NCBI GenBank assembly: GCA_024398755.1
Contig: JAKSIQ010000008.1
Location: 1 to 56,634 of the forward strand
Direction of reading: 5' to 3'
Source of the DNA: Bacteroidaceae bacterium
Lineage (GTDB): Bacteria > Bacteroidota > Bacteroidia > Bacteroidales > Bacteroidaceae
Length of the DNA: 56,634 nucleotides
A program made the position numbers and the translations under genes. Position 1 is the first letter of the stretch. The number at the start of each line of letters is the position of its first letter. The notes under the pieces were generated by a model. The model was not told where the DNA came from. It did no database searches and worked only from the letters and a program-made list of their open reading frames with translations. Shown one piece after another: positions 1 through 56,634 of this stretch.

Positions 1-119
1 ACGGACTAGCCATTTTCCAGACCGCGGTGAGTGAATACGCCTGTTTTGCTCACGGACTAGCCATTTTCCAGACCGCGGTAAGTGAATACGCCTGTTTTAC
101 TCACGGACTAGCCATTTTC
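1..119. repeat. 51-bp tandem repeat, about 2.3 copies, open at left edge
   Basis: Units begin at 1, 52 and 103 with exact 51-base spacing; the third copy stops matching after about 17 bases (119). The first two differ by only two bases. 51 is 17 codons, and one forward frame (codons starting at 3, 6, ...) stays open through the repeats to a TAA at 141-143, reading a repeated GLAIFQTAVSEYACF unit. The other two forward frames have stops in every copy. It is either the end of a coding tandem repeat that enters from the left or a noncoding repeat with a fortuitous open frame. The array may continue outside the window. Confidence 0.85.
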
Positions 120-210
120 ATTGACAGATACTACGTCTATTAAAGACCTTTTTGGCAAACCTAACTGCAATAATGTCTATGAACGCATTGGATCTACCGA
201 ACCGAGTTAA
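112..210 (+). other. Possible truncated coding tail next to the repeat
   Basis: After an in-frame TAG at 109-111 there are 32 sense codons ending in TAA at 208-210, with a protein-like stretch (SIKDLFGKPNCNN and on). It has no start codon of its own and starts where the third repeat copy decays, so it may be the remnant of a gene end cut by the repeat. I do not recognise the family. Low confidence. Confidence 0.2.
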
Positions 211-246
211 TTTGATTGTTTAACTTTTTAAATTCTGTCCAGAACT

Positions 247-717
247 TTACCGGACAGGTATGAATTCAAATATTTCGTGGTCGTCTGGTAGTTCATCGGG
301 TTTTACAACACGAATATTCGTACCATCTGAGCTATCTGTTATATCATAAACAACATCATTGCTATGATAATTTCCAGAAGTCCGTTTCTCCAATTTGATT
401 TCAAAGAATGTCTTTTTCAATGGTACTTTTACACTCTGGTAACCATTTATAGCCACCTTAAGCAGGTGATCTCTTCCATAAAGCTGGTATGAAAAACATC
501 CATCTTTATCAGTAAATGTATAACGGTATGCAGCTGTATCATTTTCGACTGTTTCAACAATTAGAACACCACTTAACGGTTCATCGGTTGAAGCGTCCAT
601 TACTTTACCGGTGATTGTTGTGCCAGGAATAATATCTTCAGAAACTGGTTTGTTTTGAGCATAAACAGCCATGATCTGGCTTAGAACAAGCGAAAATATT
701 AAAATTGACTTTTTCAT
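247..717 (-). CDS. Small secreted protein with carboxypeptidase regulatory-like domain
   Basis: A 156-residue protein with a clear N-terminal signal peptide (MKKSILIFSLVLSQIMAVYA, predicted cut after AYA-Q). Residues about 33-110 look like a carboxypeptidase-regulatory-like beta-sandwich: TITGKVMDASTDEPLSGV, then a TDKDGCFSY turn and a GYQSVKVPL strand, as found at the N-terminus of many Bacteroidota TonB receptors and as a stand-alone domain in secreted proteins. The C-terminal 45 residues are acidic and unassigned. No plug or barrel follows, so it is not a receptor fragment of the usual kind. It stands alone in an AT-rich region between a tandem repeat and tRNA-Arg. Function unknown; probably periplasmic or surface located. 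Confidence 0.75.
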   Translation of the reverse strand: MKKSILIFSLVLSQIMAVYAQNKPVSEDIIPGTTITGKVMDASTDEPLSGVLIVETVENDTAAYRYTFTDKDGCFSYQLYGRDHLLKVAINGYQSVKVPLKKTFFEIKLEKRTSGNYHSNDVVYDITDSSDGTNIRVVKPDELPDDHEIFEFIPVR

Positions 718-1203
718 AGAAGAAAAAATACCGTTATTTCAACACCTCAGTAAAACGAAAGCTTCGTTCTTCAAAATGGCTTCAAGAAGTCAAAACTCCT
801 TAAAGCACCTCAAAGATAGTATTAGATTGTAGAAGAAAGAATAAAGTTTCATGTTTTTATCTCTTCTGAAAAGAAAGACATTTGAATCTCTTTCCTACAT
901 ATTTATTATTGGTGTAATTCTCTATATTGACTTTCTTGAACCGGAATCTGATATAGGGAAACCGAGAAATATAGCTAAAAATTTGATTACCCCACTTTTA
1001 GCTATAAATTCCTGCGTATAACGTACCCAGAGCTACATCCGAACGAAAGAAAGGCTTTAGTGATAGAGAAAAATCAATATATATATAGCGTATTTATTCA
1101 AATAGAAAACATCGTATGGTGGCATAAAATTTCCACTGAGCCGTGACTAGCTCATACCAATTGGAAATCATTAATTGGTGCAAATCTGGTGCAAATATAA
1201 AAT
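718..1203. other. AT-rich intergenic stretch without recognisable gene
   Basis: About 490 bases with no convincing coding frame. It contains a perfect 10-bp inverted repeat (ATAGCTAAAA at 971-980 with TTTTAGCTAT at 996-1005), an 11-base direct repeat (TTGGTGCAAAT/CTGGTGCAAAT, 1175-1196) and, on the minus strand, TATATTTGC (1191-1199), a perfect -7 box. If that box drives the small secreted protein, the mRNA leader would be about 470 bases. Confidence 0.4.
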
Positions 1204-1248
1204 GATTGTGCCGTAACTTGTTGATTTTCAACTCGTTATGGCACAATC
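1204..1248 (-). terminator. Long hairpin terminator of tRNA-Arg
   Basis: Fourteen-base arms GATTGTGCCGTAAC (1204-1217) and GTTATGGCACAATC (1235-1248) pair with one G-U wobble, and the loop holds an inner GTTGA/TCAAC stem. It starts 4 bases after the tRNA 3' end and is followed on the minus strand by a T-rich run (ATTTTAT), as expected of an intrinsic terminator. Confidence 0.75.
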
Positions 1249-1252
1249 TCCG

Positions 1253-1326
1253 TGATTCCGCCGGGATTCAAACCCGGAACCTTCTGATCCGTAGTCAGAT
1301 GCTCTATTCAGTTAAGCTACGGAACC
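1253..1326 (-). tRNA. tRNA-Arg (anticodon ACG)
   Basis: The minus strand folds as a 74-nt tRNA. Acceptor arms GGTTCCG and CGGAATC pair fully with one G-U, the discriminator is A, and CCA is not encoded. The anticodon stem TCTGA/TCAGA encloses loop CTACGGA, giving ACG, which would be deaminated to ICG and read CGU, CGC and CGA. The T arm has GGTTTGAATCCC-type sequence. Confidence 0.95.
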
Positions 1327-1341
1327 TCCCTTAATTGCGGT

Positions 1342-1350
1342 GCAAAGATA
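1342..1350 (-). promoter_or_regulatory. -7 box for tRNA-Arg
   Basis: Minus strand reads TATCTTTGC, a perfect Bacteroidota -7 element (TAnnTTTGC), 16 bases upstream of the tRNA 5' end. No good -33 match was seen. Confidence 0.55.
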
Positions 1351-1541
1351 CTGCTTTTTCTGATAACAGCACTATTTATGGCACTTTTTTTATTCCAAAA
1401 ACTGAAATTAGTAACAATGAATTGACTGATGTCTATGCGAATTGGCAGAACTCATTGCCTGATGTGGGGGAAACGTGTTTTATGAGTGTTCCAAATTGGC
1501 AGTTCTGCATGTGCCGTATGCTACCGAAAAGGTGAAAATTA

Positions 1542-1574
1542 TTTGTGAATTCTATTGACTTTATGTAAACTTGC
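1542..1574 (+). promoter_or_regulatory. Promoter of the SDR gene
   Basis: TTTG at 1542-1545, a 20-base spacer, then TAAACTTGC at 1566-1574 (one mismatch to TAnnTTTGC). The start codon is 25 bases downstream at 1600. Nothing coding is credible between the tRNA and here. Confidence 0.6.
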
Positions 1575-1599
1575 ATCAGTGTCCAGATAATCCGAAAAA

Positions 1600-2364
1600 A
1601 TGAGAAAGACAATCTTCATTACCGGCGGTTCAACCGGAATTGGTGCTGCAACAGTACGCAAGTTTATTGAAATGGATTGGAACGTTGTAAATTTTGATTT
1701 CAATCCGCAGAAAGGACAGGAACTGTCAAAGGCGATAAACAAGCCTGAGCAGTTGATGTTCATTGAAGGAGATACACGCAACAAAGAAGATATGGAGCGT
1801 GCCGTCAAAGCTGCTGTTGAACGGTTCGGTGTCATAAACAGTCTGTTTGCCAATGCGGGTGTACATGGAGCCAATACATTGCTCGATGTTACCGATCAGG
1901 AATTTGACCGCATTGTCGGCACCAACATTTACGGCACTTTCAATACGTTGCGCCAGGTAGTTCCGCAAATAATAAATGTGGGTGGCGGCAGTGTTGTAAT
2001 AAGTGTATCTGATCAGTTCTTTGTCGGCAAACCCAACAGTTTTGCATACGGACTTACCAAGGGTGCTTTAGGACAGATTGTACGTTCCCTTTCCATCGAT
2101 CTTGGGCCGAAGGGCGTACGTGTGAATGGTATCTGTGCCGGTACGGTACGCACTCCGCTTGTTGACAATCTGTTCATTGATATGGCGAAAAGAAACGACT
2201 GCACGCTTGAAGATTACTGGACTGCGGAAAACAAGCTCTATGCCCGCGGCTCTGCCGGACGTCCCGAAGAAGTTGCTGAGTTTGTCTATTTCCTTATAAG
2301 CGATGCGGCCTCTTTTGTAACCGGCGGTCACTATCTGGTTGATGGCGGACTTGTTGCCCGTTAA
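1600..2364 (+). CDS. SDR family oxidoreductase
   Basis: A 254-residue classical short-chain dehydrogenase/reductase, full length for the family. The Rossmann cofactor motif is GGSTGIG (residues 9-15), the NAG motif is at 85-87, the structural Asn is N109, catalytic Ser is about S137, and Y150-x3-K154 completes the tetrad. The C-terminus carries the usual GRPEEVAEFVYFLISDAASFVTG segment. D33 at the end of beta-2 suggests a preference for NAD(H). The substrate cannot be read from sequence; annotations such as 3-oxoacyl-ACP reductase or sugar-alcohol dehydrogenase would be guesses. It is monocistronic with its own promoter and meets a convergent lipoprotein gene 3 bases after its stop. Confidence 0.9.
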   Translation: MRKTIFITGGSTGIGAATVRKFIEMDWNVVNFDFNPQKGQELSKAINKPEQLMFIEGDTRNKEDMERAVKAAVERFGVINSLFANAGVHGANTLLDVTDQEFDRIVGTNIYGTFNTLRQVVPQIINVGGGSVVISVSDQFFVGKPNSFAYGLTKGALGQIVRSLSIDLGPKGVRVNGICAGTVRTPLVDNLFIDMAKRNDCTLEDYWTAENKLYARGSAGRPEEVAEFVYFLISDAASFVTGGHYLVDGGLVAR

Positions 2365-2367
2365 TCA

Positions 2368-3102
2368 TCATTCTGAGATTGGACGGACGGCCTTGCCAAT
2401 GCATCGGTATTCGAAACTTGTATAGCTTGCCCCTGCATCGGCTATGCCTAGGTAAGCAGCCGTGCTTGGAATGACTGTACTCAATGAAGAAGACCAGCAA
2501 TAACCGCTTTCGCCGACACTGATCAAATTGGAACCATCGCCAAATCCGTTAGCGGGGAAAAAGACGGAATTGCCGTTTCTGTCGGTAAAAAGGCAGCCGT
2601 TCGTTCCTGTGTTGTTGTAATTATTTTTCCACGAATGTGACAACTTGCACAATGCGTCAAACTCTTCCTTTGTCGGCATACGCCATGTGCCGCCAAAGGT
2701 CCTGTTTGCCACATCGTTCATAAGTGCCAATGTTCCGCCTGGACATATTGAGTCCTTGATTCCGTTGAAGACCGTAGATTCATAATCGGAATGCCCGCCA
2801 TTGAATGGACAATGTTCCCAATCAAAAGATGCTTGGCGGGTGGTGTCTGTGTAATTCCATCCTGTAATATCTCCCCAAGCGAAATGTGTACCGTAATCAG
2901 TCTCGCTAGTGGCGCCAATATTGCATTTTGCCCATTTGTATATCTTTGTCTCTCCACCAATTTCCATCGTTATCTCGACATATTCAGGCCCGGATACTTG
3001 TATGTCTAATGGAATTTCATGCTTTTCGCATGATGCAATCAGCCCCATTGTCAAGACCGCAAGAGAAATAGTATTGAATAATGCTTTCATTTGGACTTTC
3101 AT
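2368..3102 (-). CDS. FISUMP-type lipoprotein
   Basis: A 244-residue lipoprotein with a signal peptide and lipobox (LIASC, Cys25). The body from about residue 40 to the end matches the layout of the Fibrobacter succinogenes major paralogous domain: aromatic-rich WAKCNIGA and WGDITGWNYT stretches, GTWRMPTKEEFDAL, a CLFTDRNGN/FFPANGFG segment, YCWSSS, and the terminal GKAVRPI. This domain is common in Bacteroidota surface lipoproteins; its function is unknown. The start could also be the internal ATG at 3090 (MKALF), which fits a -7 box at 3115-3123 better because it leaves a longer leader. It is convergent with the SDR gene and divergent from pepD. Confidence 0.8.
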   Translation of the reverse strand: MKVQMKALFNTISLAVLTMGLIASCEKHEIPLDIQVSGPEYVEITMEIGGETKIYKWAKCNIGATSETDYGTHFAWGDITGWNYTDTTRQASFDWEHCPFNGGHSDYESTVFNGIKDSICPGGTLALMNDVANRTFGGTWRMPTKEEFDALCKLSHSWKNNYNNTGTNGCLFTDRNGNSVFFPANGFGDGSNLISVGESGYCWSSSLSTVIPSTAAYLGIADAGASYTSFEYRCIGKAVRPISE

Positions 3103-3114
3103 GAATTTGATAAT

Positions 3115-3123
3115 GCAAAGCTA
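3115..3123 (-). promoter_or_regulatory. -7 box for the FISUMP lipoprotein
   Basis: Minus strand reads TAGCTTTGC, a perfect TAnnTTTGC. It lies 13-25 bases from the two candidate starts. It sits back to back with the pepD box at 3137-3144. Confidence 0.45.
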
Positions 3124-3136
3124 TTCAAATAATATG

Positions 3137-3144
3137 TACATTTG
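3137..3144 (+). promoter_or_regulatory. -7 box for pepD
   Basis: TACATTTG matches TAnnTTTG, 26 bases upstream of the pepD start at 3171. No good -33 element is seen. Confidence 0.4.
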
Positions 3145-3170
3145 AGATTGGACGCATATTTTTTCAGAAT

Positions 3171-4601
3171 ATGAATGAAATGGACTTTCTGACCGAAGTA
3201 TATTCGATATTCAATTCGTTGGCCGCTATTCCCCACCCGTCTCACTACGAGCGGAGAGTTGCCGATTATCTGTGTTCATATGCGGAACGCCTTGGCCTTG
3301 AGTACAGACGTGATGATAGAAACTGTGTGGTTATAAGAAAGCCCGCCACTCCGGGGCATGAAACGGCAGACCCTGTGGTTCTGCTGAACCATATGGATAT
3401 GGTGGCTGTTGGAGATGGTTCCAGGCCATTTGATCCGTTGGCCGATGGCATAGAGCCTTATGTGGAGAACGGTTGGATGATGGCGCGTGGCACTTCGCTG
3501 GGTGCTGACAACGGAATTGGTCTGAGTATGGCGCTTGCTGTTCTTGCCGACAATGACATTGTTCATGGACCTATAGAGGTTCTGACAACGTCGAACGAGG
3601 AAGATGGAATGACGGGTGCTGCAGGTCTGTCAGAAGATTTTATTATGGGGCGTAAGGTGATTAACCTTGACAGCGAAGACTACGATACCATAACTGTAGG
3701 TTCTGCTGGCGCATATATTCAGACTGCAACATTGAAAACGGAATGTCTGCCGGCCAGTGGACGCTACGTGTTCTTTTCCGTCGGTATAGGCAATGGACGT
3801 GGCGGACACTCTGGGGTCGATATCGGCAAAGGTCACATAAATGCCATACATGCACTTTCGGTCCTGCTCTACGACTGTTGCCCGGAACTGTTACTTATCA
3901 GAATTGACGGAGGTGTGGCAAGCGCATCGATAGCATCGTCATGTACGGCGGTGGTCGGTGTGCCGTGTCCTTATGCCGGCGAATTTGTTGATTCCGTGTT
4001 GGAACGATTCGAATCAATGAGACATGATTTTGCTGATGGTCAAGAACTTATTGTCAATGTTCACGAAGCAGACATTTCAGAAGACATTGCGGTTGGAAAC
4101 GCCTCGACACTAAAGCTCATTGCTTCAATTCCGTGCGGAGTGATACGCATGCATGAAAGCATGCCCGGCACTGTGATGACCAGCAACAATATTGGCCTGA
4201 TCAGTACAACGGAGTCCGGCATAAGCGTATCGTGTCATACCCGCAGTTTCAGCGATGATGAAATGGAGACTGTAGCTGCATCCATAACACGTAAATTTGA
4301 AGCCTGTGGCGCATCGGTCAAAGTTCTTATGAATACTCCCGGCTGGCAGGAAAACTCCGATTCGGCATTCATCAGAATGACAGAAAGCGTTTTCCGTGAT
4401 GTCCTTGGTTTCTCACCGCGTAAAACGGCTATGCACTTTGTGCTTGAGGCTGGCTATTTTGTACGTAAATTTCCTGGCGTTGAGATTGCCTGTATAGGCC
4501 CCAGAATAGTCGGACCGCATTCTGCCGCCGAGCGCGTGGAGCTGTCAACTGTAAGCGATATCTGCAAAGTTCTTATTGAACTGCTGGCACGTCTTGCGTA
4601 G
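3171..4601 (+). CDS. pepD: Aminoacyl-histidine dipeptidase (PepD, M20C)
   Basis: A 476-residue cytosolic M20C metallopeptidase that cleaves Xaa-His and other dipeptides. The di-zinc site is visible: H74-M-D76 (NHMDM), D113 in GADNGIG, E143-E144 in SNEEDGMTGA, D167 in NLDSED, and H450 in GPHSAAE. The catalytic base is E143. The lid domain spans roughly residues 185-390. Length fits PepD (about 485). The ATG at 3171 is used; the ATG three codons later (3180) is equally possible. The last 29 bases overlap the 3' end of the convergent M23 gene. No signal peptide. Confidence 0.92.
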   Translation: MNEMDFLTEVYSIFNSLAAIPHPSHYERRVADYLCSYAERLGLEYRRDDRNCVVIRKPATPGHETADPVVLLNHMDMVAVGDGSRPFDPLADGIEPYVENGWMMARGTSLGADNGIGLSMALAVLADNDIVHGPIEVLTTSNEEDGMTGAAGLSEDFIMGRKVINLDSEDYDTITVGSAGAYIQTATLKTECLPASGRYVFFSVGIGNGRGGHSGVDIGKGHINAIHALSVLLYDCCPELLLIRIDGGVASASIASSCTAVVGVPCPYAGEFVDSVLERFESMRHDFADGQELIVNVHEADISEDIAVGNASTLKLIASIPCGVIRMHESMPGTVMTSNNIGLISTTESGISVSCHTRSFSDDEMETVAASITRKFEACGASVKVLMNTPGWQENSDSAFIRMTESVFRDVLGFSPRKTAMHFVLEAGYFVRKFPGVEIACIGPRIVGPHSAAERVELSTVSDICKVLIELLARLA

Positions 4602-5835
4602 CCACGCTGTCGGCGGACGTCACAAGGCCTATCAGTTCCATGTAGTCATGCACCGCTTCAAGATAGGCCGGCATGTCTTCGGCCGATATCGGATCGACGG
4701 CGGGAAGGTCCATGCGCAACGGATCAATTGCCGTTCCGTTTTTGAATACTCTGAAATCCAGATGCGGACCAGTGGCTACACCGGTAGCTCCGACATAACC
4801 TATAAGTTGTCCTTGGCTTACATGGGTGCCTTGCGTTATTCCTTTCGCAAAGCCTTTCAGATGCATGTATTCTGTTGTGTAAGTGCTGTTATGCTTGATT
4901 TTTAGATAGTTACCCCCGCCTTTGCTGTCCCATGCGCGTGTTATTACAACGCCATCGCCTATTGAATATACCGGTGTTCCGGCAGGAGCGGCATAATCGA
5001 CCCCATGGTGTGCTCTGACAATCTTGGTGACCGGATGAACTCTTGCATTTGAGAATCTTGAACTGATACGTGAATAGCTTAATGGCGCTTTCAGAAACGC
5101 ACGTCTCAGACTGGTGCCGTTTTCGTCAAAATATTCGGGGCGTTCACCATGGTATTTGTATCGGAAGGCATAATGATTTTTTCCTCTCGTTACAAAATTG
5201 GCAGCCAATATGCTTCCTACCCCTACTCTTGAAGAGTCTGCGAACACTTCTTCGTAATAGACGGCAAATGAATCTCTTACCTGTATTCCGAAGAAGTCTA
5301 TGGTCCATGAATACACGTCGCTGAGCATGCCTGCTATGGCCGGATGAGCACCTTGCTCAATCATGGCGTTCCATAGTGAGGAACTTATGTTCCCGCAGAT
5401 GAAACGCGTGACAGTATCAGTCGGGATTGAGCCAATGTAACTGAAAATGCTGTCTCCTAGTGAATACACGACATATTCCGTTGCCGAAATGTCATATACC
5501 ATATATTTCGGGGTGCAGACTGAATCAAGTTCATGAATGATATGGTACGGGTTGCCCGGCCGGATTTTACGGACACTGTATGTGTTCTGGGACTCTTTTT
5601 CCAAATGATAGGCAGTGGCCATATCGGAACCGTGCCGCAGCAGAATTGCAGACAGCACATCTGAATTTTCCACTTGGCTGTCAATGACGCCAAGACTGTC
5701 CAGAACTATACCCCATCTGACTTGCGGTTCATGACTCTCATCATTGTTTTCACAAGTCTTGCGGTTGTCGCAAGACGTTGTCATTGATGTCATCAAGACC
5801 AGTGCTGCAGCAAAGAGCCGGATACGTTTGCCCAT
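4573..5835 (-). CDS. M23 family peptidoglycan endopeptidase lipoprotein
   Basis: A 420-residue lipoprotein (lipobox MTTSC, Cys22) with a C-terminal LytM/M23 domain at about 265-375, likely cutting peptidoglycan cross-links in the periplasm. Visible zinc-site elements are H276-x3-D280 (HHGVD), H325 (YMHL) and H358-L-D360 (GPHLDF). The second position of the classic H-x-H is Asp here, so the ligand set may differ or activity may be reduced. Residues 40-260 form the N-terminal region seen in YebA-like M23 proteins. Its ATG overlaps the dapA stop by one base (TGATG), so it is translationally coupled in a ligA-dapA-M23 operon. It overlaps convergent pepD by 29 bases. Confidence 0.88.
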   Translation of the reverse strand: MGKRIRLFAAALVLMTSMTTSCDNRKTCENNDESHEPQVRWGIVLDSLGVIDSQVENSDVLSAILLRHGSDMATAYHLEKESQNTYSVRKIRPGNPYHIIHELDSVCTPKYMVYDISATEYVVYSLGDSIFSYIGSIPTDTVTRFICGNISSSLWNAMIEQGAHPAIAGMLSDVYSWTIDFFGIQVRDSFAVYYEEVFADSSRVGVGSILAANFVTRGKNHYAFRYKYHGERPEYFDENGTSLRRAFLKAPLSYSRISSRFSNARVHPVTKIVRAHHGVDYAAPAGTPVYSIGDGVVITRAWDSKGGGNYLKIKHNSTYTTEYMHLKGFAKGITQGTHVSQGQLIGYVGATGVATGPHLDFRVFKNGTAIDPLRMDLPAVDPISAEDMPAYLEAVHDYMELIGLVTSADSVATQDVPAVQ

Positions 5836-6100
5836 CAGCCGTCAATCTCACTGAATGAACTGACAATCTGTTCGTGCAGCTGCTGCGAAACCGGGACAAG
5901 TGGCAGACGTGTAATGTTGGCAATCATATTGCGGCTTGCCATCAGGGCCTTGATGCCGCATGGGTTGCCTTCCTTGAACAGCAGTCCGTATGCCGGAGCG
6001 AATTTGTCCTGTATGGGCTGCGCTTTGGCGAATTCGCCTTCCATGCAATGGTGAATCATCTGGCCGAAAGTCTTGGGCAGTGCGTTTCCTACAACCGATA

Positions 6101-6104
<4 letters not shown>
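5835..6104 (-). CDS. dapA: DapA C-terminal fragment (out of frame)
   Basis: This 89-residue reading frame is the C-terminal third of 4-hydroxy-tetrahydrodipicolinate synthase, beginning at ISVVGNALPKTFGQ, which in an intact enzyme directly follows an ...ISDGAxGV segment. It is separated from the N-terminal part by the 41-base duplication/insertion at 6110-6159 that shifts the frame by two. A GTG at 6104 overlaps the upstream TGA by four bases (GTGA), so coupled re-initiation to give a split protein cannot be excluded. It contains the C-terminal helical domain that shapes the DapA tetramer. Its stop overlaps the M23 start. Confidence 0.75.
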
Positions 6105-9536
<3,432 letters not shown>

Positions 9537-9557
9537 GTCCACCTCTTAAACAATATG

Positions 9558-9594
9558 AAAGTCCGGCTGAAAATCACTTTTCAGCCGGACTTTT
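9558..9594. terminator. Bidirectional terminator trmD / BspA-like gene
   Basis: Perfect inverted repeat AAAGTCCGGCTGAAAA / TTTTCAGCCGGACTTT with a 4-5-base loop, A-run on one side and T-run on the other. It serves both convergent genes. Confidence 0.85.
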
Positions 9595-9610
9595 CTTATT
9601 TGTTATAGAA

Positions 9611-10543
9611 TCAATATTCCTGAACGTTCTTGAATTCCATCCATTCAAGACGGCGCTTGTAGTTCATATACTGTCCCTTCGGAACATACAGTTTGCAGTT
9701 TTCCTTTGTTGCGGTTTCGAAAACTGTCGGACAGTTATGAGGCGGGAATATGCCGCGGACATTGATTCGCTCAAGTTTTGTGCATCCCTTGAATGCATCG
9801 ACACCGATAATGCGGACGTTTCCTCCAAATTCAACGGTCTTCAGTGAAGAACAGTTTTTGAATGCATTGTCACTGATTGCAGTAATGAAGTTGCCGATAG
9901 TGATATTCTCAAGATACTGGTTTCCGGAGAATGCATCAGCGCATATCAGTGAATACTCTTCGCCAATTACGAAATCAGTTTCCTTCTTCTGGGCCGGATA
10001 GGTGATGAGCATGCGGTTGTCCTTGGTGAACAGAACTCCGTCTTCAGCCTTATATACCTGGTTGTTCTCGTTGACAGTAATCTTTTCAAGGCTGGAGCAA
10101 CCTGAAAAAGCACCGTCCATAATACGCATAATGCTGTATGGTATGTCTATTGAAGTGACATTTGTGCAACCGCTGAATGCGTCTTCGTCTATTTCCATTA
10201 CACGGAAAACAAATTCGTCATCGGCTCCTGCTGTCACAAACGACGGAATGCTGATCTCGCCCTTGTATGAGCTGTAGCTTTCCTCGTTGGAACTGCGGCC
10301 GTTAGAATGATCCCATGTCAAGGCTACATTTCCGAAATTGTCAAGAATTTTATAACTGAGTGAAGTTCCGTTATTGTACTTGGCAATAACTATCTGGTCT
10401 TCAATTTGAGTGTCAATCTGTTTTACCATCATGGTCTGCCATACCTCACTCTTGATAGATTTACCTGCATTCTTGCTGGTTCCGCACGAGCACACGGCCA
10501 CTACTGAAGCAGCCATTGCCATTATGAGAACATGTTTCTTCAT
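9611..10543 (-). CDS. BspA-like leucine-rich-repeat lipoprotein
   Basis: A 310-residue lipoprotein (lipobox AVCSC, Cys20). From about residue 105 to 280 it carries BspA/LRR_5-type repeats of about 23 residues: IDEDAFSGCTNVTSIDIPYSI, IMDGAFSGCSSLEKITV, ICADAFSGNQYLENITI, ISDNAFKNCSSLKTVEF and IGVDAFKGCTKLERINV. Such proteins are surface-exposed adhesion or scaffold proteins in Bacteroidales, Treponema and eukaryotic parasites. The last 30 residues (YVPKGQYMNYKRRLEWMEF) are a typical capping segment. The N-terminal 85 residues are unassigned. It has a well-formed promoter and shares a terminator with trmD. Confidence 0.85.
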   Translation of the reverse strand: MKKHVLIMAMAASVVAVCSCGTSKNAGKSIKSEVWQTMMVKQIDTQIEDQIVIAKYNNGTSLSYKILDNFGNVALTWDHSNGRSSNEESYSSYKGEISIPSFVTAGADDEFVFRVMEIDEDAFSGCTNVTSIDIPYSIMRIMDGAFSGCSSLEKITVNENNQVYKAEDGVLFTKDNRMLITYPAQKKETDFVIGEEYSLICADAFSGNQYLENITIGNFITAISDNAFKNCSSLKTVEFGGNVRIIGVDAFKGCTKLERINVRGIFPPHNCPTVFETATKENCKLYVPKGQYMNYKRRLEWMEFKNVQEY

Positions 10544-10565
10544 AATTATATGGTTTTAGTATATG

Positions 10566-10598
10566 GCAAAAATAAAATGCTGAAATGCAAAAAACAAA
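10566..10598 (-). promoter_or_regulatory. Promoter of the BspA-like gene
   Basis: On the minus strand: TTTG (10595-10598), a 20-base spacer, then TATTTTTGC (10566-10574). Both elements match the Bacteroidota consensus exactly. The ATG is 22 bases downstream. Confidence 0.7.
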
Positions 10599-10607
10599 AA
10601 ATATGTG

Positions 10608-11024
10608 TTAAAATAATGACTCGGGCAGGAATTTTTTGTAAGTGCCGTCTTCAAAGAAAACAACCACTTCTTTTATCTTCTGAATGCCGGCTGTAGTAGT
10701 CTTGTCATTATTATAATTATAATAGGTGGTCTTTTCCGGCTTGCTGAGATTTTGAAATTCGTCAGCCATCATATCTTCCTGCGGGAAAATCAAATTCTCG
10801 TCAGGGTTATTCTGACTGTCAATGGCCTGTCCCTGGCCATATAGCAGCCATTGAAGATTGACGCTGGGGTAGGCCTGGTTGATGCCGGTTACAATTTTCA
10901 GGCTTGCTTCGTTTCTTCCGCTAAGAATATGTTGCAGTGTGGCACGCTGGACACCAATCTGATTTGCAAACTGGGTTGGGTTGACTCCAAGCAGTTGCAT
11001 CAGTTGAATCAGTCTCTCTTTCAT
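10608..11024 (-). CDS. XRE-family helix-turn-helix regulator
   Basis: A 138-residue protein (start MKERLIQLM at 11024; the upstream in-frame ATG at 11075 would put the coding region into the promoter). Residues 1-60 form a Cro/C1-type HTH: LIQLMQLLGVNPTQFANQIGVQRATLQHILSGRNEAS, with LQWLLYGQG closing the fold. The C-terminal half is polar and ends in a short EVVVFFEDGTYKKFLPE segment. This arrangement is common among Bacteroidales XRE regulators of unknown target. The adjoining 570-base spacer contains four copies of an ATACAAATGT motif, a plausible operator set for it. Confidence 0.85.
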   Translation of the reverse strand: MKERLIQLMQLLGVNPTQFANQIGVQRATLQHILSGRNEASLKIVTGINQAYPSVNLQWLLYGQGQAIDSQNNPDENLIFPQEDMMADEFQNLSKPEKTTYYNYNNDKTTTAGIQKIKEVVVFFEDGTYKKFLPESLF

Positions 11025-11072
11025 GAAAATGAAGTGTTTATAAGGGTGGATTATGCTGTTTTTTCTATGATA

Positions 11073-11080
11073 CAAAAGTA
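11073..11080 (-). promoter_or_regulatory. -7 box for the XRE regulator
   Basis: Minus strand reads TACTTTTG (TAnnTTTG), 48 bases upstream of the ATG. A second candidate, TACATTTG on the minus strand, lies at 11131-11138 inside the inverted-repeat pair. Confidence 0.4.
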
Positions 11081-11106
11081 AAAATATTGGTTTGAATTAT
11101 TTATAA

Positions 11107-11137
11107 ACATTTGTATTAAAATTAAGCATACAAATGT
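11107..11137. promoter_or_regulatory. Inverted-repeat pair, candidate XRE operator
   Basis: ACATTTGTAT (11107-11116) and its exact reverse complement ATACAAATGT (11128-11137) have an 11-base spacer, so centres are 21 bases (two helical turns) apart. They lie just upstream of the -7 box of the XRE gene. Because TACATTTG also fits the -7 consensus, part of the signal could be promoter rather than operator. Confidence 0.4.
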
Positions 11138-11597
11138 AACGTGGTAATATTGTGCTATGAGACGATTCAGATGTATTTCTGTCAAATAATGGCTGAAACA
11201 CCATAGAAAACACTTTAACTATTTGCGCTTAAACTCTGGTATTATGGTATATAACCTTTATTTATACCTCATTTGCATCCACTATTGGCGGTTCTGTATA
11301 TTATCTGTGGTAATTTTAGAAACCACTGTAATTACAATATGCTATATGTACTGATAATAAGTAAAATAAGGCTATTGATACAAAATGTATAATAAAAGTG
11401 CATATCAGTATATAATACAAATGTATTGGTATGCAGTGCTGAATTATTGTGTGATAATATTGGAACAGACTATGGGTAGAATATGCAAATTTGCACATGA
11501 TACATTTGTATTGTAGTTACAAATATATCATAATACAAAAGAAAGAATACAATGGAATACAGTATCCTTCTGAGAATTCAAAAAATGGATGTTTGCT
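11138..11597. other. AT-rich intergenic stretch with further motif copies
   Basis: About 460 very AT-rich bases between the XRE promoter and the 3' end of holA. ATACAAATGTAT occurs at 11415-11426 and its reverse complement ATACATTTGTAT at 11500-11511; TGCAAATTTGCA (11484-11495) is a perfect 12-base palindrome. No RNA gene was recognised. A 60-codon hydrophobic minus-strand frame (11316-11498) is probably a by-product of base composition. Confidence 0.45.
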
Positions 11598-12653
11598 TTA
11601 GTGCAGTATGAAGAAAAGCAATTCTCGCAACAGTCCTTCAGAACCGTTTGCGGTAGCACCTACCCCTTTGCTTTTTGCATCGGTCTTTCTGATAGCCGCA
11701 ATTATCTGCAGTGTTTTACCCGCAGAGTAGTTTTTCATTCCTTCAATGTAATTCTCACGGACTTTCCAGGTGCTTTTCAGTCCAAGCTGTTCGGCAATTC
11801 CATGTTCCGACTTGTCCGGTGAATAATGAGCCAGCATAAGATTGGAAAAGTATGAGAACAGAGTTGCAGTCAACAATTGTATCGGATATGTTTTTGAGTT
11901 GCTTTCATAATATGATGCAATCTGATTGGCTTTATAGATATTCTTGCTGACAATTGCATCCTGGAACTCATAAGTGTTAAAGTCTTTGCTGATTCCTACC
12001 AGGCTTTCAATGAATTCAGGGGTTATTTCATTTACATCGGCTGGCATGGCTGTAACCAGTTTCTGTATTTCGGCATCAAGCTGACACAGATCCGCTCCAA
12101 TAGATTCTGTCAGCATGGATATGCCTTTTGCAGACATTGTTTTTCCGTACGAGTTCAGGCACTCCTGAATAAAGGCCGGAACCGCATCTTCCTTTACTTT
12201 CTTTGATTCAAACAGAATGCCGGTCTTCTCGATCAGACCTGTTACTTTGCGGCGTCTGTCCAATGTTCCATGCTTGTGACAGAAAACCAGAATTGTACTC
12301 GGGTTTGGCGATTGCAGGTAGTATGATAGAATATCGGCAGCCCCAATCTGCTCTTCATTGTCAGAATCTTTCTTCATGAGATTCTGGGCTTCACGTACTA
12401 TTATCACCTGTTTGTCTGCACCCATAGGATATGCTTTGGCGCGTTCTACAATGCTCTGCATTGTGATGTCATTGCCATACACCACAAGCTGGTTGAAGTC
12501 CTGTTCTTCAGGTTTTAGGACATGCTGTCTGATATACTCCGATATTGCATCAATAAAGAAAGGCTCATCTCCCATCAGATAGTATATAGGACTGTATTTG
12601 CCATTTCCCAAATCAGACATTATCTGTCTGTATGTTGTCTGTTGAACTGCCAT
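11598..12653 (-). CDS. holA: DNA polymerase III subunit delta
   Basis: A 351-residue clamp-loader delta subunit, which opens the beta sliding clamp. N-terminal features match HolA: PIYYLMGDEPFFIDAISEYI at 22-41, then YPMGADKQVIIVREAQNL and a PSTILVFCHKHGTLDRRRK segment equivalent to Walker-B/sensor regions of a degenerate AAA+ fold. Domain III includes LLTATLFSYFSNLM and the conserved KVRENYIEGMKNYS region. Length is usual for Bacteroidota HolA. It is divergent from the HsdR_N-type gene, an arrangement often seen in Bacteroidales. Confidence 0.93.
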   Translation of the reverse strand: MAVQQTTYRQIMSDLGNGKYSPIYYLMGDEPFFIDAISEYIRQHVLKPEEQDFNQLVVYGNDITMQSIVERAKAYPMGADKQVIIVREAQNLMKKDSDNEEQIGAADILSYYLQSPNPSTILVFCHKHGTLDRRRKVTGLIEKTGILFESKKVKEDAVPAFIQECLNSYGKTMSAKGISMLTESIGADLCQLDAEIQKLVTAMPADVNEITPEFIESLVGISKDFNTYEFQDAIVSKNIYKANQIASYYESNSKTYPIQLLTATLFSYFSNLMLAHYSPDKSEHGIAEQLGLKSTWKVRENYIEGMKNYSAGKTLQIIAAIRKTDAKSKGVGATANGSEGLLRELLFFILH

Positions 12654-12697
12654 ATTTCCTGTTCTTTTGCTATATTAGCGCCTGCATTAGGACAATA

Positions 12698-12705
12698 CAA
12701 ATATA
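12698..12705 (-). promoter_or_regulatory. -7 box for holA
   Basis: Minus strand reads TATATTTG (TAnnTTTG), 44 bases upstream of the holA ATG and abutting the start codon of the divergent gene. Opposite-strand TATATTAGC at 12671-12679 is a one-mismatch -7 box for the gene at 12706. Confidence 0.4.
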
Positions 12706-13158
12706 ATGATTGATAGACTGAATTTGCCCGATTTTGAGCTTAAACTCGCCGAACAGGGTGGTAAAAAGGTTGTATGGGACCCCATTCGCAAGCTGTGGGT
12801 GGCTTTTACCCCCGAAGAATATGTCAGACAGGCGTTTGTGTCGTTCCTATCGAACTGCAAGGGATATCCTGTTTCCCATATTGCCAATGAGCGTAAAATC
12901 CTACTGAATGGAATGACAAGACGCTGTGACAGTGTCGTATATGACAAGGCTGGAAAACCGGTCATGATAATGGAATACAAGGCCAGTTCGGTGGCATTGA
13001 CCCAAAAGGTGTTCAATCAGATTGCCAGATACAACCTTGTGTTGAAAGTGGACTATCTTACAGTCAGCAACGGACTGACTCACTACTGTGTGAAGATGGA
13101 TTATGAACATGGCACATACCACTTTCTTAAAGATGTGCCGTCATATCAGGATCTGTAA
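12706..13158 (+). CDS. Type I restriction R-subunit N-terminal-like (HsdR_N) protein
   Basis: A 150-residue stand-alone protein resembling the nuclease-fold N-terminus of type I restriction subunits. The PD-(D/E)xK-type core is visible as D75 (RRCDSVVYD), then E90-Y-K92 (VMIMEYKA), after an EEYVRQ helix and a HIANERKI strand. There is no helicase and no hsdM/hsdS nearby, so it is not part of a restriction locus. The same small protein is commonly found next to holA in Bacteroidales, which hints at a DNA-related housekeeping role, but none is proven to my knowledge. Retention of the acidic/Lys motif suggests it may still be a nuclease. Confidence 0.8.
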   Translation: MIDRLNLPDFELKLAEQGGKKVVWDPIRKLWVAFTPEEYVRQAFVSFLSNCKGYPVSHIANERKILLNGMTRRCDSVVYDKAGKPVMIMEYKASSVALTQKVFNQIARYNLVLKVDYLTVSNGLTHYCVKMDYEHGTYHFLKDVPSYQDL

Positions 13159-13162
13159 ATGA

Positions 13163-13198
13163 AAAACCGTCTGATATGTATCGCATACCAGACGGTTT
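13163..13198. terminator. Hairpin between HsdR_N-type gene and cdsZ
   Basis: Perfect 10-base arms AAACCGTCTG and CAGACGGTTT with a 15-base loop between two convergent genes. The following T-run is weak, so confidence is moderate. Confidence 0.55.
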
Positions 13199-13217
13199 GT
13201 AAAAGTGACAGGTAAAA

Positions 13218-14048
13218 TTATTCCTTTGGAGTGGCTGTCTTGCGAGTGCGCTTCTTTGGAGCGGCTTCGGCTACAACCTTGGCTTCTTCCTTGATGCCGG
13301 CCAGTTCCGGGTCTATGAGAATACGACCGCAGTACTCGCATACAATGATTTTCTTTCTCATGCGAATGTCGAGCTGGCGCTGTGGTGGAATCTTGTTGAA
13401 GCAGCCACCGCATGATTCACGCTGAACGTAAACAATACCGAGTCCGTTGCGTGTGTTGCTGCGGATGCGCTTGAAAGACTGAAGAAGTCGTGGTTCGATG
13501 GTCTGCTCCAGAGCTTTTGACTTTTCACGCAGTTTTTCCTCTTCAAGGCGGTTCTCTTCAATGATTTCGTGCAATTCAGCCTTCTTCACTTCAAGATCGC
13601 TTGTCTTTTCCTGAATTATTTGGAGGCTGCGTTCAATTTCGTCATTCTTTGCGGCAATTGCTGCGGAATAGTCGCGGATATGCTTCTCGGCAAGCTCAAC
13701 TTCAAGGTTCTTGAATTCAATTTCCTTGTTGAGTGCGTCGAATTCGCGGTTGTTGCTGACATTATCCTGCTGTTGGGTATATTTGGCAATTGCGGCCTTT
13801 GAAGACTCGATTGTTGCTTTGTTTTCAGCAACACCTTTTGTAAGTTCAACCACTTCTGCCTTGTTTTTCTCGACTCTGGTGCTCAGACCTGCAATCTCGT
13901 CTTCAAGGTCCTGAACTTCAAGAGGCAGTTCACCGCGAAGTGTCTTGATCTTGTCAATTTCAGTCAGCATGGTCTGCAGCTGGTACAGAGACTGCAGTTT
14001 TTCCTCTACAGAAAACTCTGCCGGATCTTTTTTTGTTTCTTTTGCCAT
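13218..14048 (-). CDS. cdsZ: C4-type zinc-ribbon coiled-coil protein (CdsZ family)
   Basis: A 276-residue protein. Residues about 15-190 form a long coiled coil rich in E/K/A (two antiparallel segments around NNREFDALNKEIEF). A zinc ribbon follows with paired cysteines: CGGCFNKIPPQ (about 213-216) and CEYCGRILIDPE (about 236-239). The C-terminal 30 residues are basic (PKKRTRKTATPK). This matches the CdsZ / C4-type zinc-ribbon family, which in Bacteroidota usually follows a Nif3-type gene as here (30-base gap). Its partners are thought to be nucleic acids or secretion regulators in Chlamydia; the role here is not established. Confidence 0.88.
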   Translation of the reverse strand: MAKETKKDPAEFSVEEKLQSLYQLQTMLTEIDKIKTLRGELPLEVQDLEDEIAGLSTRVEKNKAEVVELTKGVAENKATIESSKAAIAKYTQQQDNVSNNREFDALNKEIEFKNLEVELAEKHIRDYSAAIAAKNDEIERSLQIIQEKTSDLEVKKAELHEIIEENRLEEEKLREKSKALEQTIEPRLLQSFKRIRSNTRNGLGIVYVQRESCGGCFNKIPPQRQLDIRMRKKIIVCEYCGRILIDPELAGIKEEAKVVAEAAPKKRTRKTATPKE

Positions 14049-14078
14049 AATGCAATATAGTTTTGAATGAATATTTGA

Positions 14079-14855
14079 TTAGAAGTAATTTACAGGATTT
14101 GTCCTACAACTGGTTTCAATGATTCTCATGTCAGGGAACGATTCTGATAGAATGTCATGAATCAGTCCGACTGTATATTGTTCAGTTTCAAAATGTCCGG
14201 CATCAATAAGTTTTAGCACTCCGTCGTAACCGAAGAAACGGTGATATGATATTTCTCCTGTTATGAAGGCATCGGCACCTTCAGAAACGGCCTTGTCTAT
14301 AAGAAATGCTCCGGAACCGCCGCAAAGTGCAATGCGTCTGACCGGATGCCCAAGCAATCCGTTATGGCGCAGACACGATGTGTGGAACCTGTCACGTACC
14401 ATTTCAAGCAATGCCTGTTCTTCAATGGCCTGAGGCAGATTGCCAATGACACCGGCTCCAGTGCCGTTGCCGTTATCGTCAAGAGTACGGCAGTCTGACA
14501 GTCCAAGTACCTGTGCCATGCGCATGCTTACTCCACCTGCCGCGTTGTCAAGGTTGGTATGGCTGGCATATATGGTTATTCCGTGTCTGATTGCTTCAAT
14601 GACTATCTGACCGTTATAGTCAGTATCTGAAACTTGCTTGAGTGGATGGAAAAGCAGTGGGTGATGTGACAAAACAAGGTTGCAGCCTTTCCGGGTGGCC
14701 TCACGGATTACTTCCGGGGTCACGTCAAGGCACAATAAAGCCCCTGATGCTTCCGCCTGTGTAGTTCCGACTTGCAGGCCTGAATTGTCGTAATCATCCT
14801 GCAGCGGCAGAGGCGCGAATCGTTCAAGGGCATCAATAATTTCCCTGATTTTCAT
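14079..14855 (-). CDS. Nif3-like dinuclear metal-centre protein
   Basis: A 258-residue member of the NIF3/YbgI (DUF34) family, which forms toroidal hexamers with a two-metal site; sometimes labelled GTP cyclohydrolase 1 type 2, but the true role is unsettled. Metal ligands are visible: H64-H65 in LSHHPLLFHPL, D103 in HTNLDNAAGG, and H221-x-E223 in GHFETEQ. It is the short form; many Bacteroidota homologues carry an insertion that brings them to about 365 residues. The ATG at 14855 is used rather than the TTG just before it. First gene of a two-gene operon with cdsZ. Confidence 0.9.
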   Translation of the reverse strand: MKIREIIDALERFAPLPLQDDYDNSGLQVGTTQAEASGALLCLDVTPEVIREATRKGCNLVLSHHPLLFHPLKQVSDTDYNGQIVIEAIRHGITIYASHTNLDNAAGGVSMRMAQVLGLSDCRTLDDNGNGTGAGVIGNLPQAIEEQALLEMVRDRFHTSCLRHNGLLGHPVRRIALCGGSGAFLIDKAVSEGADAFITGEISYHRFFGYDGVLKLIDAGHFETEQYTVGLIHDILSESFPDMRIIETSCRTNPVNYF

Positions 14856-14876
14856 CAAACCTTCATTGTTTGCTCT

Positions 14877-14909
14877 GCAAAGTTAATGCTTATTGACGGA
14901 TTATGCAAT
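14877..14909 (-). promoter_or_regulatory. Promoter of the Nif3-cdsZ operon
   Basis: On the minus strand: ATTG (14906-14909), a 20-base spacer, then TAACTTTGC (14877-14885), a perfect -7 box, 21 bases upstream of the ATG. Confidence 0.65.
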
Positions 14910-14926
14910 TTTTTCGGACCGATGTA

Positions 14927-15817
14927 TCAGAAACAGAGCCAGCATATTGCTCCAGTAGCCACTATGATGCCGGCAACCTGATGGGGACGCATTTTCTCAT
15001 GGTAATGCAGCCATCCTACAAGCGCTCCAATGGTGACGATTCCAAGATTGTGGACTGGAAACAATATTGACGAGTCTATTGTCTTCATGGCTATCATCAG
15101 CGAGTATGTGCATACATAGTTGACAATGCCGAGCAACACTCCCCCTACTACATTCTTCCACTGGAATCCGTGGCGGTTTCTGATAAATGAGAAAAGCCCG
15201 TAAACCGATGCGAACAGGAAAATGCATGCTGTAACCAGTGAGAGCTCACGGTTGACCATGGCATCGGGCCACTCGGCACGGTTAACGACAACTCTGTCCT
15301 GAATCAGTTTGTTGATGGCATTGCTCAGGCCGAAGCACAGGAAGACGCCTAATGGAATCAGAACATCCATGATTGAGAATTTACGCACGTTTTCCTTGTC
15401 TTTTCCGGTCCAGACGGCCAGTGACATTCCAATGACGACCAGAGCGACTGCAATCCACTGCGGCTTTTTGCTGCCTGCCACGAATATGTATGACAGTATT
15501 ATGGGGATAATCATCGAGGCGCGGCTGCACACCGTCGATATGGCCACACCTACACTTTCGGTCGATTTGGACAGTATGACCATTCCAGCTATGAATATGA
15601 AGCCCAGCAGTGCCACAGGTCCCAGCCAGCGTTCTTTGAGCGGGTTCGATACCAATGTGCCGTCGAAAGAGAATATCAGCCCGAGAACGAAGGCTGTCAG
15701 ATAGTTGAAGAATATGGCCTGCATGGAATCAATCTTGCGTATCTCAAAAATCTTGAAGAAGATTGAGAACATAGCCGCACATATGGTGGCTATTACAAGG
15801 TTCAGAATTGCAACCAT
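14927..15817 (-). CDS. EamA/DMT-family transporter
   Basis: A 296-residue inner-membrane protein with about ten hydrophobic segments arranged as two repeated EamA halves (roughly 1-140 and 150-296). Examples are ILNLVIATICAAMFSIFFKI, AVALVVIGMSLAVW and the terminal AGIIVATGAICWLCF. DMT carriers export or import small metabolites. The gene begins 13 bases after pncB on the same strand and has no obvious promoter, so it is likely co-transcribed with NAD salvage. A role in nicotinate or nucleoside movement is an inference from that pairing only. Confidence 0.88.
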   Translation of the reverse strand: MVAILNLVIATICAAMFSIFFKIFEIRKIDSMQAIFFNYLTAFVLGLIFSFDGTLVSNPLKERWLGPVALLGFIFIAGMVILSKSTESVGVAISTVCSRASMIIPIILSYIFVAGSKKPQWIAVALVVIGMSLAVWTGKDKENVRKFSIMDVLIPLGVFLCFGLSNAINKLIQDRVVVNRAEWPDAMVNRELSLVTACIFLFASVYGLFSFIRNRHGFQWKNVVGGVLLGIVNYVCTYSLMIAMKTIDSSILFPVHNLGIVTIGALVGWLHYHEKMRPHQVAGIIVATGAICWLCF

Positions 15818-15830
15818 AACCTCTTGAATG

Positions 15831-17027
15831 TCAAATCAGTCCAAGTATTACCTTGTAGCTGTGGATTTCGTCCGGGTTGCCGAGTTCCTTGCCTGGCACA
15901 TCGCTCAATTTGACACATCTGTATCTTGGCTGGCGCGGGTTGACCTGGAAGTACTGGAGTTTCATGACTATGTTCAACGGAGCCTCGCCTACGTCGTTGG
16001 TAAGGTTGGTGCCAATGCCGAACGATACCCTTATGCGGCCTTCAAAGTACTTCTGAATGGCCAGAGCGCGTTCAAAATCAAGAGCATCGCTGAACACTAT
16101 GGACTTGGTCATAGGGTCAATGTTGTACGACTTGTATTTGGCAATCATCTTGTCGCCGAATTCAAACGGGTCTCCGCTGTCATGACGTACGCCGTCATAC
16201 AGTTTTGCCATGTCCATTGAGAAGTTGCGCAGGAACACGTCGGTGGTGAAGCAGTCTGTAAGCATAGTGCCCAGTGCACCTCCATATATGTCGGCCCAGT
16301 GTCGCATTACATAGTAGTTGGCTTCCTTCGGTCCCATGAATGCCGCTGTTGACATCATAAGCTCGTGAGCCATTGTACCTATGGGTTTCAGATCCTTGCG
16401 TATGCTCTGATATTTCATTGCGAAATACACGGTCGAAGAGCCAACAAAGAATTTTGCATTCCTGGCCAGATACTCGGTCACTTTGTCTTCTACTTTGTGG
16501 GAATAACGGCGGCGCATTCCAAAATTCGCGAATTTGATGCCGTTTTCATTTGACAGGGCGACTTTCTTCTCAAGCTGGTTTTCAATATATGTCCAGTCAG
16601 GTTCGCCCATATTCTGCCACTTGTAATAAATTTCCGATATGATGCTCAGAATTGGAATCTCGTACAGCGTAACCTTGTATATCAGGTCTTTGGCCTCGAC
16701 ATGCAGATGACTTTCGTCGTCAAGCCAGACTCTGATGATTGACGGATCATAATGAAATCCTCTGAGCCATTCAAAATAGCACTGCGGTATGAAATAGATA
16801 TTCTTCAGACACCATCCGAATTCCTGTTCGGTCAATGACAATGAAGACAGTTTCTTGAATTCCTCATTCAGCAGATCCACGAATTCCTGTGTGAAAACCT
16901 GCTTGTTACGATCTGTGAAATTGAATGTACCAATTCCCTCAGGAGTGGTACGCTGGTAATAATATGACATAGAGAACTTGTACAAATCGTTCTCAAGCAT
17001 GCTTATTACAGTGGAGCCGATAGCCAT
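15831..17027 (-). CDS. pncB: Nicotinate phosphoribosyltransferase
   Basis: A 398-residue type II PRTase that makes nicotinate mononucleotide from nicotinate and PRPP in the Preiss-Handler NAD salvage pathway. Signatures are LENDLYKFSMSYYY near the N-terminus, the FNFTDRNKQVF segment, FVGSSTVYFAMK, TMAHELMMS with the auto-phosphorylated His region, DGVRHDSGDPFEFGDKMI, and SIVFSDALDFERA followed by VSFGIGTNLTND. The start at 17027 (MAIGST) is chosen; a longer frame reaches 17066 without support. Length is normal for PncB. It heads an operon with a DMT transporter. Confidence 0.93.
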   Translation of the reverse strand: MAIGSTVISMLENDLYKFSMSYYYQRTTPEGIGTFNFTDRNKQVFTQEFVDLLNEEFKKLSSLSLTEQEFGWCLKNIYFIPQCYFEWLRGFHYDPSIIRVWLDDESHLHVEAKDLIYKVTLYEIPILSIISEIYYKWQNMGEPDWTYIENQLEKKVALSNENGIKFANFGMRRRYSHKVEDKVTEYLARNAKFFVGSSTVYFAMKYQSIRKDLKPIGTMAHELMMSTAAFMGPKEANYYVMRHWADIYGGALGTMLTDCFTTDVFLRNFSMDMAKLYDGVRHDSGDPFEFGDKMIAKYKSYNIDPMTKSIVFSDALDFERALAIQKYFEGRIRVSFGIGTNLTNDVGEAPLNIVMKLQYFQVNPRQPRYRCVKLSDVPGKELGNPDEIHSYKVILGLI

Positions 17028-17106
17028 AACTAACTTGTTTATATAGTTTTCTACAAAGATTGGCAATTTATCAATAACAAACGTCCAAAAACTGGAAAAA
17101 AATGGA

Positions 17107-20100
17107 TTACAATGTCAGTTTGATTCCCAATTGGACATACCAGCAGTTGTTTTGTGAATTGAGTGGTTCGAACGACTGTGTTACTGGTTTGTCGTTGACC
17201 ATGGCTATCTGGTAAGTCGGTTCTCCCCTGTCATTGGTTCCCTTGAATACAAGCGGTCTTCCGCCGTTTGATGCCAGATTGGTTTTCTCCACACCCCATT
17301 TGCTGCATATCAGATTGCCGGCATTCATGATGTCAAGTGACAGCTGGACCATTTTGAAGTTCTGGGCCACATGAATGTCAAAACGGTTCAGCCAAGGAAG
17401 AAGCGCTTCATTTGCGCCGGCGTATTCTCCAAGATGCGAAGACAGATATCTGTCCTGGTTGACGAACGATGCAAACAGATATTTCTGCTCCTGTGCCGTA
17501 TATAATATATTCCCTGCTCCATCTTCAATATTGACAAAAACAATGTCGTTCAAATTTGATGGAATCCACATAAGGTCATTGTTGACTCCGTCGCCGTTCA
17601 TGTCATTCGAATAGCAGTAACTGAAACGGCCGGCGTTTGAACCGCTGTAGAAAAGACCGAATTCAGTAGTGCCCCAGAAGGTTGAATTCCTATGTTCCAG
17701 GCTGTAAGTGGCGTTTGCAACAATCCTGTGCGGAATGGAATAAGACGATGCTCTAAGAACCACCTCGTTCGGACTGTTGACATTCGGAACGCTGCTCCAA
17801 GTGGAACTGAGACTTGATCCCAGCATATCAGAGACAGACAATGTCTTTTCGTATATGTAAGACAGCTCTACATTCAGATTCCGTACAGGCTCGGCGGACA
17901 GTGTTGTGCAAATGGACCATCCGTATCCCTTGTCGGTATTGCTGAGTACCATGGCGCCGCCCGATTTTGACACCTCGGTATTCACTACGCGTGAGTCGCT
18001 GAAATCATAGCGTTTGTCCTTTCCGGTAAAACGACCCAGAGAATTGAAAGTTTCCTGATTCCAGTTTTCAACGTAAACCGCATTCACATCTTTGCAGAAA
18101 ATGCCTTCAATACCCGCTTTCATGGGGAACGATGTCTCAAACTGCCCGTCAAGTGCTATTGATGTCTTCCAGACCTGAGGCATCTTGAAATCCTTGCTTA
18201 TTGCCGTTATGGAAGAACCTTTTCCCAATGTGCCCTCGCCTGCCTGCATTTTCGCTCCGTTCTGCGTCAGATACTCACGCAAAGACTGTTCCGTATATAG
18301 GAAATTGTTCTCAAGACCTGCCAGGAATCCGCTTCCACCCGTATCGGTCACCGTATTCTGAAGCATTCCGCTCGAGTTCTGTATGCATGTAAGGAATACC
18401 ATTGGAATGCGGCCTTTGAACATGCCGCTTCCTCCGTGAAGTACAAGCTTGTCGTTAATCTGCCAGTTGAAACCTATTCTTGGTGAAATGTGGACATACG
18501 AATCGGGCCATGAACCGGTATCAAGTGTAGGTGACTTGTAATCAGGGCTTTCGCTTCCCGGGGTCTTGAAATGTCCTGTCCAGTCAAGTTGGGCAATGGC
18601 ACGGTTCGATGCCGGAAGGTCATGGTATGCTATGGCATCGGCCCTTATGCCGTATGTAGCTGTAAGACGGTCCGATATGCGCGTTTCGGCCTGGAACATG
18701 GCCGATGTCTGGTCGTATGTGGCTCCCGATGACGGATCGTCAATGCCGTCATAACAATAAGTCATGCCGAATGCTACAGGCGCTTTCTGTTCAATGAAAT
18801 CCTGCAGTGACGCATAACGGTAATAGCCTGTTCCGTACATAGTGTAACTGGTCTTGGCCTGCTGGTACTGGTATGCGGCGCCAAGCATGAAGTTGCTGTG
18901 TCCGGCCGACCAGCTCAGATGGTCGCTCACGCTGTATGTGTACACTCTGTTGCCGGTTCCGTTTGAAAACAGTTCGTATCCGGCGCTCATGAAGGCATCG
19001 CCGTCCTTCATTATGTCAATGTGTGGAAACCATGATGAACTGGATGAACGTTCGTTGCTGACCTTAGATACTGTTGCCAGCAGTTTGTTCGAAATGCTGC
19101 CGCGGTTGCCGAACAGACTGTTCAGTTCAAGCGCTCCTGACCATGCGTTGTCATGAATGTCATAGCAGTTGTTGCTGAATGCGTATGCGTTCTGTGACAC
19201 ACGTTCCGATGTCATTTTTGAACCGACAGTGCTTCTGGCATTCGGAGCATACGCCTCTGTGCTTCCGGTCCAGTTGTAACGCAACATCAGATTATGTCTT
19301 TCTGAAATGTTGAAGTCAATTCTTGAAAGCAGTCTGTACACTGTCTGGCCACCGTCTGTAAGGTCTGTGCTGCCCGGATTATAACCATATTGTCCAAGAG
19401 CGCTTTTGAAAGCGTCCATATCGGCCTGAGTGACACGGCTGGTCATTTCCTTTGAATTACCCACTCCGTCGGCAGACAGTTTCCATTCGCTGACAGGTCC
19501 CGGCGAAGTTGTCATTTCAGCATTTGCAAAATAGAAAAGCCTGTTCTTGACAACAGGTCCGCCAACAGTGAATCCTGTGGTGTTCAGACTCTGTTTCTGT
19601 CTTTCTCCAAGACTGTTGCCGTCAACCTTGTTGCCACGCATGTTCTGGTTATGGAAATAGTCATAGACGCTGGCCTGAAAGCGGTTGCTTCCCGATTTTG
19701 TTATGACGTTTATTCCTCCGCCGGTGAAATCGCTCTGCCGCACATCGTATGGGGCAATGGCAATCTGCATCTCTTCTACCGCATCGACCGATATCGGAGT
19801 ACCGGCACCTGCAAGGTCTGAACTCAGTCCCATGCTGTTGTTCAGAATGGCTCCATCGATTGTAAGACTGGTGGTTCTGCCGTCACGTCCTCCCATTGTG
19901 TTGCCGCTGCCGCTGTACGGTGACAGTCTGGCATAGTCAAGAAGGCTGCGGTTGGCCGACGGCAGTTTTTCAATTGTTGAAGAGCCTACCTGATATGTCT
20001 GGCCTGTCTTTGTTTCGGAAAAACTGTAAGAGGCTTCCGATATGACAATGTCCTCAAGCTCAACGACGCTTTCCGTCATTGTGAAATCGAGCGCGTAGTC

Positions 20101-20424
20101 CTGGGCCGATTTGATGGCGACAGACATGACGCCTGAGGTCTCATATCCTATAAAAGAGAACCACACTTCGTAAGTGCCGGGCTTCAGACCTGACACCGAA
20201 TACCAGCCATACTTGTTGGTTACGGTACCATATGTGGTGCCTGTATTGCTGTTCTTTATCTGTACGTTGACAGACCCGAAATTGTTTCCGTCGGGATCTT
20301 TTACCGTTCCGTGAATGGAACCTGTTGTCTGCTGTGCCGACAATTCTGCTGTAGCCAGCACCAGTACCATGACTGTGCACAGTACCTTCTTCAATAATGA
20401 AGCTGTAAATAATGATGTTTTCAT
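17107..20424 (-). CDS. Oar-like TonB-dependent receptor under an FMN riboswitch
   Basis: An 1105-residue outer-membrane receptor. Order: signal peptide (MKTSLFTASLL... ELSAQ), a carboxypeptidase-regulatory-like domain (SIHGTVKDPDGNNFGSVN to GYETSG), a plug domain (EKLPSANRSLLDYARLSP, TTSLTIDGAILNN, ISVDAVEEMQIAIAPYD, FTGGGINVITKSGSN) and a C-terminal beta-barrel ending in an aromatic/hydrophobic strand (WYVQLGIKLTL). The APYDVRQSDFTGGGIN motif is typical of the Oar-like receptor group, not of SusC. The start at 20424 is set by the riboswitch, which ends only 4 bases upstream; longer frames would translate through it. FMN control points to riboflavin/FMN uptake or to a flavin-linked function. 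No SusD partner and no riboflavin synthesis gene is adjacent. Confidence 0.9.
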   Translation of the reverse strand: MKTSLFTASLLKKVLCTVMVLVLATAELSAQQTTGSIHGTVKDPDGNNFGSVNVQIKNSNTGTTYGTVTNKYGWYSVSGLKPGTYEVWFSFIGYETSGVMSVAIKSAQDYALDFTMTESVVELEDIVISEASYSFSETKTGQTYQVGSSTIEKLPSANRSLLDYARLSPYSGSGNTMGGRDGRTTSLTIDGAILNNSMGLSSDLAGAGTPISVDAVEEMQIAIAPYDVRQSDFTGGGINVITKSGSNRFQASVYDYFHNQNMRGNKVDGNSLGERQKQSLNTTGFTVGGPVVKNRLFYFANAEMTTSPGPVSEWKLSADGVGNSKEMTSRVTQADMDAFKSALGQYGYNPGSTDLTDGGQTVYRLLSRIDFNISERHNLMLRYNWTGSTEAYAPNARSTVGSKMTSERVSQNAYAFSNNCYDIHDNAWSGALELNSLFGNRGSISNKLLATVSKVSNERSSSSSWFPHIDIMKDGDAFMSAGYELFSNGTGNRVYTYSVSDHLSWSAGHSNFMLGAAYQYQQAKTSYTMYGTGYYRYASLQDFIEQKAPVAFGMTYCYDGIDDPSSGATYDQTSAMFQAETRISDRLTATYGIRADAIAYHDLPASNRAIAQLDWTGHFKTPGSESPDYKSPTLDTGSWPDSYVHISPRIGFNWQINDKLVLHGGSGMFKGRIPMVFLTCIQNSSGMLQNTVTDTGGSGFLAGLENNFLYTEQSLREYLTQNGAKMQAGEGTLGKGSSITAISKDFKMPQVWKTSIALDGQFETSFPMKAGIEGIFCKDVNAVYVENWNQETFNSLGRFTGKDKRYDFSDSRVVNTEVSKSGGAMVLSNTDKGYGWSICTTLSAEPVRNLNVELSYIYEKTLSVSDMLGSSLSSTWSSVPNVNSPNEVVLRASSYSIPHRIVANATYSLEHRNSTFWGTTEFGLFYSGSNAGRFSYCYSNDMNGDGVNNDLMWIPSNLNDIVFVNIEDGAGNILYTAQEQKYLFASFVNQDRYLSSHLGEYAGANEALLPWLNRFDIHVAQNFKMVQLSLDIMNAGNLICSKWGVEKTNLASNGGRPLVFKGTNDRGEPTYQIAMVNDKPVTQSFEPLNSQNNCWYVQLGIKLTL

Positions 20425-20428
20425 AATT

Positions 20429-20530
20429 CTTCTTTCATCCAGACTATACTGTCGGTACCGTAGTTCCAACGGTTCGGCCTTTCGGCTCGCGGACTTTACC
20501 GCCGGTCGGGAATTGCACCCTGCCCTGAAG
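20429..20530 (-). ncRNA. FMN riboswitch (RFN element)
   Basis: The minus strand carries the conserved RFN sequence blocks in order: CTTC (P1 5' arm, 20527-20530), AGGGTGCAATTCCC (P2), GACCGGCGGTAAAGTCCGCGAGCC (P3 region), a short GCCGAAAGGC helix (P4), a short CCGT/ACGG helix (P5), then CCGACAGTATAGTCTGGATG (P6 and J6/1) and GAAG (P1 3' arm, 20429-20432). The usual CGG/CCG in P6 is CAG/CTG here, a paired change. The closing P1 arm GAAAGAAG lies 4 bases before the ATG and would serve as ribosome-binding region, so FMN binding should hide it and repress translation. Confidence 0.93.
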
Positions 20531-20537
20531 TATGTTG

Positions 20538-20563
20538 GCGAAGCCGGCTTGTACCGGCTCCGC
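20538..20563 (-). terminator. GC-rich hairpin after aspS, upstream of the riboswitch
   Basis: Ten-base arms GCGGAGCCGG and CCGGCTTCGC around a TACAAG loop, nine bases after the aspS stop codon. There is no T-run behind it, so it may be a weak terminator, an mRNA-stabilising 3' end, or an insulating stem before the riboswitch. Confidence 0.45.
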
Positions 20564-20593
20564 ATTTATATATCACTGCTGTCTGACGTCAAC
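20562..20593 (-). promoter_or_regulatory. Candidate promoter of the receptor gene
   Basis: On the minus strand: GTTG (20590-20593, inside the end of aspS), a 19-base spacer, then TATAAATGC (20562-20570). The -7 box is imperfect. If unused, the receptor would depend on read-through from aspS. Confidence 0.3.
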
Positions 20594-22333
20594 CTTCAAG
20601 CAAAGTTCGTCAAGCTGGCTCGGATCAAGCTGGCCCGGAGCGTCAAGCATGACGTCACGTCCTGAGTTGTTCTTTGGGAACGCAATGCAGTCACGTATGC
20701 TGTCAAGTTTTGCGAATATGCTTACGAAACGGTCCAGACCGAATGCAAGACCTCCGTGAGGTGGTGCGCCGAACTTGAAGGCGTTCATCAGGAAACCGAA
20801 CTTGGCCTGAGCCTGTTCCGGTGTGAAGCCCAGAATCTTGAATATTGTGGCCTGAAGCTTGCTGTCGTGGATACGTATTGAACCGCCTCCCACTTCAATG
20901 CCGTTGATAACCATATCGTATGCATTGGCGCGGACGCTTGCAGGATCGGTGTCAAGCAGCGGAATGTCTTCCGGTTTCGGGCTTGTGAACGGATGGTGCA
21001 TGGCCATGAGGCGGTTTTCCTCGTCGCTCCATTCGTACATTGGGAAGTCAATGACCCACAGGCACTTGAACTTGTTCCTGTCACGCAGGCCGAGTTCTTC
21101 GGCAACCTTGAGACGAAGTTCTGAAAGCTGTTTGCGGGTCTTCATGGCATCGTCTCCGCTCAGAATCAGGATAAGGTCTCCCGGTTCGGCGTTGAAAGCA
21201 GTCTTCATATTCTGCAGCACGTCCTGGGTGTAGAACTTGTCAACGCTTGACTTGACGCTGCCGTCAGCTTCGACGCGGGCGTAAACCATGCCTTTGGCGC
21301 CTATCTGAGGACGCTTCACATATTCTGTAAGCGCATCAAGCTGCTTGCGGGTGTATGTTGCGGCACCCTTGGCGCAGATACCGCCAATATATGCTGCATT
21401 ATCAAACACGCTGAAGCCGCAGCCTTTCATAATGTCCATAAGTTCAACGAAATGCATATCAAACCTCAAGTCGGGTTTGTCGCTTCCGTAGTACTTCATG
21501 GCATCCTGCCAGGTCATGCGCTGGAACGGTTCGTTCATTTCAATTCCGAGAATGCTCTTGAACAGATGCTTGGCCAGAGCCTCGAATATCTGGAGAATGT
21601 CCTCCTGCTCCACGAATGACATTTCGCAGTCAATCTGTGTGAATTCCGGCTGACGGTCAGCACGAAGGTCTTCGTCGCGGAAGCACTTGGCTATCTGGAA
21701 GTAACGGTCAAAGCCCGATACCATGAGCAGCTGCTTGAGAATCTGCGGACTCTGTGGCAGAGCGTAGAACTGACCGGGATTCATGCGTGAAGGAACCACG
21801 AAGTCACGGGCGCCTTCGGGGGTCGAGTTGATCAGAATCGGGGTTTCAACCTCCATAAAGTTCAGATTGTCAAGGAACTTGCGTATTTCCATGACCATCT
21901 TGTGACGAAGTTCCAGATTGCTGCGTACGCACTGGCGGCGCAGGTCCAGATAACGGTATTTCATGCGCAGGTCATCGCCTCCGTCGGTATCGTCCTCAAT
22001 TGTGAAGGGAGGCGTGTCGGCCACATTGATGATATTCAGGCTGTCAACCAGAATTTCAATGTCACCGGTAGGCATCTTGGGGTTCTTGCTGGAACGCTCG
22101 CTCACGATACCGTCAACCTGAATCACATATTCACGGCCCAGACGTGAAGCCTGTTCGCACAGTTCCGCGTTCTGGCTGTCATTGAACACAAGTTGTGTAA
22201 TACCGTAGCGGTCACGCAGGTCAACAAAGACCATGCCGCCCAATTTTCTGGCTTTCTGTACCCATCCGGCAAGTGTCACCTTGCTTCCGGCATCGGAAAG
22301 ACGCAGTTCTCCACAGGTTTTTGTTCTGAACAT
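20573..22333 (-). CDS. aspS: Aspartate--tRNA ligase
   Basis: A 586-residue class II synthetase of the bacterial type. Visible parts: OB-fold anticodon domain ([32 protein letters not shown]), motif 2 ([23 protein letters not shown]), the GAD insertion domain (about 280-420), and motif 3 near the C-terminus ([11 protein letters not shown]). Discriminating tRNA-Asp from tRNA-Asn specificity is not attempted. The length is usual for bacterial AspRS. Its ATG follows a perfect -7 box at 22368-22376; the riboswitch-controlled receptor gene is immediately downstream. Confidence 0.97.
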
Positions 22334-22367
22334 ATCTCCAGTTCTATTATATTTGATTTTTCAGGTT

Positions 22368-22376
22368 GCAAAGATA
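22368..22376 (-). promoter_or_regulatory. -7 box for aspS
   Basis: Minus strand reads TATCTTTGC (perfect TAnnTTTGC), 34 bases upstream of the aspS ATG. No good -33 match. Confidence 0.5.
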
Positions 22377-22420
22377 CTCAATTACACTATACGAAGTACC
22401 ATCTTTTTATGGATATTGCT

Positions 22421-22429
22421 TAACTTTGC
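22421..22429 (+). promoter_or_regulatory. -7 box for the lipoprotein-AsmA operon
   Basis: TAACTTTGC is a perfect -7 box, 23 bases upstream of the ATG at 22453. No good -33 element. Confidence 0.5.
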
Positions 22430-22452
22430 AGCCGGAAAATAATATAATAGGT

Positions 22453-22809
22453 ATGAAGAAAACATTACGCTTTGTATCTCTACTCTTTCTGTCACTGGCA
22501 TTATTCGTACAGTGCTCACGTGACAAGTTTGACGAAGATCTCCTGGAAGGCAAATGGTACAACACCACAGAGGAATTGTATTTCACTTTCAATGCCGATC
22601 ACAATGGGCTGACAGACGATGGTGAAGGTCATGGGAACCAGTTCACATGGTCTCTTGACGATGACGAGTTGTCAATCAGATACAAGTCAGGAAGCGGATT
22701 CCTGGACGGTATAACAGAAGTCTATATACTGACCAAACTGACATCTTCCAGAATGGAGGCATATCAGATTGATGCAAAAGACATTAAGGTGGTATTTGAA
22801 AAGAAATGA
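22453..22809 (+). CDS. Small lipoprotein, lipocalin-like
   Basis: A 118-residue lipoprotein: the start at 22453 gives MKKTLRFVSLLFLSLALFVQC with the lipobox Cys at 21. After it comes LLEGKWYNTTEELYFTFN, ... DDELSIRYKSGSG and EVYILTKLTSSRMEAY, the pattern of short lipocalin-like lipoproteins of Bacteroidota. Ligand unknown. A longer in-frame extension begins before the -7 box and is not credible. Its stop overlaps the start of the AsmA-like gene (ATGA), so the two are translationally coupled and likely act together at the envelope. Confidence 0.8.
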   Translation: MKKTLRFVSLLFLSLALFVQCSRDKFDEDLLEGKWYNTTEELYFTFNADHNGLTDDGEGHGNQFTWSLDDDELSIRYKSGSGFLDGITEVYILTKLTSSRMEAYQIDAKDIKVVFEKK

Positions 22810-25800
22810 CAATGAAAGGAACTCCTGTAACCAAAACGCTTAAGATAACCGGAATCAGTCTGCTGTCAGTTCTTGGAGTGCTTGTTCTTGCATTCCTGAT
22901 TCTGTCATGGACAATACTTTCTCCGTCAAGACTCACATCGACCACACGCAAGGTGCTTGACAAGTATGCCCCCTGCCCTGTCATGATTGATAAGGTTGAA
23001 CTCACTCTTGTCAGAACATATCCCTTCCTGGCGTTCAGGATTGACGGTCTGTTCATTCCCGATGAAATGGAAAGTTCGCCGCTTGACACGCTTCTCAGCA
23101 TAGAAAAGTTCTTTGTCCAGGCCGATATTGACACACTGATACACAGTAATGTCATTGTTGTTACCAGCCTTGACCTGAATGACACTCAGGTTGGACTGTT
23201 TACAGATGAATCCGGCAGAAGCAATCTTGATTTTCTGCTGTCTTCAGATACGGTACAGACCGAAGAAACTTCATCGGCCGGTATTCCTGATTTGAGCGTC
23301 AATCTTGAGAAAGCCGGCATTTCCCGTCTCAAGGCGTCATATACCGACTTGTCGGCAGGCATGAGCGCCAGTGTGGCCGATTTCAATGCCAGCATGAAAG
23401 GACGTATGGAAGACGGTGGCATACAGGCGCATGCCAGACTGTATGCGAATGACGGACTGTCATTTGCAATGAATGATGATACCACAGACATTAAAGCTGT
23501 CATCAAAGCTCTGTCGCTTGAACTTGACGGCATGATGACCGACAATGGAGCATCCGGTTTTCTTACTCTAAACGTAGGTGACATACAGGCTGCCATGGAT
23601 TCCATGAATGCGGTTCTTTCCAGCCTGAAAGCATCGACATCGGTTGAATGCGGTTTAGGTGAGAACGGTCTGACTTTTGCCAATGCTACAGGTCTGACTA
23701 TATCTGCAAAGGATATTATGGCTGCAATGACAGGCATGCAGGCCAATCTTGCAGAATTCAGCGTCAGGGCGGACTCAATGAAATATGACCCTGTAGCGCA
23801 GACAGCCGGATTGTCGGGCACGTCAATTGGACTCGGAAAGACCGGAATGTGCATGACCGACAGTCTTGGAAACAGCACTGAAGCGGCTTTTGAAAGCCTT
23901 CTGGCAACACTTGGAGCCGACTGCAATCTTGAACACGGAAGCTTGTCCGAAGAACTGACGGCCGACATTGCAGACATCAGTTTCTCAATGGATGGAGAAT
24001 CACCAATCAAAGCCGGACTGGGCAATCTTGGTGTAGTCCTCAATTCCAATATTGACAAGGACAGGATTGACGCAAGTCCATCGGTCAGAACCGACCGTCT
24101 GACATTCGCCATGGGCAATGACACATACGTTCCCGGCTGGCCAGTGTCATTGAGTGCCGATGTGCATACCAATCCGAATCTTGACCACGTCAGGATGCCG
24201 CTCACACTGAATGTGAACGGCCAGCGTCTGAATCTTGATGCCGACGTTGACATTTCGAACAATATGCAGGACTTCAGGGGATATGCTGGAATATCAGCGC
24301 AATCGCTTGACATTGAACGTATTATAAGCATGATTCCGGACAATTTCAAGGAACTTGTCAAAGGTATTTCAGCATCGGGACAGCTTGCTTTGAATGCCGG
24401 AATCAGAGGCTCATACATAAATGGTGAACCCAAGCTGAAATCAGCATCGGCCACAGTCGGACTGAACCGCTTCAGTGCCGGAATTGCTGACAGCCTATAC
24501 GTTGAAACCCCTGCCCTGACCGCCAATGTCATCTATCCAAGTGCAGCAGGCACAAAGTCTGATGGTGAGAGCGCAGACCTGAATCTGGTATTCGGCAATC
24601 TTGATTTCATGTACAACGGCTCACAGTCGGAAATGGACTGTCATCTGTCTGAGGTAAGTGTTGATGCCCGTGCCGACGGTCCCGTTGACAGCCTTGATCT
24701 GATGGGACTTACCGCTTATGCAACTGTCAAAGCTGGTGGCATTTCTGCAACCGTTGATACCGCATCGGTTGATATGCAGGGACTTATGGTCGATGCCACC
24801 ATATCTCCAAACGATGGCCTGCCTGCCATGATGCTGAATCTGGCTCTTTCATCGCTGGGAGGCAGACTTGATGACAATGAAGGCAATTCCGTAATGGATG
24901 CCGGGCTTGGCCGTACCAGTGCTACTGCCATGGCCAGATATGATCAGTCACAGGAAGACCTGCTGCTGAAATGGAACCCCCGTTTCAGCCTGCAGATGGA
25001 CGATTCCCATGTGTCAGTCAATGATGTGACCGTAGAACTTCCGCAATTGGATGTTGACTTCTCGCTCGGCAGGTTTGCTGTCAATGACAGCCGTCTGGTC
25101 GTTGACGGTTCGGACATATCATTCTGGGGTGATATCTATAACATAGGTGCTTACGTTCAGAAGACAGGTCTGCTGACAGGTGAACTGTTCCTTGAATCGG
25201 ATCACGTTGATGTGAACCGCCTGATGGCCATCACAAGTGGCATAGGCGTTGATGATGCTGCCGTCCAGGAGGCTGAAATACAGGCTACTGCAGACAGTTC
25301 CGCTCTTGAACCGTTCCTGGTACCTGAAGGCGTTGATCTGACCCTTTACACTAACTTCTCAAGCATTGAATTCGGTGATCACGAGTTCTTCAATCTGGGA
25401 GGTGACGTTACGGTCAAGGACGGTACTGCAGTTCTGAAGGAACTTGGTTTCTCGTCCGATGCGGCCGAAATGCAGCTGACCGCCATCTACACGGCTCCAA
25501 GGGTTGACTCAATGTTCATGGCAATGGACTTCCATCTGCTTGACATACAGATTGATGAACTTATAGACCTGATTCCTACTGTCGATTCTGTAGCCCCCAT
25601 GCTGAAGAGCTTTGATGGCGTGGCTCAGTTCCATTTTGCCATAGAGTCATTCATGAAGCCGGACTACACTCCAATCATGTCAACAATGCTTGGAGCGGCA
25701 GCTGTTGAAGGAAAAGATCTGGTGGTAATGGACAACGAAGTGTTTGACGGCATAAAGCACAAGCTTCTTATGAGCCGCAAGGCACGCAATGTCATTGACA

Positions 25801-26150
25801 GTCTTGACGTTGAATTGCAGATTATCCGCAATAAGGTCACACTGTTCCCGTTCAAGGTCAGCATGGACAAATATTCTGCTGTCATTGGCGGACGCCACAA
25901 CCTGAGCGGCAATCTTGACTGCAGTTATCACGTTGCCCTTGTAAAGACTCCGCTTCCAATACGTCTTGGAGTGACTGTAAGCGGCCCTCTGATGGACATT
26001 TCAGAGCATCCGCTCAAGCACATCAAACTGAAACGTCCGGAATACAAGAAACTTTACGAGCCCGAAAAGCGTGGCAATTACGAGGAGCGCGTTCTCCAGC
26101 TCAAGTCGAACGTACTTGAAATGCTGCGTTCAAACGTCAGGGAATACTGA
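22806..26150 (+). CDS. AsmA-like envelope protein
   Basis: A 1114-residue protein with one N-terminal membrane anchor (residues about 12-36) followed by a long, repetitive beta-rich periplasmic region and an AsmA_2-like C-terminus (about 880-1090: KSFDGVAQFHFAIESFMKPDY, LVVMDNEVFDGIKHKL, PFKVSMDKYSAVIGGRHNLSGNLDCSYHVAL, LGVTVSGPL). AsmA/TamB-type proteins form bridge-like grooves that carry phospholipids toward the outer membrane; that role here is by family. The start may be the second Met (22812). The C-terminus overlaps the convergent MBL gene by 14 bases. Coupled to the upstream lipoprotein. Confidence 0.88.
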   Translation: MTMKGTPVTKTLKITGISLLSVLGVLVLAFLILSWTILSPSRLTSTTRKVLDKYAPCPVMIDKVELTLVRTYPFLAFRIDGLFIPDEMESSPLDTLLSIEKFFVQADIDTLIHSNVIVVTSLDLNDTQVGLFTDESGRSNLDFLLSSDTVQTEETSSAGIPDLSVNLEKAGISRLKASYTDLSAGMSASVADFNASMKGRMEDGGIQAHARLYANDGLSFAMNDDTTDIKAVIKALSLELDGMMTDNGASGFLTLNVGDIQAAMDSMNAVLSSLKASTSVECGLGENGLTFANATGLTISAKDIMAAMTGMQANLAEFSVRADSMKYDPVAQTAGLSGTSIGLGKTGMCMTDSLGNSTEAAFESLLATLGADCNLEHGSLSEELTADIADISFSMDGESPIKAGLGNLGVVLNSNIDKDRIDASPSVRTDRLTFAMGNDTYVPGWPVSLSADVHTNPNLDHVRMPLTLNVNGQRLNLDADVDISNNMQDFRGYAGISAQSLDIERIISMIPDNFKELVKGISASGQLALNAGIRGSYINGEPKLKSASATVGLNRFSAGIADSLYVETPALTANVIYPSAAGTKSDGESADLNLVFGNLDFMYNGSQSEMDCHLSEVSVDARADGPVDSLDLMGLTAYATVKAGGISATVDTASVDMQGLMVDATISPNDGLPAMMLNLALSSLGGRLDDNEGNSVMDAGLGRTSATAMARYDQSQEDLLLKWNPRFSLQMDDSHVSVNDVTVELPQLDVDFSLGRFAVNDSRLVVDGSDISFWGDIYNIGAYVQKTGLLTGELFLESDHVDVNRLMAITSGIGVDDAAVQEAEIQATADSSALEPFLVPEGVDLTLYTNFSSIEFGDHEFFNLGGDVTVKDGTAVLKELGFSSDAAEMQLTAIYTAPRVDSMFMAMDFHLLDIQIDELIDLIPTVDSVAPMLKSFDGVAQFHFAIESFMKPDYTPIMSTMLGAAAVEGKDLVVMDNEVFDGIKHKLLMSRKARNVIDSLDVELQIIRNKVTLFPFKVSMDKYSAVIGGRHNLSGNLDCSYHVALVKTPLPIRLGVTVSGPLMDISEHPLKHIKLKRPEYKKLYEPEKRGNYEERVLQLKSNVLEMLRSNVREY

Positions 26151-26898
26151 TTGATAGCGTATCGTAGGCAAACTGCATGTGAGGGGGGAACTTTGCGTTC
26201 ATGACCTCATGCAGGCCTGCGCGATGGCTCATGTGTATGAAGTAGGTTTCATCGGCCCCCACTCTTTCTGCGAAAAGGACTGCCTGGCGCACATTCTGAT
26301 GGGTAGGATGCTCTTTGGTATGCAGGGCATTCACCACAAGCGTCCTGACGCCTTTCAGAAGTTCGAAGTTGGCGCTGTCCATTGATTTCATGTCGGTTAT
26401 ATAGCCAAGGTTTCCTATGCGGAAGCCCAGAATTGGAATATTGCCGTGCATTACGCGCAACGGAAGAATTTCGGTGGAACCAACTGTAAAAGGCACTCCG
26501 GGTGCTATTGCAATTGGCAGGATGTTGGCCGTACGTGGCTTCTTGCAGTCGCCGAAGCAGTACGGAATGCGCTGCTTCACGTCATCAATCACATACTGTT
26601 CGGCATAGACCGGAATATTGTGGTCAGTGCAGTACGGCCGCAGGTCGTCAAGGCCTCCAACATGGTCGTAATGTTCATGTGTAAGCAGCACAGCATCAAC
26701 ACGTTCCACCCCAGCCCTCAAAGTCTGCTGCCTGAAATCCGGTCCGCAGTCAATGATTATGCTTTCGGTTCCGGTTTCAATCAGTGCCGATGTCCTGAGA
26801 CGTTTGTCATGCACGTCGGCCGATGTGCACACTGCGCAGTGGCAGCACATTTCCGGTACTCCTATTGATGTGCCGGTACCAAGGAAAGTCAGCTTCAT
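26137..26898 (-). CDS. MBL-fold metal hydrolase (PhnP-like)
   Basis: A 253-residue metallo-beta-lactamase-fold enzyme. Metal ligands are H74-x-H76-x-D78-H79 (LTHEHYDHVGG), H150 in VMHGN region, D168 (YITDMKS) and a C-terminal His (FIHMSHRAG). The N-terminus KLTFLGTGTSIGVPEMCCHCAVC with grouped cysteines is typical of PhnP-like phosphodiesterases. Substrate unknown; cyclic phosphate or RNA-type esters are family possibilities. Its ATG overlaps the murB stop by four bases (ATGA), so it is the second gene of a murB operon, a pairing seen in other Bacteroidales. Confidence 0.9.
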   Translation of the reverse strand: MKLTFLGTGTSIGVPEMCCHCAVCTSADVHDKRLRTSALIETGTESIIIDCGPDFRQQTLRAGVERVDAVLLTHEHYDHVGGLDDLRPYCTDHNIPVYAEQYVIDDVKQRIPYCFGDCKKPRTANILPIAIAPGVPFTVGSTEILPLRVMHGNIPILGFRIGNLGYITDMKSMDSANFELLKGVRTLVVNALHTKEHPTHQNVRQAVLFAERVGADETYFIHMSHRAGLHEVMNAKFPPHMQFAYDTLSISIP

Positions 26899-27896
26899 AT
26901 AAGGTTTGCCTCGGGGTTCAATGTAATTCCGTATTTTTCTTTCACACTGGCAGTTATGGCATTTGCCAGCGCCATGATATCCTGGCCTGTGGCACCTCCG
27001 GTGTTCACCAGGACCAGAGCCTGTTTCTCATAAACGGCGGCAGGTCCCAGGCTGCGGCCCTTCCAACCTGCATGTTCAATAAGCCAGCCGGCAGGTACCT
27101 TGACCATACCAGACTGAGCGGTGTATGAAGGCATGTCAGGGTATTGTGCAAGCAGAGACTTGTACTGTTCTGCAGGAATGACAGGATTCATGAAGAAACT
27201 GCCTGCATTTCCAAGTATTGCCGGGTCCGGCAGCTTTTCAGCGCGTATTTCACGCACGGCACGGCTTATGTTGGCAAGAGTTGCGCCGCCAAGCGCTTCA
27301 ACCTTCTGTGAAAGATTTCCGTAAGACAGTTTCGGTGCAGGCTTCAGTCCAAGTCTGAAAATGACATGACTTATGGCATATTTCCCTTTAAGTTCATTCT
27401 TGAAAATGCTCTGACGGTATGCGTAGCGGCATTCGTCTCTGCTGAATTCGCGTCTGGATCCGTCTTCAAGCGAAATGGCCATGACGGTTTCAATGCAGTC
27501 GGACGATTCCTGGCCGTATGCCCCAATGTTCTGCACAGCCGCAGCACCCACCTGTCCTGGAATGGCTGTCAGGTTCTCTACGCCCCACCATCCGTTCAAT
27601 ACGGCGTAGGTCACGAAATCGTCCCATACGAATCCGGAACCCACTTTTACAAGCACCGAACTGTCATCCTGGCCAAGCAGTTCAATGTCCCTTACGGCCG
27701 ATACCAGCACCGTGCCGTGGAAATCGTCCATGAAAACCAGGTTGCTACCCTGCCCTATGGCAAGCATAGGCCTTTCCAGTTCATCAAGCAGAGGAATCAG
27801 TTCATCGGCCGATGCCCACTCCACAATGCAGTCCGCCATGGCGTCAATGCCCATGGTGTTGTGCCCTATAAGTCTTGCGTTACGCGTTATTTTCAT
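26895..27896 (-). CDS. murB: UDP-N-acetylmuramate dehydrogenase
   Basis: A 333-residue FAD enzyme that reduces UDP-GlcNAc-enolpyruvate to UDP-MurNAc, the second committed step of peptidoglycan synthesis. Visible elements: HNTMGIDAMAD at the N-terminus, the FAD loop AIGQGSNLVF (47-56), GVENLTAIPGQVGAAAVQNIGAYGQE (105-130), R161 in YAYRQSIFK, S233 in GNAGSFFMNP and E329 in the terminal EANLI, i.e. the Arg/Ser/Glu catalytic set. It is the long (type I, E. coli-like) form. The start at 27896 matches the family; longer frames run into the divergent pheS promoter. Its -7 box almost touches the ATG, suggesting a leaderless transcript. Confidence 0.95.
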   Translation of the reverse strand: MKITRNARLIGHNTMGIDAMADCIVEWASADELIPLLDELERPMLAIGQGSNLVFMDDFHGTVLVSAVRDIELLGQDDSSVLVKVGSGFVWDDFVTYAVLNGWWGVENLTAIPGQVGAAAVQNIGAYGQESSDCIETVMAISLEDGSRREFSRDECRYAYRQSIFKNELKGKYAISHVIFRLGLKPAPKLSYGNLSQKVEALGGATLANISRAVREIRAEKLPDPAILGNAGSFFMNPVIPAEQYKSLLAQYPDMPSYTAQSGMVKVPAGWLIEHAGWKGRSLGPAAVYEKQALVLVNTGGATGQDIMALANAITASVKEKYGITLNPEANLI

Positions 27897-27900
27897 GGCC

Positions 27901-27909
27901 GCAAAAATA
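27901..27909 (-). promoter_or_regulatory. -7 box for murB, next to the ATG
   Basis: Minus strand reads TATTTTTGC, a perfect TAnnTTTGC, with only GGCC between it and the murB ATG. Transcription starting 5-7 bases after the box would begin at or next to the start codon. Confidence 0.45.
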
Positions 27910-27919
27910 CCTAAAACAA

Positions 27920-27952
27920 ATTGTAGGTAGTCCTTTTTTTTGCTAATTTTGC
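27920..27952 (+). promoter_or_regulatory. Promoter of pheS
   Basis: ATTG (27920-27923), a 20-base spacer, then TAATTTTGC (27944-27952), a perfect -7 box, 32 bases upstream of the pheS ATG. Confidence 0.65.
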
Positions 27953-27984
27953 GCTCCATACTAAAACTGCTAATCATTTCAGTC

Positions 27985-29004
27985 ATGATAGAGAAGATAG
28001 AACAGCTGCTTGGTGAGATTGAAACACTCAAGGCACAGTCTGTTGAAGAGCTTGAAACGTTGCGTCTCAAATACTTGAGCAAGAAGGGTCTGATTAACGA
28101 CCTTATGGCCGATTTCCGCAATGTTCCTGCAGAACAGAAGAAGGTTGTAGGCCAGAAACTGAACGAACTCAAGACAAAGGCTCAGGACAAGATAAACGCC
28201 CTCAAAGAAGTCTTTGACGCTCAGAAGGCACAGGACGAAAAGCCTGATCTGACACGCACCGCTTATCCTGCCCCGCTTGGCACACGCCATCCGCTTACCA
28301 TTGTAAAAAACGAAATCATTGACATATTCTCACGCCTTGGTTTCGTTCTGGCCGACGGTCCCGAAGTTGAAGATGACTGGCATGTCTTCTCATCAATGAA
28401 CTTTGCCGAAGACCATCCTGCACGTGACATGCAGGATACTTTCTTCGTGGAATCGCATCCTGACATTATTCTGCGCACACACACTTCATCGGTCCAGAGC
28501 CGCGTAATGGAAGTTTCACAGCCTCCTATCCGCATTATCTGCCCGGGCCGCGTGTACCGCAACGAAGCCATAAGCTACCGCGCACACTGCTTCTTCCATC
28601 AGGTTGAGGCCCTGTACGTTGACAAGAACGTAAGTTTCAGCGACCTGAAGCAGGTGCTTCTGTATTTTGCACAGGAAATGTTCGGTCCTGAAACCAAGAT
28701 ACGTCTGCGTCCGAGCTACTTCCCATTCACCGAGCCATCGGCCGAAATGGATATAAGCTGCAACATCTGCGGCGGCAAGGGATGTCCTTTCTGTAAAGGC
28801 ACCGGTTGGGTTGAGATTCTCGGCTGCGGCATGGTTGATCCCAACGTGCTTGAACTGAACGGAATCAACAGCAAGGAATACAGCGGCTTTGCTCTCGGTA
28901 TGGGTATTGAGCGCATAACCAACCTCAAATATCAGGTCAAGGATTTGCGTATGTTCTCCGAGAACGACAAGCGCTTCCTTGAGGAATTTGAGTCAGCCAA
29001 CTGA
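27985..29004 (+). CDS. pheS: Phenylalanine--tRNA ligase alpha subunit
   Basis: A 339-residue catalytic alpha subunit of class II PheRS. The N-terminal coiled coil (about 1-85, IEKIEQLLGEIETLKAQ) binds tRNA-Phe. Catalytic motifs follow: HPLTIVKNEIIDIFSRLGF, motif 2 (RVYRNEAISYRAHCFFHQVEALYVD), RLRPSYFPFTEPSAEMD, and motif 3 (GIERITNLKYQVKDLR). A four-cysteine CNICGGKGCPFCKGTGW segment is present in the typical place. The start at 27985 matches the family; an upstream ATG at 27940 overlaps the promoter. pheT is not in the window. nth follows 5 bases after the stop. Confidence 0.97.
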   Translation: MIEKIEQLLGEIETLKAQSVEELETLRLKYLSKKGLINDLMADFRNVPAEQKKVVGQKLNELKTKAQDKINALKEVFDAQKAQDEKPDLTRTAYPAPLGTRHPLTIVKNEIIDIFSRLGFVLADGPEVEDDWHVFSSMNFAEDHPARDMQDTFFVESHPDIILRTHTSSVQSRVMEVSQPPIRIICPGRVYRNEAISYRAHCFFHQVEALYVDKNVSFSDLKQVLLYFAQEMFGPETKIRLRPSYFPFTEPSAEMDISCNICGGKGCPFCKGTGWVEILGCGMVDPNVLELNGINSKEYSGFALGMGIERITNLKYQVKDLRMFSENDKRFLEEFESAN

Positions 29005-29009
29005 TTCCA

Positions 29010-29696
29010 TTGACAAAAAAGGAACTGTACAGTACATGCAGCCGGTATTTCAGCCAGGCAATGCCTCAGGCCGATACCGAGCTGCATTTTTCGTCTCCAT
29101 ACCAGCTGCTTGTGGCTGTCATGCTGTCGGCGCAATGCACCGACAAGCGTGTCAACATGGTCACTCCTGCCCTGTTCCAGGCATTCCCATCGGTACAGGA
29201 ACTGTCCGAGGCATCGGTCAGTGACGTACTGCAATATGTAAAGAGTGTTTCTTATCCGAACGCCAAGGCCCAGCATCTGGTTGATATGGCTTCAGAGGTG
29301 GTAAAGCGCTTTGACGGGCAGATACCACAGAATATGGACGACCTTGTTTCACTTCCAGGTGTAGGCCGTAAAACCGCCAATGTCATGCTTGCCGTGGCTT
29401 TCGGTGACAGCGCCATGCCGGTCGATACCCATGTGTTCCGCGTGAGCCACCGCATCGGTCTTGTGCCTGACAGATGCACCACTCCGCTTAGTGTTGAAAA
29501 GGAACTTGTAAAATACTTTCCAAACGACATTCTGTCAAAAGCCCATCACTGGCTTCTGCTTCACGGCCGATACACCTGCACCGCCCGTGCACCAAAGTGT
29601 TTAGATTGCGGACTTCGCGACTGCTGCCGTCATTTTATCTCGAAACAGAAACATCAGCATTCCAACGGCCTGGCTCAACATTCCCGTCAGAACTGA
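29010..29696 (+). CDS. nth: Endonuclease III
   Basis: A 228-residue base-excision repair glycosylase/AP lyase that removes oxidised pyrimidines. The HhH motif LPGVGRKTA holds catalytic K121; catalytic D139 is in PVDTHVFRV; the [4Fe-4S] cluster ligands are C190-x6-C197-x2-C200-x5-C206. The start is a TTG at 29010, the only choice that gives the family N-terminus (MTKKELYSTC); no ATG is available between the pheS stop and the conserved core. The C-terminal 20 residues after the cluster are extra and overlap the MORN gene on the other strand by 62 bases. Confidence 0.93.
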   Translation: MTKKELYSTCSRYFSQAMPQADTELHFSSPYQLLVAVMLSAQCTDKRVNMVTPALFQAFPSVQELSEASVSDVLQYVKSVSYPNAKAQHLVDMASEVVKRFDGQIPQNMDDLVSLPGVGRKTANVMLAVAFGDSAMPVDTHVFRVSHRIGLVPDRCTTPLSVEKELVKYFPNDILSKAHHWLLLHGRYTCTARAPKCLDCGLRDCCRHFISKQKHQHSNGLAQHSRQN

Positions 29697-31161
29697 TAAA
29701 GGTGCCGTCACCGTGCTTGAGACCGTTCTCGTATTTTCCGATGTAATACGACCCGTCTGAATACCGTGTAATTCCATTGCCATTCTGTCTGTCTTCTTCA
29801 AATTGGCCGAAATAAACAGAACCGTCGGCAAATACAAGTGTACCCTGGCCGTTCATTTTATCATCTTCCCATTCTCCGGCATATTGTCTGCCGTCGGGCC
29901 ATACCATCAGTCCGACACCGTCCATCATGTTGTCTTCCCATTGTCCGATATACTGGCGGCCATCTGAAAACACGAACATTCCCATGCCGTTCTTTTCGTC
30001 ATTGTCAAGCTTGCCTGTATAAGTCTGTCCGTCAGAATCCTTCATGACGACATGTTCTTCAAGTGTTTTGCCGGCTATTATCTGGTCATAGAGCGTCATG
30101 ACGTCAAGAATATTGTCCGGCACATTCTTCTTTCCCTGGAATTTGTCATTTTTCCAAAGTCCTATCTGAGGCTTCTTGTCTGACTTATATCCTCCCAGAC
30201 CTGATCTCTTGCCGTTGCTCCATTCTCCGGCATATACCGATCCGTCCTGATATCTGCGGACTCCAAGTCCGTTCAGTTCGGGATTGCTCCAGTCTCCATA
30301 ATGCATGGTGCCGCCAGGCCATACCATTATTCCGTCGGCCAGTTCGTCATCGGCCAGTTCGCCGATGAATTTCCGTCCGTCAGGCCAGAAATAAGCGCCA
30401 CGGCCCTGTTTTTTGCCGTTGCTCCACTGGCCGGAATAGACACTGCCGTCGGCAGATACGAATATTCCCCTTCCTGAAAAGAGGTCGTTTTTCATTTCAC
30501 CGACATACTTGCGTCCATCGGGCCATACAATGATACCCATGCCCTGCATCTTGTTGTTTTTCCAATGTCCCACAGACATTTTTCCATCCGCAAAGAAATA
30601 TGCCCCCTGTTCCTGGGCGTCATGGTTGAATACACCGACTGTCCTGTCGCCGTTCCGCCATTGGAACACTCCAAGTCCCTCAAACTCGCCTTCCGAGTAT
30701 TCACCTGTGTGCTTCCTTCCATCCTGCCAAACTGTAATGCCGCATCCTTCCTGGACATCATCTTTCATCTGGCCGGAATATATTTTACCGTTCGAAAAAG
30801 AGTACTTGCCAATGCCATCCCGGTGATTGTATTTGAACTGGCCTTCGTATTCGTCACCGTCAGGCCAGGTCATCTTGCCTTTGCCGTGTTTCAGGTCATT
30901 TTTGAATTCACCTGCATATCTGGCACCGCCTGGCCAGTCATATGTTCCATGTCCTTCCAGTTTGCCGTTCCTGAAATCCCCGCTGTATTGCTCACCATTC
31001 GCATATTTCAGAGTGCCATAGCCGTTGGGCAGACCGTTGCGGACTTCGCCGGAATAGACAGAACCGTTTTCTGACGTGATGACATCATTTTGTGAATGCG
31101 CGGGTAATGAAACCGACGCTGCCATGTACAATATGGGCAATATTACCGGGAGTCTGCTCAT
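29635..31161 (-). CDS. Secreted MORN-repeat protein
   Basis: A 508-residue protein with a signal peptide (start MSRLPVILPIL at 31161, cut near AHSQ) followed by about 20 MORN repeats of 22-23 residues, e.g. YSGEVRNGLPNGYGTL, YEGQFKYNHRDGIGKY, YAGEWEDDKMNGQGTL. The repeats form an extended beta-sheet rod. MORN proteins are mostly cytosolic scaffolds in eukaryotes; in Bacteroidota, exported ones are common but lack assigned function. One repeat near the middle (KKPQIGLWKNDKFQGKKNVP) is followed by a 25-residue non-repeat linker that splits the array into about 14 and 6 repeats. It is divergent from pgk and convergent with nth (62-base overlap). Confidence 0.88.
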   Translation of the reverse strand: MSRLPVILPILYMAASVSLPAHSQNDVITSENGSVYSGEVRNGLPNGYGTLKYANGEQYSGDFRNGKLEGHGTYDWPGGARYAGEFKNDLKHGKGKMTWPDGDEYEGQFKYNHRDGIGKYSFSNGKIYSGQMKDDVQEGCGITVWQDGRKHTGEYSEGEFEGLGVFQWRNGDRTVGVFNHDAQEQGAYFFADGKMSVGHWKNNKMQGMGIIVWPDGRKYVGEMKNDLFSGRGIFVSADGSVYSGQWSNGKKQGRGAYFWPDGRKFIGELADDELADGIMVWPGGTMHYGDWSNPELNGLGVRRYQDGSVYAGEWSNGKRSGLGGYKSDKKPQIGLWKNDKFQGKKNVPDNILDVMTLYDQIIAGKTLEEHVVMKDSDGQTYTGKLDNDEKNGMGMFVFSDGRQYIGQWEDNMMDGVGLMVWPDGRQYAGEWEDDKMNGQGTLVFADGSVYFGQFEEDRQNGNGITRYSDGSYYIGKYENGLKHGDGTFISSDGNVEPGRWNADVSVSR

Positions 31162-31190
31162 ACCTATAAATGAAAAAATGATTATTTTGG

Positions 31191-31199
31191 GCAAATATA
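31191..31199 (-). promoter_or_regulatory. -7 box for the MORN gene
   Basis: Minus strand reads TATATTTGC (perfect TAnnTTTGC), 29 bases upstream of the ATG at 31161. Confidence 0.5.
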
Positions 31200-31231
31200 G
31201 TTTTTTTGTGACATATGTCAGGTAAATTGTC

Positions 31232-31240
31232 TAAATTTGC
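31232..31240 (+). promoter_or_regulatory. -7 box for pgk
   Basis: TAAATTTGC is a perfect -7 box 38 bases upstream of the pgk ATG. A TTTG lies 23 bases before it (31205-31208), slightly far for a standard -33. Confidence 0.55.
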
Positions 31241-31278
31241 GGTACAAAATGACTCAAAACTATTAAATCATTGATATT

Positions 31279-32544
31279 ATGACAATTGACAAATTCAATT
31301 TTGCTGGAAAGAAGGCAATAGTCCGCGTTGACTTCAATGTGCCTATTCAGGATGGTAAAATCACTGACATGACCCGTATCAACGGTGCTCTTCCAACACT
31401 CAAGCTTATTCTTGACGGTGGCGGTTCACTCATCATCATGAGCCACATGGGCAAGCCTAAAGGCAAGGTTAAGAAAGAACTCTCACTGGGTCAGATTGTT
31501 GATGCAGTAAGCGGTGCTCTCGGTGCACCTGTAAAGTTCGCTCCTGACTGCGCCAAGGCACAGGAGGCTGCTGCAGCCCTGAAGCCGGGTGAAGTTCTGC
31601 TGCTTGAAAATCTTCGCTTCTACCCTGAAGAGGAAGGCAAACCAGTAGGAATTGAAAAGGATGATCCTGCATATGAAGATGCCAAGAAGGCCATGAAGGC
31701 AAGCCAGAAGGAATTTGCAAAGACTCTTGCAAGTTACGCTGACTGCTATGTAATGGATGCATTCGGCACAGCTCACCGTAAGCATGCTTCTACAGCTGTA
31801 ATCGCTGACTACTTTGATGCTGACCACAAGATGCTGGGTCTGCTCATGGAGAAGGAAGTTCAGGCTGTTGACAACGTTCTGAGCAACATCAAGCGTCCGT
31901 TCGTGGCCATCATGGGCGGCAGCAAGGTATCGACCAAGATCGGTATCATCGAGAACCTGCTCGGCAAGGTTGACAAGCTCATTCTCTGCGGAGGTATGAC
32001 ATACACATTCTCAAAGGCTCACGACGGCAAGATCGGCAATTCAATCGTTGAACTTGACAAGATTGACGTAGCTCTGGGCGTTGAGGAAATGGCAAAGAAG
32101 AATGGCGTAGAACTGGTTCTCGGTGAGGATTCAGTATGCTGCACCGGTTATGACTTCTCAACATTCTCAGTCAAGGAAGGTGCCAAAATCAAGGTATTCC
32201 CATCGAATGCCATTGAAGACGGATGGGATGGTCTTGATGCAGGTCCTGTCAGCCGTGAGAAGTTCGCCAAGGCAATTGAAGGCGCCAAGACCATTCTGTG
32301 GAACGGTCCTGCCGGATGCTTTGAATGCGAAGAATTCACAGCCGGTTCACGTGCTATAGGTGAAGCCATTGCCAAGGCTACAAAGGAAGGTGCTTTCTCA
32401 CTGATTGGCGGCGGCGATTCAGTTGCCTGCGTGAACAAGTTCGGTCTTGCAGATCAGGTAAGCTACATTTCAACCGGTGGCGGTGCTCTTCTTGAAGCAA
32501 TCGAGGGTAAGGTTCTGCCGGGAGTAGCAGCCATCAAGGGCTGA
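31279..32544 (+). CDS. pgk: Phosphoglycerate kinase
   Basis: A 421-residue glycolytic kinase interconverting 1,3-bisphosphoglycerate/ADP and 3-phosphoglycerate/ATP. Substrate-binding [19 protein letters not shown] (residues 14-32), the SHMGKPKG loop, [24 protein letters not shown], the ATP-site [17 protein letters not shown], and the C-terminal [15 protein letters not shown] and [19 protein letters not shown] are all present and intact. The insertion around 125-145 ([19 protein letters not shown]) is usual in Bacteroidota Pgk. Followed by a good intrinsic terminator. Confidence 0.98.
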
Positions 32545-32570
32545 TTGCTCGGTTGAATTGGAATATTATG

Positions 32571-32610
32571 GCGGGTGTCCCCTTTCAAAGGGACATCCGC
32601 TTTCTTTTTC
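32571..32610 (+). terminator. Intrinsic terminator of pgk
   Basis: GCGGGTGTCCC / GGGACATCCGC stem (one G-U) with a loop of about 8 bases, followed by TTTCTTTTTC. Confidence 0.85.
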
Positions 32611-32623
32611 GGGTTGAATTGCT

Positions 32624-32632
32624 TAACTTCGC
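32624..32632 (+). promoter_or_regulatory. -7-like box for the TPR gene
   Basis: TAACTTCGC, one mismatch from TAnnTTTGC, 17 bases upstream of the ATG at 32650. An ATG at 32643 runs into a stop after four codons, so 32650 is the start. Confidence 0.35.
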
Positions 32633-32649
32633 GAAAAACAAAATGACAG

Positions 32650-34809
32650 ATGACTGACCGGAAGACACTGACTGACAAATGCGCACAGACAAGGGAACTT
32701 ATCCTTGATTCAAGGCTGCTTGACGCAATAAGCGTGATGCAGGCAGTTAGCATGGGCATCGATGACTGGTCAGTCAGTTCCAGACTTCAGGAACTGGCAG
32801 ATTCCTACAGGACCATGCTCAGGTATTTCTCTGAAGGAGTGAAAGATGACCGCCGTCAGGTCCTGTATGACGGGCTCCGCCGTCAGGCGCTGCTGCTGGT
32901 CGATGACATTCAGCGTGCCAGCCTTATTCCGGACTCAATGGATCTGTACTATCAATACATCAGATTGCACAGAAACCCACGAACCATTGGACGAATACAG
33001 CAGTCATTGGAACTTACGTCCGGTACAGCCGGCCAATGGGACGCAAACGCATCGGCCATGCACGAGCGTGACATTCACGAACTGTTCGGCTGCATCTGGA
33101 CCAGCGCTCTATGGACAGCCGAAGAACAGGCGCAGGCCATTGAATTCCTGAATTCAGCACAAGTCAGGGACATTGACAAGCCTGTAGTGGTTAGTGCGGT
33201 GACAATTGCCCTGCTCCACCGCTTCGATCCGGTCAAGATGCAGTTTCTTGTGACCGTTGCAGCCATGACCGATGTCATGCTGTCCGTGCGCGCTCTTGTT
33301 GGTCTGGCTTTGACTGTAAGTTGTCATGAACCTGTTCTTGGACTTTTTCCGTCTGTCACAGACCAGATTTCCCTGCTTACAGACATGCCCGGTCTGAAGG
33401 ATAGAATGCTGGTTTGCCAGATGGCTTTGCTGATGTGCCGGGAAACGAACGAGATTGACCGGCGCATGCGTGAGGAAATAATACCCGGAATGCTGAAGGA
33501 GCAGAAGATAGGAGAAATTCTGACCGATGAACTGACCGGTGACGATGCAAGCCCCGATTGGACGGAATGGATTGACAAGACAGACATGAAAGACAGTCTT
33601 ATGGAAATGACCGAGCTCCAGATGGAAGGGGCCGATGTCTACATGAGCACTTTTTCGAATCTGAAGTCGTTTCCCATGTTCAGAGAGCCTTCTAACTGGC
33701 TTCGTGTCTTTGACGTTGAGCAGCCTGATGTAAGAAACAGTCTTCATGACAGCGACTTTCTGAACTCGGCACTTGGCCGCTCTATTGTGTCGAGCGGCAC
33801 TTTCTGCAATTCTGACAAATTCTCGTTTTTACTCACGCTGTCACAGATTCCCAAACAGCAGCGTGACATGATTGCAGGACAGATTGAAGGCGATATTGAA
33901 CGTAACAATCATGACGTTTCAAGCGAATATAATTCCATAAAGCAACAGGAGCAGACATTCGCGCGTCAGTACTGCCAGGACCTGTACCGTTTCTTCAAGC
34001 TTTTTTATCGCAGACATGAATTCCAGGATCCGTTTCTCGGAAATATGAACCTTACCGACAATCGGGTCCTGTCACAGTTCCTGAACGATGACAAAGCCAT
34101 GCGTGACATTGCATCGTGGCTGCTGAAAAAGAAATACTATCCAGAAAGCGCCATCCTTCTTACACGTATGGAATCGCAGGCCAGCAGTTATTCTACAGAT
34201 CCTGTCTTCTATCAGCAGCTTGGATATGCCATGCAGCATTCAGGCCATTGGGAGCAGGCTCTGGAATCTTATTTCAAAGCAGACCTGCTACAGCCCGATA
34301 ATGTATGGACATTGCGTCACATGGCGCAGTGCCATAGAGTGCTCCATGCTCCCGACAAGGCTTTGGAACTGTTGCTGGAAGCGGAGAAATCGGCCCCGGA
34401 CAACCTGTCGCTGCAGATTCAGATAGGTGACTGCCTGCTTGAAATGGAAGATTATGACCAGGCTCTGTCACGTTTTTTCAAAGTTGATTATCTGAAGCCC
34501 GAATATCCGAAAGCGTGGCGTGCCATTGCATGGTGCGCATTTCTGGCCGGCCGGTACGACAAGGCATCGGTCTATTACGACAAACTGACGTCCGTATCTG
34601 AAAACGGAACCGATTTTCTGAACGCAGGTCATAACTGCTGGATTCAGGGACAGACCGACCTGGCAATCCAGTTCTACAGAAAAAGCCAGGAGCACATGCA
34701 GAGACATGATTTTGTAGAAGAATTCCAAAAGGACATCCCCACTCTGATTGAAAAAGGCATTGACGAAAATGAAATACCCCTTATGATGGACTGCATTGAC
34801 CGATTTTGA
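32650..34809 (+). CDS. Tetratricopeptide-repeat protein
   Basis: A 719-residue protein without a signal peptide. The first 460 residues are helical and unassigned. From about 495 to 690 there are about five TPR units: PVFYQQLGYAMQHSGHWEQALESYFKA, NVWTLRHMAQCHRVLHAPDKALELLLEA, NLSLQIQIGDCLLEMEDYDQALSRFFKV, KAWRAIAWCAFLAGRYDKASVYYDKL and FLNAGHNCWIQGQTDLAIQFYRKS. It is a likely cytoplasmic protein-interaction scaffold; the partner is unknown. The family is widespread in Bacteroidales. No operon partner: pgk's terminator precedes it and a promoter follows. Confidence 0.82.
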   Translation: MTDRKTLTDKCAQTRELILDSRLLDAISVMQAVSMGIDDWSVSSRLQELADSYRTMLRYFSEGVKDDRRQVLYDGLRRQALLLVDDIQRASLIPDSMDLYYQYIRLHRNPRTIGRIQQSLELTSGTAGQWDANASAMHERDIHELFGCIWTSALWTAEEQAQAIEFLNSAQVRDIDKPVVVSAVTIALLHRFDPVKMQFLVTVAAMTDVMLSVRALVGLALTVSCHEPVLGLFPSVTDQISLLTDMPGLKDRMLVCQMALLMCRETNEIDRRMREEIIPGMLKEQKIGEILTDELTGDDASPDWTEWIDKTDMKDSLMEMTELQMEGADVYMSTFSNLKSFPMFREPSNWLRVFDVEQPDVRNSLHDSDFLNSALGRSIVSSGTFCNSDKFSFLLTLSQIPKQQRDMIAGQIEGDIERNNHDVSSEYNSIKQQEQTFARQYCQDLYRFFKLFYRRHEFQDPFLGNMNLTDNRVLSQFLNDDKAMRDIASWLLKKKYYPESAILLTRMESQASSYSTDPVFYQQLGYAMQHSGHWEQALESYFKADLLQPDNVWTLRHMAQCHRVLHAPDKALELLLEAEKSAPDNLSLQIQIGDCLLEMEDYDQALSRFFKVDYLKPEYPKAWRAIAWCAFLAGRYDKASVYYDKLTSVSENGTDFLNAGHNCWIQGQTDLAIQFYRKSQEHMQRHDFVEEFQKDIPTLIEKGIDENEIPLMMDCIDRF

Positions 34810-34827
34810 TTTCTTTTTGTCAACAGC

Positions 34828-34860
34828 TTTTATCTTTTCCCTATATTTGCACTAATAGAA
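34828..34860 (+). promoter_or_regulatory. Promoter of the GH43-like gene
   Basis: TTTT (34828-34831), a 20-base spacer, then TATATTTGC (34852-34860), a perfect -7 box. The ATG is 34 bases downstream. Confidence 0.55.
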
Positions 34861-34894
34861 GATAGAATAATTAATAACCAATCAATACTTTGAA

Positions 34895-37036
34895 ATGAAA
34901 GCCAACAGACTTTTCGTGATGCTGTGCGCATCAGCTCTGGTTCTGGGTACACAGAATGCGGACGCAAAGAAGACCGTTGACGGCGAGCGTCTCAAGCCGT
35001 CGGAAAGGTATGTACACGATCTGGGTGCCAACCCGTATCTTCCACTTTGGGAACATGTTCCGGATGGAGAACCTCATGTATTTGAAGATCCTGACCATCC
35101 AGGCAAATACCGTGCATATATAATCGGTTCACACGATGTAAGATTCGGTTCATACTGCGGTCCCGATATCCGTATGTGGTCAGCTCCTATTGAAGATTTG
35201 AACTCATGGCGTGACGAAGGTCCTATTTTCACATTCCAGGCATCAAACGGACAGTGGGACGTCATGTATGCTCCTGATATGGCCGAGGTCATTGAAAAGG
35301 ACGAAAAGGGCAAAGACGTAAAGGTTTATTATCTGTATCCTCATTCACGTGGTCCGAGACGTGAGGCCATGGTCTGCAAAGGCTATCGTCCTGACGGTCC
35401 TTTCACTCCCATCAACCTTGATGAAAACGAGGCTGCCGTTGAGGGAAGCTGTATCGGCTTTGACCCGTCGGTTTTCATTGAAAAGATTGATGACCCCAAT
35501 GATCCTGACTATGCAAAGGGTTTCCGCGCATACGCATACTGGGGCTTCCAGCATTCCACATTCGGCCAGCTTGACCAGAATACAATGTACACTGTCCGTG
35601 AGCCGAAGTCTGAAAATCTCATAGATCCGTTCCTCCCTGTAGGCAATGGCCAGCAGCGCGGCAGATTCGGTGCTGCAGCCGATGCTCCTGCACCAAAATA
35701 TGCCATTGCTGAAGGCCAGCAGCCAACCGACTTCAACTTCTTTGAAGCCTCGTCAATTCGCAAGGTCGGCAACAAGTACGTCATGATTTTCTCAGGCCAT
35801 TCAGGTACAGAATACGGTCTCAGTTCAACCAATTCGGCTCTGCGTTACTGCTATGCCGATGCTCCTAGCGGTCCATGGTACAGTGGCGGCGTTGCAGTTG
35901 ACTCACGCGGCGTCACTCTGAATGAAGACGGCACCAAACTTATAACCACCAACTATGCTCACAATACTCACGGAAGCATACAGCAGATTGGCGACCAGTG
36001 GTACATTTTCTATCACCGTCCTCCACGTGGCTTCGGCAATGCCCGTGAAAGTGTAGTTGCTCCTATCAAGGTTGAGTGGGACGAGAAGCCATGCTCCGAA
36101 GGCGGTAAGGTTGTTCTGAGCGGTTACGATGTTTCCAGAGACCAGATTTGGGATGCCAAGGCATCGAACGGTGACCATTATACCGGTGCAGAAGTCACAT
36201 CAGAAGGTTTCAACGTGTATGGTCTGAATCCTTACGGTTACTATTCAGCAGGTATCGCATGCTTCTTCTACAATCCTAACGGCCGTCAGATTGCTCTGAA
36301 CGACACATGGGATGTCTGGGCAAACGAAATGACCGCCGATATTGAAAGCGGTGACATTATCGGTTACAAGTACTTCGGCTTTGGTGGTCTTGCCAAGGAT
36401 GCCAACGGTGTCAAGGCATTTGATGCTACCACTTCAAAGAAGCACACCTCACTCAACGTATGGCTCACCTCAAAGACCGAAGGCGGTTTCACCATCAAGG
36501 TCATGATGGACGGTCCTTGGAAGAACGATGTCTGGAACGGAAAAATGATTGGCAAGATCAAGGTTCCTTCATCAGCATCAAAGGAAAAGATTGAAAAGTA
36601 CACGATTGACGTATCTGAATTCGTAGATGACATTCAGGGCAAGCGCGCTATCTATTTCGTGTTCGATGCTGCCGTTGACGGTCCTACCTGCACATTCTAC
36701 GGCATGGGATTCAGCCCGGCTGTTACAGCGCTCAAACGTCCTGTTCCTCCTACCCTGAACGTCACAATTGGCGGCAAGGCAATAGAACTGCCTGCAACTC
36801 CAGTACGTTCAACCGAGGCCAACGGTTACGTGAACAACGAACATTACGAAATGGATTACAAGCTTGAACCTGGCCAGAGTTCAAAGGTCAAGGTTGAGTG
36901 CCTGTGGTCAACAATGCAGTTCTGGGTTGACCAGGTCAAGGGTGACGAAGGCTCCGCCCTCATTACCGCTACCTACCTCTACCCAGGTACATCCAGCATG
37001 CAGACCAAGTACTACAAGATCAACATCAGCAAGTAA
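34895..37036 (+). CDS. Secreted GH43-like glycoside hydrolase
   Basis: A 713-residue enzyme with a signal peptide (MKANRLFVMLCASALVLG... ADA). The five-bladed propeller of family 43 shows its three acids in order: D65 (PHVFEDPDHPGKY), D190 (GFDPSVFIEK) and E284 (FFEASSIRK), and a HGSIQQIGDQWYIFYHR blade with the conserved His. Family 43 hydrolyses xylo- or arabino-linkages; subfamily and substrate cannot be fixed by eye. Residues about 440-615 resemble a CBM6-type beta-sandwich, and the last 80 residues form another small beta domain. It has its own promoter and terminator, outside any SusCD locus. Confidence 0.85.
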   Translation: MKANRLFVMLCASALVLGTQNADAKKTVDGERLKPSERYVHDLGANPYLPLWEHVPDGEPHVFEDPDHPGKYRAYIIGSHDVRFGSYCGPDIRMWSAPIEDLNSWRDEGPIFTFQASNGQWDVMYAPDMAEVIEKDEKGKDVKVYYLYPHSRGPRREAMVCKGYRPDGPFTPINLDENEAAVEGSCIGFDPSVFIEKIDDPNDPDYAKGFRAYAYWGFQHSTFGQLDQNTMYTVREPKSENLIDPFLPVGNGQQRGRFGAAADAPAPKYAIAEGQQPTDFNFFEASSIRKVGNKYVMIFSGHSGTEYGLSSTNSALRYCYADAPSGPWYSGGVAVDSRGVTLNEDGTKLITTNYAHNTHGSIQQIGDQWYIFYHRPPRGFGNARESVVAPIKVEWDEKPCSEGGKVVLSGYDVSRDQIWDAKASNGDHYTGAEVTSEGFNVYGLNPYGYYSAGIACFFYNPNGRQIALNDTWDVWANEMTADIESGDIIGYKYFGFGGLAKDANGVKAFDATTSKKHTSLNVWLTSKTEGGFTIKVMMDGPWKNDVWNGKMIGKIKVPSSASKEKIEKYTIDVSEFVDDIQGKRAIYFVFDAAVDGPTCTFYGMGFSPAVTALKRPVPPTLNVTIGGKAIELPATPVRSTEANGYVNNEHYEMDYKLEPGQSSKVKVECLWSTMQFWVDQVKGDEGSALITATYLYPGTSSMQTKYYKINISK

Positions 37037-37056
37037 CAATCTGCCTGCAACAAAAC

Positions 37057-37091
37057 AAAAGGGGGTGACTTTTTGAGTCATCCCCTTTTTT
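37057..37091 (+). terminator. Intrinsic terminator of the GH43-like gene
   Basis: AAAAGGGGGTGACT / AGTCATCCCCTTTT stem (one G-U) with a short TTTTG loop and a terminal T-run; 20 bases after the stop codon. Confidence 0.85.
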
Positions 37092-37157
37092 CGGTTTGCC
37101 CAGCACGAACGTATTCTAACGGGTGAATACGCTTCCTCGCGGGCTGAGGGTGGAAAT

Positions 37158-37188
37158 AAAAAAAGAGGTTCGGAATGAACCTCTTTTT
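37158..37188 (-). terminator. Terminator of tRNA-Ser
   Basis: AAAAGAGGTTC / GAACCTCTTTT stem around a 5-base loop, with T-runs on either strand. It lies 4 bases beyond the tRNA 3' end. Confidence 0.85.
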
Positions 37189-37192
37189 GGAG

Positions 37193-37277
37193 CGGAAGCT
37201 GAGGGATTCGAACCCCCGGTACGTTTCCGTACGCCGGTTTTCAAGACCGGTGCTATCGACCACTCAGCCAAACTTCC
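37193..37277 (-). tRNA. tRNA-Ser (anticodon UGA)
   Basis: An 85-nt class II tRNA on the minus strand. Acceptor arms GGAAGTT and AGCTTCC pair with one G-U; discriminator G; CCA not encoded. Anticodon stem CCGGT/ACCGG encloses loop CTTGAAA, giving TGA, which reads UCA and related serine codons. The long variable arm is CGTACGGAAACGTAC-type, as expected for serine. Confidence 0.95.
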
Positions 37278-37396
37278 ATGCTTCGGAACACCCTTTCGGA
37301 ATGTCCATCCTTAGCGGGCACAAAGGTGGGGAGAATATTTGGTTTGGCAAAGTATATACCAGATTTTTTTCTTTAATTTGCGTAAAAATAACGGCT

Positions 37397-38746
37397 ATGG
37401 ACAAGAATGGCATAATCACGTTTCTAAAGGAAAGATTCTTTTCCCGTTTCTCATTGGGAGCCGATGCCGCACCACAGGAGGAAGTTGGTGCCAACATACG
37501 CAAAAGCATTGAAATAAGAGGCACGAACCTTTGGGTTCTGATTCTGGCAATTTTCATTGCTTCGCTGGGTCTCAACATAAACAGTACGGCTGTAATAATA
37601 GGTGCCATGCTGATTTCACCACTCATGGGGCCTATCATAGGATTTGGATATTCGTTCGGTGTCTATGACATACAGCTGATGAGGGAATCGCTCCGGAACT
37701 TTCTGACTATGGTTGCCGTGAGTCTCATCACATCGACACTGTTTTTCCTGTTGCCCATTATCAGTTTTGACCAGAGCGAACTTCTGGCCAGAACCCAACC
37801 TACAACATTTGACATTCTCATTGCTCTTGTAGGTGGTCTTGCCGGCATGGTTGCACAGACACGCAAGGACCGCATAGGTACTGTCATTCCTGGTGTTGCA
37901 ATTGCTACAGCACTGATGCCCCCACTCTGCACGGTCGGTTACGGGTTGGCTACTTTCCAGATGCGTTTCATTTTGGGTGCGCTGTATCTTTTCACCATAA
38001 ACTGCATTTTCATTGCCCTGGCTGCATATATCGTGACCAAGATAATGAAGTACAAGTCTGTCGGTGAGTTGGAAATGCTCCAACGCAGAAAATACAAGAG
38101 CATAATGATCAGCGTGCTGGTGGTTATCACCATACCAAGTTTCATTATGGCTGTAGCCATAGTGAAAAGGTCGTCTTTTGAACAGAACAGCCGTCTTTTC
38201 ATAAACGAAGCCTTCAATTTTGACCAGACTGTGGTTGTAGATTCTCAGAGCGAATATCATTCCGGACGCAAGCCGTCGGTCATAGAAGTGCGTCTTTTCG
38301 GCGAGCCTTTAAGTCAGGATGTGCTTGACAATCTGCAAAGACAGATGGCTTTGGCCTACCATTTGCAGAATGTCGAACTCAAGGTACGTCAGTCAAAGGA
38401 CGGCAGTATTGACATTACTTCGCTGCAGAGCAGTTACGAAGACATTATCAAAGAAAAGAACCAGCAGATTGCACGGCTTCAGCAACAGTTGTCAATGACC
38501 AATATGGCCGATACGGTCGCAGTATCAGGCATGGCTCGTGAACTTGGCGTTTTTGTGCCTGGAATCAGCGGAATGTCGCTTTCAAAACACGTTGCATATG
38601 GAACCGATGGTACGCCGGTCGATACCACTTATATATGTATCATGCAGACCGATACCATGGCTGTTGAAAAACCGGATCAGACAATTCTGCGCCGTTGGCT
38701 TGAAAACCGTACCGGCTCCAGAAACATAAAGCTGATAGTTGAATAA
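37397..38746 (+). CDS. DUF389 / TIGR00341 family membrane protein
   Basis: A 449-residue inner-membrane protein. The start at 37397 (MDKNGIITF) is chosen because longer frames cross tRNA-Ser on the other strand. Residues about 40-240 carry six or so hydrophobic segments with the family signature STAVIIGAMLISPLMGPIIGFGYS and later TVIPGVAIATALMPPLCTVGYGLA, matching DUF389. A seventh segment (ISVLVVITIPSFIMAVAIV) leads to a soluble C-terminal half with a coiled coil (IIKEKNQQIARLQQQLS). Function in bacteria is unknown. mutS2 starts 6 bases after its stop, so the two are likely co-transcribed. Confidence 0.88.
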   Translation: MDKNGIITFLKERFFSRFSLGADAAPQEEVGANIRKSIEIRGTNLWVLILAIFIASLGLNINSTAVIIGAMLISPLMGPIIGFGYSFGVYDIQLMRESLRNFLTMVAVSLITSTLFFLLPIISFDQSELLARTQPTTFDILIALVGGLAGMVAQTRKDRIGTVIPGVAIATALMPPLCTVGYGLATFQMRFILGALYLFTINCIFIALAAYIVTKIMKYKSVGELEMLQRRKYKSIMISVLVVITIPSFIMAVAIVKRSSFEQNSRLFINEAFNFDQTVVVDSQSEYHSGRKPSVIEVRLFGEPLSQDVLDNLQRQMALAYHLQNVELKVRQSKDGSIDITSLQSSYEDIIKEKNQQIARLQQQLSMTNMADTVAVSGMARELGVFVPGISGMSLSKHVAYGTDGTPVDTTYICIMQTDTMAVEKPDQTILRRWLENRTGSRNIKLIVE

Positions 38747-38752
38747 TCCATT

Positions 38753-41290
38753 ATGATTTACCCGGATAACTACGAACATAAAGTCGGATTTGATGAGATA
38801 AGGCAGATGCTGGCCGAACGCTGCATTTGTGCTTTAGGTGTGCAGCAGGTTGATGAAATGGCATTCTGTACCGATTATGATACCATTGAACGCATGCTGG
38901 ACCAGACTATGGAGTATGCGGGTATAATCAGAGAGGGAAAGACTTTTCCGGACCAGAACTACTCTGATTTGAGCGAGGCTCTGACGCGCATTCGTGTAAT
39001 AGGCACATGGCTCGATGAAGCCGAACTGCTTGGTCTGTGGAAGTCATTGGAGTCAATCGGCGGCATAGTGACGTTCCTGACAAAAGACGAGAACCAGGGT
39101 CTATACCCCAGGCTTACCGAACTGGCTCAGGATGTCATGGTATTTCCGTCCATAATCCAGTCAATCAGCCACATACTGACCAAATTCGGCAAAATAAAGG
39201 ACAACGCATCGCCCGAACTTTACCGCATACGCATGGATCTGGCCAACACATCGTTCAGCATATCAAGGATTCTGGGCAGCATACTCAAGCAGGCTCAGAC
39301 TGACGGACTGGTTGAAAAGGACGCACAGCCTACCATGCGTGACGGACGTCTTGTATTGCCTGTCGCTCCTGCAATGAAACGCAAGATACGCGGCATTGTA
39401 CACGATGAATCGGCCACAGGAAAGACTGTCTTCATTGAACCGGAAGAGGTGGTCGAGGCCAACAACAGGATACGTGAACTTGAAGCTGACGAACGCCGCG
39501 AAGTGATTCGCATTCTTGTGGCGTTTGCCGATACTCTGAGACCGATGATTCCTGATGTCATGAATTCGTACCATTTCATGGCGCAGTTGGATTTCATAAG
39601 GGCAAAAGCCAGACTGACTGTCGATTTTGATGCTGCCAAACCTGTTCTGGAACACCATTCCATGATGGACTGGGTCATGGCTGTGCATCCACTTCTCAAG
39701 ATTTCACTTGCCAAGCATGACCGTACGGTTGTTCCGCTCGATTTGAAGCTTGACACTAAAAACAGCATACTGCTGATTTCCGGCCCTAATGCCGGCGGCA
39801 AATCCGTCTGTCTGAAGACGGCCGGACTGCTGCAGTACATGCTCCAGTGCGGCATTCCGGTGCCCATGCGTCCCAACAGCCATGCAGGAATCTTCAAGAG
39901 CCTGTTCATAGACATAGGTGACGAGCAGAGCATTGACAATGACCTGTCAACCTACTCCAGCCATCTGCTGAACATGAAGAACATGATCAAGTCTGCCGAT
40001 AACCGCAGTCTTGTCCTGATTGACGAATTCGGCAGCGGTACGGAACCGGGTATAGGCGGAGCCATTGCCGAAGCCGTGCTAAAACGCTTCAACAAGCTTC
40101 GCGTATTCGGTGTCATAACGACTCATTATCAGAACCTTAAACAGTATGCTGACAGCAACGAAGGAATAAGGAACGGTGCCATGCTGTATGACCGTCACCT
40201 TATGCAGCCGCTTTACATACTTCAAGTAGGTAATCCCGGCAGTTCATTTGCTGTAGAGATTGCACGCAAGATAGGCCTGCCGGAAGACATAATTGAAGAA
40301 GCCACACAGATTGTGGGACGCGATTATGTGAATGCCGACAAGTATCTGCAGGACATAGTCCGTGACAAGCGCTATTGGGAAAACAAACGCCAGAACGTGC
40401 ATGAGCTGGAAAAGCAGCTTGACCGTCAGATTGAGCAGCATCGTCAGGAACTGGAATCCATTGAGAAACAGCGCAAGACCATTATGCGTGAGGCCAAGGA
40501 GAAGGCTGACCAGCTTATCCAGGATTCGAACGCTATGATTGAGAATACAATCAGGACCATCAAGGAAGCTCAGGCCGACAGGGAACTGACACGCCTGGCA
40601 CGTCAGGAACTGACCGATTTCAAGGAAACCATTGAGCAGACTCAGACAGACAGCGAGAAGGATGATCAGATAAGACGCCAGATGCAGCGTATTCTTGAAA
40701 GCCAGGAACGCCGTCGCAAGCGCAAGGCCGAACAGCGCGAAAAGAAAGAGCAGCAGGCAAATGCCGCGTCGGCCCCCCAGCCTGCATTCCAGAGTACCGG
40801 AACGCAGACATCGGCACATGAGAAATTCCAGCCTGGCGATACTGTACGTCTTATAGGACAGACTGCGGTCGGTGAAGTGACACGGGTTGCAAAGAACGAC
40901 ATAACCGTTTCGTTCGGACAGATTACAAGCACCGTCAAGGCTTCACGCCTGGAACATGCCAAACCTGTTCAGGCAACCGGAACGAACCGGACTTACACAC
41001 ACATGAGCAAACAGACTCATGATGACATATACAACCGCAAACTGGCGTTCAAACCGGATATTGACGTTCGTGGAATGCGTGGTGATGAAGCCATTCAGAC
41101 AGTCATGCATTTCATTGACGATGCAACACTTATAGGCATGAGCCGCGTGCGTATTCTGCATGGGACAGGAAACGGAATATTGCGCAACCTTATCCGCCAG
41201 TACCTTCACACGGTTCCGGCAGTCAAGGATTATCATGACGAGCACATTCAGTTCGGCGGTCATGGCATTACCGTTGTTGATATCGGATAA
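38753..41290 (+). CDS. mutS2: Endonuclease MutS2
   Basis: An 845-residue MutS2. The lever/clamp region spans about 1-330; the ATPase follows with Walker A GPNAGGKS (344-351), LVLIDEFGSGTEPGIGG (Walker B) and VITTHYQNLK (His switch). A long coiled coil rich in Q/E/K covers about 530-670, then a low-complexity linker and a small beta KOW-like segment (FQPGDTVRLIGQTAVGEV). The C-terminal Smr nuclease domain (about 770-845) carries DVRGMRGDEAIQ and VRILHGTGNGILR. MutS2 limits recombination and, in some bacteria, splits collided ribosomes. Co-transcribed with the DUF389 gene and perhaps the SGNH gene 32 bases later. Confidence 0.96.
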   Translation: MIYPDNYEHKVGFDEIRQMLAERCICALGVQQVDEMAFCTDYDTIERMLDQTMEYAGIIREGKTFPDQNYSDLSEALTRIRVIGTWLDEAELLGLWKSLESIGGIVTFLTKDENQGLYPRLTELAQDVMVFPSIIQSISHILTKFGKIKDNASPELYRIRMDLANTSFSISRILGSILKQAQTDGLVEKDAQPTMRDGRLVLPVAPAMKRKIRGIVHDESATGKTVFIEPEEVVEANNRIRELEADERREVIRILVAFADTLRPMIPDVMNSYHFMAQLDFIRAKARLTVDFDAAKPVLEHHSMMDWVMAVHPLLKISLAKHDRTVVPLDLKLDTKNSILLISGPNAGGKSVCLKTAGLLQYMLQCGIPVPMRPNSHAGIFKSLFIDIGDEQSIDNDLSTYSSHLLNMKNMIKSADNRSLVLIDEFGSGTEPGIGGAIAEAVLKRFNKLRVFGVITTHYQNLKQYADSNEGIRNGAMLYDRHLMQPLYILQVGNPGSSFAVEIARKIGLPEDIIEEATQIVGRDYVNADKYLQDIVRDKRYWENKRQNVHELEKQLDRQIEQHRQELESIEKQRKTIMREAKEKADQLIQDSNAMIENTIRTIKEAQADRELTRLARQELTDFKETIEQTQTDSEKDDQIRRQMQRILESQERRRKRKAEQREKKEQQANAASAPQPAFQSTGTQTSAHEKFQPGDTVRLIGQTAVGEVTRVAKNDITVSFGQITSTVKASRLEHAKPVQATGTNRTYTHMSKQTHDDIYNRKLAFKPDIDVRGMRGDEAIQTVMHFIDDATLIGMSRVRILHGTGNGILRNLIRQYLHTVPAVKDYHDEHIQFGGHGITVVDIG

Positions 41291-41322
41291 AATAATGATT
41301 ACTAACCAATTATATTAAATAT

Positions 41323-42540
41323 ATGAAACTTCAGACAAATTTGGTAATGGCAGTCATTGCACTGTTCTCATTTTCAAATGCCAATGCCGGCAAGCATTGG
41401 GTTGCAACATGGGCCACTGCAGAACAGGTTGTAGAACCGCATAACTGCCCCCCAGCCCCCGGTCTTGAGGGAAATTCGATACGTCAGATTGTACAGACTT
41501 CAATAAGCGGCAAGACCGTAAGGGTCAAGTTCTCGAATGAAATGAGCAAGGTGCCTGTTGAAATCAATGCTGCCGAGATTGCACTGGCTCTGACTGCCGG
41601 AGCAAGTTGCGACATTGACGAGGCTTCAAGCGTAAGCCTGACTTTCGGTGGCAATAAAAGCATCACCATTGAACCGGGACAGCTGGTCACATCGGACCCC
41701 GTAAAATTCCCAATGTCAACACGTCAGAATGTTGCCATTACAATGCACATGGGCAAGGCTTCATCGACCGATGTTACAGGACATCCGGGCTCACGTACCG
41801 ATTCGTACATTGCCGTCGGTCAGACAAGCGACTTCACTGATGCTGTCAAGACCGCACACTGGTACATAATCAACGCCATTGAGGTGATGGCCGAGAAGAA
41901 CGCATGTGCCATTGTGGCTCTCGGTAACTCAATTACTGACGGCCGCGGTACCACAACCAACGGTCAGGACCGCTGGACCGACAATCTGTCACGCCGCCTG
42001 CTTCAGAATAAAAAGACCAGCCGCATTTCGGTACTCAACATGGGTCTTGGCGGCAACTGTATACTTAACGGTGGCCTTGGCCCGACAGCCCGCAGCCGTT
42101 ACACCCGTGACCTTTTCCAGCAGGAAGGTGTACGTTATGTGATTCTGTTTGAAGGTGTCAACGATCTTGGCGGCTTTGGCGATGCAGAAAAGAAGGCTGA
42201 CCAGATAATTGAAGTGTGGAGCCAGATTGCCAACGAAGCTCATGAGCTTGGCATTTATGTGATTGGCGCACCTGTAATGCCGTTCAAAGGCAACAACTAC
42301 TACAGCGAGAATCACGAGGCAGGCCGTCAGAAACTGAACGAATGGATACGCACCACAGACCTGTTTGACGGCGTCATTGATTTCGATGCCGCTATGGTTG
42401 ACCCTGAAGACCCTATCCGTCTGAACAAGGCATATCTGTTTGAAAACGACTACCTCCACCCGAATGCCGACGGTTATCAGCAGATGGGTAACTGCATCGA
42501 CCTGTCACTCTTCGAGCGCAAAGGTCCCTGGAAGAAATAA
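41323..42540 (+). CDS. Secreted SGNH/GDSL hydrolase
   Basis: A 405-residue secreted esterase-type enzyme with a signal peptide (MKLQTNLVMAVIALFSFSNANA). An N-terminal beta-sandwich (about 25-185, WVATWATAEQ...) precedes the SGNH domain: block I GNSITDG with the nucleophile Ser, block II Gly in LGGN, block III GVNDL, and block V DYLHP with the catalytic Asp/His. This two-domain layout is common in lipase/acyl-hydrolase and carbohydrate esterases of Bacteroidota. With GH115 and GH43 genes close by, de-acetylation of xylan is a fair inference, not shown. It lies 32 bases after mutS2 and ends one base before the convergent GH115 gene. Confidence 0.88.
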   Translation: MKLQTNLVMAVIALFSFSNANAGKHWVATWATAEQVVEPHNCPPAPGLEGNSIRQIVQTSISGKTVRVKFSNEMSKVPVEINAAEIALALTAGASCDIDEASSVSLTFGGNKSITIEPGQLVTSDPVKFPMSTRQNVAITMHMGKASSTDVTGHPGSRTDSYIAVGQTSDFTDAVKTAHWYIINAIEVMAEKNACAIVALGNSITDGRGTTTNGQDRWTDNLSRRLLQNKKTSRISVLNMGLGGNCILNGGLGPTARSRYTRDLFQQEGVRYVILFEGVNDLGGFGDAEKKADQIIEVWSQIANEAHELGIYVIGAPVMPFKGNNYYSENHEAGRQKLNEWIRTTDLFDGVIDFDAAMVDPEDPIRLNKAYLFENDYLHPNADGYQQMGNCIDLSLFERKGPWKK

Positions 42541-42541
42541 T

Positions 42542-45088
42542 TTATTCGCGAGTAACGGGTGACTCTGTGCCGAACAGGAACTGTGTCTGGTAGCCGCCAA
42601 GGTCTATGACGAACTTTTCGAAGACCGATGCGGGTTCAATCGGACGGATGGTCAGCGTGTGTTCGCCGGCTGCCAGCTTGCCCAGTTCCACAGTGCTTTC
42701 AACAACGCGCTTGGCTACAGTCGGATAGTAGATTGAGTACTGGTTGGCCGGTTCCTCGTTAAGACGTGAGTTGAAGTTCACCTCCTGCTCCTGCCCGCCG
42801 TCAATGCTGATCATGAAGCGGTGGCCCTCAAGACGTGCGAATGCAAGAGTTGATTTCTGGGCAATGAGCAGAGTGGCATTGTCTGATCCGGTAGTGACAT
42901 TGAACTTGTAGTTCAGCGTGGCACCATCTGTAGCGGCGGTATATGGGAACAATGCAACGCCGCCAAGCGTACGTCCCATGTAAGGGATTATTTCCCAAGC
43001 GGCATCACCCGACTTGTTTCCTGTAGCGGAATAGAAATGTGGAGCCTCCATGATGACGGTTCCATTCTTTTCGGTGAACACATAACCGCCGGGCACGCTG
43101 TCGTTATCAACCAGTCTGGTGCGCGGAGCGGTATCGGCACGGAAGTTGTCGTTCCACGATGTGTAGCCTATGTGTTTCTGTGTCATCATTCCGTTCCACT
43201 TGCCGTCAGCCATGTCCTCGTTGTAGGCGCGGTTCAGTTCCTTGTCACGTGCAAAGGTCTGCTGTACGCGGTCTGCCCAGTAATTGGCTTCAGGATTGTT
43301 CTCTCTTGAAAGTTTCTGGTTCATTGCGGCCGCATAGTACATGTCATAAAGGTTGGCCATTGCCTGAACCGGGAACAGAATTATCTGCTGGTATGCGTCC
43401 TTGTACGGGTCTTCAAGGGTCATGAACTGACGTGTTGCCTCAAGCTCCAGACGTGCCCAGTCATCGCATACGCGGCGGAATTCACCGCTTTCCAGATTGT
43501 ATGTACGTGCATCAAGCATTTCAGGAGTGACGCGACCTGCATATTTGCTGTACAGATTCAGAATGCGGCAGGCTTCCTTTGCCTGATTCTGGCCGAATGT
43601 CTGCGAGCAGAACTCTTCGGTATGTTCAAGCAGTGTCGATGCGTTGTATTCCAGCGGATTCCATGCCATGTCAAGGAACAGCTGGATAGGATATTCCATA
43701 GGCTTGAGGTCACCTACATTCAGCACCCAGAGTTTGTCAACACCATAACGGTATGTAAGCTGCATCTGTTCCCACAGGTTCTGGACCGGAGTAATGTTTA
43801 GCCATTTCGAGTTACGCGGCGCACCCACATAGTCAACATGGTAATACATGCCCCACCCGCCTTTATGCAGACGTTCCTGCTCGTTTGGAAGCTTGCGTAC
43901 ATCGCCCCAGTTGTCATCGCTGATAAGTATTATGACATCGTCAGGCACGCGCAGTCCCTTGTTGTAGTACAGCTGGACTTCCTTGTAAAGTGCCCATACC
44001 TGAGGACGCTGCTCGGGCTTCTTGCCGGTTACCTCCTTTATAATCTGACGCTGGTCTGCAAACAGTCCTTCAAGCATTCTGATGTTATCTTCGTCGCTGC
44101 CTGCCAGTCCGGCATCGCCGTCACCGCGCATGCCTATGGTAATCAGGTCTTCGTTGTTCTTTGAACGCTCCACGCCTTCACGGAAGAAGCGTTGCAGTTC
44201 CTCCTTGTTCTTGGTGTAATCCCATATACCGCCATATGCCTTCGGATTGCGTGCCCATTCCTGATGGTTGCGTGCCATAGGTTCATGATGGCTGGTGCCC
44301 ATTATGATGCCCATATCATCGGCTGTCTTCGAGTTCTCCGGGTCATCGGCATAGAAGGCCCAGTCCCACATGGCGGGCCACATGAAGTTGCCGCGCAGTC
44401 TGAGAATCAGTTCAAAGCAGTCTGCATAGAACTCATGACCTCCGCGTTCGGTGCCGTAATGATTTTTTACCCAACTGGTAAGGCATGGAGCTTCATCGTT
44501 CAGGAATATGCCACGGTAACGTACGGCAGGTTCGCCGGCTGTATATGTTCCGTTCTTCAAATACAGATTTTCCTGTCTGGTAACAGGTACATCGGCCCAG
44601 AAATACCAGGGCGAAACGCCCATCTGTTCAGAAAGTTCATAAATGCCGTAAATTGTGCCGCGACGGTCACTTCCGGCAATGACCAGAGCCTTGTCAACGC
44701 CTTTCAATGGCTGGTCAACCATGGTCATTATATACTTTTCAGTTTTGCCTTTAAGGTCTTTCTCGTTGATTTTCTTTGACTTGACAATCTGCTTGATATA
44801 CTTGCTGTCAAGTGATCCTACAATTACCAGACCACCCTGCACAGGCTCGTTCACAATCTGTGCCTGAGTACCGGTTACGGCTGCAAAGTCCTTCTGGAGT
44901 GATTTCAGAGCTATCTGAATGCCTATGTTGTCGGCTGGGTCAACAAGCAGCTGTACAGCCGGTCTGCCGTTCTCAATGACGGCGAAACTGTTTTCTTCTT
45001 TCTGCAGCAATGCAATTCCCTTGTTGTCGATGGCATTGGCAAGCAATGTGCATGCGGCAAGCGCAAGTGTAAGGATAGTTTTTCTCAT
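42542..45088 (-). CDS. GH115 family alpha-glucuronidase
   Basis: An 848-residue secreted enzyme (signal MRKTILTLALAACTLLANA). The GH115 pattern is clear: RGTIYGIYELSEQMGVSPWYFWADVP, VRYRGIFLNDEAPCLTSW, HEFYADCFELILRLRGNFMWPAMWDWAFYADDPEN, MGTSHHEPMARNHQEW and TIGMRGDGD, then WALYKEVQLYYNKG and ILISDDNWGDVRKLP. GH115 enzymes remove 4-O-methyl-glucuronic acid from xylan, including internal residues. The C-terminal 170 residues form the usual beta-sandwich. Start 45088 follows a TATATTAGC box (45116-45124). It converges with the SGNH gene. Confidence 0.93.
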   Translation of the reverse strand: MRKTILTLALAACTLLANAIDNKGIALLQKEENSFAVIENGRPAVQLLVDPADNIGIQIALKSLQKDFAAVTGTQAQIVNEPVQGGLVIVGSLDSKYIKQIVKSKKINEKDLKGKTEKYIMTMVDQPLKGVDKALVIAGSDRRGTIYGIYELSEQMGVSPWYFWADVPVTRQENLYLKNGTYTAGEPAVRYRGIFLNDEAPCLTSWVKNHYGTERGGHEFYADCFELILRLRGNFMWPAMWDWAFYADDPENSKTADDMGIIMGTSHHEPMARNHQEWARNPKAYGGIWDYTKNKEELQRFFREGVERSKNNEDLITIGMRGDGDAGLAGSDEDNIRMLEGLFADQRQIIKEVTGKKPEQRPQVWALYKEVQLYYNKGLRVPDDVIILISDDNWGDVRKLPNEQERLHKGGWGMYYHVDYVGAPRNSKWLNITPVQNLWEQMQLTYRYGVDKLWVLNVGDLKPMEYPIQLFLDMAWNPLEYNASTLLEHTEEFCSQTFGQNQAKEACRILNLYSKYAGRVTPEMLDARTYNLESGEFRRVCDDWARLELEATRQFMTLEDPYKDAYQQIILFPVQAMANLYDMYYAAAMNQKLSRENNPEANYWADRVQQTFARDKELNRAYNEDMADGKWNGMMTQKHIGYTSWNDNFRADTAPRTRLVDNDSVPGGYVFTEKNGTVIMEAPHFYSATGNKSGDAAWEIIPYMGRTLGGVALFPYTAATDGATLNYKFNVTTGSDNATLLIAQKSTLAFARLEGHRFMISIDGGQEQEVNFNSRLNEEPANQYSIYYPTVAKRVVESTVELGKLAAGEHTLTIRPIEPASVFEKFVIDLGGYQTQFLFGTESPVTRE

Positions 45089-45127
45089 ATAGGTTAAGCA
45101 ATTGATTTCCAAAACGCTAATATAGTA

Positions 45128-45895
45128 TTACGAATGTTGTCCGCCAAATATGCGCAGCTCAAATTCTCCACAAATTGCCATGCGGTCATCTTTTACGGCA
45201 AGCGCACCCAGAATGTCACTGTTTGCGGCGCACAGGTCTATGACCGGCTGCAGGTCTTCAACTGTCTTTATCCTGTTTGCCATTGCGGTAGCGTAACTGT
45301 CGGCAAGCAGAACATCCTTGCACACTATCATCATGGCATCGGCCCTGCCGAAACTCAGTGAAGGGCCTATTGTGCCGCTCGAAGTGCATATTCCAAGAGG
45401 GAAAGCCGATTCCGGTATATGTATTCCAACTTTTTCGGAAAGCGGAGACTGGCCGGCAAAGACTGATATGTCAAGGTCGTGCGAGACTTTTGCGTAAATG
45501 TCTCCCCCATTCTCCACAACAACGTCAGTGCAGCCGAAACGCTGGCACAGGGCATCGGCCACCAGTTTGTCAAAGGCCCCCGCCACGGCACTCATGGGAC
45601 CGATTCCAGTTCTGGCCGATGCCTCCGACATGAAACGGAATATGAGCGGCGCTTCAGACCGGGGATTGTAAGGAACGAGTGAAGTCCTGTACTGCGGATC
45701 GGTTTCCAGATATGCGTCCATGTCGGCGCGCATCTGCCTGACAATGTCCAGAGCGTACTGCTGCATAGAAGACGAATAGGAGCCGGCATCGGTTCCTATC
45801 CAGAGATCCGTTTCCTTGTAACTTACTGAAAACGGTTTAAGTATGTTGTCAGAAAACTGTTTGCGGTATGTTCTGTCCTTGTACTCCATTTGCAT
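45128..45895 (-). CDS. UPF0280 / COG2122 ApbE-like protein
   Basis: A 255-residue protein of the UPF0280 family (ApbE-like fold). Family-like segments are RTGIGPMSAVAGAFDKLVADAL, VVVENGGDIYAKV, SLSFGRADAMMIVCKDVLLADSYATAMANRI. The ATG at 45895 is preferred over an upstream GTG at 45904 (45889 is also possible). In methanogens a COG2122 protein is needed, with COG1900 and a NIL-ferredoxin, for homocysteine formation without the usual acylated-homoserine route; here it is the third gene of exactly that trio (19-base gap). Its biochemical step is unresolved. Confidence 0.85.
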   Translation of the reverse strand: MQMEYKDRTYRKQFSDNILKPFSVSYKETDLWIGTDAGSYSSSMQQYALDIVRQMRADMDAYLETDPQYRTSLVPYNPRSEAPLIFRFMSEASARTGIGPMSAVAGAFDKLVADALCQRFGCTDVVVENGGDIYAKVSHDLDISVFAGQSPLSEKVGIHIPESAFPLGICTSSGTIGPSLSFGRADAMMIVCKDVLLADSYATAMANRIKTVEDLQPVIDLCAANSDILGALAVKDDRMAICGEFELRIFGGQHS

Positions 45896-45914
45896 GGGTG
45901 GCACTTCAGCTGAA

Positions 45915-46325
45915 TCAGCCGAAAACGTCCATAGAGAAAAGATGCAGCGGGCATGCCTTCAGACACAGCTTGCAGGCTACGCATTTGTCAGGATTGAACT
46001 TGAGTTTCCAGTCCGGAGCCTGAATTGTAAGCGCGCCTGACAGGCATGATGATGTGCATGTTCCACAGTCAGTGCACAAATCTCCGTTCCAGGTGATCTT
46101 GCTGCCGAGTGTGCTGACTTCAATTCCGCAACTCTCAATATATTTGACCGCTTCCTTGATTCTTTTGGCATCGGCCACAAGCTCAACAATCATACGTCCA
46201 CCCTGGTCGCCTTTGACATTGGCTTTGAGGATGTTGGTTACAACGTCAAATTTCTTGACTATGTCATATATAACCGGCTTCTGAGTGCTTTCAGGAGGGA
46301 AATTCAGTACTATTCTCTTTTCCAT
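45915..46325 (-). CDS. NIL-domain ferredoxin of homocysteine synthesis
   Basis: A 136-residue protein. Residues 1-75 are a NIL domain (KRIVLNFPPESTQKPVIYDIVKKFDVVTNILKA...), also found in methionine transporters; residues 83-130 hold two [4Fe-4S] motifs, CTDCGTCTSSC and CVACKLCLKACP. The ATG at 46325 is preferred over a TTG at 46346 that overlaps the previous gene. This NIL-2[4Fe-4S] fusion is the partner of COG1900 in anaerobic homocysteine biosynthesis and probably delivers electrons for the reductive sulfur-transfer step on aspartate semialdehyde. Middle gene of the operon. Confidence 0.9.
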   Translation of the reverse strand: MEKRIVLNFPPESTQKPVIYDIVKKFDVVTNILKANVKGDQGGRMIVELVADAKRIKEAVKYIESCGIEVSTLGSKITWNGDLCTDCGTCTSSCLSGALTIQAPDWKLKFNPDKCVACKLCLKACPLHLFSMDVFG

Positions 46326-46329
46326 AGCT

Positions 46330-47472
46330 TCAAAGATTTTCTTCAAGTGACTTAATGCTTCTGTTGGCAGGCATCGGACGTACGGGCGCCGTCAGCTGGA
46401 ATTCGCCGCGTTCTATCCATCCCTTCAGAATATCTGCAATCTCACGTGCACGGGCAAGGCTTGAAAGTGGAGCCGTGTGAATCTTGTGGCCGGCAAATTC
46501 AATCTCGCCGCTGCGAAGTGCTGCATAATTGGTTGTTCCAATCAGTTTGAAATCATCACCATAGTCTTCAATGTATGTTTCAATCTGTTCGTTGCGTATC
46601 GATACGCGTGCTGCCATATCTTCATCAAGAACAGGAATCGGAACACCTATGCCAACATACATTGTCACACCGTATTTTTCAAAATAGGCACCACGCAGGA
46701 AACGGCTGTTCATTTCACGCATTTCACCTGCTACGGCTATGGTACGGGAACCGCCCATTGGCACGCCGAACTTGTTCACTGGTTTTGATGTGTTGAACTG
46801 TGTGCCGTTATATGTGACATAGCCCTGGGCTCCGGCAAGGAATATCCTGGTACCAAGTCCTATGGTACGGCATTCCGGGTCATTCAGAAGCGGTGAAAGT
46901 TCACCGGCCGAACTGTAAGACGCATTCTTGAAATTAGGCAGAAGCGTTCCCATATATGTGTAGCGTATGCGGTCGCTCGAATTGACAGCTACGTTATAGT
47001 TCTGGTAAGCATTGCGGGGATTCGAAAGAATGGCCTCGTTCATTGTCTCCAGTGACACGTTGGTCTTTATGTGGGTTCTGGGATAACAGTCGGTACCCTT
47101 TGCCCAGGCCTCAAGAACAACGCTCTTTCCGTCAATAAGTTCCTGGATTATATGTGCGCCACCGTAATCGGGTCTCTGTGGATTGCAGTCTGTAGCACCG
47201 ACAAATGTGTCAACGGCAGCAAGACCACCGCTTACAGGAACACCGTTCAGTTCTATGCGCTCCATTCTGATTGGAGGAGTGGCATGACCGAAGTTCAGAA
47301 TAGCTCCAGAAGAACACATGGCGCCGAAGGTTGCTGTTGTAACAACATCCACTTTGTTCAAAATCTCCTTTGGGCTCATAGTGCGTGCCATCTCGGAAAC
47401 CTGTTCTGCGGTCAACACTACGGCTTTGCCCTTGCGGATTTTCTCGTTGATTTCTTCGTACGTCTTTTCCAT
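46330..47472 (-). CDS. COG1900/DUF39 homocysteine biosynthesis protein
   Basis: A 380-residue DUF39 protein, proposed in methanogens and sulfate reducers to convert aspartate semialdehyde and sulfide to homocysteine. Conserved cysteines at residues 53 (TFGAMCSSG) and 129 (KGTDCYPR), counting from the ATG at 47472, match the pair I recall as implicated in persulfide chemistry of the methanogen homologue. Other family segments are GHATPPIRMERIELNGV, ATDCNPQRPDYGGAH and GTRIFLAGAQGYV. The tandem CBS domains of the Methanosarcina version are absent. First gene of a three-gene operon with its own well-formed promoter. Confidence 0.9.
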   Translation of the reverse strand: MEKTYEEINEKIRKGKAVVLTAEQVSEMARTMSPKEILNKVDVVTTATFGAMCSSGAILNFGHATPPIRMERIELNGVPVSGGLAAVDTFVGATDCNPQRPDYGGAHIIQELIDGKSVVLEAWAKGTDCYPRTHIKTNVSLETMNEAILSNPRNAYQNYNVAVNSSDRIRYTYMGTLLPNFKNASYSSAGELSPLLNDPECRTIGLGTRIFLAGAQGYVTYNGTQFNTSKPVNKFGVPMGGSRTIAVAGEMREMNSRFLRGAYFEKYGVTMYVGIGVPIPVLDEDMAARVSIRNEQIETYIEDYGDDFKLIGTTNYAALRSGEIEFAGHKIHTAPLSSLARAREIADILKGWIERGEFQLTAPVRPMPANRSIKSLEENL

Positions 47473-47493
47473 GTGCAAAAAGTTTATTACGGC

Positions 47494-47526
47494 GCAAAAT
47501 TACATTAAAAAAAAGGCTTCATCAAC
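47494..47526 (-). promoter_or_regulatory. Promoter of the homocysteine operon
   Basis: On the minus strand: GTTG (47523-47526, in the last codons of the GT4 gene), a 20-base spacer, then TAATTTTGC (47494-47502), a perfect -7 box, 21 bases upstream of the ATG at 47472. Confidence 0.6.
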
Positions 47527-48664
47527 ACCCTGAAGCAAGCAATTTCCGATAAAGTGCCATTGTTTTAACACAAAATGATGTGTCTGAAAATGTTTTTGCA
47601 TATTCCAGCCCCTTTTCCACCATTCTTTTCCGTATGCTGTCATCGGCCAACAGACGGTTGAAACACGCTGCCAGTTCAGAATGGTCATCCGGGTCGATAT
47701 AAATGGAATCAGGACCGCCGGCTTCTTCAAGGCACGATCCGGTTGCCGCTATGACAGGCACGCCCGACCACAGAGCTTCAAGAATCGGAATGCCGAAACC
47801 TTCAATACGTGACGGATATACAAATATCTGAGCCATGCGGTAAATGCAAGGCAGATCTCTGAAATCAACGCCTGATATATGCAACAGTCTATCAGACAAT
47901 CCTTTGTCCCGTGCATATTGCAGTACTGATTCAGTATATGGAGTTGCTTTTCCAACTATTACCAGCGAAACGTTCTCTTCAGTATTTTCCAATGCCTTTA
48001 CAGCCAGAAGAACGTTCTTCCTCTCTTCTACCGTACCGACATTCAGAATATACCTGTCAGGCAGCGAATACTTCTTTTTCACTTCCATCAGCCTTTCAGG
48101 TGACTGCGGCTGCATGAACGAACTGTCACATCCCTGGTAAATGACCTGAATCTTTTCTGGATCAATGTGATAATGGCAGATTATGTCACGCTTGGTGAAT
48201 TCACTTATGGCTATTACGACATCGGCTATTTTACATGCTCTGCGACTCTTGATGTCATAAACCAGTCTGTCAAAAGGCTTGTAAAGTTTCGGATAATGTC
48301 TGAATATGAGGTCATGTACGGTCACTACGGTTTTTGTTCCCGTATTACGTCCAATGAACGAAGGCAGTTCCCCACTCAGTCCGTGATAAACATCAACTTT
48401 GTCACGTCTGATGTCAGATACTATGAGCAAACTTCTCCATAGTGATGGAAACAGTTTACCTACAATGCCTCTCGGGTAACGTCTGTCAACCGATGACCGG
48501 TCATTGAAGAAACCTATTGCTCTTTCTGCCGGGTGTTTGGGAGAATACGCAATATAACTGTTGTCAGGCGCATTGTCAGCCAACAATCCTATAACATACC
48601 GGCTGTAATTTCCCAGACCAGTAAAATTGCGCATTGCCCTTTTGGCATCAAATCCTATCTTCAT
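47522..48664 (-). CDS. GT4 family glycosyltransferase
   Basis: A 380-residue GT-B enzyme. The N-terminal domain starts [24 protein letters not shown] with the acceptor loop GLGNYSR; the C-terminal domain has [19 protein letters not shown] and the nucleotide-sugar E288-x7-E296 motif ([11 protein letters not shown]). It probably adds mannose, rhamnose or a similar sugar to a surface glycan or glycolipid on the cytoplasmic face; the substrate is not readable. Its ATG overlaps the rnhB stop by four bases (ATGA). No other glycan-synthesis gene is nearby. Confidence 0.9.
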
Positions 48665-49293
48665 GGGTTACTTTCAAACGATAATGATAACTGCTTGTCT
48701 CCTAGTAAATTGAATGACATTCTATGATATGGTGTAGTTCCATGTTCCCTGATTGCTTCACGATGAGCGGCCGTAGGATATCCCTTGTTTTCCAACCATC
48801 CGTACTGAGGGTGTTCCATAGCTATTTCATTCATGAAATCATCACGGTATGTCTTGGCCAGAACCGATGCTGCCGCGATTGACATGTATTTTCCATCGCC
48901 TTTTACCACTGTTGTGTGCGGTATGTCCCTATATGGGTAAAAACGGTTCCCGTCAACAAGAATATGCTGTGGACGTGTCTTAAGTTCATCAAGAGCCTTG
49001 TGCATGGCCAGAATGGAAGCTTTCAGAATATTGATTCTGTCAATTTCAACATTGTCAACCATGCCGACCGCCCATGCCACTGCCTGCTGCTGGATGATTG
49101 GCCGCAATTCATAACGCTGTTTTTCCGTCAGCTGTTTGGAATCATTGAGAAGCGGGTTCTCAAAGTCTTCGGGCAGTATGACAGCTGCAGCGAACACGGG
49201 ACCTGCAAGGCAGCCACGTCCGGCTTCATCGCACCCGGCTTCAATACGACCGGGTACCATGATAGGCAACAGATGGTTTACTTTACGCTGCAT
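48661..49293 (-). CDS. rnhB: Ribonuclease HII
   Basis: A 210-residue RNase HII that cuts RNA in RNA-DNA hybrids and removes single ribonucleotides from DNA. The active-site acids are D22-E23 in AGCDEAGRG, the Asp in ILVDGNR, and the Asp in KTYRDDFM. Start choice: ATG 49293 keeps the LLPxM.. segment present in relatives, while ATG 49260 would remove it. With 49293 it overlaps the end of the GH3 gene by 16 bases. Part of a packed minus-strand run. Confidence 0.95.
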
Positions 49294-51596
49294 GTTTGTG
49301 ACATGACAACCGATGAACTGTTGCTGCAAAGCTGGATTTCAACCTGTCCGGGCTCAAGTGTCCAGTCATGAGCATCCTCATTCCAGTATTTCAGTTGTTC
49401 AACAGGTATTTCAAGTGTAACTTCAACCGATTCCCCACCCTTGATGCTGACACGCTTGAATGCCTTGAGTTCACGCTCAGGCCATTCAATGGTGGCATCA
49501 GTGCGATGCACATACAGCTGAGGCACGTCATCGGCTTCAAATGTGCTTGTATTGTTTACTGTGAATGTGGCTGTTATATTCTCTCCATCAACGTACGATT
49601 CTTTTGAAAGCTTCAGGTCAGAATAGTTGAAATCAGCATAACTCAAACCGTATCCGAAAGGATACATGACAGGCAGCTGTTTTGTTGTGAACCAGCGGTA
49701 ACCTACAAGAAGGTCTTCGGTGTAAAGAGCCGTGCTGCGTCCTGCGCGTGAACCGTTGTTTATCCGGTCCTCACTGGCTACAAGATTGACGAATATGTCG
49801 GCATCGATGGGAGCATCGGTCTGCGGGAAGTTCTTCAAGGCGTATGCCGGTGAATCTTCAAGTTTGTAAGGATACGAGAACGGCAGACGGCCCGATGGCG
49901 ATATTGTGCCAAGAAGCATGTCTGCAAGAGCATGACCGCCTTCAGAACCGTTGAACCATGACTGGATTATGGCAGGCACCAGAGAGTCTGTCTTTCTGAG
50001 ATCCACAGGACCACCAGCCACTGCTATGAAAACGGTATTCGGATTTGCCTTGACTACAGCTTCAAGAACATCCTCCTGTCCGTATGGCAGCATTATGTCC
50101 TGACGGTCACTGCCTTCGGTCTCCCACTGACGGTTGGTACCTCCAAAGAAGAATACCACATCGGCACTTTCAGCTGCCTTGACAGCCTGGTCAATCATGT
50201 CCTGTCTTGCCTTTTCCTGCTGTTTGCGGGCTGCTTCAAGTTCCTGTGGAGACTGACGTCTGAAACCGAAACCAAAGCCGAATCCGCCACCAAAGCCACC
50301 CATTCGGGCCTGCTGCGACGTGTAGCCCTGAGCATATTCAATTTCCACACCCTCCGGAACACGGTCCATAAGACCATGAAGCGGAGTAATTTCGTTCTTT
50401 GCCTTTACTCCTGCACCTACTCCGCCATTGCACATTTTACGGTCTGCATTGTCGCCTATCACTGCAATCTTGTGAATTTTTGATGCATCAACAGGCAGAA
50501 TGCCGTTGTTCTTGAGCAATACTACCGATTTGGCTGCAACATTGTATGATATTGCCGCCTGTTCCGGTTTTGCCGTCATTTCGGCTGTCATCTTTTCCTC
50601 CGGTACAGGGTCTATGAGCAGTCTGACGCGCAGTATTTCACGTACCCTTTCGTTTATGAGCTCTTCAGATACCGCACCGCTGGCAACCGAATCAATCAGA
50701 GCCTGACCGAAATATGTCTGGGTCGGCATTTCAACATTCAGACCTGCTGTAATTGAAGGAACCGTGCTGTGTGTTCCACCCCAGTCGGAAATAACCATGC
50801 CCTTGAATCCCCAGTCCTGACGCAGAATGTCATTAAGCAGGACCTTGTTTTCAGCACACCAGTATCCGTTTATCTTGTTGTAGGCCGACATTACACCGTA
50901 TGCATTGCCTTCAACCGCACCGGCTTCAAATGCCGGCAGATATATTTCTCTCATGGCACGTGGTGACACTATGACATCAACGCTTCCGCGGTTGGTTTCC
51001 TGATTGTTCAGCGCGAAATGTTTCATGCATGCTGCAACGCCATTGTCCTGGACACCGTGAACGTATCCTACAGTAATGCGTGACGATAGATACGGGTCTT
51101 CACTCAGATATTCGAACGTACGTCCTCCTGTAGGAATACGCTGAATGTTGATTGCAGGGCCCAGAATCATGTCTTTTCCGCGAAGACGTGCCTCTCGGGC
51201 CATACCAGTACCATATTCGTATGCCAATTCCTCACTCCAGGTAGCTGCAAGTGCGCTTCCGGTTGGAAAGAATGTGGCAGAATCATTGCTCAGGTTGAGC
51301 GGATTCCATGACTTGGGTTCCATTTCCTCACGTATTCCGAACGGGCCGTCGGCATAATACATGTCTGCAATACCTTGTGACGGCACACCTTCGGTAGTGA
51401 ACATGTTCTTTCCATGAAGCATGGCAACTTTTTCTTCGAGAGTCATTCCGGAAATGATTCTGTCTATCTTCTTTTCATTTGCAAGCAGTCTGTTTTCAAC
51501 TGTCATGCGGTCGCGCGACAGTACGCTGACATTTTCATTGCATCCGCAAATTGCAAGTGCTGCAATTGAACAGATGACGGCGATGGTTGTTCTCAT
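49278..51596 (-). CDS. GH3 family beta-glycosidase lipoprotein
   Basis: A 772-residue lipoprotein (start [11 protein letters not shown] at 51596; lipobox AICGC, Cys19). The TIM-barrel domain shows [31 protein letters not shown] and the nucleophile Asp271 in VISDWGG. The alpha/beta sandwich domain has [13 protein letters not shown] and [18 protein letters not shown]; a C-terminal fibronectin-III-like domain closes the protein (about 660-770). GH3 enzymes release beta-linked glucose or xylose. An unusual Gly/Phe-rich stretch followed by a charged helix (about 435-475) is inserted in the sandwich domain. The gene starts 12 bases after the C11 peptidase gene. Confidence 0.92.
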
Positions 51597-51608
51597 ATTA
51601 TTCAAGTG

Positions 51609-52874
51609 TTATTTGTAATTGGTTGCTTTACTCCATTTGAGGTCTGAATACATGTTGTTCAGACCATTGCTGTCAAATTCATCAAACGGTATGTATACTG
51701 ACAATCCGGAAAATTCCGTCACGGTTATCTTTTCCGGACAGCCTACAAACAGTTCCGGGGTTGATGCCGAAAACAGTACGCATCTTTCAAGCTGGCTGTT
51801 GAATTCAGCAATCTGCAGATTGTCAGATGCCAGTTTCCGTACTACCGACTTCAGGTCAAAAGACACTGTCCTGTCGTTACCTTTCATGTCTTCAAACCGA
51901 TCAAGTTCCTGTACGTCTGAAAAATCCGTGCGATCAAGATTATCCGGTATGGTGGACACAATCTTTCCAAAACAGGCGGCAAGACTGTCAAGACCTTCGG
52001 TCCTGACAAGCGACACTGCTGCAAGACGATTGAATCCGTCCATAGCGTTGTAATATGAATAAAAGTCACGGCATACGCCGATAAGCTGTCCTTTTGCAAG
52101 TTTGGCGGTAATTGAATAGTATGGGAAACCGTTCGCCATTATTTCAGTTGACGACGATATGAAGTACCGCGTCTTGTCCTTCAGCTCATACGCCACTTCA
52201 ACACATCCCATATAGCAGGCATCGCACATTATGAAATCAAAGCAGTGGTCAGGTATGGCATTGGCCATATCTTTGATTTCCATTCCGGAATAGTAAGGGT
52301 ATTGCGAAGCATCTTCAATGGAGAACGAGCGTGTCAGAGGAGACACCTGAAGTGTTTTGGCGGCCTTAAGCATCATTTTGCCTGACCGGTATCCCAGATT
52401 GTATGCCAGCTGGCCCAACATTGATGTGGGAACCCATCCCGATCCATGCGACCAAAGCAGCAACCCGTATTCTCTGTTCGGAAACATATCAAGCATGCAG
52501 TCAATTGCCATTTTCAATGTTTCAGAATCGGACGATTTCAGATTGCTGCCGAATTCCCTGACGGTTTCTTCCACTCCATCATGAATATTCAACAGTACAG
52601 ACTGTTTGTTAGGCCGGTCTATCAATGCCAGAATATTGCAGTGTGAGCAGTTCTCCGCATACAGGCTCTGTTTCATGGCCTTAAGATTCGGCTCCACGTA
52701 ATTGGAAAGGTTGTTGTCGGCAGCCATATAGACCAGTATTGTTTTTGCAGGCGTTTCATCGTCATCGGTCTTCAGTTTGTCGGTACATGACAACTGAACG
52801 GCTGCCAGCGCCATGCACCACAACAGACTGTTCTTTCTTATTCTGGAAAACAACACCCCGGTCATGATTATCAT
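51609..52874 (-). CDS. C11 (clostripain-family) peptidase lipoprotein
   Basis: A 421-residue lipoprotein (lipobox QLSC, Cys30; start could be the second ATG at 52865). The caspase-like catalytic dyad is H143 (LLLWSHGSGW) and C220 (FIMCDACYMGCVE), with KTILVYMAADNNLS at 44-57 as the first strand. C11 enzymes cut after Arg or Lys and often self-process; the Bacteroides fragilis enzyme fragipain activates a toxin. Its start overlaps the stop of the secreted repeat protein gene (ATGA), so the two are translationally coupled; that protein is a candidate substrate. Confidence 0.9.
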   Translation of the reverse strand: MIIMTGVLFSRIRKNSLLWCMALAAVQLSCTDKLKTDDDETPAKTILVYMAADNNLSNYVEPNLKAMKQSLYAENCSHCNILALIDRPNKQSVLLNIHDGVEETVREFGSNLKSSDSETLKMAIDCMLDMFPNREYGLLLWSHGSGWVPTSMLGQLAYNLGYRSGKMMLKAAKTLQVSPLTRSFSIEDASQYPYYSGMEIKDMANAIPDHCFDFIMCDACYMGCVEVAYELKDKTRYFISSSTEIMANGFPYYSITAKLAKGQLIGVCRDFYSYYNAMDGFNRLAAVSLVRTEGLDSLAACFGKIVSTIPDNLDRTDFSDVQELDRFEDMKGNDRTVSFDLKSVVRKLASDNLQIAEFNSQLERCVLFSASTPELFVGCPEKITVTEFSGLSVYIPFDEFDSNGLNNMYSDLKWSKATNYK

Positions 52875-54097
52875 TCAGGTATCAGCATACCGTTTCCTCC
52901 AAGTTTGTATTCCTTGGCCTGCAGATAGCTGTTAGCCGGATCTGATGACTTGTAATATACATTGCCACGGCCCTTTATCTGGCCAGCACCTTTTTCTACA
53001 CCCTGCTGGAAACTTATGGCTGTAACATGTGAATCGTCATGTACATTCCATACGGCGCCCTTGTCCAAGGATATGCGTACATCAGCCTGGGCATTGTTTT
53101 CAGCATTGACAGCTGCAGCCAGCGACGCCCCTTTACCAAGTGACAATGAAACCGCACATATACTGTCTGTTACAATGTCGCCTCTCAACTTCTGCTTTGA
53201 AGCTGACAGGCCTACATATCCTCCGTGTATTGATATCAGACAGTCATCGGCAAACGATATTGAATTGCCTGAAAAAACAGCATCGGCACGGCCGTTGTCA
53301 CCAAGAAGCAGCGGGCCGTCTGACCACTCCAGTTTGCACTTCTCCATGAACATCCTGCCACACGTGCCATTGTCTTCCGATATGAAGAAACCACAGGAAG
53401 CGCCCTGTGTCAGCTCGCATTTTTCAAGTCTTAACGCCCCGCCCTCTTTTATGTGTCCTATCGGGGCCGATGCAGCTTCCATACGGCATTCAACTGCATG
53501 TATGTCTCCTTTGCTGCTGAACAGAGGAGAGGCATTTCCTTTAGTCTGTCCTACAACAAGCGATGCGTCAACACAACCGTCGTGGCCGGTTGAAATTGCA
53601 GGACTCAATTTGGAATATGAATTGATTGTGTATTCATCTATTCTTACTGTACCGCCATTGGAACTGTAGATTGCGCTTGACCGCTCTTTTGACATGAGGG
53701 CCTTGCCTTTATTGACTTTTACCACAGAGCTGTCCCCTATTGAGGAAATGCCGTATGAACTGTTCGCATGCGAAGTGACATCACACTGGAAAACGGTAAC
53801 AGCACTTCCGTCAGTAACCAGAAGCGCCGAGTTGGAGCCTGTCTCCTCTCTGTCCGAGTCAGTACTGCCTCCGGCGGTCTTGTTCATCCTGACACCGGTC
53901 AGGTCAAGATCTGCCGCACCGGTAACATACACGACACAACCGTTGTTCACTACTGATTCCAGAGTGACATGTGAACGGTACTGGTTTTTCTCTGTATTGC
54001 CATCAACGACATAAGTCGCTGGAATAGTCTGATTTGCAGCATGCGCGGAAAGGTACATGACCGATACCGACAGGAACAATACGTTTTTCAATTTCAT
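52871..54097 (-). CDS. Secreted beta-helix-like protein of unknown function
   Basis: A 408-residue protein with a signal peptide (MKLKNVLFLSVSVMYLSAHA). Short alternating strands with frequent small residues and turns (GCVVYVTGAADLDLTGVRM, GSAVTVFQCDV, GALRLEKCELTQGASCGFF) suggest a right-handed beta-helix like those of autotransporter passengers or adhesins, but no barrel or sorting domain follows. It ends NGMLIPE. Several Lys/Arg-rich turns (e.g. SKERSS) offer sites for the co-encoded C11 peptidase. The first gene of the run leading to rnhB and GT4. No named family recognised. Confidence 0.75.
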   Translation of the reverse strand: MKLKNVLFLSVSVMYLSAHAANQTIPATYVVDGNTEKNQYRSHVTLESVVNNGCVVYVTGAADLDLTGVRMNKTAGGSTDSDREETGSNSALLVTDGSAVTVFQCDVTSHANSSYGISSIGDSSVVKVNKGKALMSKERSSAIYSSNGGTVRIDEYTINSYSKLSPAISTGHDGCVDASLVVGQTKGNASPLFSSKGDIHAVECRMEAASAPIGHIKEGGALRLEKCELTQGASCGFFISEDNGTCGRMFMEKCKLEWSDGPLLLGDNGRADAVFSGNSISFADDCLISIHGGYVGLSASKQKLRGDIVTDSICAVSLSLGKGASLAAAVNAENNAQADVRISLDKGAVWNVHDDSHVTAISFQQGVEKGAGQIKGRGNVYYKSSDPANSYLQAKEYKLGGNGMLIPE

Positions 54098-54137
54098 AAT
54101 TGGAAATATAATGTGGTAAAGGTAGTATTTTTTTCCC

Positions 54138-54146
54138 TAAATTCGC
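54138..54146 (+). promoter_or_regulatory. -7-like box for dcp
   Basis: TAAATTCGC, one mismatch from TAnnTTTGC, 22 bases upstream of the ATG. Confidence 0.4.
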
Positions 54147-54168
54147 GCATCAAATCAATCTACAAATA

Positions 54169-56298
54169 ATGACAAGGAAAATTATAGTGTCAGCATGTCT
54201 GACGCTATTGTGTGCATGCAACATGAAAGAAAACGTACTGCTTACAGAATCGTCGCTGCCATACGGCGCACCCCAGTTTGACAAAATAGCCGACAGCGAC
54301 TACATGCCGGCGTTCAAGCAGGCCATAGCCACCGGAAAGAATGAAATCGATCAGATTGCAGCCAATCCTGAGGCCCCGACGTTTGAGAACACCATTGCCG
54401 CTCTGGCATATGCCGGCAGCGGTTTTGAAAAGGTTGCAGAAATATTCTACAACATATTGGAGGCCGATTACAGCGACGAACTTCAGCAGATTGCCGAGGA
54501 ACTGACACCGTTGGAGAACGAATACAGCACATACATAACCCAGAACGAAAAGCTGTTTGAACGCATCAGAGCGGTTTATGACATGCGTGATTCGCTGACA
54601 CTTGACCCGGACCAGCGCAAACTGCTGATTGACACATACAAATCGTTCCAGCGCAGCGGTGCCGAACTGGGCCCCGAAGACAAGAAGACTCTCTCGCAGT
54701 ACAACGAAAAGCTTTCTTTGCTTTCGCTGGAATTCGGCAGGAACGCATTGGCATCGACCAACGCATTCACCATGCATCTGACCGATACGGCCGATGTCTC
54801 AGGACTGCCCGGATTCGTTCTTGACATGGCAGCCCAGGCTGCTGCTGAAAAGGGACTTGAAGGATGGGTATTTGACTTGTCTGCACCAAGTTACAGCAGT
54901 TTCATGAAGTACAGCGACAAGCGTGGACTCAGAGAAAAAATGTATCGTGCCTATAACCGCCGCGCCTTTGAAGACGACTATGACAATACAGAAGTAATAC
55001 GGCAGCTTGTGGATTTGAGATACAGCAAAGCCTCGCTTTTGGGCTATGACAACTATGCCCAGTATCAGACCGAAGAACGTATGGTCGAAACGCCTGAAAA
55101 CGTATGGGATTTCCTGTCGCGTCTTGGCGGACCTGCCCTGCCTGTAGCGAGGCAGCAGGTGGCTCAGGTTCTGGAATTCGCACGCAAAAACGGATTTGAC
55201 GATGCGGAAATCATGCCATGGGACTTCAGCTATTGGGCTGAAAAGCTGCGCGCCTGCGAATATGACCTGAGTGATGAGGCTCTGAAACCGTATTTCCAGC
55301 TTGAGAACTGCATAGATGCCATTTTCAGTCTGGCAGGACGTCTGTATGGCATAAGCTTCAAGCGCATTGACCTGCCCGTATATCATCCTGATGTCCAGGT
55401 CTATGATGTCACCGATGCTGACGGAAGCCATCTGGCACTCTTCTACGTTGACTTCTTTCCACGTGCCAGCAAGCGTAGCGGTGCATGGATGACATCGTTC
55501 CGGGAACAGAAAATCCAGAATGGTGTGGAACAGCGTCCAATAGTCAGTCTTGTGACCAATTTCACCAAACCGACGGCCGATGCCCCATCGCTCATAACAC
55601 ACGACGAGTTCACCACCCTGCTTCACGAATTCGGCCATTCACTGCATGGTATCCTTGCCAAGGGACGTTATCCTGGTCAGACAGGCACCAGTGTTGACCA
55701 TGACTTTGTGGAACTGCCTTCGCAGATCATGGAAAACTGGGCATACGAGAAGGAATTCCTGCAGTCATTTGCACGTCATTACCAGACTGGCGAGGCTCTG
55801 CCGGACACTCTGATTGACCGCATCATTGCCGCAAAGAACTTCCTTTCCGCCTACTACCACATGCGCCAGCTTCAGTATGGAACCATAGACATGGCCTGGC
55901 ATACGCTGACAAGCCTGCCGGAGCAGTCCGTAATTGACTTTGAGCATAATGCCATCAGACCAATACAATACATGCCAATTGTTGAAGGAACACTGTCATC
56001 AACATCGTTCAGTCATATTTTCTCGGGTGGTTATGCTGCCGGCTACTATTCATACAAATGGGCCGAAGTGCTTGCAGCCGATGCGTTCTCGCTGTTTCAG
56101 GAAAAGGGTATTTTCGATGCTGAGACCGCCGCAAAGTTCCGCCATCTCCTTGAACAGGGAGGTACGGTCGAAGCCTCACAGCTGTATTACGACTTCCGCG
56201 GTCACAGTCCGGAACCGGAAGCGCTGCTGCGCCAGCTGGATATAATAGGGGTAGCGCTGCCATTTTGTACAAAAGTACCAATAAGCACTGAAAATTAG
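54169..56298 (+). CDS. dcp: M3 family peptidyl-dipeptidase lipoprotein
   Basis: A 709-residue zinc peptidase of the Dcp/thimet-oligopeptidase family that removes dipeptides from peptide C-termini. The zinc site is H486-E487-F488-G489-H490 with E515 (FVELPSQIMENW), spaced as in the family. A lipobox (LLCAC, Cys17) places it on a membrane facing the periplasm. Family end sequence YDFRGHSPEPEALLRQLDII is followed by about 15 residues (VALPFCTKVPISTEN) that relatives lack; this tail contains a TTTTGTACAAAA palindrome at DNA level and may come from a rearrangement after the gene. Monocistronic. Confidence 0.93.
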   Translation: MTRKIIVSACLTLLCACNMKENVLLTESSLPYGAPQFDKIADSDYMPAFKQAIATGKNEIDQIAANPEAPTFENTIAALAYAGSGFEKVAEIFYNILEADYSDELQQIAEELTPLENEYSTYITQNEKLFERIRAVYDMRDSLTLDPDQRKLLIDTYKSFQRSGAELGPEDKKTLSQYNEKLSLLSLEFGRNALASTNAFTMHLTDTADVSGLPGFVLDMAAQAAAEKGLEGWVFDLSAPSYSSFMKYSDKRGLREKMYRAYNRRAFEDDYDNTEVIRQLVDLRYSKASLLGYDNYAQYQTEERMVETPENVWDFLSRLGGPALPVARQQVAQVLEFARKNGFDDAEIMPWDFSYWAEKLRACEYDLSDEALKPYFQLENCIDAIFSLAGRLYGISFKRIDLPVYHPDVQVYDVTDADGSHLALFYVDFFPRASKRSGAWMTSFREQKIQNGVEQRPIVSLVTNFTKPTADAPSLITHDEFTTLLHEFGHSLHGILAKGRYPGQTGTSVDHDFVELPSQIMENWAYEKEFLQSFARHYQTGEALPDTLIDRIIAAKNFLSAYYHMRQLQYGTIDMAWHTLTSLPEQSVIDFEHNAIRPIQYMPIVEGTLSSTSFSHIFSGGYAAGYYSYKWAEVLAADAFSLFQEKGIFDAETAAKFRHLLEQGGTVEASQLYYDFRGHSPEPEALLRQLDIIGVALPFCTKVPISTEN
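56263..56274. repeat. 12-bp perfect palindrome at the dcp 3' end
   Basis: TTTTGTACAAAA lies in the extra C-terminal codons of dcp, immediately before the AT-rich stretch that leads to the antitoxin-like gene. It could be part of a recombination site. Confidence 0.35.
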
Positions 56299-56409
56299 GA
56301 ATTGCCCCCTAAAATAGTCCAATAAGGCATTGTATACATGCTATCTATGCATCTTTACGTTCTGTATATTGTATATTTCGTATATCTCAATACAAATTGA
56401 AGGTGATAT

Positions 56410-56441
56410 ATTGTAATTTCAAATATATTATCTACATTTGC
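56410..56441 (+). promoter_or_regulatory. Promoter of the antitoxin-like gene
   Basis: ATTG (56410-56413), a 19-base spacer, then TACATTTGC (56433-56441), a perfect -7 box, 23 bases upstream of the ATG at 56465. The region 56299-56464 is otherwise AT-rich and empty. Confidence 0.6.
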
Positions 56442-56464
56442 ACATAATATATATATAACGCATT

Positions 56465-56634
56465 ATGAATACTGCAGCAGTTCAGACAAAAAGAAAGAAC
56501 ATTGACATCCGCGAAGATGTATATCGCTTCCTTTCCATCAAGGCGGCCGCATCCGGCACGAACCTCAAGAGCTACATCGAATCACTCCTTGAAAAAGAGG
56601 TGGAGGATATGAACGAGGCGGCGACCTACCAGTA
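56465..56634 (+). CDS. RHH antitoxin-like protein, cut by window end
   Basis: The first 56 codons of a gene that continues beyond the window: MNTAAVQTKRKNIDIRED, then VYRFLSIKAAASGTNLKSYIESLLEKEVEDM. A short beta-strand (RKNIDIRE) followed by two helices (VYRFLSIKAAASG, LKSYIESLLEKE) is the ribbon-helix-helix fold of type II antitoxins and small regulators. A RelE/ParE-type toxin would be expected next but is out of view. It has its own promoter. Confidence 0.7.
   Translation, partial: MNTAAVQTKRKNIDIREDVYRFLSIKAAASGTNLKSYIESLLEKEVEDMNEAATYQ

Follow-up and report, generated by a model that had tools for sequence, protein, structure and literature searches.

Why does an FMN riboswitch precede the gene of an outer-membrane receptor, and what would such a receptor bring into the cell? 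The question is raised by one locus of the window, which is the whole stretch of 56,634 nucleotides analysed here. The elements that matter for the switch and for the receptor are the following.

20423..20536, minus strand: complete FMN riboswitch aptamer (RF00050), identified by its Rfam score and conserved ahead of receptors in the genus
20527..20534, minus strand: 5′ strand of helix P1 of the aptamer, with standard pairing at 6 of 8 positions in the window
20425..20432, minus strand: 3′ strand of P1, purine-rich and immediately 5′ of the ATG, the presumed ribosome-binding region (Rfam alignment and sequence)
17107..20424, minus strand: receptor A, an Oar-like TonB-dependent receptor of 1105 amino acids plus stop (open reading frame and Pfam; profile A is found in the genus)
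20538..20563, minus strand: hairpin of 11 bp located 3′ of the aspS stop and 5′ of the aptamer, without a U-run behind it (fold of 20573-20395)
20573..22333, minus strand: upstream open reading frame, which we take from its sequence to be aspartyl-tRNA synthetase (aspS)

From sequence comparison, we propose that the receptor is an FMN-repressed, TonB-driven outer-membrane importer of riboflavin, FMN or FAD in a riboflavin auxotroph, and we assign this reading a probability of roughly 70%.

The minus strand of the window from 20536 to 20423 matches RF00050 with 110 bits and an E-value of 9.1e-25 (cmscan; Rfam), where the gathering score is 66.2. The covariance search proposed in the initial annotation therefore returns a strong score, and the annotation had placed the RFN blocks at 20429-20530 of the minus strand, with gene and coordinates correct. 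Its distance of 4 bases to the ATG is consistent with a count from the last conserved block. The aptamer is complete, as model positions 1-138 are all covered in the Rfam alignment, and no other RF00050 match reaches E <= 0.001 in the genome of the window (1.97 Mb, 87% complete). The receptor start codon at 20424-20422 adjoins the 3′ strand of P1 and begins within the model, sharing its final two positions. A longer in-frame start exists at 20565; it is disfavoured because the aptamer would then fall within coding sequence and because the ATG of the relatives is fixed near the end of the aptamer. In all 26 riboswitch leaders found in the genus, the offset of the ATG from the model end is between -3 and 0 bases, and the inner four pairs of P1 are standard in all of them. 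With the ATG adjoining P1 there is no space for a separate expression platform, and the FMN aptamer seems to work without one. This makes direct occlusion of the ribosome-binding region by P1 the likely mode of control. At high internal FMN, the ligand would bind the aptamer and P1 would close, hiding the stretch before the start codon from the ribosome, so that no receptor would be made. When FMN drops, P1 would open and the receptor could be translated. Similar to this proposal, there are riboswitches with the ribosome-binding region within the aptamer core or P1, which the paper describing them calls most common in three classes, with no clear reason why other classes do not show this more often; in contrast to those three classes, the overlap is here predicted for an FMN aptamer, and genus-wide.

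Pfam identifies receptor A as an outer-membrane receptor barrel through OMP_b-brl_4 (PF25183) with 150 bits, above cut-off, and TonB_dep_Rec_b-barrel (PF00593) with 30.1 bits against a cut-off of 27. It also carries CarboxypepD_reg, a carboxypeptidase-regulatory-like domain. Plug (PF07715) has no Pfam match in receptor A, which is one point against the flavin-import reading, whereas it is present in a second type of riboswitch-linked receptor, B, of about 750 residues (Pfam run on G014). An NCBIfam scan of receptor A at E 0.001 returns zero matches, the BtuB model TIGR01779 included. The barrel is of the Oar type, as the initial annotation had it. The pairing is not peculiar to one Oar-like receptor, since receptor B is the commoner partner of the riboswitch in the order. 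Solved structures were discarded as a guide, as profile A aligns with the colicin I receptor over short segments only.

What such a receptor might import is suggested by the vitamin supply of its hosts. The ribH family (PF00885) is found in none of the 37 genus genomes and in 14 of 14 control genomes. RibF (PF06574) is present in 36 of 37. Absence of ribH together with presence of RibF suggests that riboflavin cannot be synthesised but can still be converted to FMN and FAD. The genus thus probably consists of riboflavin auxotrophs, with ribH as the sole marker of synthesis and many genomes incomplete.

The link between receptor and auxotrophy becomes visible across the order. In a sample of 295 genomes, the riboswitch is found in 65, ribH in 239 and the B profile at E 1e-40 in 164. 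We classed 65 riboswitches in 64 genomes by the gene that follows first. One genome with the riboswitch at a contig end (G301) was left out, G323 was counted although its match breaks off where the contig stops and reaches 28.5 bits, below the gathering score, and G252, which has two riboswitches, was counted among the ribH genomes. A genome was taken to lack ribH if it was not among the PF00885 matches listed. A receptor stands first at 27 of 65 loci and ribD or ribB at 38; the starts of the open reading frames are uncertain for G116, G146 and G313, and all 38 first genes of the latter kind carry motifs of ribD or ribB. In the riboswitch genomes without ribH, the receptor is first in 26 of 26, across 16 families by their labels. 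In those with ribH, a rib gene is first in 38 of 38, and G252 has its second riboswitch ahead of a receptor, with a 190-residue piece standing first. Fisher's test for absence of ribH against receptor-first order gives p 4.5e-17, where relatives are not independent, and a single genus (g78) holds both states (G112, G216). This supports the claim of the initial annotation that the receptor is linked to flavin supply or import, as far as gene order can indicate it. Among the 56 genomes of the order sample without ribH, 30 have no riboswitch match, which speaks against a simple rule. The 27 receptor-first loci comprise 25 of type B, receptor A of the window and one Oar-like receptor (G184, 168 residues to the contig end). 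Receptor B is the usual partner of the riboswitch in the order, and A is not the sole receptor type. Conversely, 23 of the best 24 of the 164 B-profile matches lie at riboswitch loci; for the remaining one (G286), neither a riboswitch match nor its motifs are found in the 157 upstream bases available. Outside the genus the receptor starts 37-235 bases after the aptamer, measured to the first start of the open reading frame, with -1 in G260, 1 in G162 and 7 in G138 as exceptions. In a sample of the whole phylum, 29 of 395 genomes contain the riboswitch.

The receptor could import something else that is needed in step with the flavin supply, for instance iron, haem or a different cofactor, with FMN as no more than the signal. 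Cross-regulation of iron and riboflavin is described in the accessible part of one report (PMC6041382), three B receptors show a weak similarity to haem, siderophore and B12 receptors at NCBIfam scores far under the cut-offs, and siderophore receptors are the nearest chains of known structure. We regard this as unlikely, because a role in iron or haem uptake leaves unexplained why the receptor-first riboswitch tracks the absence of ribH. Moreover, the FMN riboswitches of a survey from 2015 precede riboflavin genes or carriers with few exceptions, according to the available portion of its text (PMC4418817).

Flavin import as the preferred reading also agrees with how the pairing persists in the genus. 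Conservation of the pairing in related genomes, which the initial annotation had named as a check, is found in 26 of 37 genus genomes, with one riboswitch copy each and all scores at least 93 bits, and the pairing recurs in other families of the order. In all 26 leaders the ATG described above opens a receptor frame, which in G006 runs for only 39 residues to the contig end. Of these riboswitch-linked receptors, 21 belong to subfamily A and 5 to subfamily B (G008, G012, G014, G018 and G032, with a split frame in G012). Profile searches in the 37 genomes detect A in 31, B in 5, both in none and neither in G016. Since A and B are mutually exclusive, the simplest reading is that one receptor was exchanged for another with the same job. 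A and B fall as subfamilies into a single superfamily. By BLAST, the A receptor of the window and the B receptor of G014 match their own kind only, and the B-type receptor of G041 partially matches two A receptors with a coverage of 27-29%. Among solved structures, profile B matches siderophore and other receptors in the plug and towards the C-terminus only, and structures were set aside as a guide for B as well.

The riboswitch is missing from part of the genus. No riboswitch match is found in 11 of 37 genomes. For 7 of these, readable sequence lies ahead of receptor A, and RF00050 does not appear in it even at E 10. Five of the seven copies stand right behind aspS (G003, G017, G025, G031, G035) and two are located elsewhere (G001, G028). 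In G004, G010 and G029 the receptor gene is cut by contig ends, and G016 has neither receptor. In the receptor tree, riboswitch-less G017 is sister to the receptor of the window and riboswitch-less G025 to riboswitch-bearing G033. These sister placements point to losses of the riboswitch within the genus, with the deeper forks of the tree unsure. Because of the seven copies without a riboswitch upstream, FMN control of receptor A appears common, not universal.

Such copies are what would be expected if receptor A were an ordinary Oar-like surface protein that came to stand behind a leftover riboswitch after gene replacement, with no role in flavin import. Oar-like receptors are widespread in Bacteroidota, and among 80 loci fetched with the A profile, some with short upstream sequence, the riboswitch pattern is found in only 5, all of them in the genus; the pattern, a regular expression, missed 2 of 61 positives. 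We nevertheless consider a leftover riboswitch quite improbable. Aptamer scores and ATG position are maintained in all 26 leaders despite a receptor identity of only 49-57% to the receptor of the window, A and B never share a genome, and in another family (G184) an Oar-like receptor again lies immediately behind the riboswitch.

If the receptor brings flavin into the periplasm, a second protein would be needed to move it inward, and the genes downstream of the receptor contain a candidate.

15831..17066, minus strand: nicotinate phosphoribosyltransferase (pncB; NCBIfam TIGR01514 above cut-off), between receptor and carrier, for which we claim no role in flavin uptake
14927..15817, minus strand: EamA (DMT-type) carrier (PF00892), candidate inner-membrane partner by its linkage in the genus

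The EamA carrier is present in 34 of 37 genus genomes, and the three that lack it (G001, G016, G028) are all riboswitch-less too. In 20 of the 34 its distance to the receptor is no more than 300 bases, and in 27 no more than 3 kb. It may therefore possibly pass periplasmic flavin into the cytoplasm, where RibF would convert it to FMN and FAD. RibN, which we take to be an EamA-type carrier of riboflavin and FMN, offers a parallel, in that the carrier of the window has the EamA domain as well. RibN is placed in Proteobacteria only in the accessible part of the 2015 survey (PMC4418817). As pncB and pncA-like genes adjoin EamA, its substrate may also be nicotinate. Least probable of all is that the receptor, EamA and pncB act as one unit that takes up a nicotinate-type vitamin, with FMN as a general redox-cofactor signal. 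In its favour, pncB separates the receptor gene from EamA both in the window and in G017, and pncA-like and pncB genes lie near EamA in other genus members. Against it, the loci read in the order show no pncB linkage behind receptor B, but they do show the link to loss of ribH.

Flavin import, in turn, finds a further companion outside the genus. A nucleotide-pyrophosphatase motif occurs downstream at 7 of the 27 receptor-first loci (G112, G138 with a short frame, G139, G192, G238, G239 and G252), where less than 2 kb was read for G082 and G184 and 6.5 kb for G056. The frames of G112, G139 and G238 match PF01663. The window locus has no such motif. A pyrophosphatase at these loci would fit the use of FAD. 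From these gene neighbourhoods, we think it rather probable that Bacteroidales which lose riboflavin synthesis carry the FMN riboswitch ahead of receptors instead of a rib operon, and that these receptors form a class of TonB-dependent flavin importers. The class would have at least two subfamilies, B across the order and Oar-like A replacing B in most of the genus of the window; its members in several families would be accompanied by a nucleotide pyrophosphatase that makes FMN from scavenged FAD.

Vitamin receptors of this general kind are familiar from Bacteroidota. In the OMthi-PnuT thiamine system of Bacteroides, an outer-membrane receptor is linked to an inner-membrane carrier, as far as the accessible part of the report describes it (PMC6977713). 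The locus resembles this and BtuB-type systems in its TonB-dependent receptor and the link to an inner-membrane carrier, with the vitamin itself predicted here. It differs in the FMN class of the riboswitch and in the receptor, which belongs either to the Oar-like group (A) or to a distinct type with a plug (B). A riboswitch ahead of a receptor gene was also reported in a metagenome study from 2007, where, in the portion available, BtuB-type receptors stand under thiamine and B12 riboswitches and seven FMN riboswitches control rib genes only (PMC2211319). Known riboflavin carriers under FMN riboswitches are RibU, RibM/PnuX, RibN, ImpX, RibXY and RibZ (PMC4418817, available part). These share with our locus an FMN riboswitch ahead of a flavin transport gene, here a candidate one; unlike the carriers of that list, the gene encodes an outer-membrane receptor. 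The 2015 survey covers 842 FMN riboswitches in 1133 genomes, and in its accessible text no outer-membrane receptor appears among the non-synthesis genes and the terms TonB, outer membrane and Bacteroid are without mention (PMC4418817). Likewise, the accessible parts of a gut survey from 2019 mention neither TonB nor FMN riboswitch (PMC6593275), and no flavin importer of the outer membrane is named in those of PMC6041382, PMC13028884 and PMC12702654. In the openly licensed literature, represented mainly by titles and abstract openings, we found no description of an outer-membrane receptor under an FMN riboswitch nor of flavin passage over the Bacteroidota outer membrane. In probable auxotrophs, the FMN riboswitch thus precedes a receptor of one of two subfamilies and not a rib operon. 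We regard this as a new form of riboswitch-controlled vitamin receptor, for which flavin transport is predicted from sequence. The arrangement suggests an unrecognised outer-membrane entry route for vitamin B2. If this is correct, it provides receptor families to test for flavin import, accounts for the ability of riboflavin-auxotrophic gut Bacteroidales to subsist on vitamin B2 that others make, and gives an example of a riboswitch that was retained while the downstream gene was swapped for a different one doing the same job.

Most leaders of the genus differ in one respect from that of the window. A promoter-like sequence is found in 23 of 26 genus leaders with the pattern TTG, 18-21 bases, [TG]AnnTTTG, which was relaxed after a first look, the first pattern having matched 1 of 26. 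It ends 5 bases 5′ of the aptamer in 18 leaders and 12-17 bases in 5; from this position, the leader would be hardly more than the aptamer. The relaxed pattern is not found 5′ of the aptamer of the window, which suggests read-through, and the receptor may be co-transcribed with aspS.

Several receptor-first loci of the order carry further transport genes. A second receptor is Oar-like in G056, G139, G192, G267 and G305 and similar to the B profile in G112, G238, G239 and G323. The five Oar-like ones were rejected as orthologues of A, as they score 517-903 bits against the A profile, compared with 993-1197 for 69 unlinked Oar-like relatives; they group apart from A in the tree, on long branches and with unsure placement. 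A PnuC-family carrier was dropped as a specific clue, because all 37 genus genomes contain PF04973; at the three loci opened (G001, G028, G000) it lies beside another receptor, as in thiamine uptake. An MFS carrier stands farther along, beyond an opposing frame, in G041, G160 and G258 (Pfam for G041), and in G162 a nucleoside-type carrier adjoins the receptor.

Within the phylum sample of 395 genomes, which takes in the genome of the window, the FMN riboswitch (RF00050) occurs in 29, a count that records presence of the riboswitch only. Outside the order Bacteroidales, FMN riboswitches are rare in this sample. At seven riboswitch-receptor loci from other families (L213, L214, L217, L221, L228, L233 and L239), the last frame encodes a nucleotide pyrophosphatase, and this terminal frame suggests that such loci serve FAD scavenging. 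Two FMN riboswitches are found in the single genome G252 (L168 and L202), one of which precedes a rib operon and the other receptor genes together with a nucleotide pyrophosphatase. In G184, a genome of another family without the riboflavin synthesis marker ribH, an Oar-like receptor that is cut by the contig end immediately follows the FMN riboswitch (L220, contig C157), perhaps by independent recruitment.

The copy of the Oar-like receptor A in G031 (L146, contig C48) contains four in-frame stops and is perhaps a decaying gene. The copy of the plug-bearing receptor B in G012 (L042, contig C32) is split and made up of two frames.

In the window, a strong hairpin is located between the stop of the aspartyl-tRNA synthetase frame aspS on one side and the aptamer on the other:

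20538-20563, minus strand, 11-bp hairpin without U-run

Away from the window, the same genome contains another TonB-dependent receptor followed by a PnuC-family carrier (L225, contig C86, 21000-32000), an order that resembles thiamine uptake. A further frame, EamA-like as judged by eye, lies in the vicinity.
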